Below, piece after piece: positions 1-64,000 of a stretch of DNA of 64,000 bases (position 1 is the stretch's first letter; each line of letters begins with the position of its first letter). The notes under the pieces were generated by a model. It saw only the letters and a program-made list of their open reading frames with translations. It was not told where the DNA came from and made no database searches. The DNA is from Verrucomicrobia bacterium S94 (GTDB lineage Bacteria > Verrucomicrobiota > Kiritimatiellia > Kiritimatiellales > Pontiellaceae), in the NCBI GenBank assembly GCA_004299845.1, contig CP036201.1:2666001-2730000 (forward strand), in the 5' to 3' direction. The position numbers were made by a program, and so were the translations under genes.

Positions 1-253
1 CGCCCGGATTCAGCGCCTGCTCAAAATCATCATCAACTGCGTCAAAATTATAGGTTGAAGCTCCCCCCGATGTTCCTGCCGAATAGGCCATCAGCCGATC
101 CGCCACCTCTTCCCGGGCGGAATAGATCGTTATGAAATCGTAATAGACAATGTTAGCAATCAGATCAATGCCCAGAATGAGCACCATAATCCCCACCAGA
201 CCAAGCAGCATCTCGATCATCGCCTGACCCTTTCTGGATTTCAGCTTCCGCAT
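1..253 (-). CDS. TadE-like pilus assembly protein (partial, C-terminus outside window)
   Basis: The reading frame starts at ATG 253 and runs off the left edge, giving 84 residues. The N-terminus is MRKLKSRKGQAMIEM followed by a hydrophobic stretch of about 20 residues. This is the short basic leader, Gly and Glu at +5 pattern of TadE-type prepilin-like proteins of Tad/Flp pilus systems. The start overlaps the stop of the upstream TadG-like gene by one base (TGATG), so the two are translationally coupled. It is the fifth gene of a minus-strand pilin operon. The family assignment rests on the N-terminal signature and the context; the missing C-terminus prevents a finer call. Confidence 0.7.
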   Translation of the reverse strand, partial: MRKLKSRKGQAMIEMLLGLVGIMVLILGIDLIANIVYYDFITIYSAREEVADRLMAYSAGTSGGASTYNFDAVDDDFEQALNPG

Positions 254-1857
254 CAGCCCCGCCCCATATTCGGGTTTCCTTCGTAATTCGGATCGCAGAC
301 GTCGCCGTTCTCTATGGCTTCCAGGTTTTCCTCAATCCAGTCGAGAATCGCATTCCGGTCTTCATCATCCTCCCACATCTTCAGAATTTCACAGTAATAG
401 CAGTCGTTGTCTTCTATTCCAGAAATGCCTTTCTCAAGATATTGCGGCAAATGCTGATATATGTGCTCATCCCATCCGGGCTGTCTGGGGTTGTCCGAAG
501 TTCGTGATGACAGTTGATTATGAATCAGACGTGCATCATGGAATGCCGGCAGCACTAAACCGAAATACATCGGCGCACGTTTTTTTCCACTTCCATCCGG
601 ATCTTCCAGATACCCGAAAGGTTTTGCTGCCGCCTGCCAGTAAATATCCCCCACCGCAATCTGCATACCCGGCGTGTAGATATCCGATGCAATACGCACA
701 TCGACGGCGGCGTTAGCTCCGCCATAGTTAAACTCGTCCTTGAATTTCCAGCCTTCATGCAAAGGGAAATCATCGGAATCCGGATAATACATTCCGCTGC
801 TGTATCCCCTGTCCTTCATCCAGGATGATTGTTTGAAAAAATGCCATGAAGTCCAGAGATTGAAACCGTCCTGATACATCATATCCAGATCCACGGCATC
901 CGTTGGCGGATTGGTTTCCATATACCCTACCAGTTGATCCTGAAGGGTGGATGCATTTACATCCACATCGGGGTAATAGTTCGTCAGCGTATCGATATGC
1001 CAGTTTGAAGAACTGTAATACGCTGCAATAGACGCTCCGCTGCTGAACTCATATACCTGTGAACTGAAATATTCTGAATTGACGGTATTCCGCTGCGCAA
1101 AATCAGGCAGAGGATCCCAGCTCGTATAATCGCTGTAACTGCTGATGAGATCGTACCGGGATCCCCGGGCAAAGTAACAGTAAATCCCTCCGCTCACCGC
1201 TCCATAAAAATCGGGATCAAGCAGGATGTGAGTACCGTTAAAAAACAGAAAATAGTCGGTATTCCCGCTCTCCGCAATCATGGTTTCGTTGGCAACCGCC
1301 GAAAGAATGGCCCCATATTCCTCCCAGGCTCCCGTGTAGGGCTCCTGAACCGTATCCATATAATACCCGCCACTCTCCTCAAAATCCTGTCCACGCTGAG
1401 CCAGAAAACGGGATGTCGCCTCTTCAACCATCAGCTCATCCTTTTCCGTCAGATTCAGCAAAGCACTGGACTGCGCCGCCACCAATCCCATTAGTGGCCC
1501 GATCAATGCCATCCTTCTCTTTAAAGGCGCAATATTGAACTCGATATCATCAGCCAGATTCTGAAGATCAGACGAATAATTCGGATCGGTTGGATCCATC
1601 GTTGCAAGCTCATCACAGATATACGCCGCCTGCACCAGATTCAGCTCACCGATCATATTCAGCGTAATCCCCTGCCAGCGGGCGGCTGAAAGCGCGGCGG
1701 CATCGCCGGCATTGTCGATGCGGATTTTGGTGGAGACAATATTATGCAGATCAAAATTCCACAGCACCACAATGGTTCCGATGAACAGAACCATAATGAG
1801 AAAAATAATCGCCTGGCCGGACTCCCGGCCTTCGGATGACTGTAATTTTTTCCACAT
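253..1857 (-). CDS. TadG-like Flp pilus-assembly protein
   Basis: This 534-residue protein starts with a short polar leader, then GQAIIFLIMVLFIGTIVVLW, one membrane segment. The segment is followed by the NAGDAAALSAARW motif typical of the N-terminal Tad domain (TadG/TadE-G-like proteins). The remainder is a large, probably periplasmic or extracellular domain rich in Tyr, Asp and Ser that I do not recognise. In Tad systems such proteins are minor pseudopilin-like components anchored in the inner membrane. It lies 3 bp after the TadE-like gene and overlaps the next TadE-like gene by one base, which indicates one transcription unit. Confidence 0.75.
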   Translation of the reverse strand: MWKKLQSSEGRESGQAIIFLIMVLFIGTIVVLWNFDLHNIVSTKIRIDNAGDAAALSAARWQGITLNMIGELNLVQAAYICDELATMDPTDPNYSSDLQNLADDIEFNIAPLKRRMALIGPLMGLVAAQSSALLNLTEKDELMVEEATSRFLAQRGQDFEESGGYYMDTVQEPYTGAWEEYGAILSAVANETMIAESGNTDYFLFFNGTHILLDPDFYGAVSGGIYCYFARGSRYDLISSYSDYTSWDPLPDFAQRNTVNSEYFSSQVYEFSSGASIAAYYSSSNWHIDTLTNYYPDVDVNASTLQDQLVGYMETNPPTDAVDLDMMYQDGFNLWTSWHFFKQSSWMKDRGYSSGMYYPDSDDFPLHEGWKFKDEFNYGGANAAVDVRIASDIYTPGMQIAVGDIYWQAAAKPFGYLEDPDGSGKKRAPMYFGLVLPAFHDARLIHNQLSSRTSDNPRQPGWDEHIYQHLPQYLEKGISGIEDNDCYYCEILKMWEDDEDRNAILDWIEENLEAIENGDVCDPNYEGNPNMGRG

Positions 1858-1860
1858 CGT

Positions 1861-2529
1861 TTACTGGGTCGTGAGATAGAGCGCAGAGTGATTCTCCAGC
1901 CGAATCTCCTGCGTGATGGTATAAAGAGGAACTTCCGAATACTCAATTTCCCCTTCGCTGCTGTACCGAACAACCATTCCGCGATCAGCATCCATAAAAA
2001 GACCGCTGGCAAAAGGAAAGATGAGCGGCACATTCTGACTGACGTTGACCCAGGCATCTTCATCCCCTGGCGCCGCAGACTCCACCGAAATTTCGGTATC
2101 GGAAGTCAGCCAGTGAAAATAATTCAGAATCGAATCGAGCTGGGATTCATCCTCCGCACCGAGATAAAAGGGGATATAATAATTTTCATACCAGAACTGT
2201 TGTGACCCCAGCGACGTCGATACCGCAAGATCCCACCGCGTGCCTACATCGCCATCCGGTAAAGCCTGATGCTGAAGCGTACTGCTTCCATAAGGTGGTC
2301 CTGCCGTCGGAATCGTGGTCACGCGTGCTACCCGCTCCACAAACTCCTCATCCATTCCCACGGTCAAAGCCCGGGCCGAAGCAAAGGCACTGAACGAAAT
2401 CACGTCCCGCGCCATAATCAGATACGAAACCTGCAGTAACCCGAAAAGAATGAGGCACAGCATAATAATCGCAAGGCACGACTCAACCATTGCGGCACCA
2501 TCTCTTCTTTTTGGAAATTTTCGTTTCAC
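1861..2529 (-). CDS. TadE-like pseudopilin
   Basis: The product has 222 residues. A basic leader (MKRKFPKRRDG) is followed by AAMVESCLAIIMLCLILFG, so Gly is followed by Glu at +5 ahead of a membrane helix, as in TadE pseudopilins. The motif ARALTVG after the helix resembles the region of TadE proteins just after the transmembrane segment. The rest is a soluble domain with little recognisable homology. The gene sits between the Flp pilin and the TadG-like gene, with intergenic gaps of only a few bases, and probably encodes a minor pilin needed for Flp fibre assembly. Confidence 0.75.
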   Translation of the reverse strand: MKRKFPKRRDGAAMVESCLAIIMLCLILFGLLQVSYLIMARDVISFSAFASARALTVGMDEEFVERVARVTTIPTAGPPYGSSTLQHQALPDGDVGTRWDLAVSTSLGSQQFWYENYYIPFYLGAEDESQLDSILNYFHWLTSDTEISVESAAPGDEDAWVNVSQNVPLIFPFASGLFMDADRGMVVRYSSEGEIEYSEVPLYTITQEIRLENHSALYLTTQ

Positions 2530-2537
2530 AAAGAAAG

Positions 2538-2753
2538 CTATAATTCCTGAAGATCTTCCAATGCGGAAGAGCTGTCAGCTTCAGTCTGTCCTGCAGATCC
2601 ACCATCCAGAGCATCCACAGCACCTCCCAATTTACCTTTAATTGTATCTCCAAACATCCCAAAAAGGACGAGGGCCGCAATAGCCACCACCGCCACAATG
2701 ATGATGTATTCAACCATCGCCTGGCCTTCTTTACGTTTCATATTCGTTTTCAT
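2538..2753 (-). CDS. Flp/Fap-type pilin
   Basis: This 71-residue protein has the compact architecture of Flp major pilins. A lysine-rich leader ends in EGQAMVEY, giving the GxxxxEY processing motif cut by TadV-type prepilin peptidases. A hydrophobic helix follows (IIIVAVVAIAALVLFGMFG) and then a short acidic tail. A Shine-Dalgarno AGGAG precedes the ATG by about nine bases. It is the second gene of the visible operon and is the likely main fibre subunit. Confidence 0.85.
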   Translation of the reverse strand: MKTNMKRKEGQAMVEYIIIVAVVAIAALVLFGMFGDTIKGKLGGAVDALDGGSAGQTEADSSSALEDLQEL

Positions 2754-2784
2754 TTCCCACTCTCCTGTATTTCGGATGCATAAA

Positions 2785-2943
2785 TCACACGGAATGCGCC
2801 ATCAGTGCCAGTACACGCCCGCCGAATGACTTAAAAGTATAGAGTAACAATGCACACAAACCGATCAGCATCAGAAAGATGCCCGTTGCGATCACATACT
2901 CCAGCATCACCTGCCCACATTTTCTTCTCTTATCGGCCTTCAT
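2785..2943 (-). CDS. small Flp-pilin-like protein
   Basis: A 52-residue reading frame just upstream of the Flp pilin. It translates as a basic leader (MKADKRRKCG), then QVMLEYVIATGIF and a hydrophobic helix, and ends ALMAHSV. The CGQVMLEY segment fits the Flp GxxxxEY processing motif, so this looks like a second, shorter pilin or pseudopilin. It is first in the visible operon. There is a 150-bp stretch without genes before it, before the trpB terminator, that should hold the operon promoter. The product could be a minor pilin; the function is inferred from sequence pattern and position only. Confidence 0.65.
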   Translation of the reverse strand: MKADKRRKCGQVMLEYVIATGIFLMLIGLCALLLYTFKSFGGRVLALMAHSV

Positions 2944-3095
2944 AAAACATACCTGTATATAACGGTTTTCAACGTTTCGAAATTGTACCCGATTTTCCGA
3001 TGTTTGAAATCTAAAACACAGGCATTAAGTGATCATGAATTAAACCCGTGCCCATGACGAAAGTTCCGCATGAATTCCCCAAAAAAACGGACAAC

Positions 3096-3121
3096 AAAAA
3101 AGGGCACCTCCCGGCACCCTT
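3096..3121 (-). terminator. rho-independent terminator of trpB
   Basis: Read on the minus strand, AGGGTGCC pairs with GGTGCCCT (two G-U wobbles) around a GGGA loop and is followed by a run of T. It lies about 30 bp after the trpB stop codon. Confidence 0.75.
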
Positions 3122-3148
3122 TCTCTGCAAACCTCAGATTAGCGACCA

Positions 3149-4345
3149 TCACCGGTTCTTCGCTTTCCATTCCGCCAGCTGCATCACATCCTTATCTCCG
3201 CGACCGGATACATTGATGATAATAACCTCATTCTGATTAAACTGATCCGCGTTTTTAATCACCCAGCCGATGGCATGCGAACTTTCGAGTGCCGGCAGAA
3301 TACCCTCCCACTGCGACAGCTTATCAAAACCAAACACCGCTTCTTCATCAGTGACATAGGAATATTCCGCCCGGCCCAGATCACGCAGCAGACTGTGTTC
3401 CGGGCCCACCGCCGCATAGTCGAGGCCGGCACTGATCGAATGCGTCAGAGCAATCTGACCGTCATCATCCTGCAGCACATAGGTTTTTGAGCCCTGCAGA
3501 ATACCGATTTTATCCTCAGCAAACCGAGCGGCGTGCATCCCCCCGCTGATCCCGAAACCACCGGCTTCCACACCGATCATTCGAACGCCTTCATCTTTGA
3601 TGAACGGATGAAACAGCCCGATCGCGTTGGAACCGCCGCCGACACACGCGATTATAGCATCCGGCAACCGGCCTTCCGCCTTGAGAATCTGTTTTCGCGC
3701 CTCACGCCCGATTACACTCTGAAAATCACGCACCATCATCGGATACGGATGCGATCCCAGTGCCGAACCGAGAATATAGTGTGTCGACCGGATATTCGTC
3801 ACCCAGTCCCGCATCGCTTCGTTCACCGCCTCTTTCAACGTCTGCTGGCCAACCGTCACCGGAACCACCGTTGCCCCCAGACTTTCCATACGGAACACAT
3901 TCAGCGCCTGGCGCTCCATGTCCACTTTGCCCATGTACACAACGCATTCCATATCAAACATCGCACAGACCGTCGCCGTCGCCACACCATGCTGGCCCGC
4001 GCCGGTTTCCGCGATAATACGTTTTTTACCCATGCGTTTCGCCAGCAGCACCTGCCCCATCGAATTATTGATCTTATGCGCACCGGTATGACAAAGATCC
4101 TCACGCTTCAGATAAATTTTCGCCGTACCGAGCTGCTCCGTCATACGCTCCGCAAAATAGAGCGGCGTCGGCCGGCCCACATATTCACGAAGATAATACT
4201 GCAGCTCCTTCTTAAATTCAGGGTCCTTACGAACCTCTTTATAAACACGGGTCAGTTCATTCAACGGCTCCATCAGCGTTTCCGGCACATACATGCCGCC
4301 ATAATCACCAAAGTGGCCGAGTCTGTCAGGTTGAGTCGGTTTCAT
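3149..4345 (-). CDS. trpB: tryptophan synthase beta chain
   Basis: TrpB condenses indole with L-serine in a PLP-dependent reaction, the last step of tryptophan synthesis, normally as an alpha2-beta2 complex with TrpA. With the start at ATG 4345 the protein has 398 residues, the usual TrpB1 length, and begins [20 protein letters not shown]. An AGGA lies about eight bases upstream; a longer frame to 4429 lacks this support. The PLP lysine motif HTGAHKINN, the GGGSNAIG phosphate loop and the C-terminal SGRGDKD are all present. No trpA is seen in the window, and trpF is about 2 kb away in another unit, so the trp genes are dispersed here. Confidence 0.97.
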
Positions 4346-4456
4346 TTCAAAAATCCTCATTAAAAACGGATTGAGATAATGTGCCCCCCACCGGACCAAT
4401 TCAAGGCTCTTTTCCCAAACCTCTCCCAAGCCCCGCCCGATTTTCCCTTGCTTCCT

Positions 4457-4508
4457 ATAGATATATCATCTATTACCCACGATCGTGCTAATTAGATGAT
4501 ATATCTAT
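4457..4508. promoter_or_regulatory. composite palindrome 1 at the paaX-like start codon
   Basis: Two perfect 16-bp inverted arms (4457-4472 and 4493-4508, right arm TAGATGATATATCTAT) are separated by 20 bp. The spacer holds a second palindrome, CACGATCGTG (4478-4487), with exactly the same centre. The right arm runs into the ATG of the regulator gene at 4507, and no Shine-Dalgarno sequence is visible there. Binding of a dimeric regulator would block both initiation and upstream transcription, so an autoregulatory operator is the simplest reading. A related copy lies at the 3' end of the same gene. Confidence 0.6.
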
Positions 4509-5331
4509 GAAATGGAAAAGCTTTCATCATCCGGACTGGTCGCTGCCCGTCGTACGTCGACGGGTGCAGGAGGAATGGATAGATCTGCTTCAGGATCTGG
4601 CCGAGCTGCTACGCACCGCCGGACGCTCCCACCTCTGGAAGCACACATACCCCAACCTTCGTTCCTATCACAATTCGATGTCGCGCCTGCGAAAGGCCGG
4701 TCTGATCGTAAAACAAACCAAAGCAGCCGAACTGCCCTACCTGGAACTGACCGACGCAGGTAAAAAGCTGTTGCCGATCTATCACGAACCCGAAAAAATG
4801 TGGGAAACGACATGGAACGGAATCTGGTACATGCTGATTTTTGATGTACCCGAAGTCCAGCGACACTACCGCGACAAACTCCGTGCATTCCTTAAGCGTA
4901 TGCGCATGGGCTGCCTGCAGAAGAGTGTATGGATCACCCCCCGCGACATTCGTCCGGAATATGACGACCTCGAACGCGCGGCCAACGTGAATGCGGTTTC
5001 CTATCTACTCGAATCCCGCACCGTGCTCCACCGCGCTGCCCGGGAAATGGTCGATACGTCCTGGAACTGGAAATGGATTGATCAGCTGCAGGCCCGCTAC
5101 CTCTCCGTATACAACTACAACCTCGAACTGCTCGAACAGATCGACCACGATGCCGACGCCCTCATGCTCCTGCTGAAAGAGGATTCCGAAGCCTATATTC
5201 AGTGCATGCACCCGGATCCCCTGCTACCGAACGAACTGCTTCCGGCGAATTACCTTGGAAAAGACGTCTATGCCCTCCACAAAACTCTCCGCAAAAAAGT
5301 CGCTCACCACCTGCAGAAGTATATTATTTAA
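4507..5331 (+). CDS. PaaX-family-like transcriptional regulator
   Basis: This 274-residue protein has an N-terminal winged-helix-like part (about residues 15-90) with the segment SYHNSMSRLRKAGLIVKQTK. A central domain contains WNGIWYMLIFDVPE, RDKLRAFLKRMRMGCLQKSV and WITP. This is the signature of the PaaX middle domain, which has a Cas2-like ferredoxin fold. PaaX proteins are usually repressors responding to CoA-linked aromatic ligands, but no phenylacetate genes are nearby and the ligand is unknown. The gene is oriented opposite to its neighbours trpB and gluQ, and matching composite palindromes lie at its start codon and stop codon. It is probably autoregulated and possibly a self-contained inserted unit. 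Confidence 0.7.
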   Translation: MKWKSFHHPDWSLPVVRRRVQEEWIDLLQDLAELLRTAGRSHLWKHTYPNLRSYHNSMSRLRKAGLIVKQTKAAELPYLELTDAGKKLLPIYHEPEKMWETTWNGIWYMLIFDVPEVQRHYRDKLRAFLKRMRMGCLQKSVWITPRDIRPEYDDLERAANVNAVSYLLESRTVLHRAAREMVDTSWNWKWIDQLQARYLSVYNYNLELLEQIDHDADALMLLLKEDSEAYIQCMHPDPLLPNELLPANYLGKDVYALHKTLRKKVAHHLQKYII

Positions 5332-5364
5332 CCACTACGATCGTAGAGTTTAGATGATATACTT
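5317..5364. promoter_or_regulatory. composite palindrome 2 between the paaX-like gene and gluQ
   Basis: This has the same design as the palindrome at 4457. Imperfect 14-bp arms (5317-5330 and 5351-5364, right arm TAGATGATATACTT) flank a 20-bp spacer with CTACGATCGTAG (5335-5346) at the common centre. Each arm encodes the last residues (KYII) and overlaps the stop codon of one of the two convergent genes. It may be a second operator or a bidirectional terminator. Confidence 0.5.
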
Positions 5365-6219
5365 TTCAATGGCCTGCTCGGCTGTGACGGGTGTGTCGGA
5401 CGGGGAAATTCCGGCCTGGTGAAGTGCCAGACCGATGACGGTTTCGGGCGATAGGCCTGATTCACGAAGCCGGGATATGCTTTCGGAATGCTGGCGCTTA
5501 CTGAGTTTCCGGCCCGAATCATCATAAATCAAGGGATGATGGAAATACTGCGGAACCGGCGCGTTCAGGGTTTGGAACAGCTGAATCTGACGGGCGGTGC
5601 TGAAAAGAATATCCTCTCCTCGGATAACGAGACCGACGCCCTGACGGATATCATCGCAAACGCAGGCAAACTGATACGTCCACTGCCCCTGACGGTCGCG
5701 CAACGAAAAATCGCCGCACTGCAACCAGGGAATCTGACACTGTTCACCCCGTTTAAGATCCTGAAAAACCACCTCTTTTCCCGGGGTCCGAAAGCGGACC
5801 GTATGGCCTTCGAGCGGGAGCCCCTTTTCGGCACAGGTTCCTGAATAACAGAGTTCCCCAGCTCCTTCCGACTGCATTTCAGCAATCTGCCGGCGGGTGC
5901 ATTCACAACCGTAAACCAACTCCCGTTTTTCCAGCTCATCCAGTACGGACTGATAATATTCCGAACAATCGCTCTGCCGGAATGCAGATGGTTTTTCCGC
6001 AGGAGATGAAATTCCGAGATCCGGAACAAAACCAAGCCATTCCAGGGTTTCAAACATGGCCTGTTCATATTCCGGCCGGGCCCGGGAAAGATCGTGATCC
6101 TCAATCCGGAAAAGGACACCGGCACCGAACTTGCGAGCAATCCCCCAGACATAGAGCATATGGAGTACATGCCCCAAATGAAGATATCCGGTCAGACTGG
6201 GCGCAAACCGGGTGATCAT
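5350..6219 (-). CDS. gluQ: glutamyl-Q tRNA(Asp) synthetase
   Basis: GluQ-RS is a truncated GluRS paralogue that glutamylates the queuosine base of tRNA(Asp). The 289-residue length fits the family, which lacks the anticodon-binding domain. Class I motifs are visible: APSLTGYLHLGH near the N-terminus (HIGH-like) and KLSKRQ (KMSKS-like). A zinc-site pattern CECTRR...CYSGTC lies in the insertion. The start overlaps the trpF stop by one base (TGATG), so trpF-gluQ are co-translated. The 3' end falls inside composite palindrome 2. Confidence 0.93.
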   Translation of the reverse strand: MITRFAPSLTGYLHLGHVLHMLYVWGIARKFGAGVLFRIEDHDLSRARPEYEQAMFETLEWLGFVPDLGISSPAEKPSAFRQSDCSEYYQSVLDELEKRELVYGCECTRRQIAEMQSEGAGELCYSGTCAEKGLPLEGHTVRFRTPGKEVVFQDLKRGEQCQIPWLQCGDFSLRDRQGQWTYQFACVCDDIRQGVGLVIRGEDILFSTARQIQLFQTLNAPVPQYFHHPLIYDDSGRKLSKRQHSESISRLRESGLSPETVIGLALHQAGISPSDTPVTAEQAIEKYII

Positions 6220-6836
6220 CAGGCACTCCGGGCGGTCTCGATAAAGGCTTTCACTTTATCCATATCCTTCACCCGCAGCTCTTTCTCAACACCGGAACTG
6301 ACGTCCACGCCCCAAGGCTTCACCTGGGCAATAGCTTCAGCGACATTTTCCGCCGTCAGTCCACCCGCAAGCAGAATGGACTTTTCAATGGCCCGAACAA
6401 GGGTTCTCGCCATACTCCAGTCGCAGGTTTTCCCGGTTCCGCCAACAGTCTTTTCGTCGTAGGAATCGAGCAGAATACGGTCGAATTCAAAAGAGGATTC
6501 GGAATGATACAGCTCGGCCGGCGTTGTTGCCCGCCAGACTTCCAATCCCTTGAAAAATTCGCGATCAAGGCTCCAGCTGTCGTGCACTTTATGCACCTGA
6601 ATCACATCAAAACGGCCGTGCTGCGCAGCATGTGCAAGCTCGGCTTCGCCGGGGCACACAAATACTCCAACGCGTTTGATGTCTTCCGGCGTTTCCCACT
6701 GCCCCACCTCTTCCGGTGGGACATAGCGTTTAGATTCCGGCCACTGAATAAAACCGACAGCATCAGGCTTTAAAGCAGAAACCTGCTCGAGGTCGTCCCC
6801 CGAACAGATTCCGCAGATCTTGACAAATGTCGACAT
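6219..6836 (-). CDS. trpF: phosphoribosylanthranilate isomerase
   Basis: TrpF converts phosphoribosylanthranilate to the carboxyphenylamino-deoxyribulose phosphate, the third step of tryptophan synthesis. The 205-residue protein opens with VKICGIC, the classic TrpF N-terminal strand with the catalytic Cys. It continues with DAVGFIQWPESKRYV, and later has LLDSYDEKTVGGTGKTCDW and LLAGGLTAENV, the phosphate-binding loops. It starts 4 bp after the reductase gene stop and is coupled to gluQ downstream. Confidence 0.95.
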   Translation of the reverse strand: MSTFVKICGICSGDDLEQVSALKPDAVGFIQWPESKRYVPPEEVGQWETPEDIKRVGVFVCPGEAELAHAAQHGRFDVIQVHKVHDSWSLDREFFKGLEVWRATTPAELYHSESSFEFDRILLDSYDEKTVGGTGKTCDWSMARTLVRAIEKSILLAGGLTAENVAEAIAQVKPWGVDVSSGVEKELRVKDMDKVKAFIETARSA

Positions 6837-6840
6837 TGGA

Positions 6841-7509
6841 CTACTCAGCAGGAACCTCTTCAGCCGACGGAGTCACTTCCAACTCAGCAATATCTTCTGC
6901 AATTTCACCCGCAGCCTCAATCGCCAACGCTTTGCTTTCCCCGGCTGTCAGATTCATCGGACTCTGGCCTTCCGCCCAGACGATTTCAAAATCTTCGACA
7001 CCGATAAATTCAAACGAAGTGGTGATCTGACGACTCAGCGCATCACGGGTATCGCCCTCTTTATAGGTATTTCCGGAGGCAACCAGCAGTACAACACTCT
7101 TGATTTTGTGTAACGGTTTAATGCCATCTTCAGTGATCTCAAAAGTCAGTCCCGGACAGAGAATCTGGTCAATCCAGGCCTTCATAGCGGCCGGCGAAGA
7201 AAAGTTCCACATCGGCATGGTCAGAACCAGAACATCCGCATTATTGAACAGTTCCGCCTGTTTGGAGGCATAATTCATCGCCATTTCCTCCACCTTGGAA
7301 CGCTCGTAGCCCTCCTGAGTAACCGGATTCCATACGGCGCGATAAAGCTCATAAGAATAAAACGGCGGTTTTTCATCATAAAGATCGACATTCACCAGCT
7401 CTACGTCCGGACGCAATTCAATAAGTTTTCCGAAAAAGGCCGCGGCCAGCTGTTTTGAAACCGATTCTTCAGTCGGTTTCGGATTCGCGCATACGTGCAA
7501 AACATTCAT
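6841..7509 (-). CDS. FMN-dependent NADH-azoreductase/quinone reductase-like protein
   Basis: A flavodoxin-fold protein of 222 residues. It begins MNVLHVCANPKPTEESVSKQ, the phosphate-binding strand-loop of AzoR/NQO-type reductases. LVLTMPMWNFSSPAAMKAWI is the conserved flavin-contact segment (MPMYNFxxP in AzoR). The start at 7509 is chosen because AAGGAG lies about ten bases upstream; the open frame continues to 7596 without such support. Family members reduce quinones or azo compounds with NAD(P)H; the substrate here is unknown. It precedes trpF by 4 bp and may share its transcript. Confidence 0.82.
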   Translation of the reverse strand: MNVLHVCANPKPTEESVSKQLAAAFFGKLIELRPDVELVNVDLYDEKPPFYSYELYRAVWNPVTQEGYERSKVEEMAMNYASKQAELFNNADVLVLTMPMWNFSSPAAMKAWIDQILCPGLTFEITEDGIKPLHKIKSVVLLVASGNTYKEGDTRDALSRQITTSFEFIGVEDFEIVWAEGQSPMNLTAGESKALAIEAAGEIAEDIAELEVTPSAEEVPAE

Positions 7510-7636
7510 ATTAAGGGACTCCTTATCTATTTCCCTCTCCCAAGGGTATTTCCAAATTGAGTGGTGTTTATAGCCTAAAGCGTAAGGACCGTACAACCTA
7601 TAACCCCGAATAACAGGTTTCTGCAGGCCGTTTTAC

Positions 7637-7664
7637 AAAAAATCTCTCCAAAAACCGGAGAGAT
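7637..7664 (-). terminator. rho-independent terminator of the aldolase gene
   Basis: On the minus strand ATCTCTCC and GGAGAGAT form a perfect 8-bp stem with a T-rich loop, followed by T residues. It lies 28 bp after the stop of the gene at 7692. Confidence 0.8.
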
Positions 7665-7691
7665 ACATCCTTTCCAATGACCGCCAACGGG

Positions 7692-8663
7692 TTAGATCGC
7701 AGTGATTTCGTCGTAGAATCCGACATAGTCATCTTTACGGTCACTGTCCCGCAACGCCATGGCCGTGCGCGGATGTTCATTCTGATGCCCCGTAATCATA
7801 TACGGAATACTGTAGCCCCAATCAATTTCCTGACTGAGCGGATGCATGGTATGCTGTACAAAATTCAGAATCGGCCGCAGATTAAACTTCGGATTCTTCA
7901 GAAACCCGACGAGCAGCTCGGTCGGGCAGTTACCTGCACCGCGCCCCATTCCCATCATCGTGGTATCGAGCATTTTAACACCGTTGATCGCAGCATACAT
8001 GGTGTTGGCATAGGCCAGTTGCTGGTTGTTGTGCGCATGAATTCCGAGAATCTTCCCTGTCTTTTTATACCGCTCAATCAGGTCTCCGATCTGCTCGTAG
8101 TACAACGAACCGAAACTGTCGACCACATAGAGGAAATCGATCTCCTCTACGCCCTCCAGCGTTTCAAGGCCATTATCAAGCTCATAGTCCGGCACCGTCG
8201 AAACCGCCATCAGATTCAGCGCCACTTCATAGCCCTTATCCTTGGCATCCTTCACAATTTCCAGAGCCGCCGGAATCTGATGGATATAGGTGGCCACACG
8301 GATCAGATCGAGTACGGACTCATTTTTCGGCAGAATATCATTCAGATCGGTTCGACCGGTATCAGCCATGGCACAAAGTTTGAGACCGGTATCGTTTTCG
8401 CCCACTTCCCGGCGGATATCCTCTTCGCTCGAAAATTTCCAGGGACCATGTTCGTTGCCCGGGAACAGCTTTCTATCCGCTTTATACCCGACTTCCATAT
8501 AATCAATGCCGCCGGCCACGCAGGTATCATAAACCCCTTTAAAAAAACCGTCATCAAACTTGTGCGCGTTGCACAGGCCGCCATCACGCACCGTGCAATC
8601 TACAATTTTCAGGTCGGGATCAAAAGTCACCCAGCCCGCGCTCTTATCATGCTGCTCACTCAT
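7692..8663 (-). CDS. DRE-TIM metallolyase family aldolase
   Basis: This 323-residue protein of the HMG-CoA lyase-like TIM-barrel family has VDCTVRDGGLCN near the N-terminus (metal and substrate site, DxTxRDG) and ILGIHAHNNQQLA (HxH metal ligands). GMGRGAGNCPTE matches the loop after the barrel seen in 4-hydroxy-2-oxovalerate aldolases. The start at 8663 has AGGAGAG upstream. No acetaldehyde dehydrogenase or other meta-cleavage gene is nearby, so the substrate is not established; family members are often annotated only as aldolase catalytic domain proteins. Confidence 0.8.
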   Translation of the reverse strand: MSEQHDKSAGWVTFDPDLKIVDCTVRDGGLCNAHKFDDGFFKGVYDTCVAGGIDYMEVGYKADRKLFPGNEHGPWKFSSEEDIRREVGENDTGLKLCAMADTGRTDLNDILPKNESVLDLIRVATYIHQIPAALEIVKDAKDKGYEVALNLMAVSTVPDYELDNGLETLEGVEEIDFLYVVDSFGSLYYEQIGDLIERYKKTGKILGIHAHNNQQLAYANTMYAAINGVKMLDTTMMGMGRGAGNCPTELLVGFLKNPKFNLRPILNFVQHTMHPLSQEIDWGYSIPYMITGHQNEHPRTAMALRDSDRKDDYVGFYDEITAI

Positions 8664-8867
8664 ACTCTCTCCTGTATTTTTAAAATCCGAAAAGGGCGAG
8701 GAATATAACACTGCCCCAAAAATGAACGAAACATTTCCCGATATATTTAAAATCCGGGCAGCCGGAACCTTTCCCGGAGATTGAAAGAAGTCTTCCCCCA
8801 GGTCTGCGGAAGGACGGAAAAGATAAGCCTCCCGAAAACAGCCTTTGACCGAACCCCATTACGTAAA

Positions 8868-11195
8868 TCAGTGCTGCCCGATTTTGAAATAGCGCTGCTC
8901 TTCAGCCGTTTTCAATTCGCTCGAAAGAAGCACAAATCCGGCAGAGTCAGCAAGATTGGTCGCCGCCGGCTCCCAGATACCGGTCACCAGGTTGGTAGTC
9001 GCCCAGAGCACATTCGTCGATCCCGGCTCGGCCCCGACCCCGAAAACCGTTTCATCCAGTCCGATCACTTCAGCGGAGCAGAGTCGAATGCCGTCCTGCA
9101 GCCCGTTGTGCTCCAGACGATAGGTCCCGGAACCGCCAGCACTATAGCTGAAAACCAGAATGGTATAGGTCCCGGCCTCCGGTGCCGCCAACAACGGAAT
9201 CGCGGCCTCTGAGGATCCGGCGTCCGAATCAATAAGCACCCCGTCCGGATCGTAAAGATTCAGCTGCAGAGTCATGCCGCCCGCATCCACCAATTCAATG
9301 CAATCCAGCTGAATCGGGTCACCTGCACATGCGGAAAATTCAAACAGATCCAGATCGCCCAGATCCACTTCCCCCTCCGGAAAGATTTCAGCCGCGAGTG
9401 CTCCTCCTTCATCCCCCGAAGGGACGATAAAGAGATTGCCGATGTTGGCAAAACGCAGGTTATACGTACCTACACCGCCCGAAATATAATTTTCAACCAC
9501 TACCGTGTAGACGCCGCCGCTGGTAATCGAATGACTGATCAGCGCATCGGAGGCATTCGCACTGTGTGTAATGGATGATCCGTCCGGGCCGTAGAGCAGG
9601 ATCCACGGTGAAAAAACTGCCGGTTCCGTCGAAACATCCCCGCATCGCAGAATAATCGAATCCCCAGCATCCGCGCTGAAGGTCCACAGATCCACATCCG
9701 CCAGATCGGTAATGCCGATATGATTCGCCCCGTTGGTCAGCGCACCGCCCTCATCTCCGGCCGGCACCACGAATGATTTCCCGGTATTCGCGTAGCGCAG
9801 ATTATACGTGCCCGCGCCGCCAGAAATATAATTCTCCACCACCACCCGATAGACGCCGCCCGTGGTGGCCGCATGAACAATCTCCGCATCAGACGAATTG
9901 GTATCCTGCGAAATCAATGATCCGTCCGGACCGTACAGCAGAATCCAGGGAGAAAAAGAAACCAGCTCTGTCGTCACCTCTCCGATCCTCAACCGAAGGG
10001 TATCCCCTTCATCCGCGCTGAAAGTCCACATATCGATATCCGCCAGATCGGTAATGCCGATATGATTCGCCCCGTTGGTCAGCGCACCGCCTTCATCTCC
10101 GGCCGGAACCACAAACGACTTTCCGACATTCGCATAGCGGAGATTGTATGTACCCGCTCCGCCCGAAATATAATTTTCAACCACTACCGTGTAGACGCCG
10201 CCGGTCGTGGCCGAATAGCTGATCAGCGCATCGGAAGAATTCGCATCCTGTTCAATAAAAGATCCATCCGGCCCATAGAGCAGAATCCAGGGCGAAAAAG
10301 TCCCGAGATCGGTCGACACTTCGCCGATCCGCAGAATAATCAAATCCCCAGCATCCGCGCTGAAGGTCCACATATCCACATCCGCGAGACCGATCACCCC
10401 GAAATGATTTTCACCGTTCGTCAGCTCGCCACCCTCGTCTCCGACCGGAATAACGAAAGGTTTTCCGGCGTTCGCATAGCGGAGATTGTATGTACCCGCT
10501 CCGCCCGAAATATAATTTTCAACCACTACCGTGTAGACGCCGCCGGTCGTGGCCGAATAGCTGATCAGCGCATCGGAAGAATTCGCATCCTGTTCAATAA
10601 AAGATCCATCCGGCCCATAGAGCAGAATCCAGGGCGAAAAAGTCCCGAGATCGGTCGACACTTCGCCGATCCGCAGAATAATCAAATCCCCAGCATCCGC
10701 GCTGAAGGTCCACATATCCACATCCGCGAGACCGATCATCCCGAAATGATTTTCACCGTTCGTCAGCTCGCCACCCTCGTCTCCGACCGGAATAACGAAA
10801 GGTTTTCCGGCATTCGCATAGCGAAGATTGTATGTACCCGCTCCACCCGAAACATAGCTTTCAACCACCACCGTGTAAACGCCGGTGTTGGTAATCGAAT
10901 GGGCGATCTCCGCATCAGAGGCCGACGAATCCCCTTCAATGAGCACTCCGCCCGGACTATAAAGCCGAATCCAGGGAGAAAAGGTCCCATAGGCAGTCGT
11001 GACCTCCCCGATCCGCAGAATAATCGAATCCCCTGTGTCTGCCGAAAAAGTCCATGTATCGTTCACATCATTTGTCGTGATGCTGCCCGTGTGGTTTCCG
11101 CCGTTGCTGAGAACTGCGGCATACGAGACGAAAGTGCTGGCGAAAACCAGTAGGATTGAAATCCCGGGAACGTGCATGGTGCGTGATGCTTTCAT
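8868..11195 (-). CDS. secreted protein with six PPC-like tandem repeats
   Basis: The 775-residue protein has a signal peptide (residues about 1-26, ending VSYAA). Six repeats of about 114 residues follow, each with WTFSADAGD, SPWILLYGPDG, a GVYTVVVENY strand and GGAGTYNLRYAN. This layout resembles bacterial pre-peptidase C-terminal (PPC) beta-sandwich domains. The sixth repeat is the most divergent. A C-terminal tail of about 75 residues ends RYFKIGQH, a style common in secreted proteins of this group. It is probably extracellular or surface attached; no catalytic domain is visible. A perfect hairpin (about 11213-11233) lies in the leader just before the GGGAG ribosome site. Confidence 0.7.
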   Translation of the reverse strand: MKASRTMHVPGISILLVFASTFVSYAAVLSNGGNHTGSITTNDVNDTWTFSADTGDSIILRIGEVTTAYGTFSPWIRLYSPGGVLIEGDSSASDAEIAHSITNTGVYTVVVESYVSGGAGTYNLRYANAGKPFVIPVGDEGGELTNGENHFGMIGLADVDMWTFSADAGDLIILRIGEVSTDLGTFSPWILLYGPDGSFIEQDANSSDALISYSATTGGVYTVVVENYISGGAGTYNLRYANAGKPFVIPVGDEGGELTNGENHFGVIGLADVDMWTFSADAGDLIILRIGEVSTDLGTFSPWILLYGPDGSFIEQDANSSDALISYSATTGGVYTVVVENYISGGAGTYNLRYANVGKSFVVPAGDEGGALTNGANHIGITDLADIDMWTFSADEGDTLRLRIGEVTTELVSFSPWILLYGPDGSLISQDTNSSDAEIVHAATTGGVYRVVVENYISGGAGTYNLRYANTGKSFVVPAGDEGGALTNGANHIGITDLADVDLWTFSADAGDSIILRCGDVSTEPAVFSPWILLYGPDGSSITHSANASDALISHSITSGGVYTVVVENYISGGVGTYNLRFANIGNLFIVPSGDEGGALAAEIFPEGEVDLGDLDLFEFSACAGDPIQLDCIELVDAGGMTLQLNLYDPDGVLIDSDAGSSEAAIPLLAAPEAGTYTILVFSYSAGGSGTYRLEHNGLQDGIRLCSAEVIGLDETVFGVGAEPGSTNVLWATTNLVTGIWEPAATNLADSAGFVLLSSELKTAEEQRYFKIGQH
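10100..10783. repeat. near-identical tandem 342-bp repeats inside the PPC-like gene
   Basis: The two units encoding repeats 2 and 3 of the secreted protein differ at only about four positions over 342 bp by eye. The other units diverge strongly. This indicates a recent duplication in the gene and a place where assemblies can collapse. Confidence 0.85.
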
Positions 11196-11353
11196 AAAAT
11201 TCTCCCGTTATGCCCGGAATCACTCTCCGGGCTGGGGGGAAACCTGCCAGATCACTGACGGATGGAAAGCCTCTTCTGAAATTTCTTTACAAGTTTATAT
11301 GATATAAATATACGCGTATTTCCAATACATATTAGCATGCAGTGCCGCAACAT

Positions 11354-12478
11354 TCAGTCCAACAGAATCTGCACAACCTGCTGTGCGGCAGTTCGGACAC
11401 CCAGCAGCTTCCGGAGTTCGGAATATCCTTTCAGCATCGCGGATTTTTCGGCTGATGACTCCATGAACTTTTCCAGTTCCGCCACCATCATTTCAGGCGA
11501 CGCTGCATTCTGAATCAATTCCGGGCAGACGGTTTTTCCGGAAATAATGTTCACCAGACCGATGTGTTTAATCTTCACCACTGACCGCGCAAACCAATAC
11601 GTAAAGGCACTGGTTTTATAAACGAGGATATGCGGCGTACCGATCAGCGCAGTCTCCAGAGTCGCAGTCCCCGACGTCACAATCGCCGCTTCGGCCTGAC
11701 GCATCACTTCGCGCGCATTTCCACAAACGACATCCAGCCGTACCGGTTTATCCAGGGATTGGGAAATTTTTCCCTTCACCAGTTTTTCGATCCGTTCATT
11801 CGGCGAAGCGATCATAAAAGAGAGATCCGGAAACTTCTGTTCCAGTAATTTTGCCGCGGAAAGAATAGCGGGAAGAATACGCTCAATCTCCTGTTTCCGA
11901 CTGCCCGGGAGGAGAGCAATGCGCTGATCCGACTGCCATGGCAGATCCAATGGTTCTGTTTTCAGAAATTCATCAATCTGCTCCACCAACGGATTCCCGA
12001 CAAAATCGACCTGAAGTCCGGTCCCTTGAAACAGCTCCACTTCAAACGGAAAAATAACCATCAGCCGATCAATGCAGGCCGCCATTTTCGGAATCCGCTT
12101 TTTATTCCACGCCCAGACCTTCGGTGAAATATAATAATAAACCTTCACCCCACGCTTCTTCAGCTCCGGAGCAAGACGCAGATTAAAGCCGGGATAATCA
12201 ACCAGCAGTGCCTTCTCCGGCTTACGTTTATCGACCTCGTCCAGAATCTGCTGAAGCACGCCTTTAAAAAAGCGGTACTGTTTGAGCACCTCGATAATGC
12301 CCATCACCCCCATGCGGTCGGTATGCTGCAACAGTTCAACAGCTTCCGCCTTCAGATGGTCCCCACCAATCCCCCACCACTCCGTATCCGGCGTTTTTTC
12401 CTTATAAGCACTCACCACTTTCGAGGCATGCAGATCCCCCGAAATTTCGCCGGCCACCACTAGAATCGATTTCTTCAT
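11354..12478 (-). CDS. lpxB: lipid-A-disaccharide synthase
   Basis: LpxB joins UDP-2,3-diacylglucosamine and lipid X to form the lipid A disaccharide at the inner membrane. The 374-residue protein has the N-terminal VVAGEISGDLHASKV motif. WWGIGGDHL, KALLVDYPGFNLRLA, YYISPKVWAWNKKR and ALLPGSRKQEIERILP are all hallmark LpxB segments, and SGTATLETALIG is also present. Its start overlaps the lpxI stop by four bases (ATGA), so the two consecutive lipid A steps are translationally coupled. Confidence 0.97.
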   Translation of the reverse strand: MKKSILVVAGEISGDLHASKVVSAYKEKTPDTEWWGIGGDHLKAEAVELLQHTDRMGVMGIIEVLKQYRFFKGVLQQILDEVDKRKPEKALLVDYPGFNLRLAPELKKRGVKVYYYISPKVWAWNKKRIPKMAACIDRLMVIFPFEVELFQGTGLQVDFVGNPLVEQIDEFLKTEPLDLPWQSDQRIALLPGSRKQEIERILPAILSAAKLLEQKFPDLSFMIASPNERIEKLVKGKISQSLDKPVRLDVVCGNAREVMRQAEAAIVTSGTATLETALIGTPHILVYKTSAFTYWFARSVVKIKHIGLVNIISGKTVCPELIQNAASPEMMVAELEKFMESSAEKSAMLKGYSELRKLLGVRTAAQQVVQILLD

Positions 12479-13320
12479 TGCCGATCATGACCATCAGAGG
12501 TTTCCGTATCTACCGCCACAAAGGCCATATTGTACCGGTCCGCCAGCTGAACCAGCTTATCCTGTTCAAGCAGAATGGTTTTCCCGGCCTCCACCGCCAG
12601 ACAGGAAACCCTCGCTTTTTTCATCATCCGAAAGGTTCTGGTTCCAACCACCGGAATATCAAACCGCATATCGTGCCCAACTTTCGGCACTTTCACAATC
12701 ACACAGCCGGCTTTACCGACCCGTCCAGCACGCCTGATGCACTGGTTGGTGCCTTCAAATGCCTCAACGGCCACAATTATGCCCTCCTTGAGAGCTACAG
12801 TCTGGCCGATCTCAAAATCGCTGGTTCCTTTGACCAGTTTCAAACCGAGCGCAATATCAGCCTGCTCGCGTTCTGTCGGGGCCCTTTTGCTTAAAAGCCC
12901 TTTTTCCGGTGTATAACATTCCATAAAAGCATTACCGGGCAGAATCTCAATCCCCAGATTTTCAATGGCTTCTACCACGGCACCGAAGATCGTATGCGCA
13001 TTTTTAAAATCAAGCCGGCGGTACATCTCAACCGCAAGCCGGTCCATGCGAACCGTAAAGAGATTTTTCGGAGCAATCTGTCCAACCATCATACATTGCC
13101 GGATGCCGATAGAAGAGAGGGTATCCAGAAAACACTGCATGCTGCCCAGATTCACCCAATGAACCTGATCCACTAACATTGAAATTTCGCGACGCGTCTC
13201 CCCTTTAAATGCCACCACATCAATACGCTTCACCCCGGCGTCGCGCGCAGCGCGGGCCAGCATCAGCGGATAGGCATCTCGTCCGGCAATAATAATCAGT
13301 GATTCAGGAACATCGTTCAT
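12475..13320 (-). CDS. lpxI: UDP-2,3-diacylglucosamine diphosphatase LpxI
   Basis: LpxI hydrolyses UDP-2,3-diacylglucosamine to lipid X in bacteria that lack LpxH. The protein (281 residues from ATG 13320) starts MNDVPESLIIIAGRDAYPLM. It contains MVGQIAPKNLF and the C-terminal-domain segment EAFEGTNQCIRRAG, with KVGHDMRFDIPVVG, which are typical of the DUF1009/LpxI family. A TTG start at 13341 would lie in the T-tract of the preceding terminator, so the ATG is preferred. The product of this enzyme is a substrate of LpxB, encoded by the next gene. Confidence 0.92.
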   Translation of the reverse strand: MNDVPESLIIIAGRDAYPLMLARAARDAGVKRIDVVAFKGETRREISMLVDQVHWVNLGSMQCFLDTLSSIGIRQCMMVGQIAPKNLFTVRMDRLAVEMYRRLDFKNAHTIFGAVVEAIENLGIEILPGNAFMECYTPEKGLLSKRAPTEREQADIALGLKLVKGTSDFEIGQTVALKEGIIVAVEAFEGTNQCIRRAGRVGKAGCVIVKVPKVGHDMRFDIPVVGTRTFRMMKKARVSCLAVEAGKTILLEQDKLVQLADRYNMAFVAVDTETSDGHDRQ

Positions 13321-13340
13321 ATCCGCCACATACTGCCCCA

Positions 13341-13376
13341 AAAAAGAACCCTTGGAAAATCAAATTTCCAAGGGTT
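13341..13376 (-). terminator. rho-independent terminator of the autotransporter gene
   Basis: On the minus strand AACCCTTGGAAA pairs with TTTCCAAGGGTT (12 bp) and is followed by CTTTTTT. It lies 22 bp after the autotransporter stop and just before lpxI. Confidence 0.88.
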
Positions 13377-13398
13377 GGCTCAAGCGGACAGCGTACGC

Positions 13399-16300
13399 TT
13401 AAAACTCGTAAAGCAGAGCCCCGCTGAATACGGCGGAATAATAATCCTTACCCCACTGGCCGTCGATATCAGCCGTCAGCTTCACCCCGTTTTCCAGTTT
13501 AGCCGCAAAGCCCACTCCGAACTGCGCCAGATTCGCTTCCGGACCGCGCATAATGAAGAGTCCACGCTGCGTGGAATCAATCAGCGTGTAGTCCACGACT
13601 TCGTCATCGTCATTGAATTCATGTATCCAGTAACCGCGCAGCTGAGTTTCAAAATCAATCTTAGCACCATAAGTCGGCACCGTCAGCTCAGCCCCCAGCA
13701 TAGAGCGGCAGTCCCAACGATCAAACGATTCAATATCCCGTGCAACCGAGGTAGAGGATTTTTCCTTATATCCATCCTGACTGTACAGACTGCCCTGCAC
13801 CCCAATCAGCGGTTTGATCAGTGAACCTTCATCGTCGGGATTCAGCATTTCTGTGCCCAGCCCGAAATAAATCGTTGTCTGCGCCGCATCCGCCGAAGAA
13901 GTCACATCAAAATCCGTTCCGGAGGTGTTATCCATACCGATTACACCATGGCTGAGTACCACATCAGCAAACCATTCCTTTGTGCCGTATGAACCGTAAA
14001 GCATACCGTAAGCGGTGTCCGCATCACTCTCATCCCCGTTATCGCCGGAAAGAGAAGAACCGGTATAGCCACCGGCCAAACCGACAAGCAGTTCACCGAA
14101 CGCTTTATCCACACCCAGCACCATACCATAACTGTTGAAATCATAGCCGTTATCATATCGACCGTTCTGATCACGATCGCCCAGACCGCCGTAAGCCTTA
14201 ACCCAAGGCTGATAACTCTGCTCCGGATCATGATATCCGGGACCGTAAACTCCATACATTCCGTATTCATGGAAAGACGAACCACGGGCACGAATCTGAT
14301 CTATCGCCCCCCAGATCCCTTTGGCATGCTCAAAAGTCGGCAGACTGTAGATATAGAGCTGTTTCATCTGAGCCTCTACTTCATTCTCAGACAGTCCATT
14401 CAGAATTTCCACCTGGTTTGAGGCAGCAGTATGTCCGGCAGCCGCCATGGTTTCGATTTCCTCAATAATTGCATCCATCAGCGAACCGGAACCTAAGTCC
14501 CCGACATCCGCAATGGACCGACGCGTATAGATGGCCATGATATTGGTTCCATCCACCAAATTGAGCTGATAGTCGACCAGACTGCCCCCGAAGCATCCAG
14601 TGCAGATAACGAAATGCCGTTGGTAACCCCATCAATAACCAACGTATCGGCCGTAATGATACTGTTGGTGTAGGTCGTATCGACAGTCAGCCGCGAAACC
14701 GCATCCACACCGACCTTCGCACCGGCTTCAAACTCCGCCTGCGAAGCAGCCAGATGTCCGACGTTGGTTCCGGTAGAATCCGTCATAATAGTCAGTCTGG
14801 CGCCGGAAGCCTGATAGTATTCATCCACATCCACCAGTGCGCCGGATGCAATCTCCAATCCGGAATCACCGCCGGCGTTACGGTTGTAAAGGGCCGAAGC
14901 ATTCAACTGCGCTCCGTCTTCCACCCGGAGAATATTATTATCACTGCCCTCGTGCCATTCGCCGTCAATGACAGTACCGCCGATTGCAACATAATTACCC
15001 GCTGTCAGTGTTGACCCCACGCCGCTTACCAGCACCATGTTATTGCCGCCACCTTCTGCAAAATCACCAATAGTAAGCGCTCTTACAGAAGCGGAAGCCC
15101 CGTTCGTTATGATCAGCGCATTCTCCTCATCCACATCACCGATATGCACATCGTATGATCCCAGATTCAGAGCTGCCGCTGCACCGTTAAAAATGTTGGT
15201 ACTTTGATAGCGCTGAGAAAAATAACCGACTTCATCCCAGTCCCCCCAGTCCAGGCCGGGAAGAATAAACCCTTCAGACTGAAACTCATAGGTAACTCCC
15301 CTGAAAATTCCGACATAAGGCACATCGTCGTATGTTATATCCTTAACAAAGGTAATTTTCGAACCACTCTCCAGCACAAGCTTATTGTCTGCATCGTTAA
15401 CGCACTGTGCGGCATTGGTCAGCACCAGCTCTCCGCCATTTCTAATGGTCACTGTACAGCCCATGTTGGTGTCTGCGGTTCCGAGTTCAAAATGGTCGAT
15501 ACTCAGCACGTTACTGTCTTCAACATATACCTCCACCGCACCGAGCGTGACCCCTGAGTTTGTAGTAATCACATTTGTTGTGATTGTTCCGATCAGCAGT
15601 TCATTTGCATACCAGACGCTGTTTGTTCCGCCGAGGGTAACCGTGCCGTTTCCGTCCAGCGCCTGAACATAATTGGTGCCGCCGTAAAACTCGACCGTCC
15701 CCGCGTCCATTATCAGACCGCCGGATGCTGTAAAGTCACCATAAAACTCCGCAGTCCCTCCCCGCAACTGAAGGCCACTGTGAACGTTGCTCGAACTGCC
15801 GGTATGGTGGAAATCATTATAGGCTCTAAAGATACCGCCATCTGCAATCTCAAGATGGTTACTGTTGGCCGCGCCCTCGAAAAGCTCGACAGAACCGTAC
15901 ATCGACAGCACCCCTCCGTTCCGCACCTCTACCGAGTTCTCATAGGTTGTAGAAGAGCCGATCACAAGGTTCGTAAGGGATAAAGAGGCGCCCTCAACAA
16001 TGGACAGTGTATTGGAATCCGAAGTAGCACCCACAGCTACAGCACCGTTCAGCGGCTCCCATTCCGCCTCCTCACCAAACAGCTGAAGTTCCTGATATCC
16101 GTTATCGACATCATTAACTCCGGTCAGCGTCCCGCCCACTGCAAGCACCGAATTAGACCCCAAATAATAAAACCCATCCATCGAGGCATCCATATCTCCA
16201 TGGATTTTCAAGGTGGCGGAATCTCCGATAACCAATGCGTTCCCGTTTGCAACTCCATTAATTTCCAGATCGCCGTCAATCTCCAGTGTTCCCATACCGC

Positions 16301-16754
16301 CGGCATTGAGACCATCAAAGTTATTCGTTTCACCCGGCAGCCAGCCTACCCACACCATATTATTGCTGTTGGCATCAGTACCAATGGTCAGATCTTTCGC
16401 ACTCCAGATCGCATTGACCGTGTTTGTTGTTATTTTGAGAATTCCGTTTTCATAGGATTCCTCATAATCAACACCACCGTAAATCTGAACAAAGTTTCCA
16501 TCAGCCGAATCGGAATATCCCACATATGCCTCCTCGGTCGCGAGTGAAGCATCGTTGAATTTTCCGCCCTCTTTATAGGAAACAATGCCTAAATAGTTAT
16601 TCGTCGTGTACTTACCGACATACACCGTCCCCCAGACAGCGTCTTCCGACAGATATTTCCACTGATTATCAATCTGAACAGCATCCTCATCCGCAAAAGC
16701 CGAAAAAGCCAGTGCCGATATCACTGAAAGCCCAACTAAATGTTTAATACCCAT
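13399..16754 (-). pseudogene. autotransporter, broken by one apparent frameshift at 14585-14589
   Basis: The passenger (14493-16754) has a signal peptide (MGIKHLVGLSVISALAFSAFA). About 700 residues follow, rich in Gly, Asn and Thr, with TLEIDGDLEI- and GATSDSNTLSIVEGASL-like repeats, as in beta-helix autotransporter passengers. The second frame (13399-14559) holds the C-terminal autotransporter beta-barrel (WVKAYGGLGDRDQNG, YGMVLGVDKAFGELLVGLAG) and ends in a terminal Phe (ALLYEF), the outer-membrane signature. The frames join at a run of five G (minus strand). One extra G gives DASGGSLVDYQLNLVDG and a continuous protein of about 1,118 residues. A base-calling error is more likely than decay because both halves are intact. 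Confidence 0.85.
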
Positions 16755-17066
16755 CCCTGATCCTTTATTTATTTAAAAATTTAAAGTTTAAATAAGCAAA
16801 TACAGGGCCAATCTGTAAGGGTTTGTATCAGATCAGGAACCCGGAACCTTTATTCTTCCCGGATATCCTTTCCGGATTCAGCCATCCAAAGCCCCCATGA
16901 AAATTATGAATGAATATACGGAACACCGCAGTTGCCATGGTGAATGGCTCTGCCTCCGCTTCAGAAAACCGACGCATAACGCGCACTGCATTAAGCCGGT
17001 TATTGGAACAGCCGAAACCCTGGCCCGTTTCTCATTTTGGCAAATCCGGTTCCGAGTTATGGATAA
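16755..17066. other. intergenic region upstream of the autotransporter
   Basis: This gap of about 310 bp holds the leader and presumably the promoter of the autotransporter (AGGATCAGGG precedes its ATG) and the 3' flank of the ankyrin gene. I see no further gene, repeat or clear terminator in it. Confidence 0.5.
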
Positions 17067-18395
17067 TCATTTGTCCACGGTCTGCTCTTCGTTGGCGGAC
17101 ATCAGGCCTTCAATCATTTCAACCAGTCCCTGCAGCTCTTTGGCTTTGCACACATCAAGAACGGTCAGGCCGTCGGCATCGGGAATATCCGCACGGGCTC
17201 CTGAACGCAGCAGGAAACGGGCAATCGCATATTCCCGCCTTTCGATAGCATGATGCAGAACTGTTTTTCCTTCACCGAGAATCCGGTTCGGATCGGCACC
17301 GAGCTCCAAAAGCAGCGTGGCGGTTTCATACTGCCGATTCACCAGCGCGATCTCAAACGGAGTACGGTTTTCCTCATCAACCAGATCAATACGATCAAGA
17401 GCACCCGCCAGTTGCTCCACCAATTGATTATGTCCCACCTGAGCAGCCATATGCAGCGGTGTCAGACTGGAAAAATTGAATACGGAAGCATCGGCCCCGT
17501 TTTCCAGCAACAGCTCTACGGCCGACACATGCTGACGTCGAACCGCAATATGCAGCGCGGTATCACCCCGCTGATCGAATGCATTAATCTCCGCACCGGC
17601 CTCAATCAGAACGCGGGCCCGCTGGAGCGAAGCGCTTTCGATACACTGCATGAGCGCGGTGCGGTAAAGACCGTTACGCTCATCAATATCCGCACCGGCG
17701 GCAAGCAGCAACTTTAGCGCCGCTGCATCTGGCAGCTCCGCCGCCCGATGCAACGCCGGCGTACCGTCAACATCATTGACACTCGGGCTGAGCCCGGCAT
17801 TCAGCAGCGTTTCAAGCATTGGAGGATTTCCCAGCGAGGCGATAACCGGACTGATTCCGCGCGGATCGAGATTCACCAGCGGGGCACCGTGCCCGGCCAG
17901 CCACGCGAGGGCCTCGGGATAATTTTCCCGGAAAGCCACCTGAATCAGCGTCAGTCCTTCGGCATTTTTACGGGAGAGCACTTTCGGGTTGGCACTAATC
18001 CGCTGTTCCAGCAAAGTCAGTTTACCATTCCGCAGCAGATCAAACTCGTTTTGAACCGCACTCTGATACCGCATCACGAACCAGCCCGCCCCGCCGATCA
18101 GCACCAGAACCAGTAATAAACCCACAATCCACCATGGAAATGACTCCACCCTGTCCAACAGACTCCGTGACACATTCGTGATTCTTCCGGCCACAAGATA
18201 CGCGATAAACAGCACAACGGTTCCCAGCACCAGCGCCCCCGTCAGAATCGCTGAAAACAGAAACTTCCGGTCATCCAGCTCAAATTCGAGCTGCCCGTGA
18301 AAATGCCAGGCGGCAAACCCGGCCAGGGCCGTCAGTACCAGTCCGATCTGGGCTGAAAAGCGAAGCCGGCCACGTATAATAAATAGATCCGCCAT
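17067..18395 (-). CDS. membrane-anchored ankyrin-repeat protein
   Basis: This 442-residue protein starts with about three hydrophobic segments in the first 130 residues (for example FLFSAILTGALVLGTVVLFIA and WWIVGLLLVLVLIGGAGWFV). The rest is a series of about eight ankyrin repeats, with consensus pieces such as TALHIAVRRQHVSAVELLLE, TPLHMAAQVGHNQLVEQL and KTVLHHAIERREYAIARFLL. The repeats probably face the cytoplasm or periplasm and mediate protein contacts; no enzyme domain is present. A GGGA ribosome site lies before the ATG. The gene stands alone, and its partner is unknown. Confidence 0.82.
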   Translation of the reverse strand: MADLFIIRGRLRFSAQIGLVLTALAGFAAWHFHGQLEFELDDRKFLFSAILTGALVLGTVVLFIAYLVAGRITNVSRSLLDRVESFPWWIVGLLLVLVLIGGAGWFVMRYQSAVQNEFDLLRNGKLTLLEQRISANPKVLSRKNAEGLTLIQVAFRENYPEALAWLAGHGAPLVNLDPRGISPVIASLGNPPMLETLLNAGLSPSVNDVDGTPALHRAAELPDAAALKLLLAAGADIDERNGLYRTALMQCIESASLQRARVLIEAGAEINAFDQRGDTALHIAVRRQHVSAVELLLENGADASVFNFSSLTPLHMAAQVGHNQLVEQLAGALDRIDLVDEENRTPFEIALVNRQYETATLLLELGADPNRILGEGKTVLHHAIERREYAIARFLLRSGARADIPDADGLTVLDVCKAKELQGLVEMIEGLMSANEEQTVDK

Positions 18396-18632
18396 AAGAA
18401 TATCCCGTTCTGTTGCAGGATTTTTTTACCATGCCCCCGCTCAGCAACTCAACCCCGCCGAACCACTAATGGTGCCGCAGTAACCGGCCGGTTTACCCCC
18501 TCCACTTCAACCCCATTGGCCCGGATGCAGCAAATCCCCTGTCGATTGCAGGCAATTCCCGCTTGCGTTTTCAGCCCCGATTCCCATTATTTGCGCTTCA
18601 TTTTTAACCACTTCAATTGAAAGGAATTAAAC

Positions 18633-19858
18633 ATGGCTGTTAAGAAAGTTGCCCTGCTGACCGCCGGCGGACTTGCCCCTTGTCTCTCCACCGCGGTGGG
18701 TCGCCTGATCGAACGCTACACCGAAATTTCCCCGGAAACTGAAATCATTGCCTACGTCGGCGGCTACAAAGGCCTGCTGCTCGGCGACTCCATCACAATT
18801 ACCGATGAAATCCGTAAAAACGCAGCGGTACTGTACAAACACGGCGGCTCCCCATCGGTAACAGCCGTGTCAAACTCACCAATGTCAAAGACTGCGAAAA
18901 ACGCGGCCTCGTCAAAGAAGGACAGGATCCGCTTCAGGTGGCCGCAGACCAGCTCGTGAAAGACGGCGTGGATGTTCTCCACACCATCGGCGGCGACGAC
19001 ACCAACACCACAGCAGCCGATCTCGCAGCTTATCTGGCTGAAAATGACTACAAACTGACCGTAGTCGGTCTCCCGAAAACCATCGATAACGATGTCTATC
19101 CGATCAAACAGTCCCTCGGAGCCTGGACCGCGGCCGAAGAAGGTGCGCGCTTTTTCGAGAATGTAGTCGCCGAGCACAACGCGAATCCGCGTATGCTCAT
19201 CATCCACGAAGTCATGGGCCGCAACTGCGGATGGCTCACCGCCTACACCGCCAAGGTCTACCATGAACGCCTCGAAGAACTCGATTTCCTGCCGAATATC
19301 GGACTCTCCAAAGAACGTAAAGACGTACACGCCATCTTCGTTCCGGAAATGGATATCGACATTGCCGCGGAAGCCAAGCGCCTCACCAAAGTGATGGACG
19401 ATGTCGATAACGTGAACATCTTCATCTCCGAAGGGGCCGGCGTTGATGCCATCATCAAGGAAAAGGAAGCCGCCGGCGAAGAAATCATCCGCGATGCTTT
19501 CGGCCACGTGAAACTGGACACCATCAATCCGGGAGCCTGGTTCGGCAAACAGTTTGCCGATCTGCTCGGTGCTGAAAAAGTCCTGATTCAGAAATCCGGC
19601 TACTATGCGCGCGCCGCCGCCTCCAACGAAGCCGACCTGAAACTCATCAAAGAGTGCTGCGACGTGGCCGTTGATTCCGCGATCGCCGGCATTGGCGGTG
19701 TGGTTGGTCATGACGAAGATAATAACGATGAGCTCCGCGCCTGCGAATTTCCGCGCATTGCCGGCGGCAAACCGTTCAATATTGACGAACCGTGGTTCGG
19801 CGAACTCCTTGCTGACATCGGCCAGACCAAAGGGACTAAAGTGGAAGTCAGTCACTAA
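18633..19858 (+). pseudogene. pfp: PPi-dependent phosphofructokinase, broken by one apparent frameshift at 18850-18853
   Basis: This family phosphorylates fructose 6-phosphate reversibly, using pyrophosphate instead of ATP. The N-terminal frame (from ATG 18633, AAGGAA upstream) has VALLTAGGLAPCLSTAVGRL and stops being coherent after LYKHGGSP. The second frame continues with GNSRVKLTNVKDCEKRGLV, then HTIGGDDTNTTAADLA and GLPKTIDNDVYP. The GGDDT motif is the PPi-type signature (ATP enzymes have GGDGS). Adding one C to the CCCC run at 18850-18853 joins the frames into 408 residues, the normal length. All motifs are intact, so a sequencing error is the likely cause. Confidence 0.9.
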
Positions 19859-19922
19859 AAAAATCATGTCGTAATGGCTGAAGCGTGATCACGTTCAGCT
19901 GTTCACGGTCTCGACTCAGAAA

Positions 19923-19956
19923 AGCGTTCTCCGAAATTCCGGAGGACGCTTTTTTT
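19923..19956 (+). terminator. rho-independent terminator after the PPi-phosphofructokinase gene
   Basis: AGCGTTCTCCG pairs with CGGAGGACGCT (one wobble) around a short loop and is followed by seven T. It lies about 65 bp after the stop codon. The rest of the gap up to katG (19957-20172) shows no gene; it should hold the katG promoter. Confidence 0.88.
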
Positions 19957-20103
19957 CTATGGTTTGAATGCTGCCAATCCCCTTGCCACGACCGAAATAG
20001 GTGATACCATCCAGCCTTGGCTGGAGGATCATATCGATATCTATAATTTACCGACGCAGCTGTCTTTATAAATTTCACAAATCACAAAAGAATTATATAA
20101 TGA

Positions 20104-22353
<2,250 letters not shown>

Positions 22354-22373
22354 ATTATAGCTATTGGAAACAG

Positions 22374-22400
22374 AAAAGCGTCCCATCCGGGGCGCTTTTT
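22374..22400 (+). terminator. rho-independent terminator of katG
   Basis: AAAGCGTCCC pairs with GGGGCGCTTT (one wobble) and is followed by a T run, 21 bp after the katG stop. Confidence 0.85.
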
Positions 22401-22415
22401 CTGTTTAATGGCACC

Positions 22416-23300
22416 ATGAATTTTGAAGCAGCACTTCGATCCTGTCCGAAAATCCTGATGGAGGCCGCCATTGCCGAGCGGGTTCGCCGGGCACATCCCG
22501 GCCAAATGCATCCCCGGCTTGCGACCTCTCTGATGATCCTGACTCCGGAAGGACGGAACATTCTCCGCGCCTTTGTGCGAGAGTATATAGCCATCGCCCG
22601 GAAAGCCAGCCTGCCGATAGTCATCGGTACACCGACCTGGCGGCTTGATAAGCTCCGCAGTTCTGAAGAGCACATTCCTGACGATCTGAACAATCAGGCC
22701 GTCGCCTTTGAGCAAGCATTTAAAGAGGACTATTCCCGCATCATCGTTGCCGGACAGATCGGTTGTCAAAATGACTGTTATAAACCCGAAGAAGCGCCCG
22801 GCACCGAAGACGCCTACGATTTCCACTCCTGGCAGATCGAACGCCTGACCGATTCAGACTTCCTCTACGCCGTCACCCTTCCGGAAGTCGGAGAAGCCCT
22901 CGGCATCGCCCGGGCCATGGCCGCAACCGGCCTGCCGTATATCATCAGTTTTGTGATCGGCAAAGACGGCCGCATCCTCGACGGCACACCGCTTGATCGG
23001 GCCATTGAAACCATTGATTCCGCAACCCGGCGGCCGCCGACGGGATATGGCGTCAACTGCTGCTACCCCGCATTCCTCCGGACCTCGGAACTTTCCGGAA
23101 ATGCCGCAGGGCGCATGCTTTCCATTCAGGCCAACGCCTCCTCCCTCTCGCATGCCGAACTCGAAGCGGCCGAAACCGTTAAAGCCGATCCGATTGAGGA
23201 CTGGAGCCGCTGCATGCTGAACCTGCACCGTACCACCGCCATAAAAATACTCGGCGGATGCTGTGGAACCACCGGCCGGCACCTGAAGACCCTCCTATAA
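22416..23300 (+). CDS. homocysteine S-methyltransferase family protein
   Basis: The 294-residue protein has the zinc-binding Cys pattern of the family: VNCCYP near residue 210 and the C-terminal GGCCGTTGRHL. These cysteines bind the zinc that activates homocysteine. Such enzymes transfer a methyl group, often from S-methylmethionine or a betaine, to homocysteine; the donor here is unknown. The start ATG 22416 lies only 16 bp after the katG terminator and has no clear Shine-Dalgarno, so initiation may be leaderless or near-leaderless. The N-terminus (MNFEAALRSCPKILMEAAIA) lacks the usual DGGxGT-type motif, so it is a divergent member. Confidence 0.75.
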   Translation: MNFEAALRSCPKILMEAAIAERVRRAHPGQMHPRLATSLMILTPEGRNILRAFVREYIAIARKASLPIVIGTPTWRLDKLRSSEEHIPDDLNNQAVAFEQAFKEDYSRIIVAGQIGCQNDCYKPEEAPGTEDAYDFHSWQIERLTDSDFLYAVTLPEVGEALGIARAMAATGLPYIISFVIGKDGRILDGTPLDRAIETIDSATRRPPTGYGVNCCYPAFLRTSELSGNAAGRMLSIQANASSLSHAELEAAETVKADPIEDWSRCMLNLHRTTAIKILGGCCGTTGRHLKTLL

Positions 23301-23317
23301 AAAATCCGGCCGCCGGA
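23299..23317 (-). terminator. putative terminator of the porin gene
   Basis: On the minus strand TCCGG, a 3-base loop and CCGGA are followed by six T. The stem is short, but the site lies about 45 bp after the porin stop and at the end of the polyol operon. Confidence 0.55.
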
Positions 23318-23362
23318 ACAGCAATCCAACGACCGGAACAGGCCGGCAGTCCGGGAGAATTT

Positions 23363-24571
23363 TTAGAAAGACGCACCAATCCAGGCCCCCAGAACAAGGG
23401 CGTCATCAATATCACCGTTGGTCCCGCCGCCGGGGTCCACGATATACTGCACGGACGGCTGAATGTAGAAACTCGGAATAATCTGAATCCGATGGCCCAG
23501 TTCATAAACCATTTCCGCATCCACATCGCCGCCGGAAACATACCGTCCGTATTCATCGCTGATTTTCCCATACGTTACAAAACACATGGTGTGGTCGTTT
23601 TCGCGCCCGGGAAACAGCCCTTTCCAGTTTGCACCGCCGCTGATCTGCATCGGCACTTTGGCCGTTTCGTCCTGATGCGTATAGGATCCGAATGCGAAAA
23701 GACGCAGATTCTCCATCACTTCGACATCACCATGTCCGTAGAAGCTCAGCAGATTCCCGGTTTCGCCCCCGTCAAAATCGGTGTAGTCATATACCGAATC
23801 CGCGATGCCGAGGTAGACACGGGCCGGACGGTCAAACACCTCCGGCGTCCAGTCATACTGCGCCATAAAGGTTACCCCGTCATCGCTGCGCCAGCTCCAA
23901 TCGGTTCCCTTCACGTAATCGCTCCAGATGGAATCACTGACCTGATAAGCACCAAGCTGGAATTGATGTTCTTTGTTCAGCGTATACTTCACCCGGCCGC
24001 CCCAGAGCCCCAGGGGAAAGGAATAAATCTGCGAATTCTCCAGCATCAGCGAACGAACCGGACCGTTAATGGAGGTGCTGAGTGAATACCGGTTAAGCTC
24101 GTTATCGGCAAAATCCTCATCCATGGACGTGCGGCCGAATTTAACCGCCAGATCCTCTCCGAACATTTTTTCGATCCAGACCTGATAGAGCCAGGTCACC
24201 TGCCCTTCGGCGCCGCCGTTGATCGTCATCGGGTCATAAATGCCGCCGACATCGCCGGCAATGCCGTTACCGGAACGGTTGACTATGGATAGTTTAATTC
24301 TGGTTCCATCCCACCCGATCAGTTTTTCCAGATCGAGATCCACCCCGGCATAGGTCTGCGCCGTAAAATTATCGGCCGTCTCAATCCCGCCGTCCACATT
24401 CGCGGCATAGATGGAATCAAAATAGAGGAACGGAAAAATTCCCGCCTCTTCCATACTTTCGTGCCGACTGAACAGCCGCTCCTCTTCATACCACGCTTTA
24501 TTCTGAACCGCCTCTTCAGCAACGGCCGTCAGCGATAGTGCTGCACATAACCCTGTAAATGTATTTTTCAT
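23363..24571 (-). CDS. OprB-like carbohydrate porin
   Basis: The 402-residue precursor begins with a signal peptide (MKNTFTGLCAALSLTAVAEE). The mature part has the beta-barrel pattern of carbohydrate-selective porins: YAGVDLDLEKLIGWDGTRIK, the central VKFGRTSMDEDFA, and a C-terminal strand ending ALVLGAWIGASF with terminal Phe. It is the last gene of the polyol operon and would bring the substrate across the outer membrane. The ATG at 24571 has GAGGAG five bases upstream; a GTG two codons earlier overlaps that site and is less likely. Confidence 0.82.
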   Translation of the reverse strand: MKNTFTGLCAALSLTAVAEEAVQNKAWYEEERLFSRHESMEEAGIFPFLYFDSIYAANVDGGIETADNFTAQTYAGVDLDLEKLIGWDGTRIKLSIVNRSGNGIAGDVGGIYDPMTINGGAEGQVTWLYQVWIEKMFGEDLAVKFGRTSMDEDFADNELNRYSLSTSINGPVRSLMLENSQIYSFPLGLWGGRVKYTLNKEHQFQLGAYQVSDSIWSDYVKGTDWSWRSDDGVTFMAQYDWTPEVFDRPARVYLGIADSVYDYTDFDGGETGNLLSFYGHGDVEVMENLRLFAFGSYTHQDETAKVPMQISGGANWKGLFPGRENDHTMCFVTYGKISDEYGRYVSGGDVDAEMVYELGHRIQIIPSFYIQPSVQYIVDPGGGTNGDIDDALVLGAWIGASF

Positions 24572-24595
24572 GTTCACTCCTCATTTTCGGTCGAG

Positions 24596-24617
24596 CCGGG
24601 ATGCCGCCGCATCCCGG
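24596..24617. other. perfect intercistronic hairpin
   Basis: CCGGGATGC and GCATCCCGG form a perfect 9-bp stem with a 4-base loop between the mannitol dehydrogenase and porin genes. No T-tract follows on the minus strand, so it may act in mRNA stability or partial attenuation rather than full termination. Confidence 0.6.
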
Positions 24618-24639
24618 TCTCCGCCCGGGTGAATTTCGA

Positions 24640-26145
24640 TTATACCGCCTGCCGCTCTCCGGCCAGAACCTGCTCCATCAGCCGTGCGATGTCGGGATTT
24701 TCGTATAGCGCCTCAACCATTGCCGCATAGGTTTGGGAGAACCGTTCATTGTCAACCAGATCACCGAAAATCGGTTCCAGCCGCAGAAACGAAAGTACAT
24801 CATCCTCTGTGCCCATCGCCGCCAGATGCAGCTCGTCTTTCATTTCATCAACAACATCCAGCTCCACACCATGCCGACTGAGCCCTTTATCGCTGTAATA
24901 ACACCAGGCAGCAATCACCAGCGTTGCAAAATCAATACTTCCGCCGGAAGCGAGGTTTTCATTGATCGTGGAAATCAGGAACTTCGGCAGTTTGGCCGAA
25001 CTTTCCAGACAGATGCGCGCCAGACTGTCTTTGATATTCGGATTTCCGAAGCGCTCAATCAGGCTGTCTTTATACTCATCCAGATTGATCCCCTCCACTT
25101 CGTCGAGCACCGGCGTTGCTTCACGGTCCATAAAGGCGCGCAGATAACTTCTGAACAGCGGATCCGTAACGGCACCATCGATCGTTTCATGGCCGTGAAT
25201 CGAACCGAGCAGACCGAGTACGGAGTGACCTGCATTCAGTAACCGGATTTTCATTTTTTCGTAGGGCGTGACATCCGGCACAAATTGAGCACCGACCTTT
25301 TCCCAGGCCGGACGGCCGTTGGAAAAATTATCCTCAATCACCCACTGACAGAACGGTTCGCAGGTAACCGGCCATGCACCGCGCACTCCGAACTCGGTCC
25401 GAAGATATTCAATGTCCGATGCGGTCGTCACCGGCGTAATGCGGTCCACCATGGCATTCGGAAAACAGACGTTGGCTTCGATCCATTCAGCCAGTTCCGC
25501 ATCCAGTTTTCCCGTAAAAGCCAGCAGCATTTTTTTTGTCATGTCACCGTTATGCTGAATATTGTCGCACGACTGAACAGTGAAAGGCGGCAACCCGGCA
25601 TCGCGGCGTTTTTTCAGCGCGGCGGCCAGATAGCCGAACACCAGTCGCGGAGCATCCGGATGGGCCAGATCGTGCTGGACATCCGGATTATCGAACATGA
25701 ATTCGCCGGTGGCGGGATGGAAATTATAGCCGCCTTCCGTAATGGTCAGGGAAACGATTTTCGTATCCGCGCAGGCCATCCGCTCGATCACCGCCATCGG
25801 ATCGTCCACGCTCAGCATAAAATCGATAATCGATCCGATGACACGGGCTTTCACCCGGCCGTCGGGATGCTTGAACATCAGGGTATACAGATAATCCTGC
25901 TCTTTGAGAATATCGCGCATTTTACGGTCCGCTTCCCGCAGGCCGACGCCGCAGATCCCCCAGTCGAGTGCATCGGATTCATTCATCAGCGATCCGGTGT
26001 AATAGGCTTCGTGAGAGCGGTGGAACCCGCCGACACCCACATGTACAATGCCCGCTTTCATTTTACTGCGGTCATAGGTTGGAATGATCATTTTATCCGC
26101 CAGCAGCGGCAGATTTTTCTGGTTCAGTTTGATCGATTTATTCAT
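24640..26145 (-). CDS. mannitol dehydrogenase family protein (polyol/uronate 2-dehydrogenase)
   Basis: A long-chain polyol dehydrogenase of 501 residues from ATG 26145, with a TCTCCT-complementary ribosome site upstream. Motifs are the Rossmann start IVHVGVGGFHRSHEAYY, SLTITEGGYNF, the catalytic-region QSCDNIQHNGDMTKKM, and DRITPVTT. KMRLLNAGHSVLG-like sequence (KIRLLNAGHSVLG here) contains the catalytic Lys and His region. Family members interconvert mannitol and fructose or related polyols and uronates. The PfkB kinase and porin in the same operon favour a mannitol- or arabitol-type polyol, but the substrate cannot be told from sequence. Confidence 0.9.
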   Translation of the reverse strand: MNKSIKLNQKNLPLLADKMIIPTYDRSKMKAGIVHVGVGGFHRSHEAYYTGSLMNESDALDWGICGVGLREADRKMRDILKEQDYLYTLMFKHPDGRVKARVIGSIIDFMLSVDDPMAVIERMACADTKIVSLTITEGGYNFHPATGEFMFDNPDVQHDLAHPDAPRLVFGYLAAALKKRRDAGLPPFTVQSCDNIQHNGDMTKKMLLAFTGKLDAELAEWIEANVCFPNAMVDRITPVTTASDIEYLRTEFGVRGAWPVTCEPFCQWVIEDNFSNGRPAWEKVGAQFVPDVTPYEKMKIRLLNAGHSVLGLLGSIHGHETIDGAVTDPLFRSYLRAFMDREATPVLDEVEGINLDEYKDSLIERFGNPNIKDSLARICLESSAKLPKFLISTINENLASGGSIDFATLVIAAWCYYSDKGLSRHGVELDVVDEMKDELHLAAMGTEDDVLSFLRLEPIFGDLVDNERFSQTYAAMVEALYENPDIARLMEQVLAGERQAV

Positions 26146-26166
26146 GACACTCTCCTCAGAGTTTCC

Positions 26167-26185
26167 GGAGGGACAGCGGCCCTCC
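26167..26185. other. short intercistronic hairpin between permease and dehydrogenase
   Basis: GGAGGG and CCCTCC pair around a 7-base loop in the 53-bp gap between the two genes. There is no T run on the transcribed (minus) strand. Confidence 0.45.
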
Positions 26186-26198
26186 ATTTTTTAATTCC

Positions 26199-27947
26199 TT
26201 ATGAAACGACAGCTTCAGGTTCGGCGACAATCGCCGGTGCTTCAACCGAGGCTTTTTTGCGGCGCATCGCCCAGTAAGCCAGCACGAAATACACGATGGT
26301 GCAGATGAAACCGTAGCGATAGAAGAGAGCGCGGTTCACATCATAGGTTTCCATATCCGGACTGCCCCACATGGTGATGCAGGCGAGCACCATGGTAATG
26401 ACGAGGCTGAGGATCGAGGTCCAGGTCAGGACTTTGGTCAGCAGCGTAGTATCCTTAACCGGCTGCGGAGTACGGGCGGCCAGATAATCCTGGTATTCCG
26501 CCACTTCCGCATCAAAGGCGGCATCGGCTGCCTCTTCTTCAGGATACGATTCCGCCGCACCGTATTTCTTCGCCATCAGCGTGTAGAGCACAATAGTGAA
26601 GAGCCAGGTCGGAATGAAGAGATAGTAGAACGACATCACATTCAGAGCATTCAGCCCGAATCCGAAAACCAGACCGGCAATCCATGAGGCAATTGCAGGT
26701 GTACTGTGGGTGAGCTTGCGGTACCGCGCCCAATAGCGGGTGAAGCCGATTTTCGGAAAGATCACATGCTCTGCGAATACAATGGCTCCGACCGGAACCA
26801 CCAGCAGCCCGGCATAGGTCAGCATCGGAAGCATTTTAGTAAAAACGAACGGAAAACAGGCCACGATCACCGTCACAACACCAACCGCCAGCGTGGTTTT
26901 TTTCCGGGAATGCCGATGAAAAATCGCCTGCGCCGCCAGTCCCGCACGGTAGAGATTGGCATTCGCCGTAGTCCAGCCGGCGATGATCACAATCACGAAG
27001 CCGGAAAGACCGAGGGCATAGTACGCCACATCGCCGGGATCGAGCTCGGTAATCGTGGTTTTCAACAGCACTGCTGTGCCGGCCCCCATGATACCCGCGG
27101 AAATCCAGGCAATGAAATGACCGAACAGCATGCCCGAACTGGTACAGAGGCCGTAGACTTTTTTCTTTGCATAGCGGAACAGCGCCATATCGATCAGACC
27201 GAAATGCGTAATGGTATTCGCCGCCCAGGCGAAACCGATCACTTCCAGCAGGCCGATGCCCGGTTCGCCGGCGGCATTCACACCGGTCCAGATCGACTGA
27301 TTGCCGATCGCCATAAAATCGCCGAATCCGTCAAGCACCGTTTTACCCAGTACAGCATTGGACAGCGCCGGCATCAGCACGAGCGATCCGCTGGTAAACA
27401 TGACAAACAGCCAGGGCGCACAGATTCCCGAAAATTCAGAAACCGCATTAAAACCATACATAGCCACAAAAACCACTATGATTCCTACCGCCAGCACCAC
27501 CACAACAAACCACGGATTGGTGGGATACCACGCCAGCTGTGCCGGTATTTTAAACAGAAACCGCACCGCCGTCGACGACACCGTAATCATGGCCGCCGAT
27601 ATCACCGTGAAGATGATGACGTTCGCCCAGTTATACAATGCCGTCATTTTATCGCCCGCAATTTTATGCAGATAGTTGTAAAGGCTCATCCGTGTATCCA
27701 CGGCAATCGGCGAGGTGATCATCGTCCAGCTGAGAATCGCCAGAATATTCCCGATGAGCAGACCGAGCAGGATGTCCATGGTTTTTGCGCCCAGCGCAAC
27801 AAAAGTGGCCCCGATAACAAACTCGGTGGCAGCAACGTGTTCACCGGCATAGAGACCGAGGAAGTGGCCCCAGCCGTGCAGTTTATGCTTTGAAACCGGA
27901 AGCTGTTCTTCACTGATACTCTTCAGATGCTGGAAGTTCGCGTTCAT
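26199..27947 (-). CDS. NCS1-like (purine-cytosine permease family) transporter
   Basis: The 582-residue membrane protein has about 12-14 hydrophobic segments. The N-terminal part GLYAGEHVAATEFVIGATFV, and GLLIGNILAILSWTMITSPI, resemble the first helices of NCS1/cytosine-permease-family transporters. A long hydrophilic insertion (about residues 470-510) and two further helices extend the C-terminus beyond the usual length. NCS1 proteins normally carry nucleobases or vitamins, yet this gene lies between a sugar kinase (4-bp ATGA overlap) and a polyol dehydrogenase. It is therefore probably the polyol carrier of the operon. This substrate assignment is an inference from context. Confidence 0.75.
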   Translation of the reverse strand: MNANFQHLKSISEEQLPVSKHKLHGWGHFLGLYAGEHVAATEFVIGATFVALGAKTMDILLGLLIGNILAILSWTMITSPIAVDTRMSLYNYLHKIAGDKMTALYNWANVIIFTVISAAMITVSSTAVRFLFKIPAQLAWYPTNPWFVVVVLAVGIIVVFVAMYGFNAVSEFSGICAPWLFVMFTSGSLVLMPALSNAVLGKTVLDGFGDFMAIGNQSIWTGVNAAGEPGIGLLEVIGFAWAANTITHFGLIDMALFRYAKKKVYGLCTSSGMLFGHFIAWISAGIMGAGTAVLLKTTITELDPGDVAYYALGLSGFVIVIIAGWTTANANLYRAGLAAQAIFHRHSRKKTTLAVGVVTVIVACFPFVFTKMLPMLTYAGLLVVPVGAIVFAEHVIFPKIGFTRYWARYRKLTHSTPAIASWIAGLVFGFGLNALNVMSFYYLFIPTWLFTIVLYTLMAKKYGAAESYPEEEAADAAFDAEVAEYQDYLAARTPQPVKDTTLLTKVLTWTSILSLVITMVLACITMWGSPDMETYDVNRALFYRYGFICTIVYFVLAYWAMRRKKASVEAPAIVAEPEAVVS

Positions 27948-28858
27948 ACTCTCTCCTCACATTCAGTAACTGATTCATAATTAACAAGATACTCCGGAAG
28001 AACCGGAGTGGCGCCCTTCTGCATACAGACAAAGGTGGAGACTTCGTTGGTGTAGAGATTCACTTTGCTCAGCGGCCACCCCTGCAGCACGCCCATACAG
28101 AGCGCTGCCGTCGCCGAATCACCCGCCCCCACCGAATCCACCGCCAGCCCTTCACAACCGGCGCAGTCATCGATCTCATGTGCGCTCAGCAGAATACTTC
28201 CGTCTTTCCCGCGGGTGAAAAAGATCAGCTTCAGGCTGAACAGCCGGCGCAGCGCCTTCAGCTGCTCCACTGTATCGCCCTGAAGATCAAAATAATCCGC
28301 CAGCACCGGAAGCTCTTCATCGCTGAGCTTCAGCACATTCGCCAGCTCCAGCGACTCGGCAATAATCGGCTTCGAATAAAAAGACTGACGCAGATTCACA
28401 TCGTAGATTTTCAGCGCATTATCGGGAACCTCACAGATGAAAGAACGGATTGAGCCACGCGATTCGCCGGAACGCTGCGAAAGCGAACCGAAACAGACCG
28501 CATCCAGCGTGGCCGCAAATGCCTTCAGCTCTTCCGGACAGGGAATATGATCCCACGCCACATCTTCGTGAATTTCATAGGTCGGTTTCCCGGCTTCATT
28601 CAGCACCACATCCACTGTACCGGTCGGATACTCCGGCGTTTCAAAAATAAAATCCGCCGACATCCCCAGTTCATTCAGCCCCTCACGAATCTCTTTACCG
28701 AGCGGGTCTGCACCCACGCAACTGACCGGTTTGGCGTTAGCACCCAGCTGACCGCAATGACATGAAAAATTGGCCGGGGCACCGCCCAGGCGCTTGTGTT
28801 CCGGAAATACATCCCAGAGCAGCTCGCCGATTCCTGCCACATTAAATGTTCTGTTCAT
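27944..28858 (-). CDS. PfkB-family carbohydrate kinase (fructokinase-like)
   Basis: The 304-residue protein has the PfkB N-terminal signature (GIGELLWDVFPEHKRLGGAP, then ANFSCHCGQLGA) and the C-terminal DSVGAGDSATAALCMGVL with the catalytic Asp. Family members phosphorylate ketoses such as fructose with ATP. It is first in the operon with the permease, polyol dehydrogenase and porin. Fructose made by the dehydrogenase would be its natural substrate. GGAGAGGAG lies just before the ATG, and its stop overlaps the permease start (ATGA). Confidence 0.9.
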   Translation of the reverse strand: MNRTFNVAGIGELLWDVFPEHKRLGGAPANFSCHCGQLGANAKPVSCVGADPLGKEIREGLNELGMSADFIFETPEYPTGTVDVVLNEAGKPTYEIHEDVAWDHIPCPEELKAFAATLDAVCFGSLSQRSGESRGSIRSFICEVPDNALKIYDVNLRQSFYSKPIIAESLELANVLKLSDEELPVLADYFDLQGDTVEQLKALRRLFSLKLIFFTRGKDGSILLSAHEIDDCAGCEGLAVDSVGAGDSATAALCMGVLQGWPLSKVNLYTNEVSTFVCMQKGATPVLPEYLVNYESVTECEERV

Positions 28859-28920
28859 CGTTATCTCCTCTCCCCGTCGGGGCTGTAGACTTTCCTGATT
28901 TGAGACTCACAGGTTCTCAT

Positions 28921-28993
28921 GAAAGGTCTGTTTGTAAATCTATTTGCTAATTTTATATTTGCATATATCTAACATTTACATAACATTTAATGC
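28921..28993. promoter_or_regulatory. divergent promoter/operator region of the polyol operon
   Basis: This AT-rich intergenic stretch between the kinase (leftward) and the regulator (rightward) contains inverted TGTAAAT (28933-28939) and ATTTACA (28974-28980), and ATTTGC repeated at 28942 and 28957. It is a plausible operator for the adjacent GntR-type regulator; no individual site can be fixed by eye. Confidence 0.4.
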
Positions 28994-30088
28994 ATGAACC
29001 ACTCAAAACCAAGGTACTTACAGATATCCGAAGAAATTCGCGTTTTAATCCGAAACCAAACCTATAAACCCGGTGATCTCCTTCCAACCGAACAGGATCT
29101 GGCTAAAAAATACAGCACCTCACGCCCCACCGTCGCCAAAGCGCTGAAACTGCTGAGCGATGAAAAACTGGTGCGCCGCCGCGCCGGTTTCGGCACTCAG
29201 GTGCTTCCGCCGGGCAAGTCGGCTCTCACCGCCGCCTTCCTCATTCCCCGGCTGCATGAAACCGAGATTTTTGAACCGATCTGCGCCGGCATTTCCCACA
29301 CCGCCGGGCGCGAATCCATGCGAATCATCCGCCCCTCCGAACTGGGTATGGATACCGATCCCCGCCATCTGGCGGAAGCACTCACCGATCAGTTTATCGA
29401 TGAAAAAGTAAACGGCGTTTTTTTCACACCGGTTGAGCACATCCCCAATCAGGAGGAATTCAACCTGGGCATTATTAAACGGCTCGGCCGCGCCGGCATC
29501 CGGACAGTCCTGCTCGACCGCGATGTCTACCCCTGGCCCCGCCAGACCCCGTATGACCTCATCGGCATCGACAACATCGAAGCCGGATACATCATGGCCC
29601 GGCATCTCCTGAATAACGGATGCGGAAAAATCGCCTTTGTATCGGCTCCCAATCCGGCCATGACCGTGCAGCTGCGCCGCATCGGCAGCTCCGAGGCCCT
29701 CGTGCATGCCGGACGAACGGCCAGAGAACTCGAACAGGTCGAATATCAGCCGGATGCCCCGCGTAAAACCCTTCAGAAACTGGTAAAGAAAGGCGTCCAG
29801 GGCATCATCTGCGCCAACGACGCAACCGCCGCCCCGCTGCTTCGGGAGCTGATCGATTACGGCATAGACATTCCCCGGTCGGTCCAGGTCTGCGGATTTG
29901 ATGATGTCAAATACGCCTCGCTGCTGAGCGTCCCGCTGACCAGCTACCACCAGCCCTGCGAAGGCATTGGAAATGTAGCGGCCAACGTTATGCTCAACCG
30001 CATCCGGCATCCGGAAAGTCCGGTACAGCGCATAACGCTGAAAGGTCAGCTGATCATCAGAAACTCATCCTGCGGCCCGATTGGTTAA
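28994..30088 (+). CDS. GntR-type HTH regulator with LacI-like ligand-binding domain
   Basis: Residues 1-70 form a GntR winged helix (YLQISEEIRVLIRNQTYKPG, LLPTEQDLAKKYSTSRPTVA). Residues from about 80 form a periplasmic-binding-protein-like domain of the LacI/GalR type (AAFLIPRL, GIDNIEAGYIMARHLLNNG, VCGFDDVKYASLLSVPLTSY). This AraR-like combination usually gives sugar-responsive repressors. It is transcribed divergently from the kinase-permease-dehydrogenase-porin operon and most likely controls it. No Shine-Dalgarno is evident before the ATG. Confidence 0.88.
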   Translation: MNHSKPRYLQISEEIRVLIRNQTYKPGDLLPTEQDLAKKYSTSRPTVAKALKLLSDEKLVRRRAGFGTQVLPPGKSALTAAFLIPRLHETEIFEPICAGISHTAGRESMRIIRPSELGMDTDPRHLAEALTDQFIDEKVNGVFFTPVEHIPNQEEFNLGIIKRLGRAGIRTVLLDRDVYPWPRQTPYDLIGIDNIEAGYIMARHLLNNGCGKIAFVSAPNPAMTVQLRRIGSSEALVHAGRTARELEQVEYQPDAPRKTLQKLVKKGVQGIICANDATAAPLLRELIDYGIDIPRSVQVCGFDDVKYASLLSVPLTSYHQPCEGIGNVAANVMLNRIRHPESPVQRITLKGQLIIRNSSCGPIG

Positions 30089-30493
30089 AGCGATCCAGAC
30101 ATTCGAAATTTTATAACCATTAAGCACAAAGTACGCAAAGTTTTGGCAGGATCAGGTGCCCCACCCCGTCGCCCGGCTGAATGGCTCAGCGTACACCCGC
30201 CCGATGGGACATCGGGCCTACAGGCATACGAGTAACTGATGTGGCCTTAACAGGATACCCCTATAAAGCAAATCATCTGTTATACGGGGCAGGCCGGCGG
30301 CCGGCGATACCAGCCTGCGCCGCTGCCTCGATGGCATCGGAACCTGATCGTACCGCAGGCGGCTCGCCTGCTGCAAAACCGCACCAGCTCAACCCTTGAA
30401 AATACTTAATTTTCTCCTTACGGATCATCTAACATTTTATTATCGTGATTTATAAAATAAACAACGCGAAATTTTTCCGATATAAGGAAAAAC
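30089..30493. other. 405-bp intergenic region with dispersed repeat
   Basis: No convincing gene is seen. The stretch holds a dispersed repeat (30161-30222) that recurs at 37128-37185. An AT-rich leader follows, with AAGGAAAAAC just before the lipoprotein gene. The short open frame at 30181-30399 is repeat sequence and is not supported as a gene. Confidence 0.6.
30161..30222. repeat. dispersed repeat, copy 1 (second copy 37128-37185)
   Basis: The core CGTCGCCCGGCTGAATGGCT continues through GCGTACAC and a hairpin CCCGATGGGACATCGGGCC. The copy at 37128 has the same order with a few substitutions and one deleted base. The two copies lie in the same orientation on either side of the accessory gene/IS region. 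Confidence 0.8.
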
Positions 30494-31009
30494 ATGAGAC
30501 CAATATATTTGCTTACGATTCTCACGATTCTTGTCGGTTGTAGAGAACAAGATCCAAACAAGGAATTGATGAAGGAAGTTGCTGAAGCGTATCAAGCTGG
30601 TTCCAAAAAGATTCTCACAGAAGAGTTATCTAATGAAAACACTGAGTTCATTGCAGACACTCTGGAGCTTAGAACCCGATGTGATCAGATCATGACTCAT
30701 ATTGGAAAAGGTGAAATAGACAAAGCCTTCAGTGAGATCAAAAAATACACATTCCTCCCTAAACAAGAAATGGATGCGGCTCAAGCTGCGACCAAAAAAC
30801 AAATCTCTTTAACTCTAAATAGATTTGGTGATTTTTGCGGGTACGAATTTGTTTCCCAAAAAAATGTGAGCCCATCACTTGTTAAGTTTGAGTACATTGC
30901 AAAATGTGAAAACCATCCTCTTGTCTGGCGGTTCATGTTCTACAAAGCAGATAACAAATGGACACTAAATATTTTTAATTGGGATGACCAAATTCAGACA
31001 TTAAATTAA
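30494..31009 (+). CDS. hypothetical lipoprotein (cassette 1 of the array)
   Basis: The 171-residue product has a short signal peptide with lipobox (LTILVGC, Cys at about position 16), then a polar, Lys/Glu-rich region. The rest is a mixed domain with RFGDFCGYEFVSQKNVSPSL and WRFMFYKADNKWTLNIFNWD, which reads like a small alpha-beta domain of the DUF-type seen in bacterial lipoproteins. I do not recognise the family. The gene is noticeably AT-rich compared with the flanking core genes. Repeat R1 begins at its stop codon. Confidence 0.65.
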   Translation: MRPIYLLTILTILVGCREQDPNKELMKEVAEAYQAGSKKILTEELSNENTEFIADTLELRTRCDQIMTHIGKGEIDKAFSEIKKYTFLPKQEMDAAQAATKKQISLTLNRFGDFCGYEFVSQKNVSPSLVKFEYIAKCENHPLVWRFMFYKADNKWTLNIFNWDDQIQTLN

Positions 31010-31052
31010 TCGAACCAGAAATTAGAGCCTATCAGGACAACGTTGATTAATT
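31009..31052 (+). repeat. cassette-boundary repeat R1 (attC-like, short form)
   Basis: The repeat starts at the last base of the lipoprotein stop codon with ATCGAACCAG and ends GACAACGTTGATTAATT. The outer arms AATTAATCGAAC (31004-31015) and GTTGATTAATT (31042-31052) are complementary except for one unpaired G. It shares its start (AACCAG) and the AGAGCCTATC...ACAACG end with R2 and R3 but lacks about 125 bp of their middle. Confidence 0.5.
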
Positions 31053-31111
31053 CGGTCAATGCCTGATTCCCTTCAAGCTCACTTTGGACGTTGGATGAAG
31101 AAGGAAAAATA

Positions 31112-32481
31112 GCCTCTTCAGCAAAATCTGTGGGTTGCTTCCGGCTCCGGGAGGTCGCCCATCGTGTGAAACAGGGCGATTTCAAGCACTTCGTAGCTTC
31201 GAAAGCCGTATGCTTTTCTCGTTACCAGATTTACTTTGCGGTTCAGGCCCTCGACGACGCCTGATGAATAGGCCTTCTTGGCTTTGAACCAGTTCAGGAT
31301 CAGCGGCTGATGCCGCCGGATCGTTCCGACAAATTTTTTCATAGGATCGAGTCGCGAGCGCATGGCTCGGGTGCTCCATTTCTTGAGATACCATTCTGCC
31401 CAGTATGGGCTCGTGTAGTTCCAGAAGAGCTGGAAGCTTTCCTTGAGCAGATAGGCCCGGACGCTCTTCAGGTCGTAGGTGAGCACATCATTGAGTTTGA
31501 GTGCCTGTTTCTCGGTGAGGTTTTCCGGGTTTTTGAGCAGGCAGTATTTCGTATGTTTAAGCACCTCGTCATCGCAGCCCTCCTGCCGTAAGCGTTTGAC
31601 CTCGTCGATACGAACCTGGTTCACGGCTTTGTTCAGATGCTGAATGATGTGGAAGCGGTCGAGCACATGCAATGCCTGCGGGGCCTTTTTAGCGATGACC
31701 TTGAGGTAGGCCCTCCACATGTCGGAGCAGACGAACTCCAGCCGGGCGCAGCGATCCCGGCCGAAGGCCCGGAAGATCCGCAGCAGGGTTTTGGCCGTAC
31801 GGTCTTTACCGACGAACAGCAGGCGGCGCATCCCCGCATCGATCCGGTAGACCACGGTAAGGTATTGGTGTCCCTTGCCGTATTGGATTTCGTCCACGCC
31901 GATGGCCATCACGCCGTCAAGGTTGCGGTGCGCCAGCCCATAGTTGACAATGGCTTTGACCGAGCGGTAGACCGTGTCCCAGCTTGTGTGGAACGATTCG
32001 GCGGTTTCCTTCCACGAGAGTCTGCGTGCCCAGCGGGCAAGAAACAGCTGAAACGCTTTGGTTGTATGCGACTTTCCATCCGCCCACGGAACCTTTTCGA
32101 CCTTCACACCGCATTCGGGGCAGTTGACTCGGCGCATTCGGTATTCAAGTTGGACGGGAATATTCCAAAGCGGAACGAATTCGAATTGCCGCACCGATTG
32201 GCGGTCGTAGCATTTCCTTGGCTTGCCGCACCCCGAGCAAAGCACCTTGCCGTTGAGTCGGGGCCTGATTTCCGCCACCAACGCCGGACCGGCATTACGC
32301 AGTTCCAGACGGCAGGCGGAGTAAACAAATGATTTGAGCGGATGAACTCTGTTGAGTAGGGTCTGGATTCGCACCGGGCATACCTCTTCTGTGTTGTGCA
32401 GTTCTGGTAGACCACACATTACAGATAAGTTGCCCGGTGCGTTAATCATTATTTTTTACCCACAGATTCAGCAGAAGACCC
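31112..32481 (-). mobile_element. ISL3-family insertion sequence, complete
   Basis: The 1,370-bp element has imperfect 24-bp terminal inverted repeats (31112-31135 and 32458-32481; 19 of 24 match by eye, shared core AATCTGTGGGT). It is flanked by an exact 8-bp direct repeat GAAAAATA (31104-31111 and 32482-32489), the target duplication length typical of ISL3. It sits between the ribosome site and start codon of the DUF5362-like gene. Confidence 0.92.
31118..32449 (-). CDS. ISL3-family transposase
   Basis: This DDE transposase of 443 residues has an N-terminal zinc-finger region (LCSGCGKPRKCYD and VNCPECGVKVEKV, the zf-ISL3 pattern) and an HTH segment (RLSWKETAESFHTSWDTVYR). The catalytic DDE_Tnp_ISL3 domain has DGVMAIGVDEIQYGKGHQY, VCSDMWRAYLKV and VVEGLNRKVNLVTRKAYGFR (catalytic Glu). 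The length fits the family and no break is seen, so it may be active. Its stop codon lies within the left terminal repeat. Confidence 0.95.
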   Translation of the reverse strand: MINAPGNLSVMCGLPELHNTEEVCPVRIQTLLNRVHPLKSFVYSACRLELRNAGPALVAEIRPRLNGKVLCSGCGKPRKCYDRQSVRQFEFVPLWNIPVQLEYRMRRVNCPECGVKVEKVPWADGKSHTTKAFQLFLARWARRLSWKETAESFHTSWDTVYRSVKAIVNYGLAHRNLDGVMAIGVDEIQYGKGHQYLTVVYRIDAGMRRLLFVGKDRTAKTLLRIFRAFGRDRCARLEFVCSDMWRAYLKVIAKKAPQALHVLDRFHIIQHLNKAVNQVRIDEVKRLRQEGCDDEVLKHTKYCLLKNPENLTEKQALKLNDVLTYDLKSVRAYLLKESFQLFWNYTSPYWAEWYLKKWSTRAMRSRLDPMKKFVGTIRRHQPLILNWFKAKKAYSSGVVEGLNRKVNLVTRKAYGFRSYEVLEIALFHTMGDLPEPEATHRFC

Positions 32482-32785
32482 GAAAAATATGAATCATGAA
32501 TCAATAGTTAAGCGTCTATCTGAACCTCTTTACAATTCCAGAAAATGGATGCGCATCGCCAGCGTTCTTCTGATTGTCCAAGGCATTTTCTCAATTTTCA
32601 GCATCTGGGGAATACTAATTTGCTGGATTCCTATTTGGATGGGAGCTTTGTTGCGACAAGCGGCCAATCTTATAACCACATCATTTGAAACAAATGATGA
32701 AACTACATTCACCACAGCAATGGAAAAACTTGCCAAATATTTCCGGGTATTTGGAATTCTGGCACTCATCATGGTAGTTGTTTTC

Positions 32786-34407
32786 ATCCTAGCAGTCTGT
32801 CGGACTTATCTATTTTAGATTTAAGGCACCTACGATAGACTGGTTTAGTCTTAACGGATTAGACTTATGGCTACTCGACTCAAAAACCTCGACCGCAATA
32901 CCCCGATGCTTTTACCGCCGGATCTTCGCGACTGGATTCCTCAGAACCACATCGTTCATTTTCTGATTGATGCCGTGGAACGGCTTCCGAGCGAAAACTT
33001 CCACGTCAACCGGCGGGGAACCGGCGACGAGCAGTATCCACCGCGCATGATGCTGACCCTGCTCATCTATTGCTACGCTACAGGCCGCTTCTCCTCGCGC
33101 GTGATTGAGGAGGCATCCTGGTCGGATGTCATCGTTCGTTATATCTGCGGGGGCGACCTGCATCCCGATCACGACACCATCTGCACGTTCCGCCGTACGA
33201 ATCGCGAGCTGTTCGAAAAGGCTTTCGTGCAGGTGTTGCTTATGGCGCAGGAGACCGCCGGGCTCAAGAAGGTCGGCACCGTGAGCATCGACGGCACCAA
33301 AATCAAGGCCAATGCCAGCAGGCACTCCGCCGTCAGCTATAAATACGCAGGCGAGCAGATCGAACTGCTGCGCCGGGAGGTTGAGCAACTCACGGCCAAA
33401 GCCGAACAAATCGACAACGTTCCGCTCGACGACGGGCTGAGCATTCCAGACGAAATCGTCCGGCGCGAAGACCGAATCAAGAGCTTGGAGCAAGCCCGCT
33501 CCATCATCGAGGAGCGTTACAAAGAAGAACACCTGCAGAAACAAGCGGACTACGAAAAGAAGAAATCCAGGCGCGACGACCAACGTAGAAATGGACGCAA
33601 ACCGCGCGGCAAGGAGCCCCAGCCTCCATCGGAAACGCCGCCCGACCACAAGCAGTACAACTTCACCGATCCCGAAAGCCGGATCATGAAAGCCGGGAAC
33701 GGAAACCACTTCGAGCAGGCCTATAACGCACAGGCCGCAGTCGATACCGAAACCTATCTGATCGTCGGCCAGCTCGTCACCGACGCACCCAACGACAAGC
33801 AGCAACTCAACCCCGTGCTCGAAAGCATCCCTGCCGAGGTTGCCGATCCGGAAAACGTTCTTGCCGATACCGGCTACTACAGCGAAGACGCCGTCAGGAA
33901 AGCGGAGGCCAACGCTGGTCCGAGCGTTTATTGCGCCATGGCCAAAAGTGGACACCACGTCAGCGTCGCCGATCTTGAAAAACAATCCATCGCCCTTGCG
34001 CCGCCGCCGGACGCATCCGCAAAGGAGCAGATGGCCCACCGCCTCAATACGCCCGAAGGCAAAGCACTCTATAAAAAACGTAAGCAGACCGTGGAGCCCG
34101 TCTTCGGGATCATCAAGGAAGTCCTCGGCTTCCGCCGGTTCTCTATGCGAGGGAAAGAGAAGGCCGAAACCGAATGGAGCCTCGTCTGCCTCAGCTACAA
34201 TCTAAAGAAAATCTTCACCCTATCGGGAAGGTGCGCCCCGGAACGACCGCTCCGAACCGCAAAACAGCACGCCAAGGCCTTGGCGCGACCTATTCTCGCG
34301 TTTTCCCGGGTTAAATCCTGCATCGAGATGAATTATTTGGCTTCAGCAGAAAAGTCTTTCGTAGTTTTGCAGTCAGGCAGTGTTTTAACTCCGACAGGCT
34401 GCTAGGA
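32786..34407 (+). mobile_element. IS1182-family insertion sequence
   Basis: Terminal inverted repeats of about 23 bp are readable: left ATCCTAGCAGTCTGTCGGAC (from 32786) and right, inverted, ATCCTAGCAGCCTGTCGGAG (ending about 34407). Only a few positions differ. Flanking TTC at 32783-32785 and 34408-34410 is a possible 3-bp target duplication. The ends are assigned to within one or two bases. Confidence 0.85.
32867..34405 (+). CDS. IS1182-family transposase
   Basis: The 512-residue protein begins with the DUF772-type N-terminal domain (LLPPDLRDWIPQNHIVHFLI, YPPRMMLTLLIYCYATGRFS). It continues with VGTVSIDGTKIKANASRHSA (first catalytic Asp), a charged coiled-coil insertion (about residues 160-250), VLADTGYYSEDAV (second Asp) and RKQTVEPVFGIIKEVLGFRR (Glu). 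This order is typical of IS1182 (IS5/IS1182 DDE). It is intact, with the stop codon inside the right terminal repeat. Confidence 0.95.
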   Translation: MATRLKNLDRNTPMLLPPDLRDWIPQNHIVHFLIDAVERLPSENFHVNRRGTGDEQYPPRMMLTLLIYCYATGRFSSRVIEEASWSDVIVRYICGGDLHPDHDTICTFRRTNRELFEKAFVQVLLMAQETAGLKKVGTVSIDGTKIKANASRHSAVSYKYAGEQIELLRREVEQLTAKAEQIDNVPLDDGLSIPDEIVRREDRIKSLEQARSIIEERYKEEHLQKQADYEKKKSRRDDQRRNGRKPRGKEPQPPSETPPDHKQYNFTDPESRIMKAGNGNHFEQAYNAQAAVDTETYLIVGQLVTDAPNDKQQLNPVLESIPAEVADPENVLADTGYYSEDAVRKAEANAGPSVYCAMAKSGHHVSVADLEKQSIALAPPPDASAKEQMAHRLNTPEGKALYKKRKQTVEPVFGIIKEVLGFRRFSMRGKEKAETEWSLVCLSYNLKKIFTLSGRCAPERPLRTAKQHAKALARPILAFSRVKSCIEMNYLASAEKSFVVLQSGSVLTPTGC

Positions 34408-34513
34408 TTCTGTGCTGCCATTTTGATCCCATCATTTGCTAAAGCACGACAAGCAGCACTTGAGGCAAGCGGGCAATAGAAAAAACATCCAACCAGCCAT
34501 CTGAGGTTGTCCG

Positions 34514-35764
34514 TCAACGTAAAAACTGACTTTCTATCGGCCCGTTTAACCTAATGGCGTCGGGGTGTTCGTATATGATTTTGATTAATCCGGAGCCCCG
34601 TCTTTTGAGGAGGCTGATGTAATGCAGTTCATCGTAGGGGATCTGCTCTTTCCAGCACCGGTACAGGATGCGGATCCATTTGTAAGCCAGAGCACGAACG
34701 GCCTGATGACCCATCCCTTTTTCACGGGCCTGGATGTAAAAGGCCCGGGTCCACAATGAATGTTTGGTCGTTTCATTGGCCCATTCATGGAAACTCTGCC
34801 GGACGAAGTTGGAGCACTTCCACCGGCGGTGCACCCAATGGGCTTTTCCGCTGCGGTCGGTTCCTATTGCTGCGATGAGTCGGGGGCCGAATACTTTTCC
34901 AGTGGCCGGAAAACTTGAAATGATGGCTGCATCGTCATGGCCGGCATAGGTGCGGACGATTAGACGGTCGTAGTCCTGAATACTTTTACGCAGTTGCTTT
35001 AGCTGGGCGACCAGAGCAGGCATCTGCATGCTGAAGCTTTCCGTGATCACTTCATCCGTGGTGACCGGTTCGGCCTGCTCGATGGCCTCAAGCCGTTTTT
35101 CAATCCCCCCGGAGTAACGACTGTTTCCGTGGGTATAAAAGCTGCGAACGGTGGAAAGGCGTGAACGCTTCAGCTTTTCAAAGGAGGGCCAGCGGGTCAG
35201 AAAATCCAGCGCCAGCCGTTCGTTGAGTTTATCGCCGGCGACCTCGCAGGCCAATGGATAGTAACTTTTCAGGCAGGACCGCAGTTCATTGGTCAGCTTG
35301 CCCCGTAGATCCACCAGCTTCCGGCGATGCTCCGTCAACAGCATCAGTCTGCGGGTGTCGGGGCTGTCCGGACGCCAGGCCTTAAGTTTATGATTTGAAT
35401 CCCGGACGAGACTCATGATCAGTTCCGCATCGGAAGGATCATCCTTGGCCCCGCTCGGGGTCCAGGCGTCGCGCACCTTCGCCACGGTGGCCGGATGCAC
35501 AAAGTAGATCGTAATGAATCCGTACTGCATCAACTGGAACGCCAATGCCCCTTTAGACTGCTCAAGCCCGACAGCTATGGGCTCTCCGGGGAAACGATCC
35601 CGCAGTCTGCAGAACCAGTCATCCAGCACTTCCGGACGATGTTTGATCACCCCGTACTCGAGGGCTTGCTCTTTGGCATCCCAAAGGCAGATGTCGTGCT
35701 TTTCATCGGCCCAGTCGATACCAGGCACGACCGGAAACATTCTGTTTTTCGGTGTCTGTTTCAT
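34514..35764 (-). CDS. IS110-family transposase (DEDD recombinase)
   Basis: From ATG 35764 (AGGAG seven bases upstream) the protein has 416 residues. The N-terminal RuvC-like domain shows VVPGIDWADEKHDICLWD, the Glu in AVGLEQSKGALA and the DDPSDAELI motif (DEDD set). The C-terminal Tnp domain has IISSFPATGKVFGPRLIAAI with the conserved serine region. IS110 enzymes act with a non-coding bridge RNA that pairs with donor and target. The protein appears intact. Confidence 0.93.
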   Translation of the reverse strand: MKQTPKNRMFPVVPGIDWADEKHDICLWDAKEQALEYGVIKHRPEVLDDWFCRLRDRFPGEPIAVGLEQSKGALAFQLMQYGFITIYFVHPATVAKVRDAWTPSGAKDDPSDAELIMSLVRDSNHKLKAWRPDSPDTRRLMLLTEHRRKLVDLRGKLTNELRSCLKSYYPLACEVAGDKLNERLALDFLTRWPSFEKLKRSRLSTVRSFYTHGNSRYSGGIEKRLEAIEQAEPVTTDEVITESFSMQMPALVAQLKQLRKSIQDYDRLIVRTYAGHDDAAIISSFPATGKVFGPRLIAAIGTDRSGKAHWVHRRWKCSNFVRQSFHEWANETTKHSLWTRAFYIQAREKGMGHQAVRALAYKWIRILYRCWKEQIPYDELHYISLLKRRGSGLIKIIYEHPDAIRLNGPIESQFLR

Positions 35765-35938
35765 GTCCGTCTCCTGTTGTATTTTAAGAAGGAACACGCT
35801 GGCTCCGGACCTGCGAAAGTCTTATAGTCGGTCATCATTAGATGACGACATCCGAGTATTCGTTGTCGGCCGAAGCGCACCGACTGGATCGAACGGCTGG
35901 TTACAGGCATTGGAGTGCTTGAGGGTCGAAATTCGTAT
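35765..35938 (-). ncRNA. predicted bridge-RNA region of the IS110 element
   Basis: This is the non-coding part of the IS110 element between its end and the transposase start, the place and approximate size (174 bp) of known IS110 bridge RNAs. On the minus strand it contains AACCAGCCG (35894-35902) and CGGTGCG (35876-35882). These match the two sides of the target core in the repeat (AACCAGCC and CGGTGCG) and could be parts of a target-recognition loop. RNA existence and folding are inferred. Confidence 0.4.
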
Positions 35939-35944
35939 CCAGCC

Positions 35945-36108
35945 GGTGCGTGCCCTCTCGGGCGGAAAATTATCAATGAAAAATATAAAAGAACAGTCGC
36001 CAGGCAGCCTCCGCTCAGAGCGGTTCACAGGGCTCTCCGCTCCGGCTGCCGGATTAAGTTGGAATACCTATAAGAACGTGGAGCCTACTTGGACAACGCC
36101 CGTTGAGT
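35945..36108 (+). repeat. cassette-boundary repeat R2 (attC-like), split by IS110
   Basis: Together with 34487-34498 (ATCCAACCAGCC) this forms a repeat of about 176 bp. The R''-like ATCCAAC begins 7 bp after the DUF5362-like stop, and the 3' end is ACGCCCGTTGAGT (R'-like GTTGAGT, 36102-36108). An inner CAGCCGG/CCGGCTG stem encloses about 95 bp. It is closely similar to R3. Confidence 0.6.
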
Positions 36109-36152
36109 CAGGCTAAACACGAGAATCTTTTTAGACGCTGACCACAGATGAA

Positions 36153-36395
36153 ATGAAAATAAAATTACACATGTTTATTGTCCCGGGGTTCCTTCTTGCA
36201 GTTTTGAGTGCAACAGGATGCTCATCCTCTTTTTTAAAGAAAACAGGAACGGACATGGCCATAGCCGAATCCTACGATCAGTCATATGAAAAGAAGTCTG
36301 GAATGACAGAACGGGAATATGAACAGAAAATAAAACGTGATCAGGAACAGCGGGAAGAAGAACAAAGACAATTCAACTTAATGAGGAACCAATAA
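36153..36395 (+). CDS. hypothetical small lipoprotein (cassette 3)
   Basis: An 80-residue protein with a signal peptide and lipobox (LLAVLSATGC, Cys about residue 23). A charged, Glu/Gln/Lys-rich helix follows (REYEQKIKRDQEQREEEQ). It resembles small coiled-coil lipoproteins; no family is recognised. It lies between repeats R2 and R3 in the same orientation as the other array genes, with only 5 bp from its stop to R3. Confidence 0.6.
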   Translation: MKIKLHMFIVPGFLLAVLSATGCSSSFLKKTGTDMAIAESYDQSYEKKSGMTEREYEQKIKRDQEQREEEQRQFNLMRNQ

Positions 36396-36400
36396 AAATA

Positions 36401-36585
36401 AGCCAACCAGCCGGTGCATACCCTTTCGGGCGGAAAACGATCAATGAAAAACATAAAAGAACCGTCGTCAGGCAGTCGCCGTTTCGAACGGTTCACGGGG
36501 CTCTCCGCTCCGGCTGCTGAATTGAATCGGAATACCGAATAACCTATAAGAAATCAAAGCCTATCCTGAGACAACGCTGTTGGAT
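36401..36585 (+). repeat. cassette-boundary repeat R3 (attC-like), uninterrupted
   Basis: This 185-bp repeat runs from AGCCAACCAG (36401) to ACGCTGTTGGAT (R'-like GTTGGAT, 36579-36585). Its ends AGCCAAC and GTTGGAT are complementary at six of seven positions. The centre contains CAGCCGG...CCGGCTG and a hairpin CCGTTTCGAACGG. R2 has CCGCTCAGAGCGG at the same place, a compensated change. It shows the state of R2 before the IS110 insertion. Confidence 0.6.
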
Positions 36586-36637
36586 TCGGTCAGAATACCC
36601 AGTGCTCTGGCTCACTGTGAACATCCGCTGAATAAAA

Positions 36638-36952
36638 ATGAAAAATACAACATTCCTGATTTTATCCGTATCTTTTTGTTCATTGATTTTATTTCTGGTC
36701 AATGGTTATGGAACTATTGCGGAAAGATATTTATGGCCTAAATTTGATGAATCATTCGGAAATGAGAACAAACCATCTGCTAAATTTTACATTGGAACCA
36801 AAGCTGATATTTCATTCGCTTATAGTGGGATAACTAAAAAAAATTATGCTGGAGCATTATTTCTGGTCGATGTTCCATTTTCATTAGTTGCAGATACACT
36901 ATATGTTCCTGTTGATTGTTATTATTTACTAAAAGATTCAAATAAAAAATAA
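36638..36952 (+). CDS. YceK/YidQ-like protein (cassette 4)
   Basis: The 104-residue protein has one N-terminal hydrophobic segment and the C-terminal motif DVPFSLVADTLYVPVDCYYL. This matches the LDLPFSLVxDTxxLPxD signature of the YceK/YidQ (DUF1375) family of small envelope lipoproteins. A canonical lipobox is not evident, so it may be a plain membrane-anchored protein. The function of the family is unknown. The gene is very AT-rich and is the last of the array. Confidence 0.65.
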   Translation: MKNTTFLILSVSFCSLILFLVNGYGTIAERYLWPKFDESFGNENKPSAKFYIGTKADISFAYSGITKKNYAGALFLVDVPFSLVADTLYVPVDCYYLLKDSNKK

Positions 36953-37382
36953 TCGAAAACAACAGTCCTCGAATCCAAGCATCTCCGTATTTTACCCTTC
37001 CCCGCTCCCCATCCCTGCCCGCTCACATTACGGTGTTCCTCTGCGGACGCAGCGGCTCTGCGGGAGATCCGTTTTTCAAGCACTTTGGCAAAAAGACGCG
37101 AAGTTTTTATCCGAACCGAAAGTCCCTCCACCGTCGCCCGGCGGAATGGCTCTGCGTACACGCGCCCGATGGGCATCGGGCCTGCAATTGGGAAAAATCA
37201 TGCTGCAGGCTACGGATGCAGCCTTGCACTGGATGCCCTGTATCGAAAGGATCGGTCCTGACTTCCTTCCTTGCTAACGCAGAATGATTCCCCCACAAAG
37301 ATAGAAAAGCCACTTTACTGGATTACGGAACCTTTTAATCGTCAAGAAGGTGTGGTAGACACAGGAACGTTACTTTCTACGA
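36953..37382. other. 430-bp intergenic region with dispersed repeat
   Basis: No supported gene is seen. It contains the second copy of the dispersed repeat (37128-37185) and an AAAAGACGCGAAGTTTTTAT stretch that resembles the sequence before copy 1. The remaining part, up to the PDZ protein gene, shows nothing I can identify. Confidence 0.5.
37128..37185. repeat. dispersed repeat, copy 2
   Basis: The copy begins CCACCGTCGCCCGGCGGAAT and ends with the hairpin CCCGATGGGCATCGGG followed by CCTGCA. It is the same order and orientation as copy 1 at 30161-30222, with scattered substitutions. Confidence 0.8.
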
Positions 37383-38204
37383 ATGGATTCCATGAAGATG
37401 CGGAGGATTACAGCTTTGATTCTGACAGCCGCCCTCGGCGCGGGCGGTGTATGGCTTTGGCGCACCAGCCGGCCGGAGGAAGAAATAGCGCAGGAACCGG
37501 AAATTATTCATTCCCCACCCGCTCCCCCGCCTGTTGCGGAACGACTGATCGTTCCGGAAAAAAACATAGAAATCAAACAGGCCCCGCAGGCTGTTCCGGT
37601 CGTTCGCTCCACACCACCCAAACCACAGATGCAGCTTGCGGCAAAAACCGGGAATAAGCCGGCCTCCGTTTCCTCCTCGAATCTCGCCCGCTACTGGAAA
37701 ATGCAGGAGGAGCGTTTTAACCGGTTGCTTGATCAGCTTTTCCGGACCACGGATCCCGAAAAACGGGCGGCTCTGCTGAATGCCCTGGCGCAGCATGTGC
37801 GGGTGGATACGCTGCAGACACTTGACTGGATTGCCACGCTGGAATCAGCCGAAGAACAGCGCATCGCCCTTGAAGCGGTAAATAAATATGCGCTCACAGG
37901 CATCGGTGCACGCATCGAAATGGATGATTCCGGTCTGCCGAAAATCCGCGAAACCACCATTCTGAGTGCTGTTGAATCCAGCGGAATGGTGGCTGCAGGC
38001 GACTATATTGCGGGCATGGTCAAGGATGACGGTACGGTGCTTAATTTTCAGGGAATGTCCCTTCAGGAAATTGTCCGGAATCTGCGCGGCGAACCCGGCA
38101 GCAATATCATCCTGAACGTCGAACGGCAGTCGCCCGGCGGTCGGATCATCTTTCCTGTTCCCGTCACACGCTCCATGATCGTGATGCAGCCCTTTTATGA
38201 CTGA
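37383..38204 (+). CDS. membrane-anchored protein with C-terminal PDZ-like domain
   Basis: The 273-residue protein has an N-terminal hydrophobic anchor (ALILTAALGAGGVWLW), then a Pro-rich linker (IIHSPPAPPPVAERLIVPEK). A helical region spans about residues 100-170. The C-terminal domain has VAAGDYIAGMVKDDGTVLNF, MSLQEIVRNLRGEPGSNIIL and NVERQSPGGRI, which is PDZ-like and resembles the GspC/S1C-type substrate loop region. It may be a scaffold protein in the periplasm. ATG 37383 is taken; ATG 37392 is also possible. Ribosome site evidence is weak for both. Confidence 0.6.
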   Translation: MDSMKMRRITALILTAALGAGGVWLWRTSRPEEEIAQEPEIIHSPPAPPPVAERLIVPEKNIEIKQAPQAVPVVRSTPPKPQMQLAAKTGNKPASVSSSNLARYWKMQEERFNRLLDQLFRTTDPEKRAALLNALAQHVRVDTLQTLDWIATLESAEEQRIALEAVNKYALTGIGARIEMDDSGLPKIRETTILSAVESSGMVAAGDYIAGMVKDDGTVLNFQGMSLQEIVRNLRGEPGSNIILNVERQSPGGRIIFPVPVTRSMIVMQPFYD

Positions 38205-38267
38205 CTCTGTCTGCAGACGGAAATGATCCGCCCTTTCCATGAAAAGAAAGCATGATAGAGTCGGTTC

Positions 38268-38656
38268 ATGAAAAAGAAGCCGAAACTCGAAACCGCCATC
38301 TGGATCATGTTTATCACTATGATCATTCTCTACATCATCGGAGCCCGCATGATTTTCACCGGCGTCCAACGCTATGCCAACGAAGCAAAAGCCGAATACG
38401 GCGGCGACCACGTCGGCGCACTGATTGCCCTCGTTGAAGACGAATCTGCTTCGTTTGAAAAACGGAACAGCGCGATCTGGGCCCTCGGGCAGATCGGCAG
38501 TGAGCGTGCGTTACCCACTCTCCGGGAACTCGACACCGATGAGGTTCAGCTTCCCCCTACGACTCCACTGCTTCCATTATGCAATACAGTGTCGAGAAAG
38601 CGATTAAGCAGATTAACCGGTTTTCTGTCACACGCTGGATGTACCGGTTTTTATGA
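38268..38656 (+). CDS. small HEAT-like repeat membrane protein, with apparent frameshift at 38553-38557
   Basis: An N-terminal helix (TAIWIMFITMIILYIIG) is followed by a HEAT/PBS-lyase-like unit (FEKRNSAIWALGQIGSERAL, PTLRELDT). After DEVQLPP the given frame becomes unlike protein. Adding one C to the CCCCC run at 38553-38557 gives YDSTASIMQYSVEKAIKQIN and a stop TGA at 38654-38656. That stop overlaps the ATG of the next gene (ATGA). This neat coupling supports the corrected 129-residue product and a sequencing error. Confidence 0.65.
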
Positions 38657-39495
38657 CTCCGCTACTCACTGCTCTAGCACTCTGTGCCTTCGCCGCCAAC
38701 TCTGTATTAAGTCGACTGGCACTGGCAACACAGGCCATTGATCCCGTCTCTTTCACCTTGCTGCGACTGCTCAGTGGAATGTTAGTTCTGCTTCCGCTTT
38801 CTTCCGGCATCCGTAAAGCCACCCCTTCCAGAGATTGGAAAAACGCGGTCCTTTCCGGCCTCGCCCTTTTCATCTATGCCCTCGCCTTTTCACTTGGCTA
38901 CGTCACAATCAGCTCCGGCATGGGCACACTGATTCTAGTCGGCGCAGTCCAATTCGCTATGTTTGCCTGGGCACTTATACAGCACGATCAGATTTCCAGA
39001 AGCAAATGGATCGGAGCCGGGATCTCCTTCGCCGGTTTAATCGCCCTCGTTTCACCGGGCCTCACGGCCCCCGATCTAAAAGGCGCCACGTTGATGGCCG
39101 CCGCCGGCATCGCCTGGGGACTCTATTCCATTCGCGGCCGCGGAGCCCGGTCCCCCGTTCTGATGACCGCCCGGAATTTCACCTGCGCGGTTCCGATGGC
39201 GGGAATCACTGCCATACTCTTTTTTCAGACATTGGAAATTTCGCCGTGCGGAGCAATCATCGCCGTTTTGTCGGGATCAATCACTTCCGGACTGGCTTAT
39301 GTCATCTGGTACCGGGCACTGCGGGATCTTTCCACCGTCACCGCCTCGATGGTGCAGCTGTTGATTCCGGTCCTCGCCGCGGCCGGCGGGGTTGTTTTTC
39401 TGAATGAACCTCTAACCGCCCGCCTGCTCATTTCATCAGCACTGATTCTCGGAGGAGTCGGCCTGGGAAGCCTTAAACAATCCGTCCGGATTTAA
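38653..39495 (+). CDS. EamA-family drug/metabolite transporter
   Basis: The 280-residue protein has ten predicted membrane helices in two EamA repeats. The first begins ALALCAFAANSVLSRLALAT and the second has GAIIAVLSGSITSGLAYVIW with IPVLAAAGGVVFLNEPLTAR, the conserved end of EamA domain 2. These are inner-membrane exporters of amino acids or metabolites; the substrate is unknown. It is coupled to the upstream HEAT-like gene (after frame correction) and overlaps the convergent DUF1501 gene by 23 bp at its 3' end. Confidence 0.88.
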   Translation: MTPLLTALALCAFAANSVLSRLALATQAIDPVSFTLLRLLSGMLVLLPLSSGIRKATPSRDWKNAVLSGLALFIYALAFSLGYVTISSGMGTLILVGAVQFAMFAWALIQHDQISRSKWIGAGISFAGLIALVSPGLTAPDLKGATLMAAAGIAWGLYSIRGRGARSPVLMTARNFTCAVPMAGITAILFFQTLEISPCGAIIAVLSGSITSGLAYVIWYRALRDLSTVTASMVQLLIPVLAAAGGVVFLNEPLTARLLISSALILGGVGLGSLKQSVRI

Positions 39496-40927
39496 TGAAA
39501 CCGACCGGCTGCGATGCGGAAACCGGATCAATAAAATTTTCTATATTCGGCAGCACATACGGCAGGTCCGCAGCGCTGACCCCAAACCAGCGGGCGATTT
39601 CGGCAAAGAAAACATCCACCGAGGTACTCGGCAGTATGCGGCCGCCTTTCCCCACATCGTCGGCACCATCGATGGCGAGACTTGGAAACGTGCCGTAAAC
39701 TTTTCCACCATCCACCGGCTCGCCCATCACCATGGCATTTCCGCCCCAGGCGTGGTCACTGCCGCGACCGTTGGAACGCAGTGTTCGTCCGAAATCGGAA
39801 GAAGTAAACGTCACCACATCCTGCGACAGACCGAGCTCCTCCAGAGCCAGCTGGAACTGATAAAGCCCTTCCGAAAGATCCGTCAGCATCCCCGCCTGCG
39901 TATTGAGCAGCTCCCCGTGATGATCCCATCCGCCGAAATTGATAAAGATGGAATTCCGGCGCAACCCGAGATCGGCGCGGATTTTTATGGTAATGGCGGC
40001 GGCGCGTAGATTTTTACCGAAATAGGTATCCGGAAAAGAAGCATTGGTCAGCAGGCCGTCAAATCCCGGCTCTACGGCATCCCAATGCACCTTAAAGGCC
40101 TGTTGAGCTTCGATACTCTCCTTCGTGTGCCGGGCAAAACTGTCGCGCATCAGATGCCGGTTCTGCAGCTCGATCAGACTCATCAGCCCTTCATTTTTCA
40201 GATGGTGTTCCTGCGTCCAGTCCCATTCGCTTTCGAACAGCAAAGCGCCATTGCGGGTGATCGCCATCTGTTTTGTGGAGTCGCCGATCTGATAGATGTT
40301 ATTTCCGGCCAGCGAAATACTCATGGCCGTCTCCTCCGTGTTGGCGGCACTGTGCAGCACATCGGCCATACGCCCGCCCCATCCGCGCAGTTCGGCCATA
40401 CCCTGCGGCACCGAGGTCTGCCACTGCTCAATCTGATCGATATGCGAAAACAGGGATTTCGGCAGCGCCACACTGCCTGTCAGATAATCCGACAGCGTCG
40501 TCGGCTCCACCAGCGTGCCGACATTTGTAACAAAAGCCAGTCGCGGTGTTCCCGAAAAATCACCCGTGCCATTGAAAAGGTCGGCCAGTCCCGCACAGCT
40601 CGGATGCAGGGCATACAGATTGCCGTCATTGCCGCTGATTTGTGTCAAGGGATGCAAAGAAGCATCATTCGACAGAGCCAGCGAACTCCGCGATGCCGCA
40701 TATTCGGCATAGCCGCCGTCTCGCCGCAACAGCAGATTAAAGGTATCGCACCCGCCGGCCTGCAGTACATTCACCACCGTTTTCCGGTCATTACCCGGCA
40801 GCAGAGCATCCGCCGCCGCATTGCCGGCCAGTTTCAGATTGATCAGCGAGGACATCAGCGTCGCGGTCCCGATCCCGGCACAGCTGGCTTCACCCAGCAT
40901 ACGTCGTCTTGTAAAGATTCTGCTCAT
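39473..40927 (-). CDS. DUF1501 domain-containing secreted protein
   Basis: The 484-residue protein starts with a twin-arginine-like leader (FTRRRMLGEASCAGIGTATL). It contains VVNVLQAGGCDTFNLLLRRD, INFGGWDHHGELL and FTSSDFGRTLRSNGRGSDHAWG, the conserved His/Asp-rich motifs of DUF1501 proteins, which resemble the alkaline phosphatase/sulfatase fold. It follows the DUF1800 gene by 12 bp. The two families are regularly encoded as a pair in PVC bacteria and Bacteroidetes; their function is not established. Confidence 0.9.
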   Translation of the reverse strand: MSRIFTRRRMLGEASCAGIGTATLMSSLINLKLAGNAAADALLPGNDRKTVVNVLQAGGCDTFNLLLRRDGGYAEYAASRSSLALSNDASLHPLTQISGNDGNLYALHPSCAGLADLFNGTGDFSGTPRLAFVTNVGTLVEPTTLSDYLTGSVALPKSLFSHIDQIEQWQTSVPQGMAELRGWGGRMADVLHSAANTEETAMSISLAGNNIYQIGDSTKQMAITRNGALLFESEWDWTQEHHLKNEGLMSLIELQNRHLMRDSFARHTKESIEAQQAFKVHWDAVEPGFDGLLTNASFPDTYFGKNLRAAAITIKIRADLGLRRNSIFINFGGWDHHGELLNTQAGMLTDLSEGLYQFQLALEELGLSQDVVTFTSSDFGRTLRSNGRGSDHAWGGNAMVMGEPVDGGKVYGTFPSLAIDGADDVGKGGRILPSTSVDVFFAEIARWFGVSAADLPYVLPNIENFIDPVSASQPVGFIKSGRIV

Positions 40928-40939
40928 GATTCCACCTTC

Positions 40940-43147
40940 TTATTTCAGGGTTGCACCTTCCGGGCTCATCAGGGCGAAATAGACCGCCAAACGAATGCGT
41001 TCAATCTGCTCGCTGTTTTCATTCAGCCGGGAAACCAGCCCGATAATCAGCTCCCGGGTATCGGCCGACATATCACCGCCGCAGAACAGCAGCGCCGCAC
41101 GATCAACCAATGCCGGCACATCCGTAACCAGCGGAAGGAAGGCCGACCAATCCGGCGGATAATGATAATTATTCCCGTTCTTAAACCCGTTGTTCATCTG
41201 GTTCCACAGCCGGTTCGGGAAGGAAATGGCGGAATAACTGTCGGTGATGCCGAAAGCCGGCGAATCAAACCCGCCCTCCGCCAGCTGTCCGGGCAGTCGG
41301 TAATCCGGCCGGTAAAAATTAAACACCGACGGCGCATACATGGGTTCCTGCAGGGAATCCTGGGCAAACTGGCCCCAGTCCCACCATTTCAGGTGTTCAA
41401 ACCGTCCGAGATGCTGCACCCGCGCCAGATGCATCGCACGGATGACCGGCTCTCGCAGTTGTCCGTATTGCACGCGGGCCAGGAATTCTACCGGTGTGCG
41501 GGCCTCGGGATCCAGCAGAATGGCGCGCACCACGGCAGCGAGATCACCGCGAACCCCCGAACCGTTATCATCAAACACCGCCGAAATCCGGGCCACATAT
41601 TCCCTCGAAGGATTAGAGGTCACCAGAAACTGGATCAGTTGTTTTCCGACAAACGGGCCGACATTCGGATGGTTGAAAATATTATCCAGTGCATCTTCAA
41701 TATCCTGCAGTCCGTTGGCTGTACTCGGCGTACGGGCCGGAATAACATATCCATTAAGCAGCGTCTTTTCCCCGAAATCGTGATAATCCGCAAACATGGC
41801 CATCGGCGGATAGAATTTTGAATCCCAGATTCCCTCACTGTCCCAGGCATAACCCGCCCATTTCAGACCGGTGAACACCCGGGCCAGCTCTGTGATCTCC
41901 TCGTTTCCATAGGTTGGAACGGGTTCGCCGAATTCATCCAGCACCCGTGTTCCGTCAGGATTCAGCTCCCACAGACCGATGGTAAACAGCTGCATGATTT
42001 CCCGCGCGAAATTTTCATCAGGATACCGGTTGATGAAGACATCAGCCTTCTGGTTGCCCAGGTGGCTGAGATAGAGCCCCATACACGCGTGGAAGGTGAC
42101 ATCGTGCAGAATGTCCCGGTAGTTTCCAAACGCATGCTCAATGAACAAATCATAATAATCCGCAATCGGACCCGGTTTATTGGCAAAATTGGCATCCGCC
42201 CGCGAAACAACCAGAATCTGACTGAGCGCAAAGGCCACCCGCTGACGCAACTGATCATCCGCCTGTATCGCGCCGCGGGCCCAGGTGGTCATGAAATTAT
42301 TCCCGAAAACAAAGGTGTAGGGGCTGATGGAATAGGCGTATCCCTGAATATCCGGATTGGGAAAGCCGGCAAAGAGATCCGCATCAATTTCATCGATGTA
42401 AGGTCGGGTATAATACGGCGGCAGCGCCATCTGATCGTCAATCCACTGCTCAATGCCCACCGCCTGCAGATTCGTGATATCCGCATAGGTCGGCCCGAAC
42501 GTGGCCTGCATCAGAAAACGGGCCGCCTGGGCCTCGGTCGGGGCATTCGTAACCGGCACATCGTTATAGATTGCATGAAAAGCCGCCAGATCTCCGGCGA
42601 CCAGTACCGACGCACTGTTGGTCGGACTGAAACCGAGCTCCTCCTCCATCCAGTCCGGCACCCCGTCGGCATCCAGATCAAGATCAGTATTGTGCACCCT
42701 GAAAAACCGGTTGGAAGGCCCCAGCGGAAATTCAGCATAGAGCTCGCCGTTGCTGTTGACACTTCCGCTCCCTTCAAAAGTCCAGACTGTACTGTTCAGC
42801 GACCCTGCTGATTCAAGTTCGCTGTTTCGATGCGGAAGCTGCGGCCATTCAATCCGCAGTTCAGATAACTGCTGATCAGAGACCGACAGTTTGAATACAC
42901 TGCGCGCATCCAGTGCATGCGTTCCCGCCCTGCTTTCATCCAGATTAGACACACTGTCGCCATCATCATCCTCATCCGGTACAAGTTCAAATCCACCGCC
43001 ATACAGCGCTTCCCAGATATCCGGCAGGCCGTTTCCATCCAAATCCATTTCAGACGGCGACACTACCGGCGATGCGGAAAATGACGTTTGCAATATCAAA
43101 CCCAGAAAACCGGCAAAACTGACAGACAGATCAACAGATCGCTTCAT
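40940..43147 (-). CDS. DUF1800 domain-containing secreted protein
   Basis: The start at 43147 (AGGAG five bases upstream) gives 735 residues with a signal peptide (SVSFAGFLGLILQTSFSASP). Calcium-binding-type repeats (DLDGNGLPDIWE, DEDDDGDSVSNLDE, DLDADGVPDWMEE) follow. The DUF1800 domain begins at about residue 215 with ARFLMQATFGPTYADITNL and includes NFAREIMQLFTIGLWELNPD and ITELARVFTGLKWAGY. It is probably exported and works with the adjacent DUF1501 protein. Confidence 0.9.
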   Translation of the reverse strand: MKRSVDLSVSFAGFLGLILQTSFSASPVVSPSEMDLDGNGLPDIWEALYGGGFELVPDEDDDGDSVSNLDESRAGTHALDARSVFKLSVSDQQLSELRIEWPQLPHRNSELESAGSLNSTVWTFEGSGSVNSNGELYAEFPLGPSNRFFRVHNTDLDLDADGVPDWMEEELGFSPTNSASVLVAGDLAAFHAIYNDVPVTNAPTEAQAARFLMQATFGPTYADITNLQAVGIEQWIDDQMALPPYYTRPYIDEIDADLFAGFPNPDIQGYAYSISPYTFVFGNNFMTTWARGAIQADDQLRQRVAFALSQILVVSRADANFANKPGPIADYYDLFIEHAFGNYRDILHDVTFHACMGLYLSHLGNQKADVFINRYPDENFAREIMQLFTIGLWELNPDGTRVLDEFGEPVPTYGNEEITELARVFTGLKWAGYAWDSEGIWDSKFYPPMAMFADYHDFGEKTLLNGYVIPARTPSTANGLQDIEDALDNIFNHPNVGPFVGKQLIQFLVTSNPSREYVARISAVFDDNGSGVRGDLAAVVRAILLDPEARTPVEFLARVQYGQLREPVIRAMHLARVQHLGRFEHLKWWDWGQFAQDSLQEPMYAPSVFNFYRPDYRLPGQLAEGGFDSPAFGITDSYSAISFPNRLWNQMNNGFKNGNNYHYPPDWSAFLPLVTDVPALVDRAALLFCGGDMSADTRELIIGLVSRLNENSEQIERIRLAVYFALMSPEGATLK

Positions 43148-43252
43148 AATGCTCCTCTTCAGGCCGGTTCCGTACACCGGAGCCAAAACCATGAGAACAT
43201 TATCAACTATATCAGCATTTTACAATTTATATTTACCGCAACCTGCTGAAAG

Positions 43253-44419
43253 TCAGGACGCTGAAAAAACCGAAACAATCCGATCCACTGCGGGAAGCAG
43301 AACAGAACGCGGATGCGCGCAGTTAATCCGGAACCAACCCTCGCCAGCCGGACCGAAAAAATTACCGCCGGAAAGCGCCACATTCGCCTCCTTGATCAGT
43401 TTTTTAAATACCGTCTGCCAGTCGCCGAAAGCGCGGAAATCGCTCCAGACCAGAAAGGTGGCTTCGGGCTCCATGACAAAAAGCCCATTCACCTGACGAA
43501 GCCGCCCGCAGACCTGTTGAATATTTTCATGCAGGTACGCCAGAAGCTGACGTCTGTACTCCGCCCCTTCCGGCGACAGAGCCGTTTCCAAGGCCACCTT
43601 GCCGAACAGGTTGATATCGCCGCAGTGCGCCCGCTCCTGCGCCCGACGGAATGCCGTACGCAACTTCGGATTCCGGATAAAAACAAACGACGATTGAAGT
43701 CCACTGGTGTTGAAAGTCTTTCCGATGGAGTGCGCCACCACCGCAATTTCATCCGCCAGCGGAATATTCAGCACACTTTGATGCCGGACTGGCGGATAAA
43801 CAATATCGCTATGAATTTCATCGCTGAAAAGAACGACACCGTATTCTGCGCAAAGCTCCACCACTTTTTCCAGTTCCTGAACAGTCCACGCCCGACCGCC
43901 GGGATTCTGCGGATTGCACATCAGCATCAGTTTCACATCCGGCCGGTCCAGAGCCTGGGCCAAAGCCTGGTAATCGATCATAAACCTGCCGTTTTCCACC
44001 TGCAGCGGAACATCGGCCACGTTGCGGTTATTGGTTTTCGTACAGCTGAAAAACGGCCCGTAAACCGGAGAAAGTAACGCCACAGCTTCTCCCTCTTCTG
44101 TATAGGCCTGAATCGCCATAGAAATGCTGGTGACCACAGAAGGGGAAAGCAGGGTATACGCGGTCTCCACTTCAGCAGCATGCTCATTCTTCATCCACCA
44201 GGCAATGGCCTCAAATATACCATCGTACTGTTCCGTATATCCAAACATTGGATGACCGGACCGCTCCCGTATCCGCTCGACCAGAAATCCCGGTGTTGGC
44301 AGATCCATATCCGCCACCCAGAACGGTTCAACATCGGCATTGCCGAAGAAACGTTCGCGTGCCTCGTATTTTTCGGCATGCGTACCGAGGCGGGAAACCG
44401 GAGTTTCAAAATCGTACAT
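43253..44419 (-). CDS. ovoB: PLP-dependent C-S lyase, probable ovothiol sulfoxide lyase
   Basis: A MalY/PatB-type fold-I PLP enzyme of 388 residues. It has VEPFWVADMDLPTPGFLVER, CNPQNPGGRAWT (PLP-contact Asn-Pro), LFSDEIHSDIVY and AVVAHSIGKTFNTSGLQSS with the PLP lysine. Its start overlaps the ovoA stop by one base (TAATG); an alternative start five codons upstream lies inside ovoA. Sequence alone gives only a beta C-S lyase. The OvoB role (cleaving 5-histidylcysteine sulfoxide to 5-thiohistidine) follows from tight coupling to ovoA. Confidence 0.85.
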   Translation of the reverse strand: MYDFETPVSRLGTHAEKYEARERFFGNADVEPFWVADMDLPTPGFLVERIRERSGHPMFGYTEQYDGIFEAIAWWMKNEHAAEVETAYTLLSPSVVTSISMAIQAYTEEGEAVALLSPVYGPFFSCTKTNNRNVADVPLQVENGRFMIDYQALAQALDRPDVKLMLMCNPQNPGGRAWTVQELEKVVELCAEYGVVLFSDEIHSDIVYPPVRHQSVLNIPLADEIAVVAHSIGKTFNTSGLQSSFVFIRNPKLRTAFRRAQERAHCGDINLFGKVALETALSPEGAEYRRQLLAYLHENIQQVCGRLRQVNGLFVMEPEATFLVWSDFRAFGDWQTVFKKLIKEANVALSGGNFFGPAGEGWFRINCAHPRSVLLPAVDRIVSVFSAS

Positions 44420-46515
44420 TATCTTTTTTTCCATAGCGTCACTTCCGAAAGCGTATGCTGATGCTTATGCCTGGTTTCACGAATCACAAACGGAACCTGC
44501 TGCGGTTCCCGGATCATTTCAAAAGAGTCGTCAAGCAGTGCATGCAGTCCATCCAATGTGGTCACCGGCTCTCCATCTTTTTTAAACCCGCCCAGCCAGT
44601 TGCGCTTCGGCGTGAAGTTCTCGAGCCAGGTATAGGGCGAGGCAATCAGCAGCATTCCGCCCGGATTCATCCGGTTCGGAATCTCCCTCAGAAAACGTGC
44701 CGGATCATTCAGCCGGTCAATCAGGTTGGCCGCAATTACCAGATCATAGCCGCTGAAGATCGGCTTCATGTTGGTGGCATCCTGCTGCAGAAAATGGATA
44801 TTCGAATAATCGCCGGTCAATCCGAGTTCTTCCAATGTCCGCTCCTGGAACGTGACCAGCTCCCCCTCCTCCTGCCGTTCATAGCGAATACGGCCTTTTG
44901 CCTGCATGCGTGCACCGACCTGCACAAAACGGGCGGAAAAATCGAGTGCATCCACCTCCTCAAAAAAATCGGCAATTTCAAAAGCGGTACGGCCGACCGA
45001 ACAACCGATATCCAGCGCTTTGCCCTTGGCCTCTGCCACCTCCAGTGCGATCTGCGCAATGGCTTTCGGGAAATTCGGAATGCCGAAACATACATCGCCA
45101 TAATGAAACTCACAATACTGAGAGACGAGCGCATCGGTTTCATAGACATCAAAATCCGTCTTTACGGGTTTATCCGAAACCACATACCGGAAACCGGCAT
45201 GCTGATAGAAATGGCGCCGGAAGGCATAGCGGCTGTGCAGTGCGATTTCGTTCCCGGTGGAAATCCACGAACCGCCTTTAATCAGGTTGTGGCGGTTATC
45301 AAAAGTCGGAACGGTGAAGTCATCATACAGCGGATGCACTTCAAATCCGTTGTAGGGATAAATCGGGGTTTCATTCCATTGCCATACATTGCCGACCACA
45401 TCGTAGAAATCGCCGTGCGCAAACCTATCAACCGGCACAGACGAGGCATAATGCTCCAGGTTCCAGTTGGCGGAAACAGGGCTTTCATGATGTTCCCGAT
45501 TGAGTCCGGTTACTTCCAGCAGACGACGGTATTCCGCCTCGTCCGGCATCCGGACCGGCAGACCGGTCTGTTCATTTTTCCAATTACAGAACGCCTTAGC
45601 TTCCAGATAGCAGACCTCCACCGGCCAGTTCATCGGCAACGGAATTTCTTCGGTCATAAGACGCAATCGATAGTTTCCGGGTTCACCGCGCCAGAATTCC
45701 GGCATCGTGGCGTGGTGATACTTCCGCCAGGCCCGTCCCTCTTCATCCCAGTAACGGTCCTGCTCATAACCTCCGGCATGTATAAACCCGAGATATTCCC
45801 CATTGGAAACCAGATAACGCGAAGCCCGGAACGACGGCACGTCCATCTCGACATGCCCGTATTCATTGTCCCAGCCGTAAAGCGGATGATCCCGCTCTTT
45901 GCCCAGAACCACCCTTCCTCCGTCCACAGCAGCCAGCTCATTTTCAATGGCCGGACCAGCCGCAGTACAGACCGGAAAAAGAGCATGCGGACGCACTTTT
46001 TCGAGATCCAGCTGGCGGATCAGTACGGAACTGGTTTCCAGATGAATCCGCTCATGCTCAATGCCCATCATGACCGCCCAGAGCGGACTTTCCCATCCGA
46101 CAGGCAGCGTAAAATCGATCGAGTCGATCAGGTTGCAGACCGTCTCTTTGACCTGATTCCGATAAACCCGAACCGCCTGCACCGGCGGCCAGTCATAGTG
46201 GGTTTCATCGAGATCATCCCAGCTCATTTCATCGACCCCGATGGCAAAAAGGGATTCAAATTCCGGATGGATGCGCTGGTCAATGAGTTTCCCGAGCATC
46301 AGCTTGTTGATGAAAAAAGTGGCCGTATGACCGAAATAAAAAATCAGCGGATGGCGAAGCGGCTGCGGCCGCTCATAAAAAACCTCATCAGAAGCCAGCG
46401 TTTCAAAGAGCCGTTCGTAAAGCGTCCAGGTCCTGAGGAAGTAGTCTTTAATTGCAGCACGCTTTTCTTCAACCGTACCGCTGGTGAGATCAATATTCCG
46501 GGTAATCAGTTCCAT
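44419..46515 (-). CDS. ovoA: 5-histidylcysteine sulfoxide synthase / mercaptohistidine methyltransferase
   Basis: OvoA couples cysteine to C5 of histidine with oxygen at a non-haem iron and later N-methylates the thiohistidine to ovothiol A. The 698-residue protein has a DinB-like N-terminal part with H63 (FGHTATF) and HERIHLE at residues 154-160, the HxxxHxE iron site. A formylglycine-generating-enzyme-like domain follows (FYDVVGNVWQWNE, NLIKGGSWISTGNE). The C-terminal SAM methyltransferase starts at about residue 490 (KALDIGCSVGRTAFEIADFF). All three domains are intact. It is the first gene of a two-gene operon with ovoB. Confidence 0.93.
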   Translation of the reverse strand: MELITRNIDLTSGTVEEKRAAIKDYFLRTWTLYERLFETLASDEVFYERPQPLRHPLIFYFGHTATFFINKLMLGKLIDQRIHPEFESLFAIGVDEMSWDDLDETHYDWPPVQAVRVYRNQVKETVCNLIDSIDFTLPVGWESPLWAVMMGIEHERIHLETSSVLIRQLDLEKVRPHALFPVCTAAGPAIENELAAVDGGRVVLGKERDHPLYGWDNEYGHVEMDVPSFRASRYLVSNGEYLGFIHAGGYEQDRYWDEEGRAWRKYHHATMPEFWRGEPGNYRLRLMTEEIPLPMNWPVEVCYLEAKAFCNWKNEQTGLPVRMPDEAEYRRLLEVTGLNREHHESPVSANWNLEHYASSVPVDRFAHGDFYDVVGNVWQWNETPIYPYNGFEVHPLYDDFTVPTFDNRHNLIKGGSWISTGNEIALHSRYAFRRHFYQHAGFRYVVSDKPVKTDFDVYETDALVSQYCEFHYGDVCFGIPNFPKAIAQIALEVAEAKGKALDIGCSVGRTAFEIADFFEEVDALDFSARFVQVGARMQAKGRIRYERQEEGELVTFQERTLEELGLTGDYSNIHFLQQDATNMKPIFSGYDLVIAANLIDRLNDPARFLREIPNRMNPGGMLLIASPYTWLENFTPKRNWLGGFKKDGEPVTTLDGLHALLDDSFEMIREPQQVPFVIRETRHKHQHTLSEVTLWKKR

Positions 46516-46740
46516 GACTCCTCCTGCTCTGACAATAAAGCCTTTGAAACTAACGGATGAGACACAGCACAGACAGCATATAATTTTTACGATTAAGCGG
46601 TCTCGCCGGTCCGTCTCCGCTCACGGACCGCTGACCGCCTTTTTTCAGACCGATCTAAACCGGTTTTTTAATACATATTCAGGGTTGTACCCGCAGAGCG
46701 ATCGTTCTACGGTGCAGTTGTTGTCGGAGTTTATTGGGTT

Positions 46741-47043
46741 ATGATTAAAAATTTAGAAAAATCCCCTTCCACGCAAAAACCTAAAACCGATGAAACCGGG
46801 TGTCGTTCATTCGGTCAACTGAAGGACTGGCAGATCGATCGGTACCGCATGGCCGTTGATGAGAATATGTGGTACATGGGCGAACGTCTGGGGCGCAAGG
46901 TCGAGTGGGAAGAAGCTGAAGAGGATTTCCTGCAGAACGGCTATTACGGCTGCGCTCCAAAATGGCGAAGCCAATACTGCCAAAGCAAATGCAGCTATCT
47001 CGCCAACTGCAAACTCGGCCAGCTTTTCACCCGGAAACCCTAA
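46741..47043 (+). CDS. hypothetical small cysteine-rich protein
   Basis: The 100-residue soluble protein is charged in the first 70 residues (ERLGRKVEWEEAEEDFLQNG). It ends with GCAPKWRSQYCQSKCSYLAN and CKLGQ, four cysteines spaced C-x8-C-x3-C-x5-C, which could bind zinc or an iron-sulfur cluster. I do not recognise the family. It stands alone; a GGAG lies about 11 bases before the ATG. The 156-bp inverted-repeat element follows 62 bp after the stop. Confidence 0.55.
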   Translation: MIKNLEKSPSTQKPKTDETGCRSFGQLKDWQIDRYRMAVDENMWYMGERLGRKVEWEEAEEDFLQNGYYGCAPKWRSQYCQSKCSYLANCKLGQLFTRKP

Positions 47044-47104
47044 TAAACACCGGAAAGTCCGGCCGGATACAACGAAGTCCCTATTTCCGGCACCGGATCA
47101 GTCG

Positions 47105-47260
47105 TTATACCAAACGTTAAAACTATCCGATATAAATTTGATCCCTCGCAGAGGCGCTGAGGACGCAGAGAAATTCAGTCATAAATGGCTCCGCGCGCTC
47201 TGCGTCGCTGCGCGGAATAACGCTGTCGTTAAGACCGGAATGTTTTAGTAAATGGTATTA
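47105..47260. repeat. 156-bp inverted-repeat element, copy 1
   Basis: It starts TTATACCAAACGTTAAAAC and ends AGTAAATGGTATTA. The outer 26 bp are inverted repeats with 18 matching positions. Internally GACGCAGAG and CTCTGCGTC can pair. The copy at 53562-53717 has the same length and differs at eight positions by eye. It lies between a plus-strand gene and the convergent miaE. Confidence 0.85.
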
Positions 47261-47272
47261 TATCTCCACCCG

Positions 47273-47893
47273 TTATTCCGCCGGCACACCGCTGTGAAAG
47301 CGGAAAAGCGGATCTTTCGATTCAATAGCATGCCGCTCAATTTTTCCGAAAAAAGCGACCCGCTCGTCGATCGGCTCCTCCGAATAGTGCTGAGCGAGCG
47401 TCAGATAATCTCGGAAATGCCGCGCCTCTGATTTCAGCAGCGACCGGAAAAACGCACTAATTTCTTCGTCCATATGCGGAGCCAGCGAATAAAACCGTTC
47501 GCACGAACGCGCCTCGATGTAAGCCCCGATAATCAACGTATCGACCAGATTGCCCGGTTCCTTTTTACGCGCCGGCTCATGCATCAGCCCGGCATAACGG
47601 GAAGGTTTCAGAATTTTATAGGTATAGCCCCGCTTCGTCAGCAGCTCATGCACCTTTTCAAAATGCCGCAGTTCTTCGCGGGCCAGTTTCGACATTTTGA
47701 TCAGCACGTCCGGTTTATCCGGACAACGGAACATCAGCCCCAGCGCCGTACGCGCGGCACACTGTTCCAGATAGCAGTGATTCAGCAACAGAATTTCCTC
47801 CTGTTTCAGCGCCTCAGCAATCCAGGCCTGCGGGGTTCTACAGGATAAAAACGCCAACAAATTGTCTAAATCGTCCTGGCTGACCAGTTCCAT
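47273..47893 (-). CDS. miaE: tRNA-(ms2io6A)-hydroxylase
   Basis: MiaE is a di-iron oxygenase that hydroxylates the isopentenyl group of ms2i6A at tRNA position 37. The 206-residue ferritin-like protein has the iron-ligand segments EEILLLNHCYLEQCAA, SKLAREELRHFEKVHELL, YIEARSCERFYSLAPHM and SEARHFRDYLTLA, and GLMHEPARKKEPG, all characteristic of MiaE. It stands alone on the minus strand. It needs oxygen, consistent with katG and ovoA in the same genome. Confidence 0.95.
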   Translation of the reverse strand: MELVSQDDLDNLLAFLSCRTPQAWIAEALKQEEILLLNHCYLEQCAARTALGLMFRCPDKPDVLIKMSKLAREELRHFEKVHELLTKRGYTYKILKPSRYAGLMHEPARKKEPGNLVDTLIIGAYIEARSCERFYSLAPHMDEEISAFFRSLLKSEARHFRDYLTLAQHYSEEPIDERVAFFGKIERHAIESKDPLFRFHSGVPAE

Positions 47894-48002
47894 AATGCAC
47901 TCCTTAAAAAAGCCCGCTTTTTATCACTAAGTTCCGGGAAGGTCTACGGAGAATGAGATTAGTCTCGACCTGAGCCCGAAATTGAATAGCTTCTCCGGTT
48001 TT

Positions 48003-48665
48003 ATGAATACAAAAAATCCAGAACTCCATCGCGTTCAGCTCACTCACCACGAACAGATTTCACCCGGTGTGTTTGAAATCGGCTTTATCCGCCGATACGA
48101 CTTCATTCCCGGCCAGGCCATCAAACTGGCGATCGATGAAATTCACCCGCCGCGGATTTACAGCATCTGCAGCGGAAACGAAGATGATGAACTCTGCGTT
48201 TTATTCAACATCAAAGAAGATGGATTTCTCACACCGCGCCTCGCAAAACTGACGGTCGGCGATACGGTTTTTGCATCTGTTCCCTACGGCACCTTTTTCG
48301 GTACCGAAGCACCGGCCTGGTGGATTGCCACCGGAACCGGCATCGCCCCGTTCCGCGCCATGCTCCGCTCGGGCATGGGCAAAAACAAAAAACTGGTGCA
48401 TGGTGTGCGAAAACTCAACCAGTTCTACTTCCAGCACGAATTGACCGAAGGCCTTGGCGAAAACTATCACCGCTGCTGTTCCGCAGAAAGGATGGACGGT
48501 ATCCATCCGGGCCGTGTCACCGCCTTTCTGGCTTCATGCGCCGATCTTCCCGCCGATTGGAAATATTATATCTGCGGGCAGGCCCAGATGGCGGTGGAAA
48601 CGCGCGATCTTCTGATTGAAAAAGGCATCCCGTATGAAAACATCGTGACGGAGATCTATTTCTAA
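48003..48665 (+). CDS. ferredoxin-NADP+ reductase-like flavoprotein
   Basis: This 220-residue FNR-like protein has an FAD domain with FIPGQAIKLAI and PPRIYSICSGNE (RxYS flavin motif). The NAD(P) domain has WWIATGTGIAPFRAMLRSG, YFQHELTEGL and YYICGQAQMAVETRDLL, and ends in an aromatic residue as in bacterial FNRs. It probably moves electrons between NADPH and ferredoxin or flavodoxin. ATG 48003 is chosen over a TTG at 47982. No strong ribosome site is visible. Confidence 0.82.
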   Translation: MNTKNPELHRVQLTHHEQISPGVFEIGFIRRYDFIPGQAIKLAIDEIHPPRIYSICSGNEDDELCVLFNIKEDGFLTPRLAKLTVGDTVFASVPYGTFFGTEAPAWWIATGTGIAPFRAMLRSGMGKNKKLVHGVRKLNQFYFQHELTEGLGENYHRCCSAERMDGIHPGRVTAFLASCADLPADWKYYICGQAQMAVETRDLLIEKGIPYENIVTEIYF

Positions 48666-48762
48666 CGACGTTGACCGTCACGACGCAGCTTCAAAAAACA
48701 TTCGGCGGGACTTCGTGCCTTTTGAACCGCTTTCCGGCAATAATCCCCTCCGGTATGAGGAC

Positions 48763-49806
48763 ATGAATTTTATGAAAGAAAAAGATCCCCTTTTTGGAAA
48801 AACGCTGAGCGAACTGAAAAACCTGGTCGCAGACTACGGGCTGCCCGGATTTACGGCGAAACAGATCGTCGACTGGCTCTATAAAAAAGAGATCCGCTCG
48901 ATCGATGAGATGACCAACCTCTCGAAAAAGGCGCGCGATCTCCTGAATCAGAACCATACCTTCGGCCTGACCGAATACGTCGACGTCAAAGAAAGCTCCG
49001 ACGGCACCCGAAAATATCTTTTCCCCACCGCACACGGAAAATTTATCGAAACCGCCATGATTCCGTTTAAAGACCGGAAAACCGTCTGCGTCTCCTCCCA
49101 GGTGGGCTGTAAAATGGGCTGTCTTTTCTGCATGACGGCTAAACAGGGATTTCAGAACCAGCTTTCCGCCGGCGAAATCGTCAACCAGATCCGCAGCCTC
49201 CCGGAACGTAACGAAATCACAAACATCGTCTACATGGGCATGGGCGAACCTTTCGACAATCTCGACGAGGTGCTGAAAAGCGTCGAAATCCTCACCGCTG
49301 AATGGGGTTTTGCCATGAGCCCGCGGCGAATCACCGTCTCCTCAATCGGCATCATCCCGGCCATGATTCGTTTTATGGAAGAATGCGAAGCGCATCTGGC
49401 GATCAGTCTGCACACCCCCTTCCACGAAGAACGGCAGAAACTGATGCCGGTACAGATTGCCTACCCCATCGAACAGGTCGTTGAACAGCTGAAAGAATAT
49501 GACTTCAGCGGACAGCGCCGCGTCTCCTTTGAATATATTGTTTTCGGCGGACTCAACGACACACCGGAACATGTTAAAGCACTGGTTAAAATGCTCGCCG
49601 GGCTCAAATGCCGCGTCAACCTCATTCGTTTTCACCCCGTTCCCGGAACTCCACTGCATGGGACCGACGAAAAGACGCTTCAGCAATTCAAAGACGGACT
49701 GAACCGAAAAGGCATCCTGACCACCATCCGCGCATCGCGTGGACTCGATATTGATGCCGCCTGCGGCCTGCTTTCCACCAAAGCACTGCTCAAACAGGAT
49801 CAATAA
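48763..49806 (+). CDS. rlmN: 23S rRNA (adenine-2503-C2)-methyltransferase
   Basis: A radical SAM enzyme that methylates A2503 of 23S rRNA and A37 of some tRNAs. The cluster motif is CKMGCLFCMTAKQGF (CxxxCxxC). NIVYMGMGEPFDNLDEVLKS and the C-terminal ASRGLDIDAACGLLS, containing the methyl-carrying Cys, are conserved in RlmN/Cfr proteins. ATG 48763 (GAGG just upstream) gives 347 residues, a normal length; the frame is open further upstream to 48715. It follows the FNR-like gene by about 100 bp. Confidence 0.96.
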   Translation: MNFMKEKDPLFGKTLSELKNLVADYGLPGFTAKQIVDWLYKKEIRSIDEMTNLSKKARDLLNQNHTFGLTEYVDVKESSDGTRKYLFPTAHGKFIETAMIPFKDRKTVCVSSQVGCKMGCLFCMTAKQGFQNQLSAGEIVNQIRSLPERNEITNIVYMGMGEPFDNLDEVLKSVEILTAEWGFAMSPRRITVSSIGIIPAMIRFMEECEAHLAISLHTPFHEERQKLMPVQIAYPIEQVVEQLKEYDFSGQRRVSFEYIVFGGLNDTPEHVKALVKMLAGLKCRVNLIRFHPVPGTPLHGTDEKTLQQFKDGLNRKGILTTIRASRGLDIDAACGLLSTKALLKQDQ

Positions 49807-49869
49807 AACCTTTCAGAAACGCCCCCCTTTTTATTTCAATTATTCCACTCGACATAACATAAACAAATC

Positions 49870-49889
49870 ATAATATTCATATTCATTAT
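49870..49889. promoter_or_regulatory. putative ArsR operator upstream of its own gene
   Basis: ATAAT and ATTAT are inverted arms around ATTCATATTC, 11 bp before the regulator ATG. AT-rich dyads of this kind are typical ArsR/SmtB sites. The assignment is by position and symmetry only. Confidence 0.5.
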
Positions 49890-49900
49890 TTGGAGAACGC

Positions 49901-50200
49901 ATGACACCTGAAGAACGGGAAATGGCATCTGAAGTCCTTAAAGCAATGGCGCACCCCATCCGACTGGGCGTGATTGAAGTGCTGGCCGAAGGCGAACGCA
50001 CGGTGACAGAACTTTATGAACTCCTGGGCTGCAGCCAGTCCATGATGTCTCAGCAGCTCAAAATTCTCTGCCAGCAGAAACTGATCAACATCCGGAAAGA
50101 GGGCATTCAGAAATACTGCAGTCTGTCCAACCGCGATTTCCTGCGCGTCTTCACCTGTATGCATACCCACCTTCGTAAATACCTCAATTTTAAGGACTGA
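49901..50200 (+). CDS. ArsR/SmtB-family transcriptional regulator
   Basis: The 99-residue protein is a compact winged helix: LKAMAHPIRLGVIEVLAEGE, the recognition helix GCSQSMMSQQLKIL and the wing INIRKEGIQKYCSLSN. Cysteines occur at about residues 45, 63, 79 and 88. Sulfur-responsive members of this family (BigR/SqrR type) sense persulfides through cysteine pairs. Because the next gene is a sulfur-transfer enzyme, a persulfide or CoA-disulfide sensor is a reasonable inference. It precedes the enzyme gene by about 90 bp with a second dyad between them. Confidence 0.88.
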   Translation: MTPEEREMASEVLKAMAHPIRLGVIEVLAEGERTVTELYELLGCSQSMMSQQLKILCQQKLINIRKEGIQKYCSLSNRDFLRVFTCMHTHLRKYLNFKD

Positions 50201-50247
50201 AATAAAACAGAATCCTCATGGTGTTATCGTGCGGATATCACATTAAC

Positions 50248-50273
50248 ATATTATTAACTATTAATGATAATAT
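50248..50273. promoter_or_regulatory. putative ArsR operator upstream of the CoA-disulfide reductase gene
   Basis: Perfect 7-bp inverted arms ATATTAT (50248-50254) and ATAATAT (50267-50273) are separated by 12 bp, about 20 bp before the start codon. They resemble the AT-rich dyad in front of the regulator gene. Confidence 0.55.
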
Positions 50274-50291
50274 AAGTGGAAAGGTCATATA

Positions 50292-52748
50292 ATGAGTAAA
50301 AAACTTCTGATTGTTGGAGGCGTCGCCGGCGGCGCCAGCGCGGCGGCCCGGGCACGCCGCCTGGATGAAAACGCTGAAATCATTCTTTTTGAACGCGGTC
50401 CCGATATTTCGTTCGCCAATTGCGGTCTGCCCTACCATATCGGCGGACAGATTTCCGACCGCGACAAACTGCTGGTAACCACACCGCAGACCATGGTCGC
50501 CAAATTCAATCTGGATGTCCGCACCCGTACGGAAGTCACCGCCATTGACCGCGAAAACAAAATGGTCACCGTCAAGAACCTGGAGACCGGCGAAGAATAT
50601 ACAGAAACGTATGACAATCTGGTCCTCAGCCCCGGTGCCGCACCGGTACGCCCGCCGATTAAAGGCATTGAAAATCCGCGGGTTCTGACGCTTCGCAACC
50701 TCGAAGATATGGACTACATCATCAAGGCCATCGAAAACAAAAAAGCCGTCGCGGTTATCGGCGGCGGTTATATCGGCCTTGAAATGGCGGAAGCCCTGCG
50801 CGACAGAAACTATGAAACCACCCTGATCGAGCTGGCGCCTCAGGTCATGGGTCCGGCCGATCCGGAAATGGCCACCCTCCTGCACCAGGAACTCAAACTG
50901 TTCGGCGTAAATCTTAAACTGGAAACTTCCGTTACCGCTTTTGAGGAATCCAGCGAAGGAGTGGATCTGGTCCTGAGCGACGGCGACCGCCTGCACGTGG
51001 ACGTTGCCGTTCTGGCAATCGGTGTGAAACCCGAATCCAAACTGGCGGCGGATGCCGGACTGGAACTCGGAGCGACCGGCGGCATTAAAACCAACGATCA
51101 TATGCAAACCTCCGATCCGGCCATCTATGCAGTGGGCGACGCCGTCGAAGTCACCGATTTCATCACCCATCAGCCGGCATTGATTCCGCTCGCAGGTCCG
51201 GCCAATCGCCAGGGCCGTATCGCCGCCGATAATATTTTCGGACGCGACAGTACGTATAAAAACACCCAGGGCACCGCCATCTGCAAAGTATTCAACATGG
51301 CCATCGGCATGACCGGTCTCAGCGAAAAAACGGCAAAGCGCTGCGAAATCCCCTACGAAAAGGTCTATGTCCACCCCGCCAGCCATGCCTCCTACTATCC
51401 CGGCGCCCACCCGATTTCGCTCAAACTGCTTTTTGATCCGGACTCCGGAAAAGTCCTCGGTGCGCAGGCGGTCGGTGCCGACGGCGTTGACAAACGCATT
51501 GACATAATCGCTGTAGCCATCCGTGCCGGTCTTACGGTTTACGATCTGGAGGAGATGGAGCTGACCTATGCCCCGCCGTTCGGTTCCGCCAAGGATCCCG
51601 TCAATTATGCCGGTTTTGTTGCCGCCAATCTGCTGTCCGGCGATGTGGCACACTGCCATGTGGAGGATGTCCAGAAACCGGCTCCGAATCAGACCCTGAT
51701 TGATGTACGCGATCCTTCGGTTGTTGCCGGCGGAACCATCCCGGGAGCCATTAACATTCCGATGCCGGAACTGCGCGCAAGACTTCCCGAACTGAAGCCC
51801 GACCGTGAATATCTTGTGATCTGTCAGGTCGGTCTGAACGGCTATCTCGCCTGTCGCGTGCTCATGCAGAACGGGTTCAGCTGCCGTAACCTGACCGGCG
51901 GTTATAAAACCTACTGTATGGTCAATGCTGTTGAAACCGGAACCGCTCCGGAACAGGAGAGTTCTTCGGATGATGCCGGCACAGCCGCGGTGAACCCCTC
52001 AAAAGAGGAACCGCCCTTGCAGATTGTCGATCATATTGACGCCTCCGGGCTTCAGTGCCCCGGACCGATCATGCAGCTTTCACACACCATTGAACCGTTA
52101 CAGAACGGTCAGGCCGTCAGTATTGTATCCAGCGACCCCGGATTTGCATCCGACGTAGCGGCCTGGTGTAACTCCACCGGAAACCGCCTCCATTCACTGG
52201 ACCCGGAAAACGGCAGCTATAAAGCCATCGTTGTGAAACAGGCCGCAGCGGCAACCGGACCCGTTCCGGCAGCCTCCGGGGAAAAGCGCTTCACCAATGT
52301 CGTGTTCAGCAATGACCTCGATAAAGCGCTGGCCGCCTTCATTATCGCCAACGGCGCAGCCGCCATGGGCTATAAAGTCACCCTGTTTTTCACCTTCTGG
52401 GGGCTGAACATCCTTCGCAAAAACGAATCGGTAAACGTACAGAAAAATATGGTGGAAAAAATGTTCGGCTGGATGATGCCGAAGGGCCCGGACAAACTGA
52501 AACTTTCACAGATGCAGATGAGCGGTATGGGTGCCGCGATGATCAAGAGAATCATGAAACAGAAAAACGTGCTCTCCCTGCCGGAACTGGTCAACGAGGC
52601 CCTCGAAAACGGCGTCAAAATTGTTGCCTGCTCAATGTCCATGGACCTGATGGGTATTAAACGAGAAGAGCTCATCGACGGCATCGAAGAAGGTGGCGTA
52701 GCCATGTATCTCGACCATGTCGGCGGAAACGGCAATCTGTTCATTTAA
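50292..52748 (+). CDS. CoA-disulfide reductase fused to rhodanese, TusA and DsrE-like domains
   Basis: The 818-residue protein has four sulfur modules. Residues 1-450 are an FAD pyridine-nucleotide disulfide reductase with VGGVAGGASAAARARR and the redox Cys44 in SFANCGLPYHIGG, as in CoA-disulfide/persulfide reductases. Residues about 455-555 are a rhodanese with the active Cys in VICQVGLNGYLACRV. Residues about 575-650 are TusA-like with LQCPGPIMQLS (CPxP). The rest is a DsrE/F/H-like domain (FSNDLDKALAAFIIANGAAA). It would reduce and relay persulfide sulfur in the cytoplasm. GGAAAGG precedes the start. Confidence 0.93.
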   Translation: MSKKLLIVGGVAGGASAAARARRLDENAEIILFERGPDISFANCGLPYHIGGQISDRDKLLVTTPQTMVAKFNLDVRTRTEVTAIDRENKMVTVKNLETGEEYTETYDNLVLSPGAAPVRPPIKGIENPRVLTLRNLEDMDYIIKAIENKKAVAVIGGGYIGLEMAEALRDRNYETTLIELAPQVMGPADPEMATLLHQELKLFGVNLKLETSVTAFEESSEGVDLVLSDGDRLHVDVAVLAIGVKPESKLAADAGLELGATGGIKTNDHMQTSDPAIYAVGDAVEVTDFITHQPALIPLAGPANRQGRIAADNIFGRDSTYKNTQGTAICKVFNMAIGMTGLSEKTAKRCEIPYEKVYVHPASHASYYPGAHPISLKLLFDPDSGKVLGAQAVGADGVDKRIDIIAVAIRAGLTVYDLEEMELTYAPPFGSAKDPVNYAGFVAANLLSGDVAHCHVEDVQKPAPNQTLIDVRDPSVVAGGTIPGAINIPMPELRARLPELKPDREYLVICQVGLNGYLACRVLMQNGFSCRNLTGGYKTYCMVNAVETGTAPEQESSSDDAGTAAVNPSKEEPPLQIVDHIDASGLQCPGPIMQLSHTIEPLQNGQAVSIVSSDPGFASDVAAWCNSTGNRLHSLDPENGSYKAIVVKQAAAATGPVPAASGEKRFTNVVFSNDLDKALAAFIIANGAAAMGYKVTLFFTFWGLNILRKNESVNVQKNMVEKMFGWMMPKGPDKLKLSQMQMSGMGAAMIKRIMKQKNVLSLPELVNEALENGVKIVACSMSMDLMGIKREELIDGIEEGGVAMYLDHVGGNGNLFI

Positions 52749-52756
52749 TCCATCGG

Positions 52757-52794
52757 CAGGCAGCAGAATCCGCAACCGATCTGCTGCCTGTCTT
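52757..52794 (+). terminator. rho-independent terminator after the CoA-disulfide reductase gene
   Basis: CAGGCAGCAGA and TCTGCTGCCTG form a perfect 11-bp stem, followed by TCTTT. It starts 9 bp after the stop codon. Confidence 0.8.
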
Positions 52795-52891
52795 TCGCCA
52801 AAAGCGCTAAGCCGCTATTGCATCCCGGCAAAAATTGGCCTCGCTCCTGCTGGTTTTATTCCGTAATGCTTACTCAATACGGAACAGAACC

Positions 52892-53497
52892 ATGAATTTT
52901 AAAAACGTTATCACACTTACTGCGCTGTTTTCTTTTGCCGCTCTGATACTCAGTGCGGTTATTTCCGCACTGTTCGACCTCTGGACAAAATGGATGGCTC
53001 TTCATATCAGCCTCAGCATCCTGTTCGGAGTCTGCTACGTCATACAGACCAGCCTGGAAATCAAAAAAGAGAACGCCAACAACCGGATCACGGGAAAAAA
53101 ACGGCAGTGGCTCACGGTCAATTCCTATACCGCCATCCTGCTGACCGGCTGGGTTGTTCTCGGCTCCCTGCTGAACTGGCCGCCATTCAGCGTCCTTCAG
53201 CCTTCAACAGATTCCGGCCCGACGGAAGAACAGATTCAACAGAATGAGGTTAAAGACAGCCCGGCGGAACAGGTTCAGGCGGCGAAACCGCCGCTGCCCG
53301 AAAAACCGCCGCTGTTCTACAGCGGCCGGTCCATGCGCCGCCTCGCGGAAAAATATGAAATCGACATCAATGCGATCATCACAGGTCTGGAAAAAATCGG
53401 CATCGAGGCTTCGCCCGACTGGACCTTCAGGGAAATCGCCGAACACAACGAGATGAACTCGGAATCGGTATACGAAGCCGTCCGGCAGGTACAATAA
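52892..53497 (+). CDS. DUF4405-like membrane protein
   Basis: The 201-residue protein has three hydrophobic segments in its first 105 residues (LTALFSFAALILSAVISALF, LHISLSILFGVCYVIQTSLE and SYTAILLTGWVVLGSLLNWP), like DUF4405 membrane domains of cytochrome-b-like fold. An acidic, Pro-rich linker leads to a C-terminal soluble part (SMRRLAEKYEIDINAIITGL). That part looks like a small helical domain found in related proteins. The role is unknown; it may act in electron transfer or membrane assembly. ATG 52892 has only a weak GGAA upstream. Confidence 0.6.
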   Translation: MNFKNVITLTALFSFAALILSAVISALFDLWTKWMALHISLSILFGVCYVIQTSLEIKKENANNRITGKKRQWLTVNSYTAILLTGWVVLGSLLNWPPFSVLQPSTDSGPTEEQIQQNEVKDSPAEQVQAAKPPLPEKPPLFYSGRSMRRLAEKYEIDINAIITGLEKIGIEASPDWTFREIAEHNEMNSESVYEAVRQVQ

Positions 53498-53561
53498 AAT
53501 ACAGCGGCGAAACTTCAGGATATCGCCATTCCGGAAAAGGAAAGATCGCATCCGCCCGGTT

Positions 53562-53717
53562 TTATACCAAACGTTAAAACTATCCGGTATAAATCTGATC
53601 CCTCGCAGAGGTACTGAGGATGCAGAGAAATTCAGTCATAAACGGCTCCGCGCGCTCTGCGTCGCTGCGCGGAATAACGCTGTCGTTAAAACCGGAATGT
53701 TGTAGTAAATGGTATTA
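53562..53717. repeat. 156-bp inverted-repeat element, copy 2
   Basis: It has the same length as copy 1 (47105-47260) and eight substitutions by eye. It lies 65 bp after a plus-strand gene and 8 bp after the end of the convergent smpB, the same position relative to neighbours as copy 1. Confidence 0.85.
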
Positions 53718-53724
53718 CGAGTCG

Positions 53725-54219
53725 CTACCGGTTATTGAAGTTGCACATAGCACGGGCCGAATCGCGGTCGGACTCGCGCTTTTTAATGGTATCCCGTTTA
53801 TCGACCACGTTTTTACCTTTGGCCAGCCCGATCCGGATTTTGACCTTTCCCTTCGAAAGATAAACTTTCAACGGAACAATCGTCAGCCCTTTTTCCCGGA
53901 TCTTGCCATAGAGCCGCTCGATCTCTTTTTTATGCAGCAGCAGTTTCCGTTCGCGGGTCGAAGGATGGTTATAGATATTACCATGATCATAGGGCTGAAT
54001 GGTACAGCCGACGAGCCAGGCTTCCATCCGGTCGTCCACATGCACATACCCCTCCTGCACACTGATCAATCCCTGCTTGCAGGATTTCACTTCCGTACCG
54101 CTCAGCACAATCCCGGCCTCTATTTTTTCCAGAATATGAAAATCACGCAGTGCCTTGCGGTTGGTGGCCAGCACCCCCGCTCCGGGATCATTTTTTTTCT
54201 TTCTGTTCTTACCTGCCAT
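53725..54219 (-). CDS. smpB: SsrA-binding protein SmpB
   Basis: SmpB brings tmRNA to stalled ribosomes for trans-translation. The 164-residue protein (ATG 54219) has LATNRKALRDFHILEKIEAG, IVLSGTEVKSCKQGLISVQE, GYVHVDDRMEAWLVGCTIQP and the basic C-terminal region KKRESDRDSARAMCNFNNR. All are canonical. A longer frame to 54291 lacks conserved sequence. tmRNA (ssrA) itself is not seen in the window. Confidence 0.97.
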   Translation of the reverse strand: MAGKNRKKKNDPGAGVLATNRKALRDFHILEKIEAGIVLSGTEVKSCKQGLISVQEGYVHVDDRMEAWLVGCTIQPYDHGNIYNHPSTRERKLLLHKKEIERLYGKIREKGLTIVPLKVYLSKGKVKIRIGLAKGKNVVDKRDTIKKRESDRDSARAMCNFNNR

Positions 54220-54280
54220 GGCCAATCCATTCCTGCATCCGAAACACAAAATACTAAACAATTTCCCATGCCCGGAAAGG

Positions 54281-54309
54281 AAAAAGCTCAAAACCCGTGG
54301 GCTTTGAGC
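54281..54309 (-). terminator. rho-independent terminator of rpoZ
   Basis: On the minus strand GCTCAAA and TTTGAGC pair, followed by TTTTT. It lies about 50 bp after the rpoZ stop and before smpB. Confidence 0.8.
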
Positions 54310-54356
54310 CTTTGTACATTCGAAATACTTCCGAATTCCGAAATTCGACTTATCCC

Positions 54357-54611
54357 TTACAGGAGGATCGAAGCATCGAAGTCCAGTCCGGGCACTTCCT
54401 CTTCTTCCTGAGAGAATGTCATTTCAGCGGTCAGCAGACCTTCTGCGATCTCTTTCAGAACCAGATCGTGATTGTCCATTTCCGGATGATCTTTCTTCAC
54501 CATCGGACGTGCGCCGCTGTTGAGCTGGCGGGTACGGTAGGAAATCAAATTCACCAGCATCGGTGTGTTGGGGATTTTTTCTTCCGCAATGCTTAGGTAC
54601 TCAAAGTTCAT
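54357..54611 (-). CDS. rpoZ: RNA polymerase omega subunit
   Basis: The start at 54611 (GGAG eight bases upstream) gives 84 residues beginning MNFEYLSIAEEKIPNTPMLV. It continues with VNLISYRTRQLNSGARPMVK and the DLVLKEIAEGLL helix. The ISYRTRQLNSGARP stretch corresponds to the conserved region of omega that contacts the beta-prime C-terminus. Size and composition fit divergent omega proteins of the PVC group. It lies between groEL and smpB on the same strand, with its own terminator. Confidence 0.85.
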   Translation of the reverse strand: MNFEYLSIAEEKIPNTPMLVNLISYRTRQLNSGARPMVKKDHPEMDNHDLVLKEIAEGLLTAEMTFSQEEEEVPGLDFDASILL

Positions 54612-54731
54612 TTTATTATCTCCGCGCAAGCAACTTGCATTATTCTGCCAAGCAGAATTCCTGGTTTTCCTACAAAAAAAATTGGCGCGTAGTATAGCAC
54701 TCGAGTTCGTTCCGTCAACGCCATTTACAGC

Positions 54732-54759
54732 AAAATCCGCCCCCGGCAGGGAGCGGATT
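54732..54759 (-). terminator. putative terminator of the groESL unit
   Basis: On the minus strand AATCCGC pairs with GCGGATT across a 12-base loop and is followed by TT. It lies about 75 bp after the groEL stop. The weak T-tract lowers confidence. Confidence 0.5.
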
Positions 54760-54832
54760 CTGAACAGAACGGATTACCGGAGGATGTTCAACCGACATCC
54801 CGAAAATCCGGCAACCCGTCAATCCGGGCGTT

Positions 54833-56544
<1,712 letters not shown>

Positions 56545-56580
56545 AGTTTCAGGTTCCGGGTTTCGGATTTCGAAAATTAT

Positions 56581-56868
56581 TTAGCCGATGATCGCGAGAA
56601 TGTCGTCTTCGCGCATGATCTGATATTCTTTACCGTCAACCTTAACTTCCGTGCCGCCATACTTCGGCATCAGAATGATATCACCTTCCTTGACATTGAA
56701 CGGAACAGCATTTCCGTTTTCGTCAACCTTACCGGTACCGACGGCAATCACTTTGCCTTCCTGCGGCTTCTCTTTTGCGGAGTCCGGAATAATGATTCCG
56801 CCTTTAACCGCTTCCTCTTCCTTCACCGGCTCAACCAGTACGCGTTCGCCCAATGGTTTAATGTTCAT
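56581..56868 (-). CDS. groES: co-chaperonin GroES
   Basis: This 95-residue protein caps the GroEL cavity. It has [20 protein letters not shown], the mobile-loop [20 protein letters not shown] and the C-terminal [20 protein letters not shown] with [20 protein letters not shown], all typical. AAGGAGAG lies before the ATG. It is the first gene of the groESL unit, and dnaK lies upstream on the same strand. Confidence 0.98.
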
Positions 56869-56932
56869 GGATGTATCTCTCCTTGTTAGGTTTTTTATAG
56901 TTACCGATCTCCGACAACCGGCATCCGGCCCA

Positions 56933-56975
56933 GCGGAACTCCCCCGGCTCTTTAACGAGCCCGACGGCGTTCCGC
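56933..56975. promoter_or_regulatory. structured hairpin in the groES upstream region
   Basis: Outer arms GCGGAAC (56933-56939) and GTTCCGC (56969-56975) and inner arms GGCTC/GAGCC form a 43-base stem-loop between dnaK and groES. It has no T-tract on the minus strand. It could be a leader element of groESL or a dnaK mRNA 3' structure. No CIRCE sequence is visible. Confidence 0.4.
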
Positions 56976-57012
56976 CACAACCGGCAATCGGCAGTCATTG
57001 ATCTAAATCGAA

Positions 57013-58953
57013 TTATTTTCTGTCTTCGTCGTCATCGACCATTTCGAAGTCCGCTTCCTCAACATCAGATGCGGTCTTTTCACCGCCGGCCGATGCTCCC
57101 GCATCTGCACCGGCCGCGCCGCCCGTATCCGGACCGGCACCCTGTGCTTTGGAATACATTTCCGTCGCAGCCGCCTGCATCTTTTCGTTGAGCGCATCAA
57201 GCGCGGTTTTCATACCGTCATAATCTTCCGCTTCGATCGCTTTTTTCACCGGTTCAATGGCCGCTTCAACTTCAGCCTTCTGTTCCGGGGAAACTTTATC
57301 CGCATTTTCCTTCAGGAATTTTTCGGTCTGGAAGACCGTGGAGTCCGCCTGGTTTTTCAGGTCGATCCTCTCCTTCATCTTTTCATCTTCCGCCGCATGC
57401 GCTTCCGCATCCTTCATCATTGCTTCGATTTCTTCGTCGGTCAGACCGGAAGATGCTGTGATGGTGATGTGCTGCTCTTTACCGGTGCCCAGATCCTTTG
57501 CACTCACTTTCAGGATACCGTTGGCATCGATATCGAACGTCACCTCAATCTGCGGGGTGCCGCGCGGTGCCGGCGGAATACCGTCGAGATTGAAACGGCC
57601 GATGGTCTTATTATCCTTGGCCATTTTACGTTCGCCCTGCAGCACATGAATTTCCACGGCCGGCTGATTATCCGCCGCCGTCGAGAAAATTTCGCTCTTC
57701 TTCGCCGGGATCGTCGTATTCCGCTCAATCAGCGGAGTGGAGATACCGCCCATGGTTTCAATACCCAGCGTCAGCGGGGTAACATCCAGCAGCAGAACAT
57801 CTTTCACTTCACCCTTCAGAACACCGCCCTGAATGGATGCACCAATGGAAACCACTTCGTCCGGGTTAACGCCCTTATGCGGCTCCTGACCGAAGATGTC
57901 CTTCACCGAATTCTGAACCTTCGGCATACGGGTGGAACCACCGACGAGAATCACTTCGTTCACATCCGAAGCGCTCAGTCCTGAATCCTTCAGACAGTTG
58001 CGTACCGGCTCGATCGCTTTCGAGATCAGATCGTCACACAGCTCTTCGAGTTTTGCACGGGTCAGTGTAACATTCAGGTGTTTCGGACCGGACGCATCCG
58101 CCGTAATGAACGGCAGGTTGATTTCGGTCGACTGCGAGCTGGAAAGTTCACATTTTGCTTTTTCTCCCGCTTCTTTCAGGCGCTGCAGCACCATCGGGTC
58201 CGCCGAAAGATCGATGCCGTGCTCGGCTTTAAAGTCCGCAACGAGCCAGTCGATAATTTTCTGGTCAAAATCGTCCCCGCCCAGATGGCCGTCCCCGCTG
58301 GTGGCTGTCACTTCAAAAACGCCGTCGCCGATATCAAGAATCGACACATCGAACGTTCCGCCGCCGAGGTCGTAGATGGCAATTTTCTCTTCCGACTTCT
58401 TGTCGAGGCCATAGGCCAGCGACGCCGCAGTCGGCTCATTGATAATACGCAGCACTTCCAGACCTGCGATTTTACCGGCGTCTTTAGTTGCCTGACGCTG
58501 CGAGTCGTTGAAGTAGGCCGGAACCGTGATGACCGCCTGGGAAACCTTTTCGCCCAGATAAGCTTCCGCATCCGCTTTCAGCTTCTGCAGAATCATCGCC
58601 GAGATTTCCGGCGGACTGTAGACTTTATCGCCGATTTTAATATGGGCGTCGCCGTTTTTCGCTTCAACCACGTCATACGGAACCAGGTCGATCTCGTGTT
58701 TCACCTCTTCATACTTGCGGCCCATGAAACGTTTCACGGAAAAGATGGTCTGTTTCGGGTTGGTTACCGCCTGACGTTTTGCCGCAGTGCCTACCAGGCG
58801 CTCGCCGTCCTTGGCAAAAGCCACAATAGAGGGTGTGGTACGCCCGCCTTCCGCATTCGGAATTACCGTCGGTTCGCCACCTTCCATAACGGCCATACAC
58901 GAGTTGGTGGTACCGAGGTCGATACCTAATACTTTAGATCCTGCTGTACTCAT
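57013..58953 (-). CDS. dnaK: chaperone DnaK (Hsp70)
   Basis: The 646-residue ATP-dependent chaperone starts [20 protein letters not shown]. It has [54 protein letters not shown], the linker [18 protein letters not shown] and an acidic C-terminal tail ending [15 protein letters not shown] after an Ala/Gly-rich stretch. No grpE or dnaJ lies next to it; the neighbouring genes are groES-groEL and hpf, an uncommon arrangement. Confidence 0.99.
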
Positions 58954-59255
58954 TTTATGTCTCCTTCAAATAAATTCGTGTCATTCATGCGACGCCGCTC
59001 CTATAACACGAACCGTGCCACCGGGAGCGAAGCGTAACAGGCAATACATAACCGACTGATTTCAGGACACTTAAAACCTAAAACTTAAAACTCATCACTG
59101 TCCGCCCACCTGGGCGGACTGCGCCACATGTCCCACTTCACTCCATGCGCGTGTCACACCCCGCGTCACAATGTCACACCTTTCGCCATATAACAGAGAA
59201 GGAATACGGGCAGGCCGCGCGGAAACATCTTTGTATTCTTCGTTCCGCTATGACC
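58954..59255. other. dnaK upstream region
   Basis: This gap of about 300 bp shows no gene. It holds a perfect 8-bp hairpin (GTCCGCCC/GGGCGGAC, 59100-59119) and three close GTCACA motifs (59151-59178). It should contain the dnaK promoter. I found no CIRCE or clear sigma-32-type promoter by eye. Confidence 0.5.
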
Positions 59256-59290
59256 GCAAAAAACCCCCTCCGAAATTCACGGAGGGGGTT
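59256..59290 (-). terminator. rho-independent terminator of hpf
   Basis: On the minus strand AACCCCCTCCG and CGGAGGGGGTT form a perfect 11-bp stem, followed by TTTT. It lies 26 bp after the hpf stop. Confidence 0.92.
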
Positions 59291-59315
59291 CGCTGAGATT
59301 TACAGAATGAATCGA

Positions 59316-59720
59316 TCAGGCCGCTTTGGCCTTGGATTTATAACGGCGGGCCCGCTTCTGGTGATGCCGGACCAGCTGGCGCTCAATGCTGTCAAACACA
59401 TCGGCAATTGCTGAATAAACACCGTCATGCATGCCGGTTTTTTCGGTGCTCTGGGCGGTATACAGCTTTTCACCGGGCACGGTCAGCTTCATCTTAACCT
59501 GAAAAATACCGTTTTTCTCTTTATGGTGTGTTTCATCGACGGTCACCACGGCCGAGGCTCCGGGTATGGGAAATTTGGTGAATTTGTGCATCATTTGATT
59601 AACCAGCCAGGTCACCCGTTTTGTTTCTGCCATATGACGGAACTGAACTTTTACCGGAATTCCGGATTCAATGTCAGAAGAGGCGGGATTAGTCAGTCTT
59701 GATGTATTCATTTCCATCAT
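59316..59720 (-). CDS. hpf: ribosome hibernation-promoting factor/RaiA family protein
   Basis: The 134-residue protein has IPVKVQFRHMAETKRVTWLV, the beta-alpha start of the S30AE/HPF fold. HHKEKNGIFQVKMKLTVPGE, then DVFDSIERQLVRHHQKRARR, complete the fold with the basic C-terminal helix end. Such proteins bind the 30S decoding centre and silence ribosomes in stationary phase. It lacks the long-HPF C-terminal dimerisation domain. AGGAAAGG lies just before the ATG. It sits upstream of dnaK on the same strand with its own terminator. Confidence 0.85.
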   Translation of the reverse strand: MMEMNTSRLTNPASSDIESGIPVKVQFRHMAETKRVTWLVNQMMHKFTKFPIPGASAVVTVDETHHKEKNGIFQVKMKLTVPGEKLYTAQSTEKTGMHDGVYSAIADVFDSIERQLVRHHQKRARRYKSKAKAA

Positions 59721-60067
59721 TTCCTTTCCTGTTAGGTTGTCGTTTCCGAGCGGAATTCACCAACGGGCGTCACGCTCGCGCTACAAGGATAGATTACCGT
59801 TTTAATAACGTCGTTCAAAGTTTTTCCGGTCTCAATATCGTACCAACAAGCCGAAATTTCGTAACCCCATGAACAGAAAGGAGAAGCACTCTTTCAACAC
59901 AAACAACCGGACACAGCGGTCCGGAAACCGAATAAAGTTCCAACGGATAATATAAACAGATTCTTTGCCGTGTATTCCGTGACTTCTGCGATGAAATATA
60001 CAGTTTCCCCTGCAAATCCTGACAAAACACCTCGTCCGGCTTTTATCAGAATGTTAAGAAAAATCGT
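59721..60067. other. divergent intergenic region between hpf and marC
   Basis: This gap of about 350 bp between divergent genes shows no gene and no repeat. It should hold the promoters of both. I cannot place them with confidence. Confidence 0.4.
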
Positions 60068-60691
60068 ATGCATGAACTGTTTGAACACATGATTACCGTT
60101 TTTCTGGGCTATTTCGCCATCATGAATCCGATTGCCAATACCGGAGCCTTTATCGGTCTGACGGCTGACATGGCAGAACAGGAGCGAATGGCCGTTGCCC
60201 GCCATGCTCTCTTTGTGTCATTTTTAATCGTTCTTGCCTTCGCCGTGCTGGGTAAAGCCATTTTCCACCTGTTCGGCATCACCCTTCCTGCACTGCGGAT
60301 CACCGGAGGTCTGCTTGTTTTTCAGGTGGGTTACCACATGCTGCAGGGAAAATCCTCTAAAATTCAGAACAGTTCCGACGAAAGCGATGTGGATATGGCC
60401 ATCTCGCCGCTGGCCATGCCGATTCTTGCCGGACCGGGAACCATTGCCACCACCATGAATTTTTCAGCGAAAGCGGGCTACGGCGAAATCGCGATCACAC
60501 TTTCGATGTTCGCTCTCCTCTGCCTGATAACGTTTATCTTTTTCAAATACAGCGAAAAAACTGTTGAAGTGCTGGGACAGCGCGGGCTTAAAATTGTCAC
60601 CCGCCTCATGGGACTGATTCTGGCTGTGCTCGGTATGCAGATGCTGCTGCACGGCATCGGCGGTGCCGTTGATGCCTATCTCGGCCAATAA
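60068..60691 (+). CDS. MarC-family integral membrane protein
   Basis: The 207-residue protein has about six membrane helices and the MarC signature FLGYFAIMNPIANTGAFIGL near the N-terminus. ALRITGGLLVFQVGYHML and SPLAMPILAGPGTIATTMNF, also conserved, follow. The family was once linked to multiple antibiotic resistance, but the transport role is unproven. It stands alone on the plus strand. Confidence 0.9.
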   Translation: MHELFEHMITVFLGYFAIMNPIANTGAFIGLTADMAEQERMAVARHALFVSFLIVLAFAVLGKAIFHLFGITLPALRITGGLLVFQVGYHMLQGKSSKIQNSSDESDVDMAISPLAMPILAGPGTIATTMNFSAKAGYGEIAITLSMFALLCLITFIFFKYSEKTVEVLGQRGLKIVTRLMGLILAVLGMQMLLHGIGGAVDAYLGQ

Positions 60692-60770
60692 TAAACCAAA
60701 CTGCTTATTGAAATTCTCTGTGTCCGCCGTTCCCGTTGTGGTAAGCATTTAAATTCACAGGAGAAAATGT

Positions 60771-61070
60771 ATGGAAAAACGCAGCGTCACCATCGAATAC
60801 TGTACCAAATGCCGTTTTATGATGCGATCGGCCTGGATTGCCCAGGAACTGCTGCAGACCTTTGAAGGCGATATTGATGAAGTCATCCTGAAACCGAGCG
60901 AAACGGCCGGGATCTGGCGCATCTATGCCAACAACCAACAGGTCTGGGACCGAAAAACCGAACGGGGTCTTCCGGAACTCAAAGAGCTTAAACGCCGCGT
61001 ACGCGACATTATCGCCCCGGAGAAAAACCTGGGCCACGCCGAAACCGTTGAACCGAAGCCGGAGGCATAA
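60771..61070 (+). CDS. SelT/SelW/SelH-family (Rdx) protein
   Basis: The 99-residue thioredoxin-like protein begins VTIEYCTKCRFMMRSAWIAQ, with the CxxC redox motif of the Rdx family in which some members have selenocysteine (here cysteine). It continues with ELLQTFEGDIDEVILKPSET and the AGIWRIYANNQQVWDRKTER segment typical of the family. AGGAG lies seven bases before the ATG. It precedes a small membrane protein gene by 6 bp and is probably co-transcribed with it. Confidence 0.85.
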   Translation: MEKRSVTIEYCTKCRFMMRSAWIAQELLQTFEGDIDEVILKPSETAGIWRIYANNQQVWDRKTERGLPELKELKRRVRDIIAPEKNLGHAETVEPKPEA

Positions 61071-61076
61071 TCCACA

Positions 61077-61370
61077 ATGACCAAAACAACCCTGCTCCTG
61101 ATTGTGCTCTGCATCGCCCTGGCCATCCACTATGTCTCCCAGAAAACCCTGCTGAAAAAAGGCTGGGAAGCGGAAGATCCAAAACCCTACATCAACCGTT
61201 TCATGATCAACGGCGCCGGACTGATCGTCATTGCTGCCGCTGCGCTGATTGCCGCCAAACCGCCCTACGGCCTGTTCGGCATTCTCATCTTCATCGAAGG
61301 TGCAGTCTGCGTCACTTTCGGCCGCAAACTCAGCAAAAAACCGAAGCATCAGGATAAGCAGACGAAGTGA
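61077..61370 (+). CDS. hypothetical small membrane protein
   Basis: The 97-residue protein has two hydrophobic segments (TLLLIVLCIALAIHYVS and a second, GAGLIVIAAAALIAAKPPYG with LFGILIFIEGAVCVTFG). It ends in a basic tail (KPKHQDKQTK). It follows the SelW-like gene by 6 bp, so the two are likely one operon. No family is recognised. Confidence 0.6.
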   Translation: MTKTTLLLIVLCIALAIHYVSQKTLLKKGWEAEDPKPYINRFMINGAGLIVIAAAALIAAKPPYGLFGILIFIEGAVCVTFGRKLSKKPKHQDKQTK

Positions 61371-61379
61371 GGCTGAAAA

Positions 61380-62090
61380 CTATTTCAGTTGCGACATAAC
61401 TTCGCAGAGGTCCTCATGAATTACGAGCTGCGCTTCTGCATCCATCGGTGTCGGATCGCGGTTGATGATCACCAGCCGCGCATTCCACGGGCGGTACCCC
61501 GGAAGCCCGGCGGCCGGATAAACCTGCAGCGAAGTGCCCAGAACCAGCACCAGATCCGCGTTACTCATCACCTTCACTGCCTGCTGCCAATCGTATTCCG
61601 GAAGCATTTCCCCGAAGAAGGTGATATCGGGCTTAAAAACGCCGCCGCAGGAGCAGTACGGAATTTAACCTTCTTCAATGATTGGAAAAAGCTGTTCCGT
61701 CTTCACCTGAACCCCGCAGGAGCGGCAGGTGCTGCGGATATAATTTCCATGAACCGTATACACCGGATCGGAGCCCGCCCGCTGATGATAATCGTCCACA
61801 TTCTGCGTAATCACCGTTGCGTGGTCCCAGGAGGCCAGCACCCGATGCGCAATATTCGGCTCAGCCGCTCTGATCTGCGGATAAAATGTGCGGGCGAAAT
61901 GATAAAAAATCGAAGGATCGCGGCTGAAGGCATCGAGATCGAAAACGTTGACGTTTTTTTCATCGGAATAAATCCCGCCCGCCGACCGGAAATCAGGAAT
62001 GCCCGAAGCCGTCGAAATCCCCGCCCCCGTAAGCACCGCCATTTTATTAGCGTCACGAATCCATTCGCCTAACTGCTGAACCGGTTTCAT
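61380..62090 (-). pseudogene. sirtuin-type NAD-dependent deacetylase with an in-frame stop at 61665-61667
   Basis: The two parts lie in the same reading frame. Part one (from ATG 62090, GAGGAG upstream) has MAVLTGAGISTASGIPDFRS, VITQNVDDYHQRAG and YTVHGNYIRSTCRSCG (catalytic His, first zinc cysteines). It stops at TAA after PIIEEG. Part two continues IPYCSCGGVFKPDITFFGEM, with the other zinc cysteines, then LVLGTSLQVYPAAGLP. Where family members often have a Lys codon (AAA) the sequence has TAA. The stop breaks the zinc site, so either the gene is inactive or the base is wrong. Confidence 0.85.
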
Positions 62091-62174
62091 ACTCCTCAGA
62101 CTACACAGATTTTCCGGATTAGACAGTCAGGAAAAAATCTATGTAATCCGTGTAATCTGTGGATACTGTTTGTT

Positions 62175-62870
62175 ATGAATTTTGAGTTTAAACCAATTGG
62201 AATCATCCGTTCTTGTTATACAGACAAGTTCGGCATACCACGACAGCCGGGCCTGGTGAAAAGTGCGACAGCAACACTGGAGCTGCTTCCTCCGTTTAAT
62301 CAGCCCGAAGCCTTCCGGGGACTGGAGGATTTCTCCCATCTCTGGATTCTTTTTGCATTTCATCAATCTCCGTCCAAAGGCTGGAAAGCCACCGTACGCC
62401 CGCCGCGGCTCGGCGGGAACGAACGCATCGGCGTTTTTGCCTCACGCTCCAATTTCCGACCGAATCCAACCGGTCTTTCCGCCGTTAAACTGCTGGAGGT
62501 GAACGGAACGGTTTTAAAGCTCGGCGGCGGCGATTTTCTCGACGGCACACCCGTACTCGATATTAAACCCTATATCCCCTACTCCGACTGCATTCCCGAT
62601 GCAGAAGGCGCCTTTGCATCGGAAGCCCCCGAACCCGGAAATTCGGTCGTATTCCTGCCGGCGGCTGAACGCCAGCTTCACGCACTGGAAACCGGAAACC
62701 GGCCGAACCTCAAACAACTGATTTCCGATATGCTGGCCTACAATCCGCGCCCGGCATATCTGCAGAATGATCCCGAGCGAATCTTCGGCACGACCGTTTT
62801 TGACCTGGAGGTTAAGTGGAAACAAAGCGGGCAAACCGTTGAAGTTATCTCCATGAAAAAGAAAAAATGA
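62175..62870 (+). CDS. trmO: tRNA (N6-threonylcarbamoyladenosine-37-N6)-methyltransferase
   Basis: TrmO (TsaA/YaeB family) methylates t6A at tRNA position 37 with SAM. The 231-residue protein has PIGIIRSCYTDKFGIPRQPG, EDFSHLWILFAFHQ, PPRLGGNERIGVFASRSNFR, RPNPTGLSAVKLL and LDIKPYIPYSD, all canonical. It overlaps the next gene by four bases (ATGA) and is divergent from the sirtuin gene. Confidence 0.95.
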   Translation: MNFEFKPIGIIRSCYTDKFGIPRQPGLVKSATATLELLPPFNQPEAFRGLEDFSHLWILFAFHQSPSKGWKATVRPPRLGGNERIGVFASRSNFRPNPTGLSAVKLLEVNGTVLKLGGGDFLDGTPVLDIKPYIPYSDCIPDAEGAFASEAPEPGNSVVFLPAAERQLHALETGNRPNLKQLISDMLAYNPRPAYLQNDPERIFGTTVFDLEVKWKQSGQTVEVISMKKKK

Positions 62871-63622
62871 ACAACGATCCGTTCCAGCTTCGTGAAGCGT
62901 TTCTTGCTGAGCTGCAGACCGGTCAGCTTGCACAGCTTTTTAATCTGCTGTCCGACGTCTATTTTGTCGTAAAGGACCGGAACGGAAAAACCATGATGGC
63001 CAATGAGCTGGCCGTTCATCTGTGCGGACTTTCGAGCGAAGAGGAGATGATCGGGAAAACAGATGATGACCTGTTTTCCCCCGACCGCGCCGAAGCCTAC
63101 ACGAAAGATGACCGCCAGGTGCTGGAAACCGGCAAACCGGTCATCGACCGCGTGGAACTGGCTCCGGATCCACAGAATTCCATCAACTGGTTTCTGACCA
63201 CAAAAATACCGCTTTTCTCAACATCAGGCGAGGTTATCGGAATCGCCTGTATCGCCCGGAACTCCAGCAATTCGTACAACAAACTACATCCCTATATCGA
63301 AATGAACGATGTACTGGAATTCATCCGCGAACATTACGCCGAAGCCATTACCATCGAAATGCTGGCCCGGCGGCTCCATCTTTCCAGCAGCCAGTTCGAG
63401 CGACGGTTTAAGAAGATTTTCAAAATCACACCGGCCCGGCACATCAAAAATGTACGCTTAAAAGCGGCCTGCCACCTTCTTTCAACCACCCGGGATACCA
63501 TTGCATCCATTGCCCAGGAATCCGGCTTTTATGACCACAGTCATTTCGCCCGCGCTTTTAAGAGCGAATTCGGGATATCCCCGGGCGATTACCGTAAGCG
63601 TAAAACACAGGGATTGCGGTAA
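62867..63622 (+). CDS. AraC-family regulator with N-terminal PAS domain
   Basis: Residues about 20-130 are PAS-like (LLSDVYFVVKDRNGKTMMAN, MIGKTDDDLFSPDRAEAY). The C-terminal 100 residues are two AraC helix-turn-helix motifs (ITIEMLARRLHLSSSQFERR and IASIAQESGFYDHSHFARAF). It is translated from an ATG overlapping the trmO stop. The next gene, a DUF1080 protein, lies about 75 bp downstream and may be a target. The ligand is unknown. Confidence 0.9.
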   Translation: MNNDPFQLREAFLAELQTGQLAQLFNLLSDVYFVVKDRNGKTMMANELAVHLCGLSSEEEMIGKTDDDLFSPDRAEAYTKDDRQVLETGKPVIDRVELAPDPQNSINWFLTTKIPLFSTSGEVIGIACIARNSSNSYNKLHPYIEMNDVLEFIREHYAEAITIEMLARRLHLSSSQFERRFKKIFKITPARHIKNVRLKAACHLLSTTRDTIASIAQESGFYDHSHFARAFKSEFGISPGDYRKRKTQGLR

Positions 63623-63698
63623 TTTACACGCGCATGCCTGATATTTACAAGACGTTGCGGTCTCGCCCTGATAGCGTCGCTATTCAACTGGAGAATTT

Positions 63699-64000
63699 AT
63701 GAAACATACAGCGTTCATCACTGCACTGTTTATTACCGTATCCGGATGGGCTGCACCTCAGGGTTTTACAGCCCTTTTCGATGGTCATTCCGCCCGGGGA
63801 TGGAAAGGCGCTCTGGATGGCTATCGTTTTGAAAACGGAACCATTCAATGCCGAAAAAACAGCGGCGGGGTGCTCTTTACGGAAAAAGAATACAGCAATT
63901 TTATCGTGGAATTCGAATTCAGGCTTCCGCCCGGCGGCAACAACGGGCTGGCTATACGCTATCCCGGATATGGAGATACCGCCTATGTCGGTATGTGCGA
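63699..64000 (+). CDS. secreted DUF1080 (3-keto-disaccharide hydrolase) protein, partial
   Basis: Starting at ATG 63699 (GGAG before it), the frame runs off the right edge after about 100 residues. A signal peptide (MKHTAFITALFITVSGWAA) is followed by GFTALFDGHSARGWKGALDG and FIVEFEFRLPPGGNNGLAIR. This is the lectin-like beta-sandwich start of DUF1080/3-keto-disaccharide hydrolase proteins, common in PVC bacteria and often linked to sugar metabolism. It is probably periplasmic or surface located. Confidence 0.85.
   Translation, partial: MKHTAFITALFITVSGWAAPQGFTALFDGHSARGWKGALDGYRFENGTIQCRKNSGGVLFTEKEYSNFIVEFEFRLPPGGNNGLAIRYPGYGDTAYVGMC

What the first reader, a model, noticed from the sequence alone, without database searches (positions are those of the whole stretch)
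34487..35944. IS110 element inside an attC-like repeat, with its empty site and a candidate bridge RNA nearby
Repeat R3 keeps AACCAGCCGGTGC intact, while R2 is split at CCAGCC, so the element ends can be read to a few bases. The element has a 174-bp non-coding region before the transposase, where IS110 bridge RNAs are made. That region contains AACCAGCCG and CGGTGCG, matching both sides of the target. IS110/IS1111-type elements are known to target integron attC sites, which also supports the cassette interpretation. The match lengths are short and could be chance.
Basis: partly seen in the sequence, partly recalled or inferred. Interest (0 to 1): 0.65.

Follow-up and report, generated by a model that had tools for sequence, protein, structure and literature searches.

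The report
RNA-guided insertion sequence splitting integron site

Summary
An IS110-group element (Tnp on the minus strand) sits in an integron attC site of a Pontiellaceae-type genome. The genome has a true IntI and 79 attC matches. The 130-bp repeats R2/R3 are not attC sites but the element's left end. The element spans 34497-36074 (1578 bp, core CT) and splits an attC between AACCAG and AACGTGGAGCC. R3 is a solo left end in another attC.

With the corrected end, the bridge RNA is 35953-35792(-). Across nine related elements, left target guides match their own flanks (1 of 40,320 permutations without this copy). Right guides match too (2 of 720), and wrong-strand controls fail.

This copy's left guide does not fit its own flank, and its transposase lacks 21 conserved residues, so it is probably dead. 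At nearly all right ends that keep their flank, in this genome and two relatives, the element meets attC-like AACCAG. attC targeting is documented for the IS1111 group; here an IS110-group element does it.

The parts
34497..36074 (-). whole IS110-group element, 1578 bp, one CT core (AG on +) counted
   Evidence: ends from attC model halves and joined-site scores, conserved left end CTTATAG and right end CTCAGATGG in relatives
34514..35764 (-). tnp, 416 aa DEDD IS110 recombinase with a 21-aa in-frame deletion just before RSGK
   Evidence: PF01548 9.3e-27; NF033542 118 bits, below its 140 cut-off; intact relative L033 154 bits; alignment A3; PF02371 10.6 vs 46.4 bits
35792..35953 (-). predicted bridge RNA, 162 nt
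   Evidence: MFE -63.7, z -4.91, 0/200 shuffles; seven-sequence consensus with compensatory pairs; covariance model hits over its full length in 15 of 388 genomes of the phylum
35937..35947 (-). target-binding loop stem, 5' arm (ACCGGCTGGAT)
35921..35931 (-). left target guide position (TTTCGACCCTC); does not match the present left flank
35897..35904 (-). right target guide (GTAACCAG; AACCAG pairs with CTGGTT)
35849..35857 (-). left donor guide (ACTCGGATG against right end CCTCAGATG)
   Evidence: read
35821..35827 (-). right donor guide (CTATAAG, exact reverse complement of left end CTTATAG)
   Evidence: invariant in the seven aligned relatives
34512..34517 (-). -35 box TTGACG in the right end, completed only in the circle
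36067..36072 (-). -10 box TATAGG in the left end, 17 bp from the -35 box in the circle
34487..34496 (+). attC 5' end (ATCCAACCAG, R'' box) cut off by the element
36075..36141 (+). remainder of the same attC (AACGTGGAGCCTACTTGGACAACGCCCGTTGAG...), 3' half decayed
36402..36410 (+). attC 5' end of the second split site (GCCAACCAG)
   Evidence: 85% identical to 35939-36068
36551..36627 (+). remainder of the second attC
31011..31094 (+). intact attC of the same small cassette cluster
   Evidence: 61 bits, E 2e-14

Best explanation
This is an IS110-group (IS621-like) insertion sequence whose bridge RNA aims it at integron attC sites. In the active ancestor, recombination of the two ends made a circle in which the right end's TTGACG and the left end's TATAGG formed a promoter for the bridge RNA and the transposase. 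The donor loop of the RNA reads the circle junction CTCAGATGG-CT-TATAG. The target loop's right guide reads CT-GGTT, the strand complementary to the AACCAG that begins this genome's attC sites, and the left guide reads the adjoining attC arm. Insertion at CT separates the R'' box from the rest of the attC, in one orientation only. Shown by sequence: the ends, the attC context, the fold, the guide-target matches across relatives and the promoter spacing. Inferred: transcription, circle formation, RNA-guided catalysis, and that the split attC can no longer recombine. This copy is probably a fossil.
For: attC: model R1 finds 79 sites, most in one array at 2305586-2343608 beside IntI (TIGR02249, 448 bits, over its cut-off); attC halves flank the element. 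Recurrence: seven more fragments in the genome; five of the six right-end pieces keep the junction and meet (A)ACCAG or one change of it (L006 reads AATCAG); L005 ends before the target, and L007 is an internal piece without the end. Right ends L033, L034 and L035 of two other genomes meet GGTT too. RNA: z -4.91; 90.7% of cells paired vs 82% shuffled, 26 cells changed on both sides vs 10 (0/500), slid controls fail. Guides: left guides fit their own targets, 1 of 40,320 permutations without the window copy and 2 of 362,880 with it; right guides 2 of 720 (two elements share one target), 1 of 120 with one of those removed; wrong-strand controls at chance. Six copies of a distant relative (G212) with identical bridge RNAs give ends and target independently, and its left guide GGCGCTCC matches the flank and core exactly. 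TTGACR-N17-TATAG at the circle junction in five of six elements. The left guides of this copy and of G035 suit the arms of array attC sites better than shuffled guides do (p <= 0.005).
Against: The window copy's own left guide does not fit its present left flank (score 3.3; five foreign targets fit better). Its attC is partly decayed, and its transposase has a deletion in the conserved C-terminal domain. There is no expression or circle evidence. Only three closely related elements with a left end (window, L033, L036) are seen in attC; for L036 the right side is lost at a contig end. Four right-end remnants lie more than 10 kb from any attC the model finds. The left-guide fit to array attC is not exclusive: G307's guide also beat its shuffles.
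Confidence: 0.9

Rival explanations
1. One reading: the element ends at 35944, the 130-bp repeats are long attC sites, R3 is the empty site, and both AACCAGCCG and CGGTGCG are target guides.
For: The CCAGCC repeat at both marked junctions and the 85% identical R3.
Against: The 130-bp repeat is absent from the ~85-bp attC sites of the array. It lies on the left end of the element in relatives of other families. attC halves begin after it. The junction without it has a weaker promoter match (8 vs 9 of 12 here, 7 vs 9 in G081). The RNA without its 5' arm does not fold. The right donor guide CTATAAG matches the outer end CTTATAG, not the inner one.
Confidence: 0.03
2. The 130-bp leader is an independent small mobile element (MITE-like) that enters attC at the same CT, and the IS inserted next to it afterwards.
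For: R3 in the window and L087 in G441 are leaders without the rest.
Against: Elements with a leader as left end occur in G081, G035, G307, G319, G126 and G437, and the donor guides match leader end plus IS right end. The two solo leaders stop at different internal points, as expected of deletions.
Confidence: 0.05
3. Insertion into attC is incidental: the element simply targets the short word CTGGTT wherever it occurs.
For: Some remnants lie far from a recognisable attC, and the left guide of this copy does not fit its flank.
Against: Copies with both flanks are split attC sites; three remnants lie close to attC; the left guides of G035 and this copy resemble array attC arms.
Confidence: 0.1

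Closest known systems
IS621 / IS110 group with bridge RNA (PMC11208160, PMC11208158)
   Same: DEDD recombinase, bridge RNA upstream of tnp in the left end, two loops, left guide on the 5' side in sense and right guide on the 3' side in antisense, CT core, promoter at the circle junction
   Different: targets attC rather than REP sequences; ~120-nt palindromic leader between the left end and the RNA; only weakly similar recombinase (PDB hit 8wt6 E 6e-6)
IS1111-attC group (ISKpn4, ISPst6, ISPa25, ISPa21; Tetu and Holmes 2008, Post and Hall 2009, as cited in PMC11187229 and PMC11616780)
   Same: DEDD/IS110-superfamily element that inserts at a specific place in attC sites and may freeze cassettes
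   Different: those have the guide RNA downstream of tnp and subterminal inverted repeats of 11-13 bp; here the RNA is upstream and no inverted repeat over 5 bp is found
ISEc21 (IS110 type, PMC11187229)
   Same: upstream non-coding region; bottom-strand match 5' of the top-strand match
   Different: different target

Membership tests
IS110 group | DEDD RuvC-like N-terminal domain | tested here: met
   PF01548 94 bits; NF033542 over its cut-off in L033, L060 and L039, 118 of 140 bits in the window copy
IS110 group | C-terminal PF02371 domain with G--P----SG motif | tested here: not met
   window copy: 21-aa deletion, 10.6 bits against a 21.3 cut-off; met in the relatives L033 (46.4) and L039 (51.4). 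Read as decay of this copy, not as another family
IS110 group | bridge RNA in the left end, upstream of tnp | tested here: met
   RNA expression not testable
IS110 group | guides: left sense on the 5' side, right antisense on the 3' side, overlapping the core | tested here: met
   eight of nine elements for the left guide, six of six for the right; in the window copy only the right guide fits
IS110 group | no long subterminal inverted repeats | tested here: met
   longest exact inverted repeat between the ends 4-5 bp
IS110 group | circular intermediate | not testable with these tools
   needs PCR or long reads; the junction promoter is only suggestive
IS1111-attC group | non-coding RNA region downstream of tnp | tested here: not met
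   tnp ends inside the right end; under 20 bp remain after the stop
IS1111-attC group | subterminal inverted repeats of 11-13 bp | tested here: not met
IS1111-attC group | insertion in attC | tested here: met
   whether it is the same position as in ISKpn4 was not tested (papers not held)
integron attC site | R''/L''...L'/R' anatomy shared with sites beside an IntI | tested here: met
   model from array attC sites; window 31011-31094 at 61 bits; split sites recovered by joining flanks

The most novel reading that the evidence does not exclude
The IS110 group reached attC targeting independently of the IS1111 group, and its recombinase also acts on CT-GG words inside its own left end, cutting out bridge RNA and transposase and leaving solo left ends locked in attC sites (R3; L087 in G441).
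Probability: 0.2. Interest if true: 0.5.

Novelty: new member of a known kind. Interest (0 to 1): 0.42.

Why it matters
attC-targeting elements can freeze cassette arrays. Here the same target is hit from the other branch of the bridge-RNA elements, with a natural guide resting on the six bases shared by nearly all attC sites of its host. The related elements with different, matching targets are natural reprogramming examples and possible starting material for bridge-RNA tools. The case also shows that solo ends can pass for empty sites and attC repeats.

Tried and rejected
R2/R3 as long attC sites (my own first reading too): rejected by the attC model. Rfam gathering scan of the window: no hits. 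L041-L043 and L061 gave no usable left end. For G126 the right end was set by eye and for G241 the core TT is a guess, so their pairs are weaker evidence; G307 and G035 lack right flanks. Tetu and Holmes 2008 is not held; the held papers that I searched or read gave no IS110-group element in attC outside the IS1111 group.

Full report
What is there. The window lies in a 4.1-Mb single-contig genome. One genome of its genus (G160) appears to be Pontiellaceae bacterium B1224, because its contig and the fetched record have the same length and match. The transposase gene on the minus strand (35764-34514) belongs to the IS110 family.

Is it an attC? The genome has an integron integrase at 2304168-2305106 (448 bits, over the cut-off), followed by an array of attC sites of about 85 bp that nearly all start with AACCAG and end with AACGTT. 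A covariance model of 17 of them finds 79 matches in the genome, most in 2305586-2343608, with outliers that include an intact site in the window at 31011-31094. The window is thus a small cassette cluster far from the integrase. The model also finds two half sites, starting at 36067 and 36543. Joining AACCAG to the letters after CCTATAAG raises the scores (R2 24.9 to 35.0, R3 10.2 to 17.7 bits). The repeats are therefore inserted DNA.

Where the element ends. In element orientation the window copy reads attC...CCACGTT|CT|TATAGG...left-end leader...bridge RNA...tnp...CAGATGG|CT|GGTTGGAT...attC R''. The same order, with leader, is seen in L033 (intact, 1633 bp), L036, L038, L039, L040 and L060. 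In five of six elements with both ends the circle junction gives TTGACG or TTGACA, 17 bases, TATAG at the same offset. R3 is a left-end fragment joined to its right flank at that word; L087 (G441) is another solo left end, broken at a different point and also followed by CT-GGTTAG. A deletion between short repeats explains both; recombination by the element's own enzyme is possible but not shown.

Copy number and targets. Besides the window copy and R3 the genome holds seven fragments (L002-L008). Six are right-end pieces and L007 is an internal piece. The right-end pieces that keep the junction continue into CTGGTT or a one-base variant of it (L006 reads CTGATT); L005 breaks off before. Right ends in G081 (two) and G035 (L035) do the same; a second, more diverged piece in L035 reads CCGGTT. 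Several remnants lie by attC sites.

The bridge RNA. Starting 15 nt earlier, at 35953, gives a two-loop structure with z -4.91; L033 gives -2.98. Seven relatives share it: 39 pairs, 15 with changes on both sides; 0 of 500 shuffles reach the observed pairing or covariation, and slid structures collapse. The model finds full-length matches in 15 of 388 genomes of the phylum and only one in the own genome.

Guides. Reading the 5' strand of the first loop in sense and the 3' strand in antisense, I scored each element's guide against every element's flank. Left guides prefer their own flank in eight of nine elements (1 of 40,320 permutations without the window copy; 2 of 362,880 with it). Right guides do so in six of six (2 of 720; 1 of 120 with one of two same-target elements removed). 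Opposite-strand readings are at chance. An independent check comes from G212, with six copies whose ends can be read from the alignment of copies: its flank GGCGCT-CC is matched exactly by its left guide and CC-CAG by its right guide. Caveats: few elements, three of them close relatives, G126's right end set by eye and G241's core assumed. In the window copy AACCAG is the right guide; the left guide TTTCGACCCTC does not fit the flank CTCCACGTT. It does fit arms of array attC sites better than shuffled guides do (0 of 200 shuffles as good; G035 p 0.005; G081, G319, G437 and G126 not), but G307's guide also passed this test, so it is supportive only.

State of this copy. The transposase lacks 21 residues directly before RSGK that its aligned relatives have, and the PF02371 score falls from 46 to 11 bits. 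The copy is probably inactive.

What is new. RNA-guided IS110-group elements and attC-targeting IS1111-group elements are both known (PMC11208160, PMC11187229, PMC11616780). I found no held paper on an IS110-group element in attC, but much of the older IS literature is not held. The element is a new member of the IS110 group, with a target so far documented for the IS1111 group.

Noticed in passing
L062, L089, L090 (G000:C1:2304168-2343608): Large integron array of some 66 or more attC sites beside IntI, in which ORF-poor cassettes of about 240 bp with nearly identical sequence recur many times, partly in tandem.
   Followed up: partly
window 30494-36952: Small attC cluster without integrase carrying several insertion sequences: ISL3-type (31118-32449), a DDE transposase with 23-bp inverted repeats (32786-34408) and the IS110 element.
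   Followed up: partly
window 30159-30208 and 37124-37173: Dispersed repeat with GCCCGATGGGCATCGGGC-like palindrome, also beside right-end remnants L005 and L006.
   Followed up: no
window 36638-36952: 104-aa cassette protein with a weak DUF1375 match; 80-aa predicted lipoprotein at 36153-36395 has no Pfam hit.
   Followed up: no
L132-L141 (G212, G318): Distant relatives of the element in 6-7 copies beside GCGGCGCT-CC-CAG, often next to a palindrome, with CC instead of CT as core.
   Followed up: partly
window 35954-36074: Conserved large hairpin between the element's left end and the bridge RNA, kept in several relatives; function unknown.
   Followed up: no
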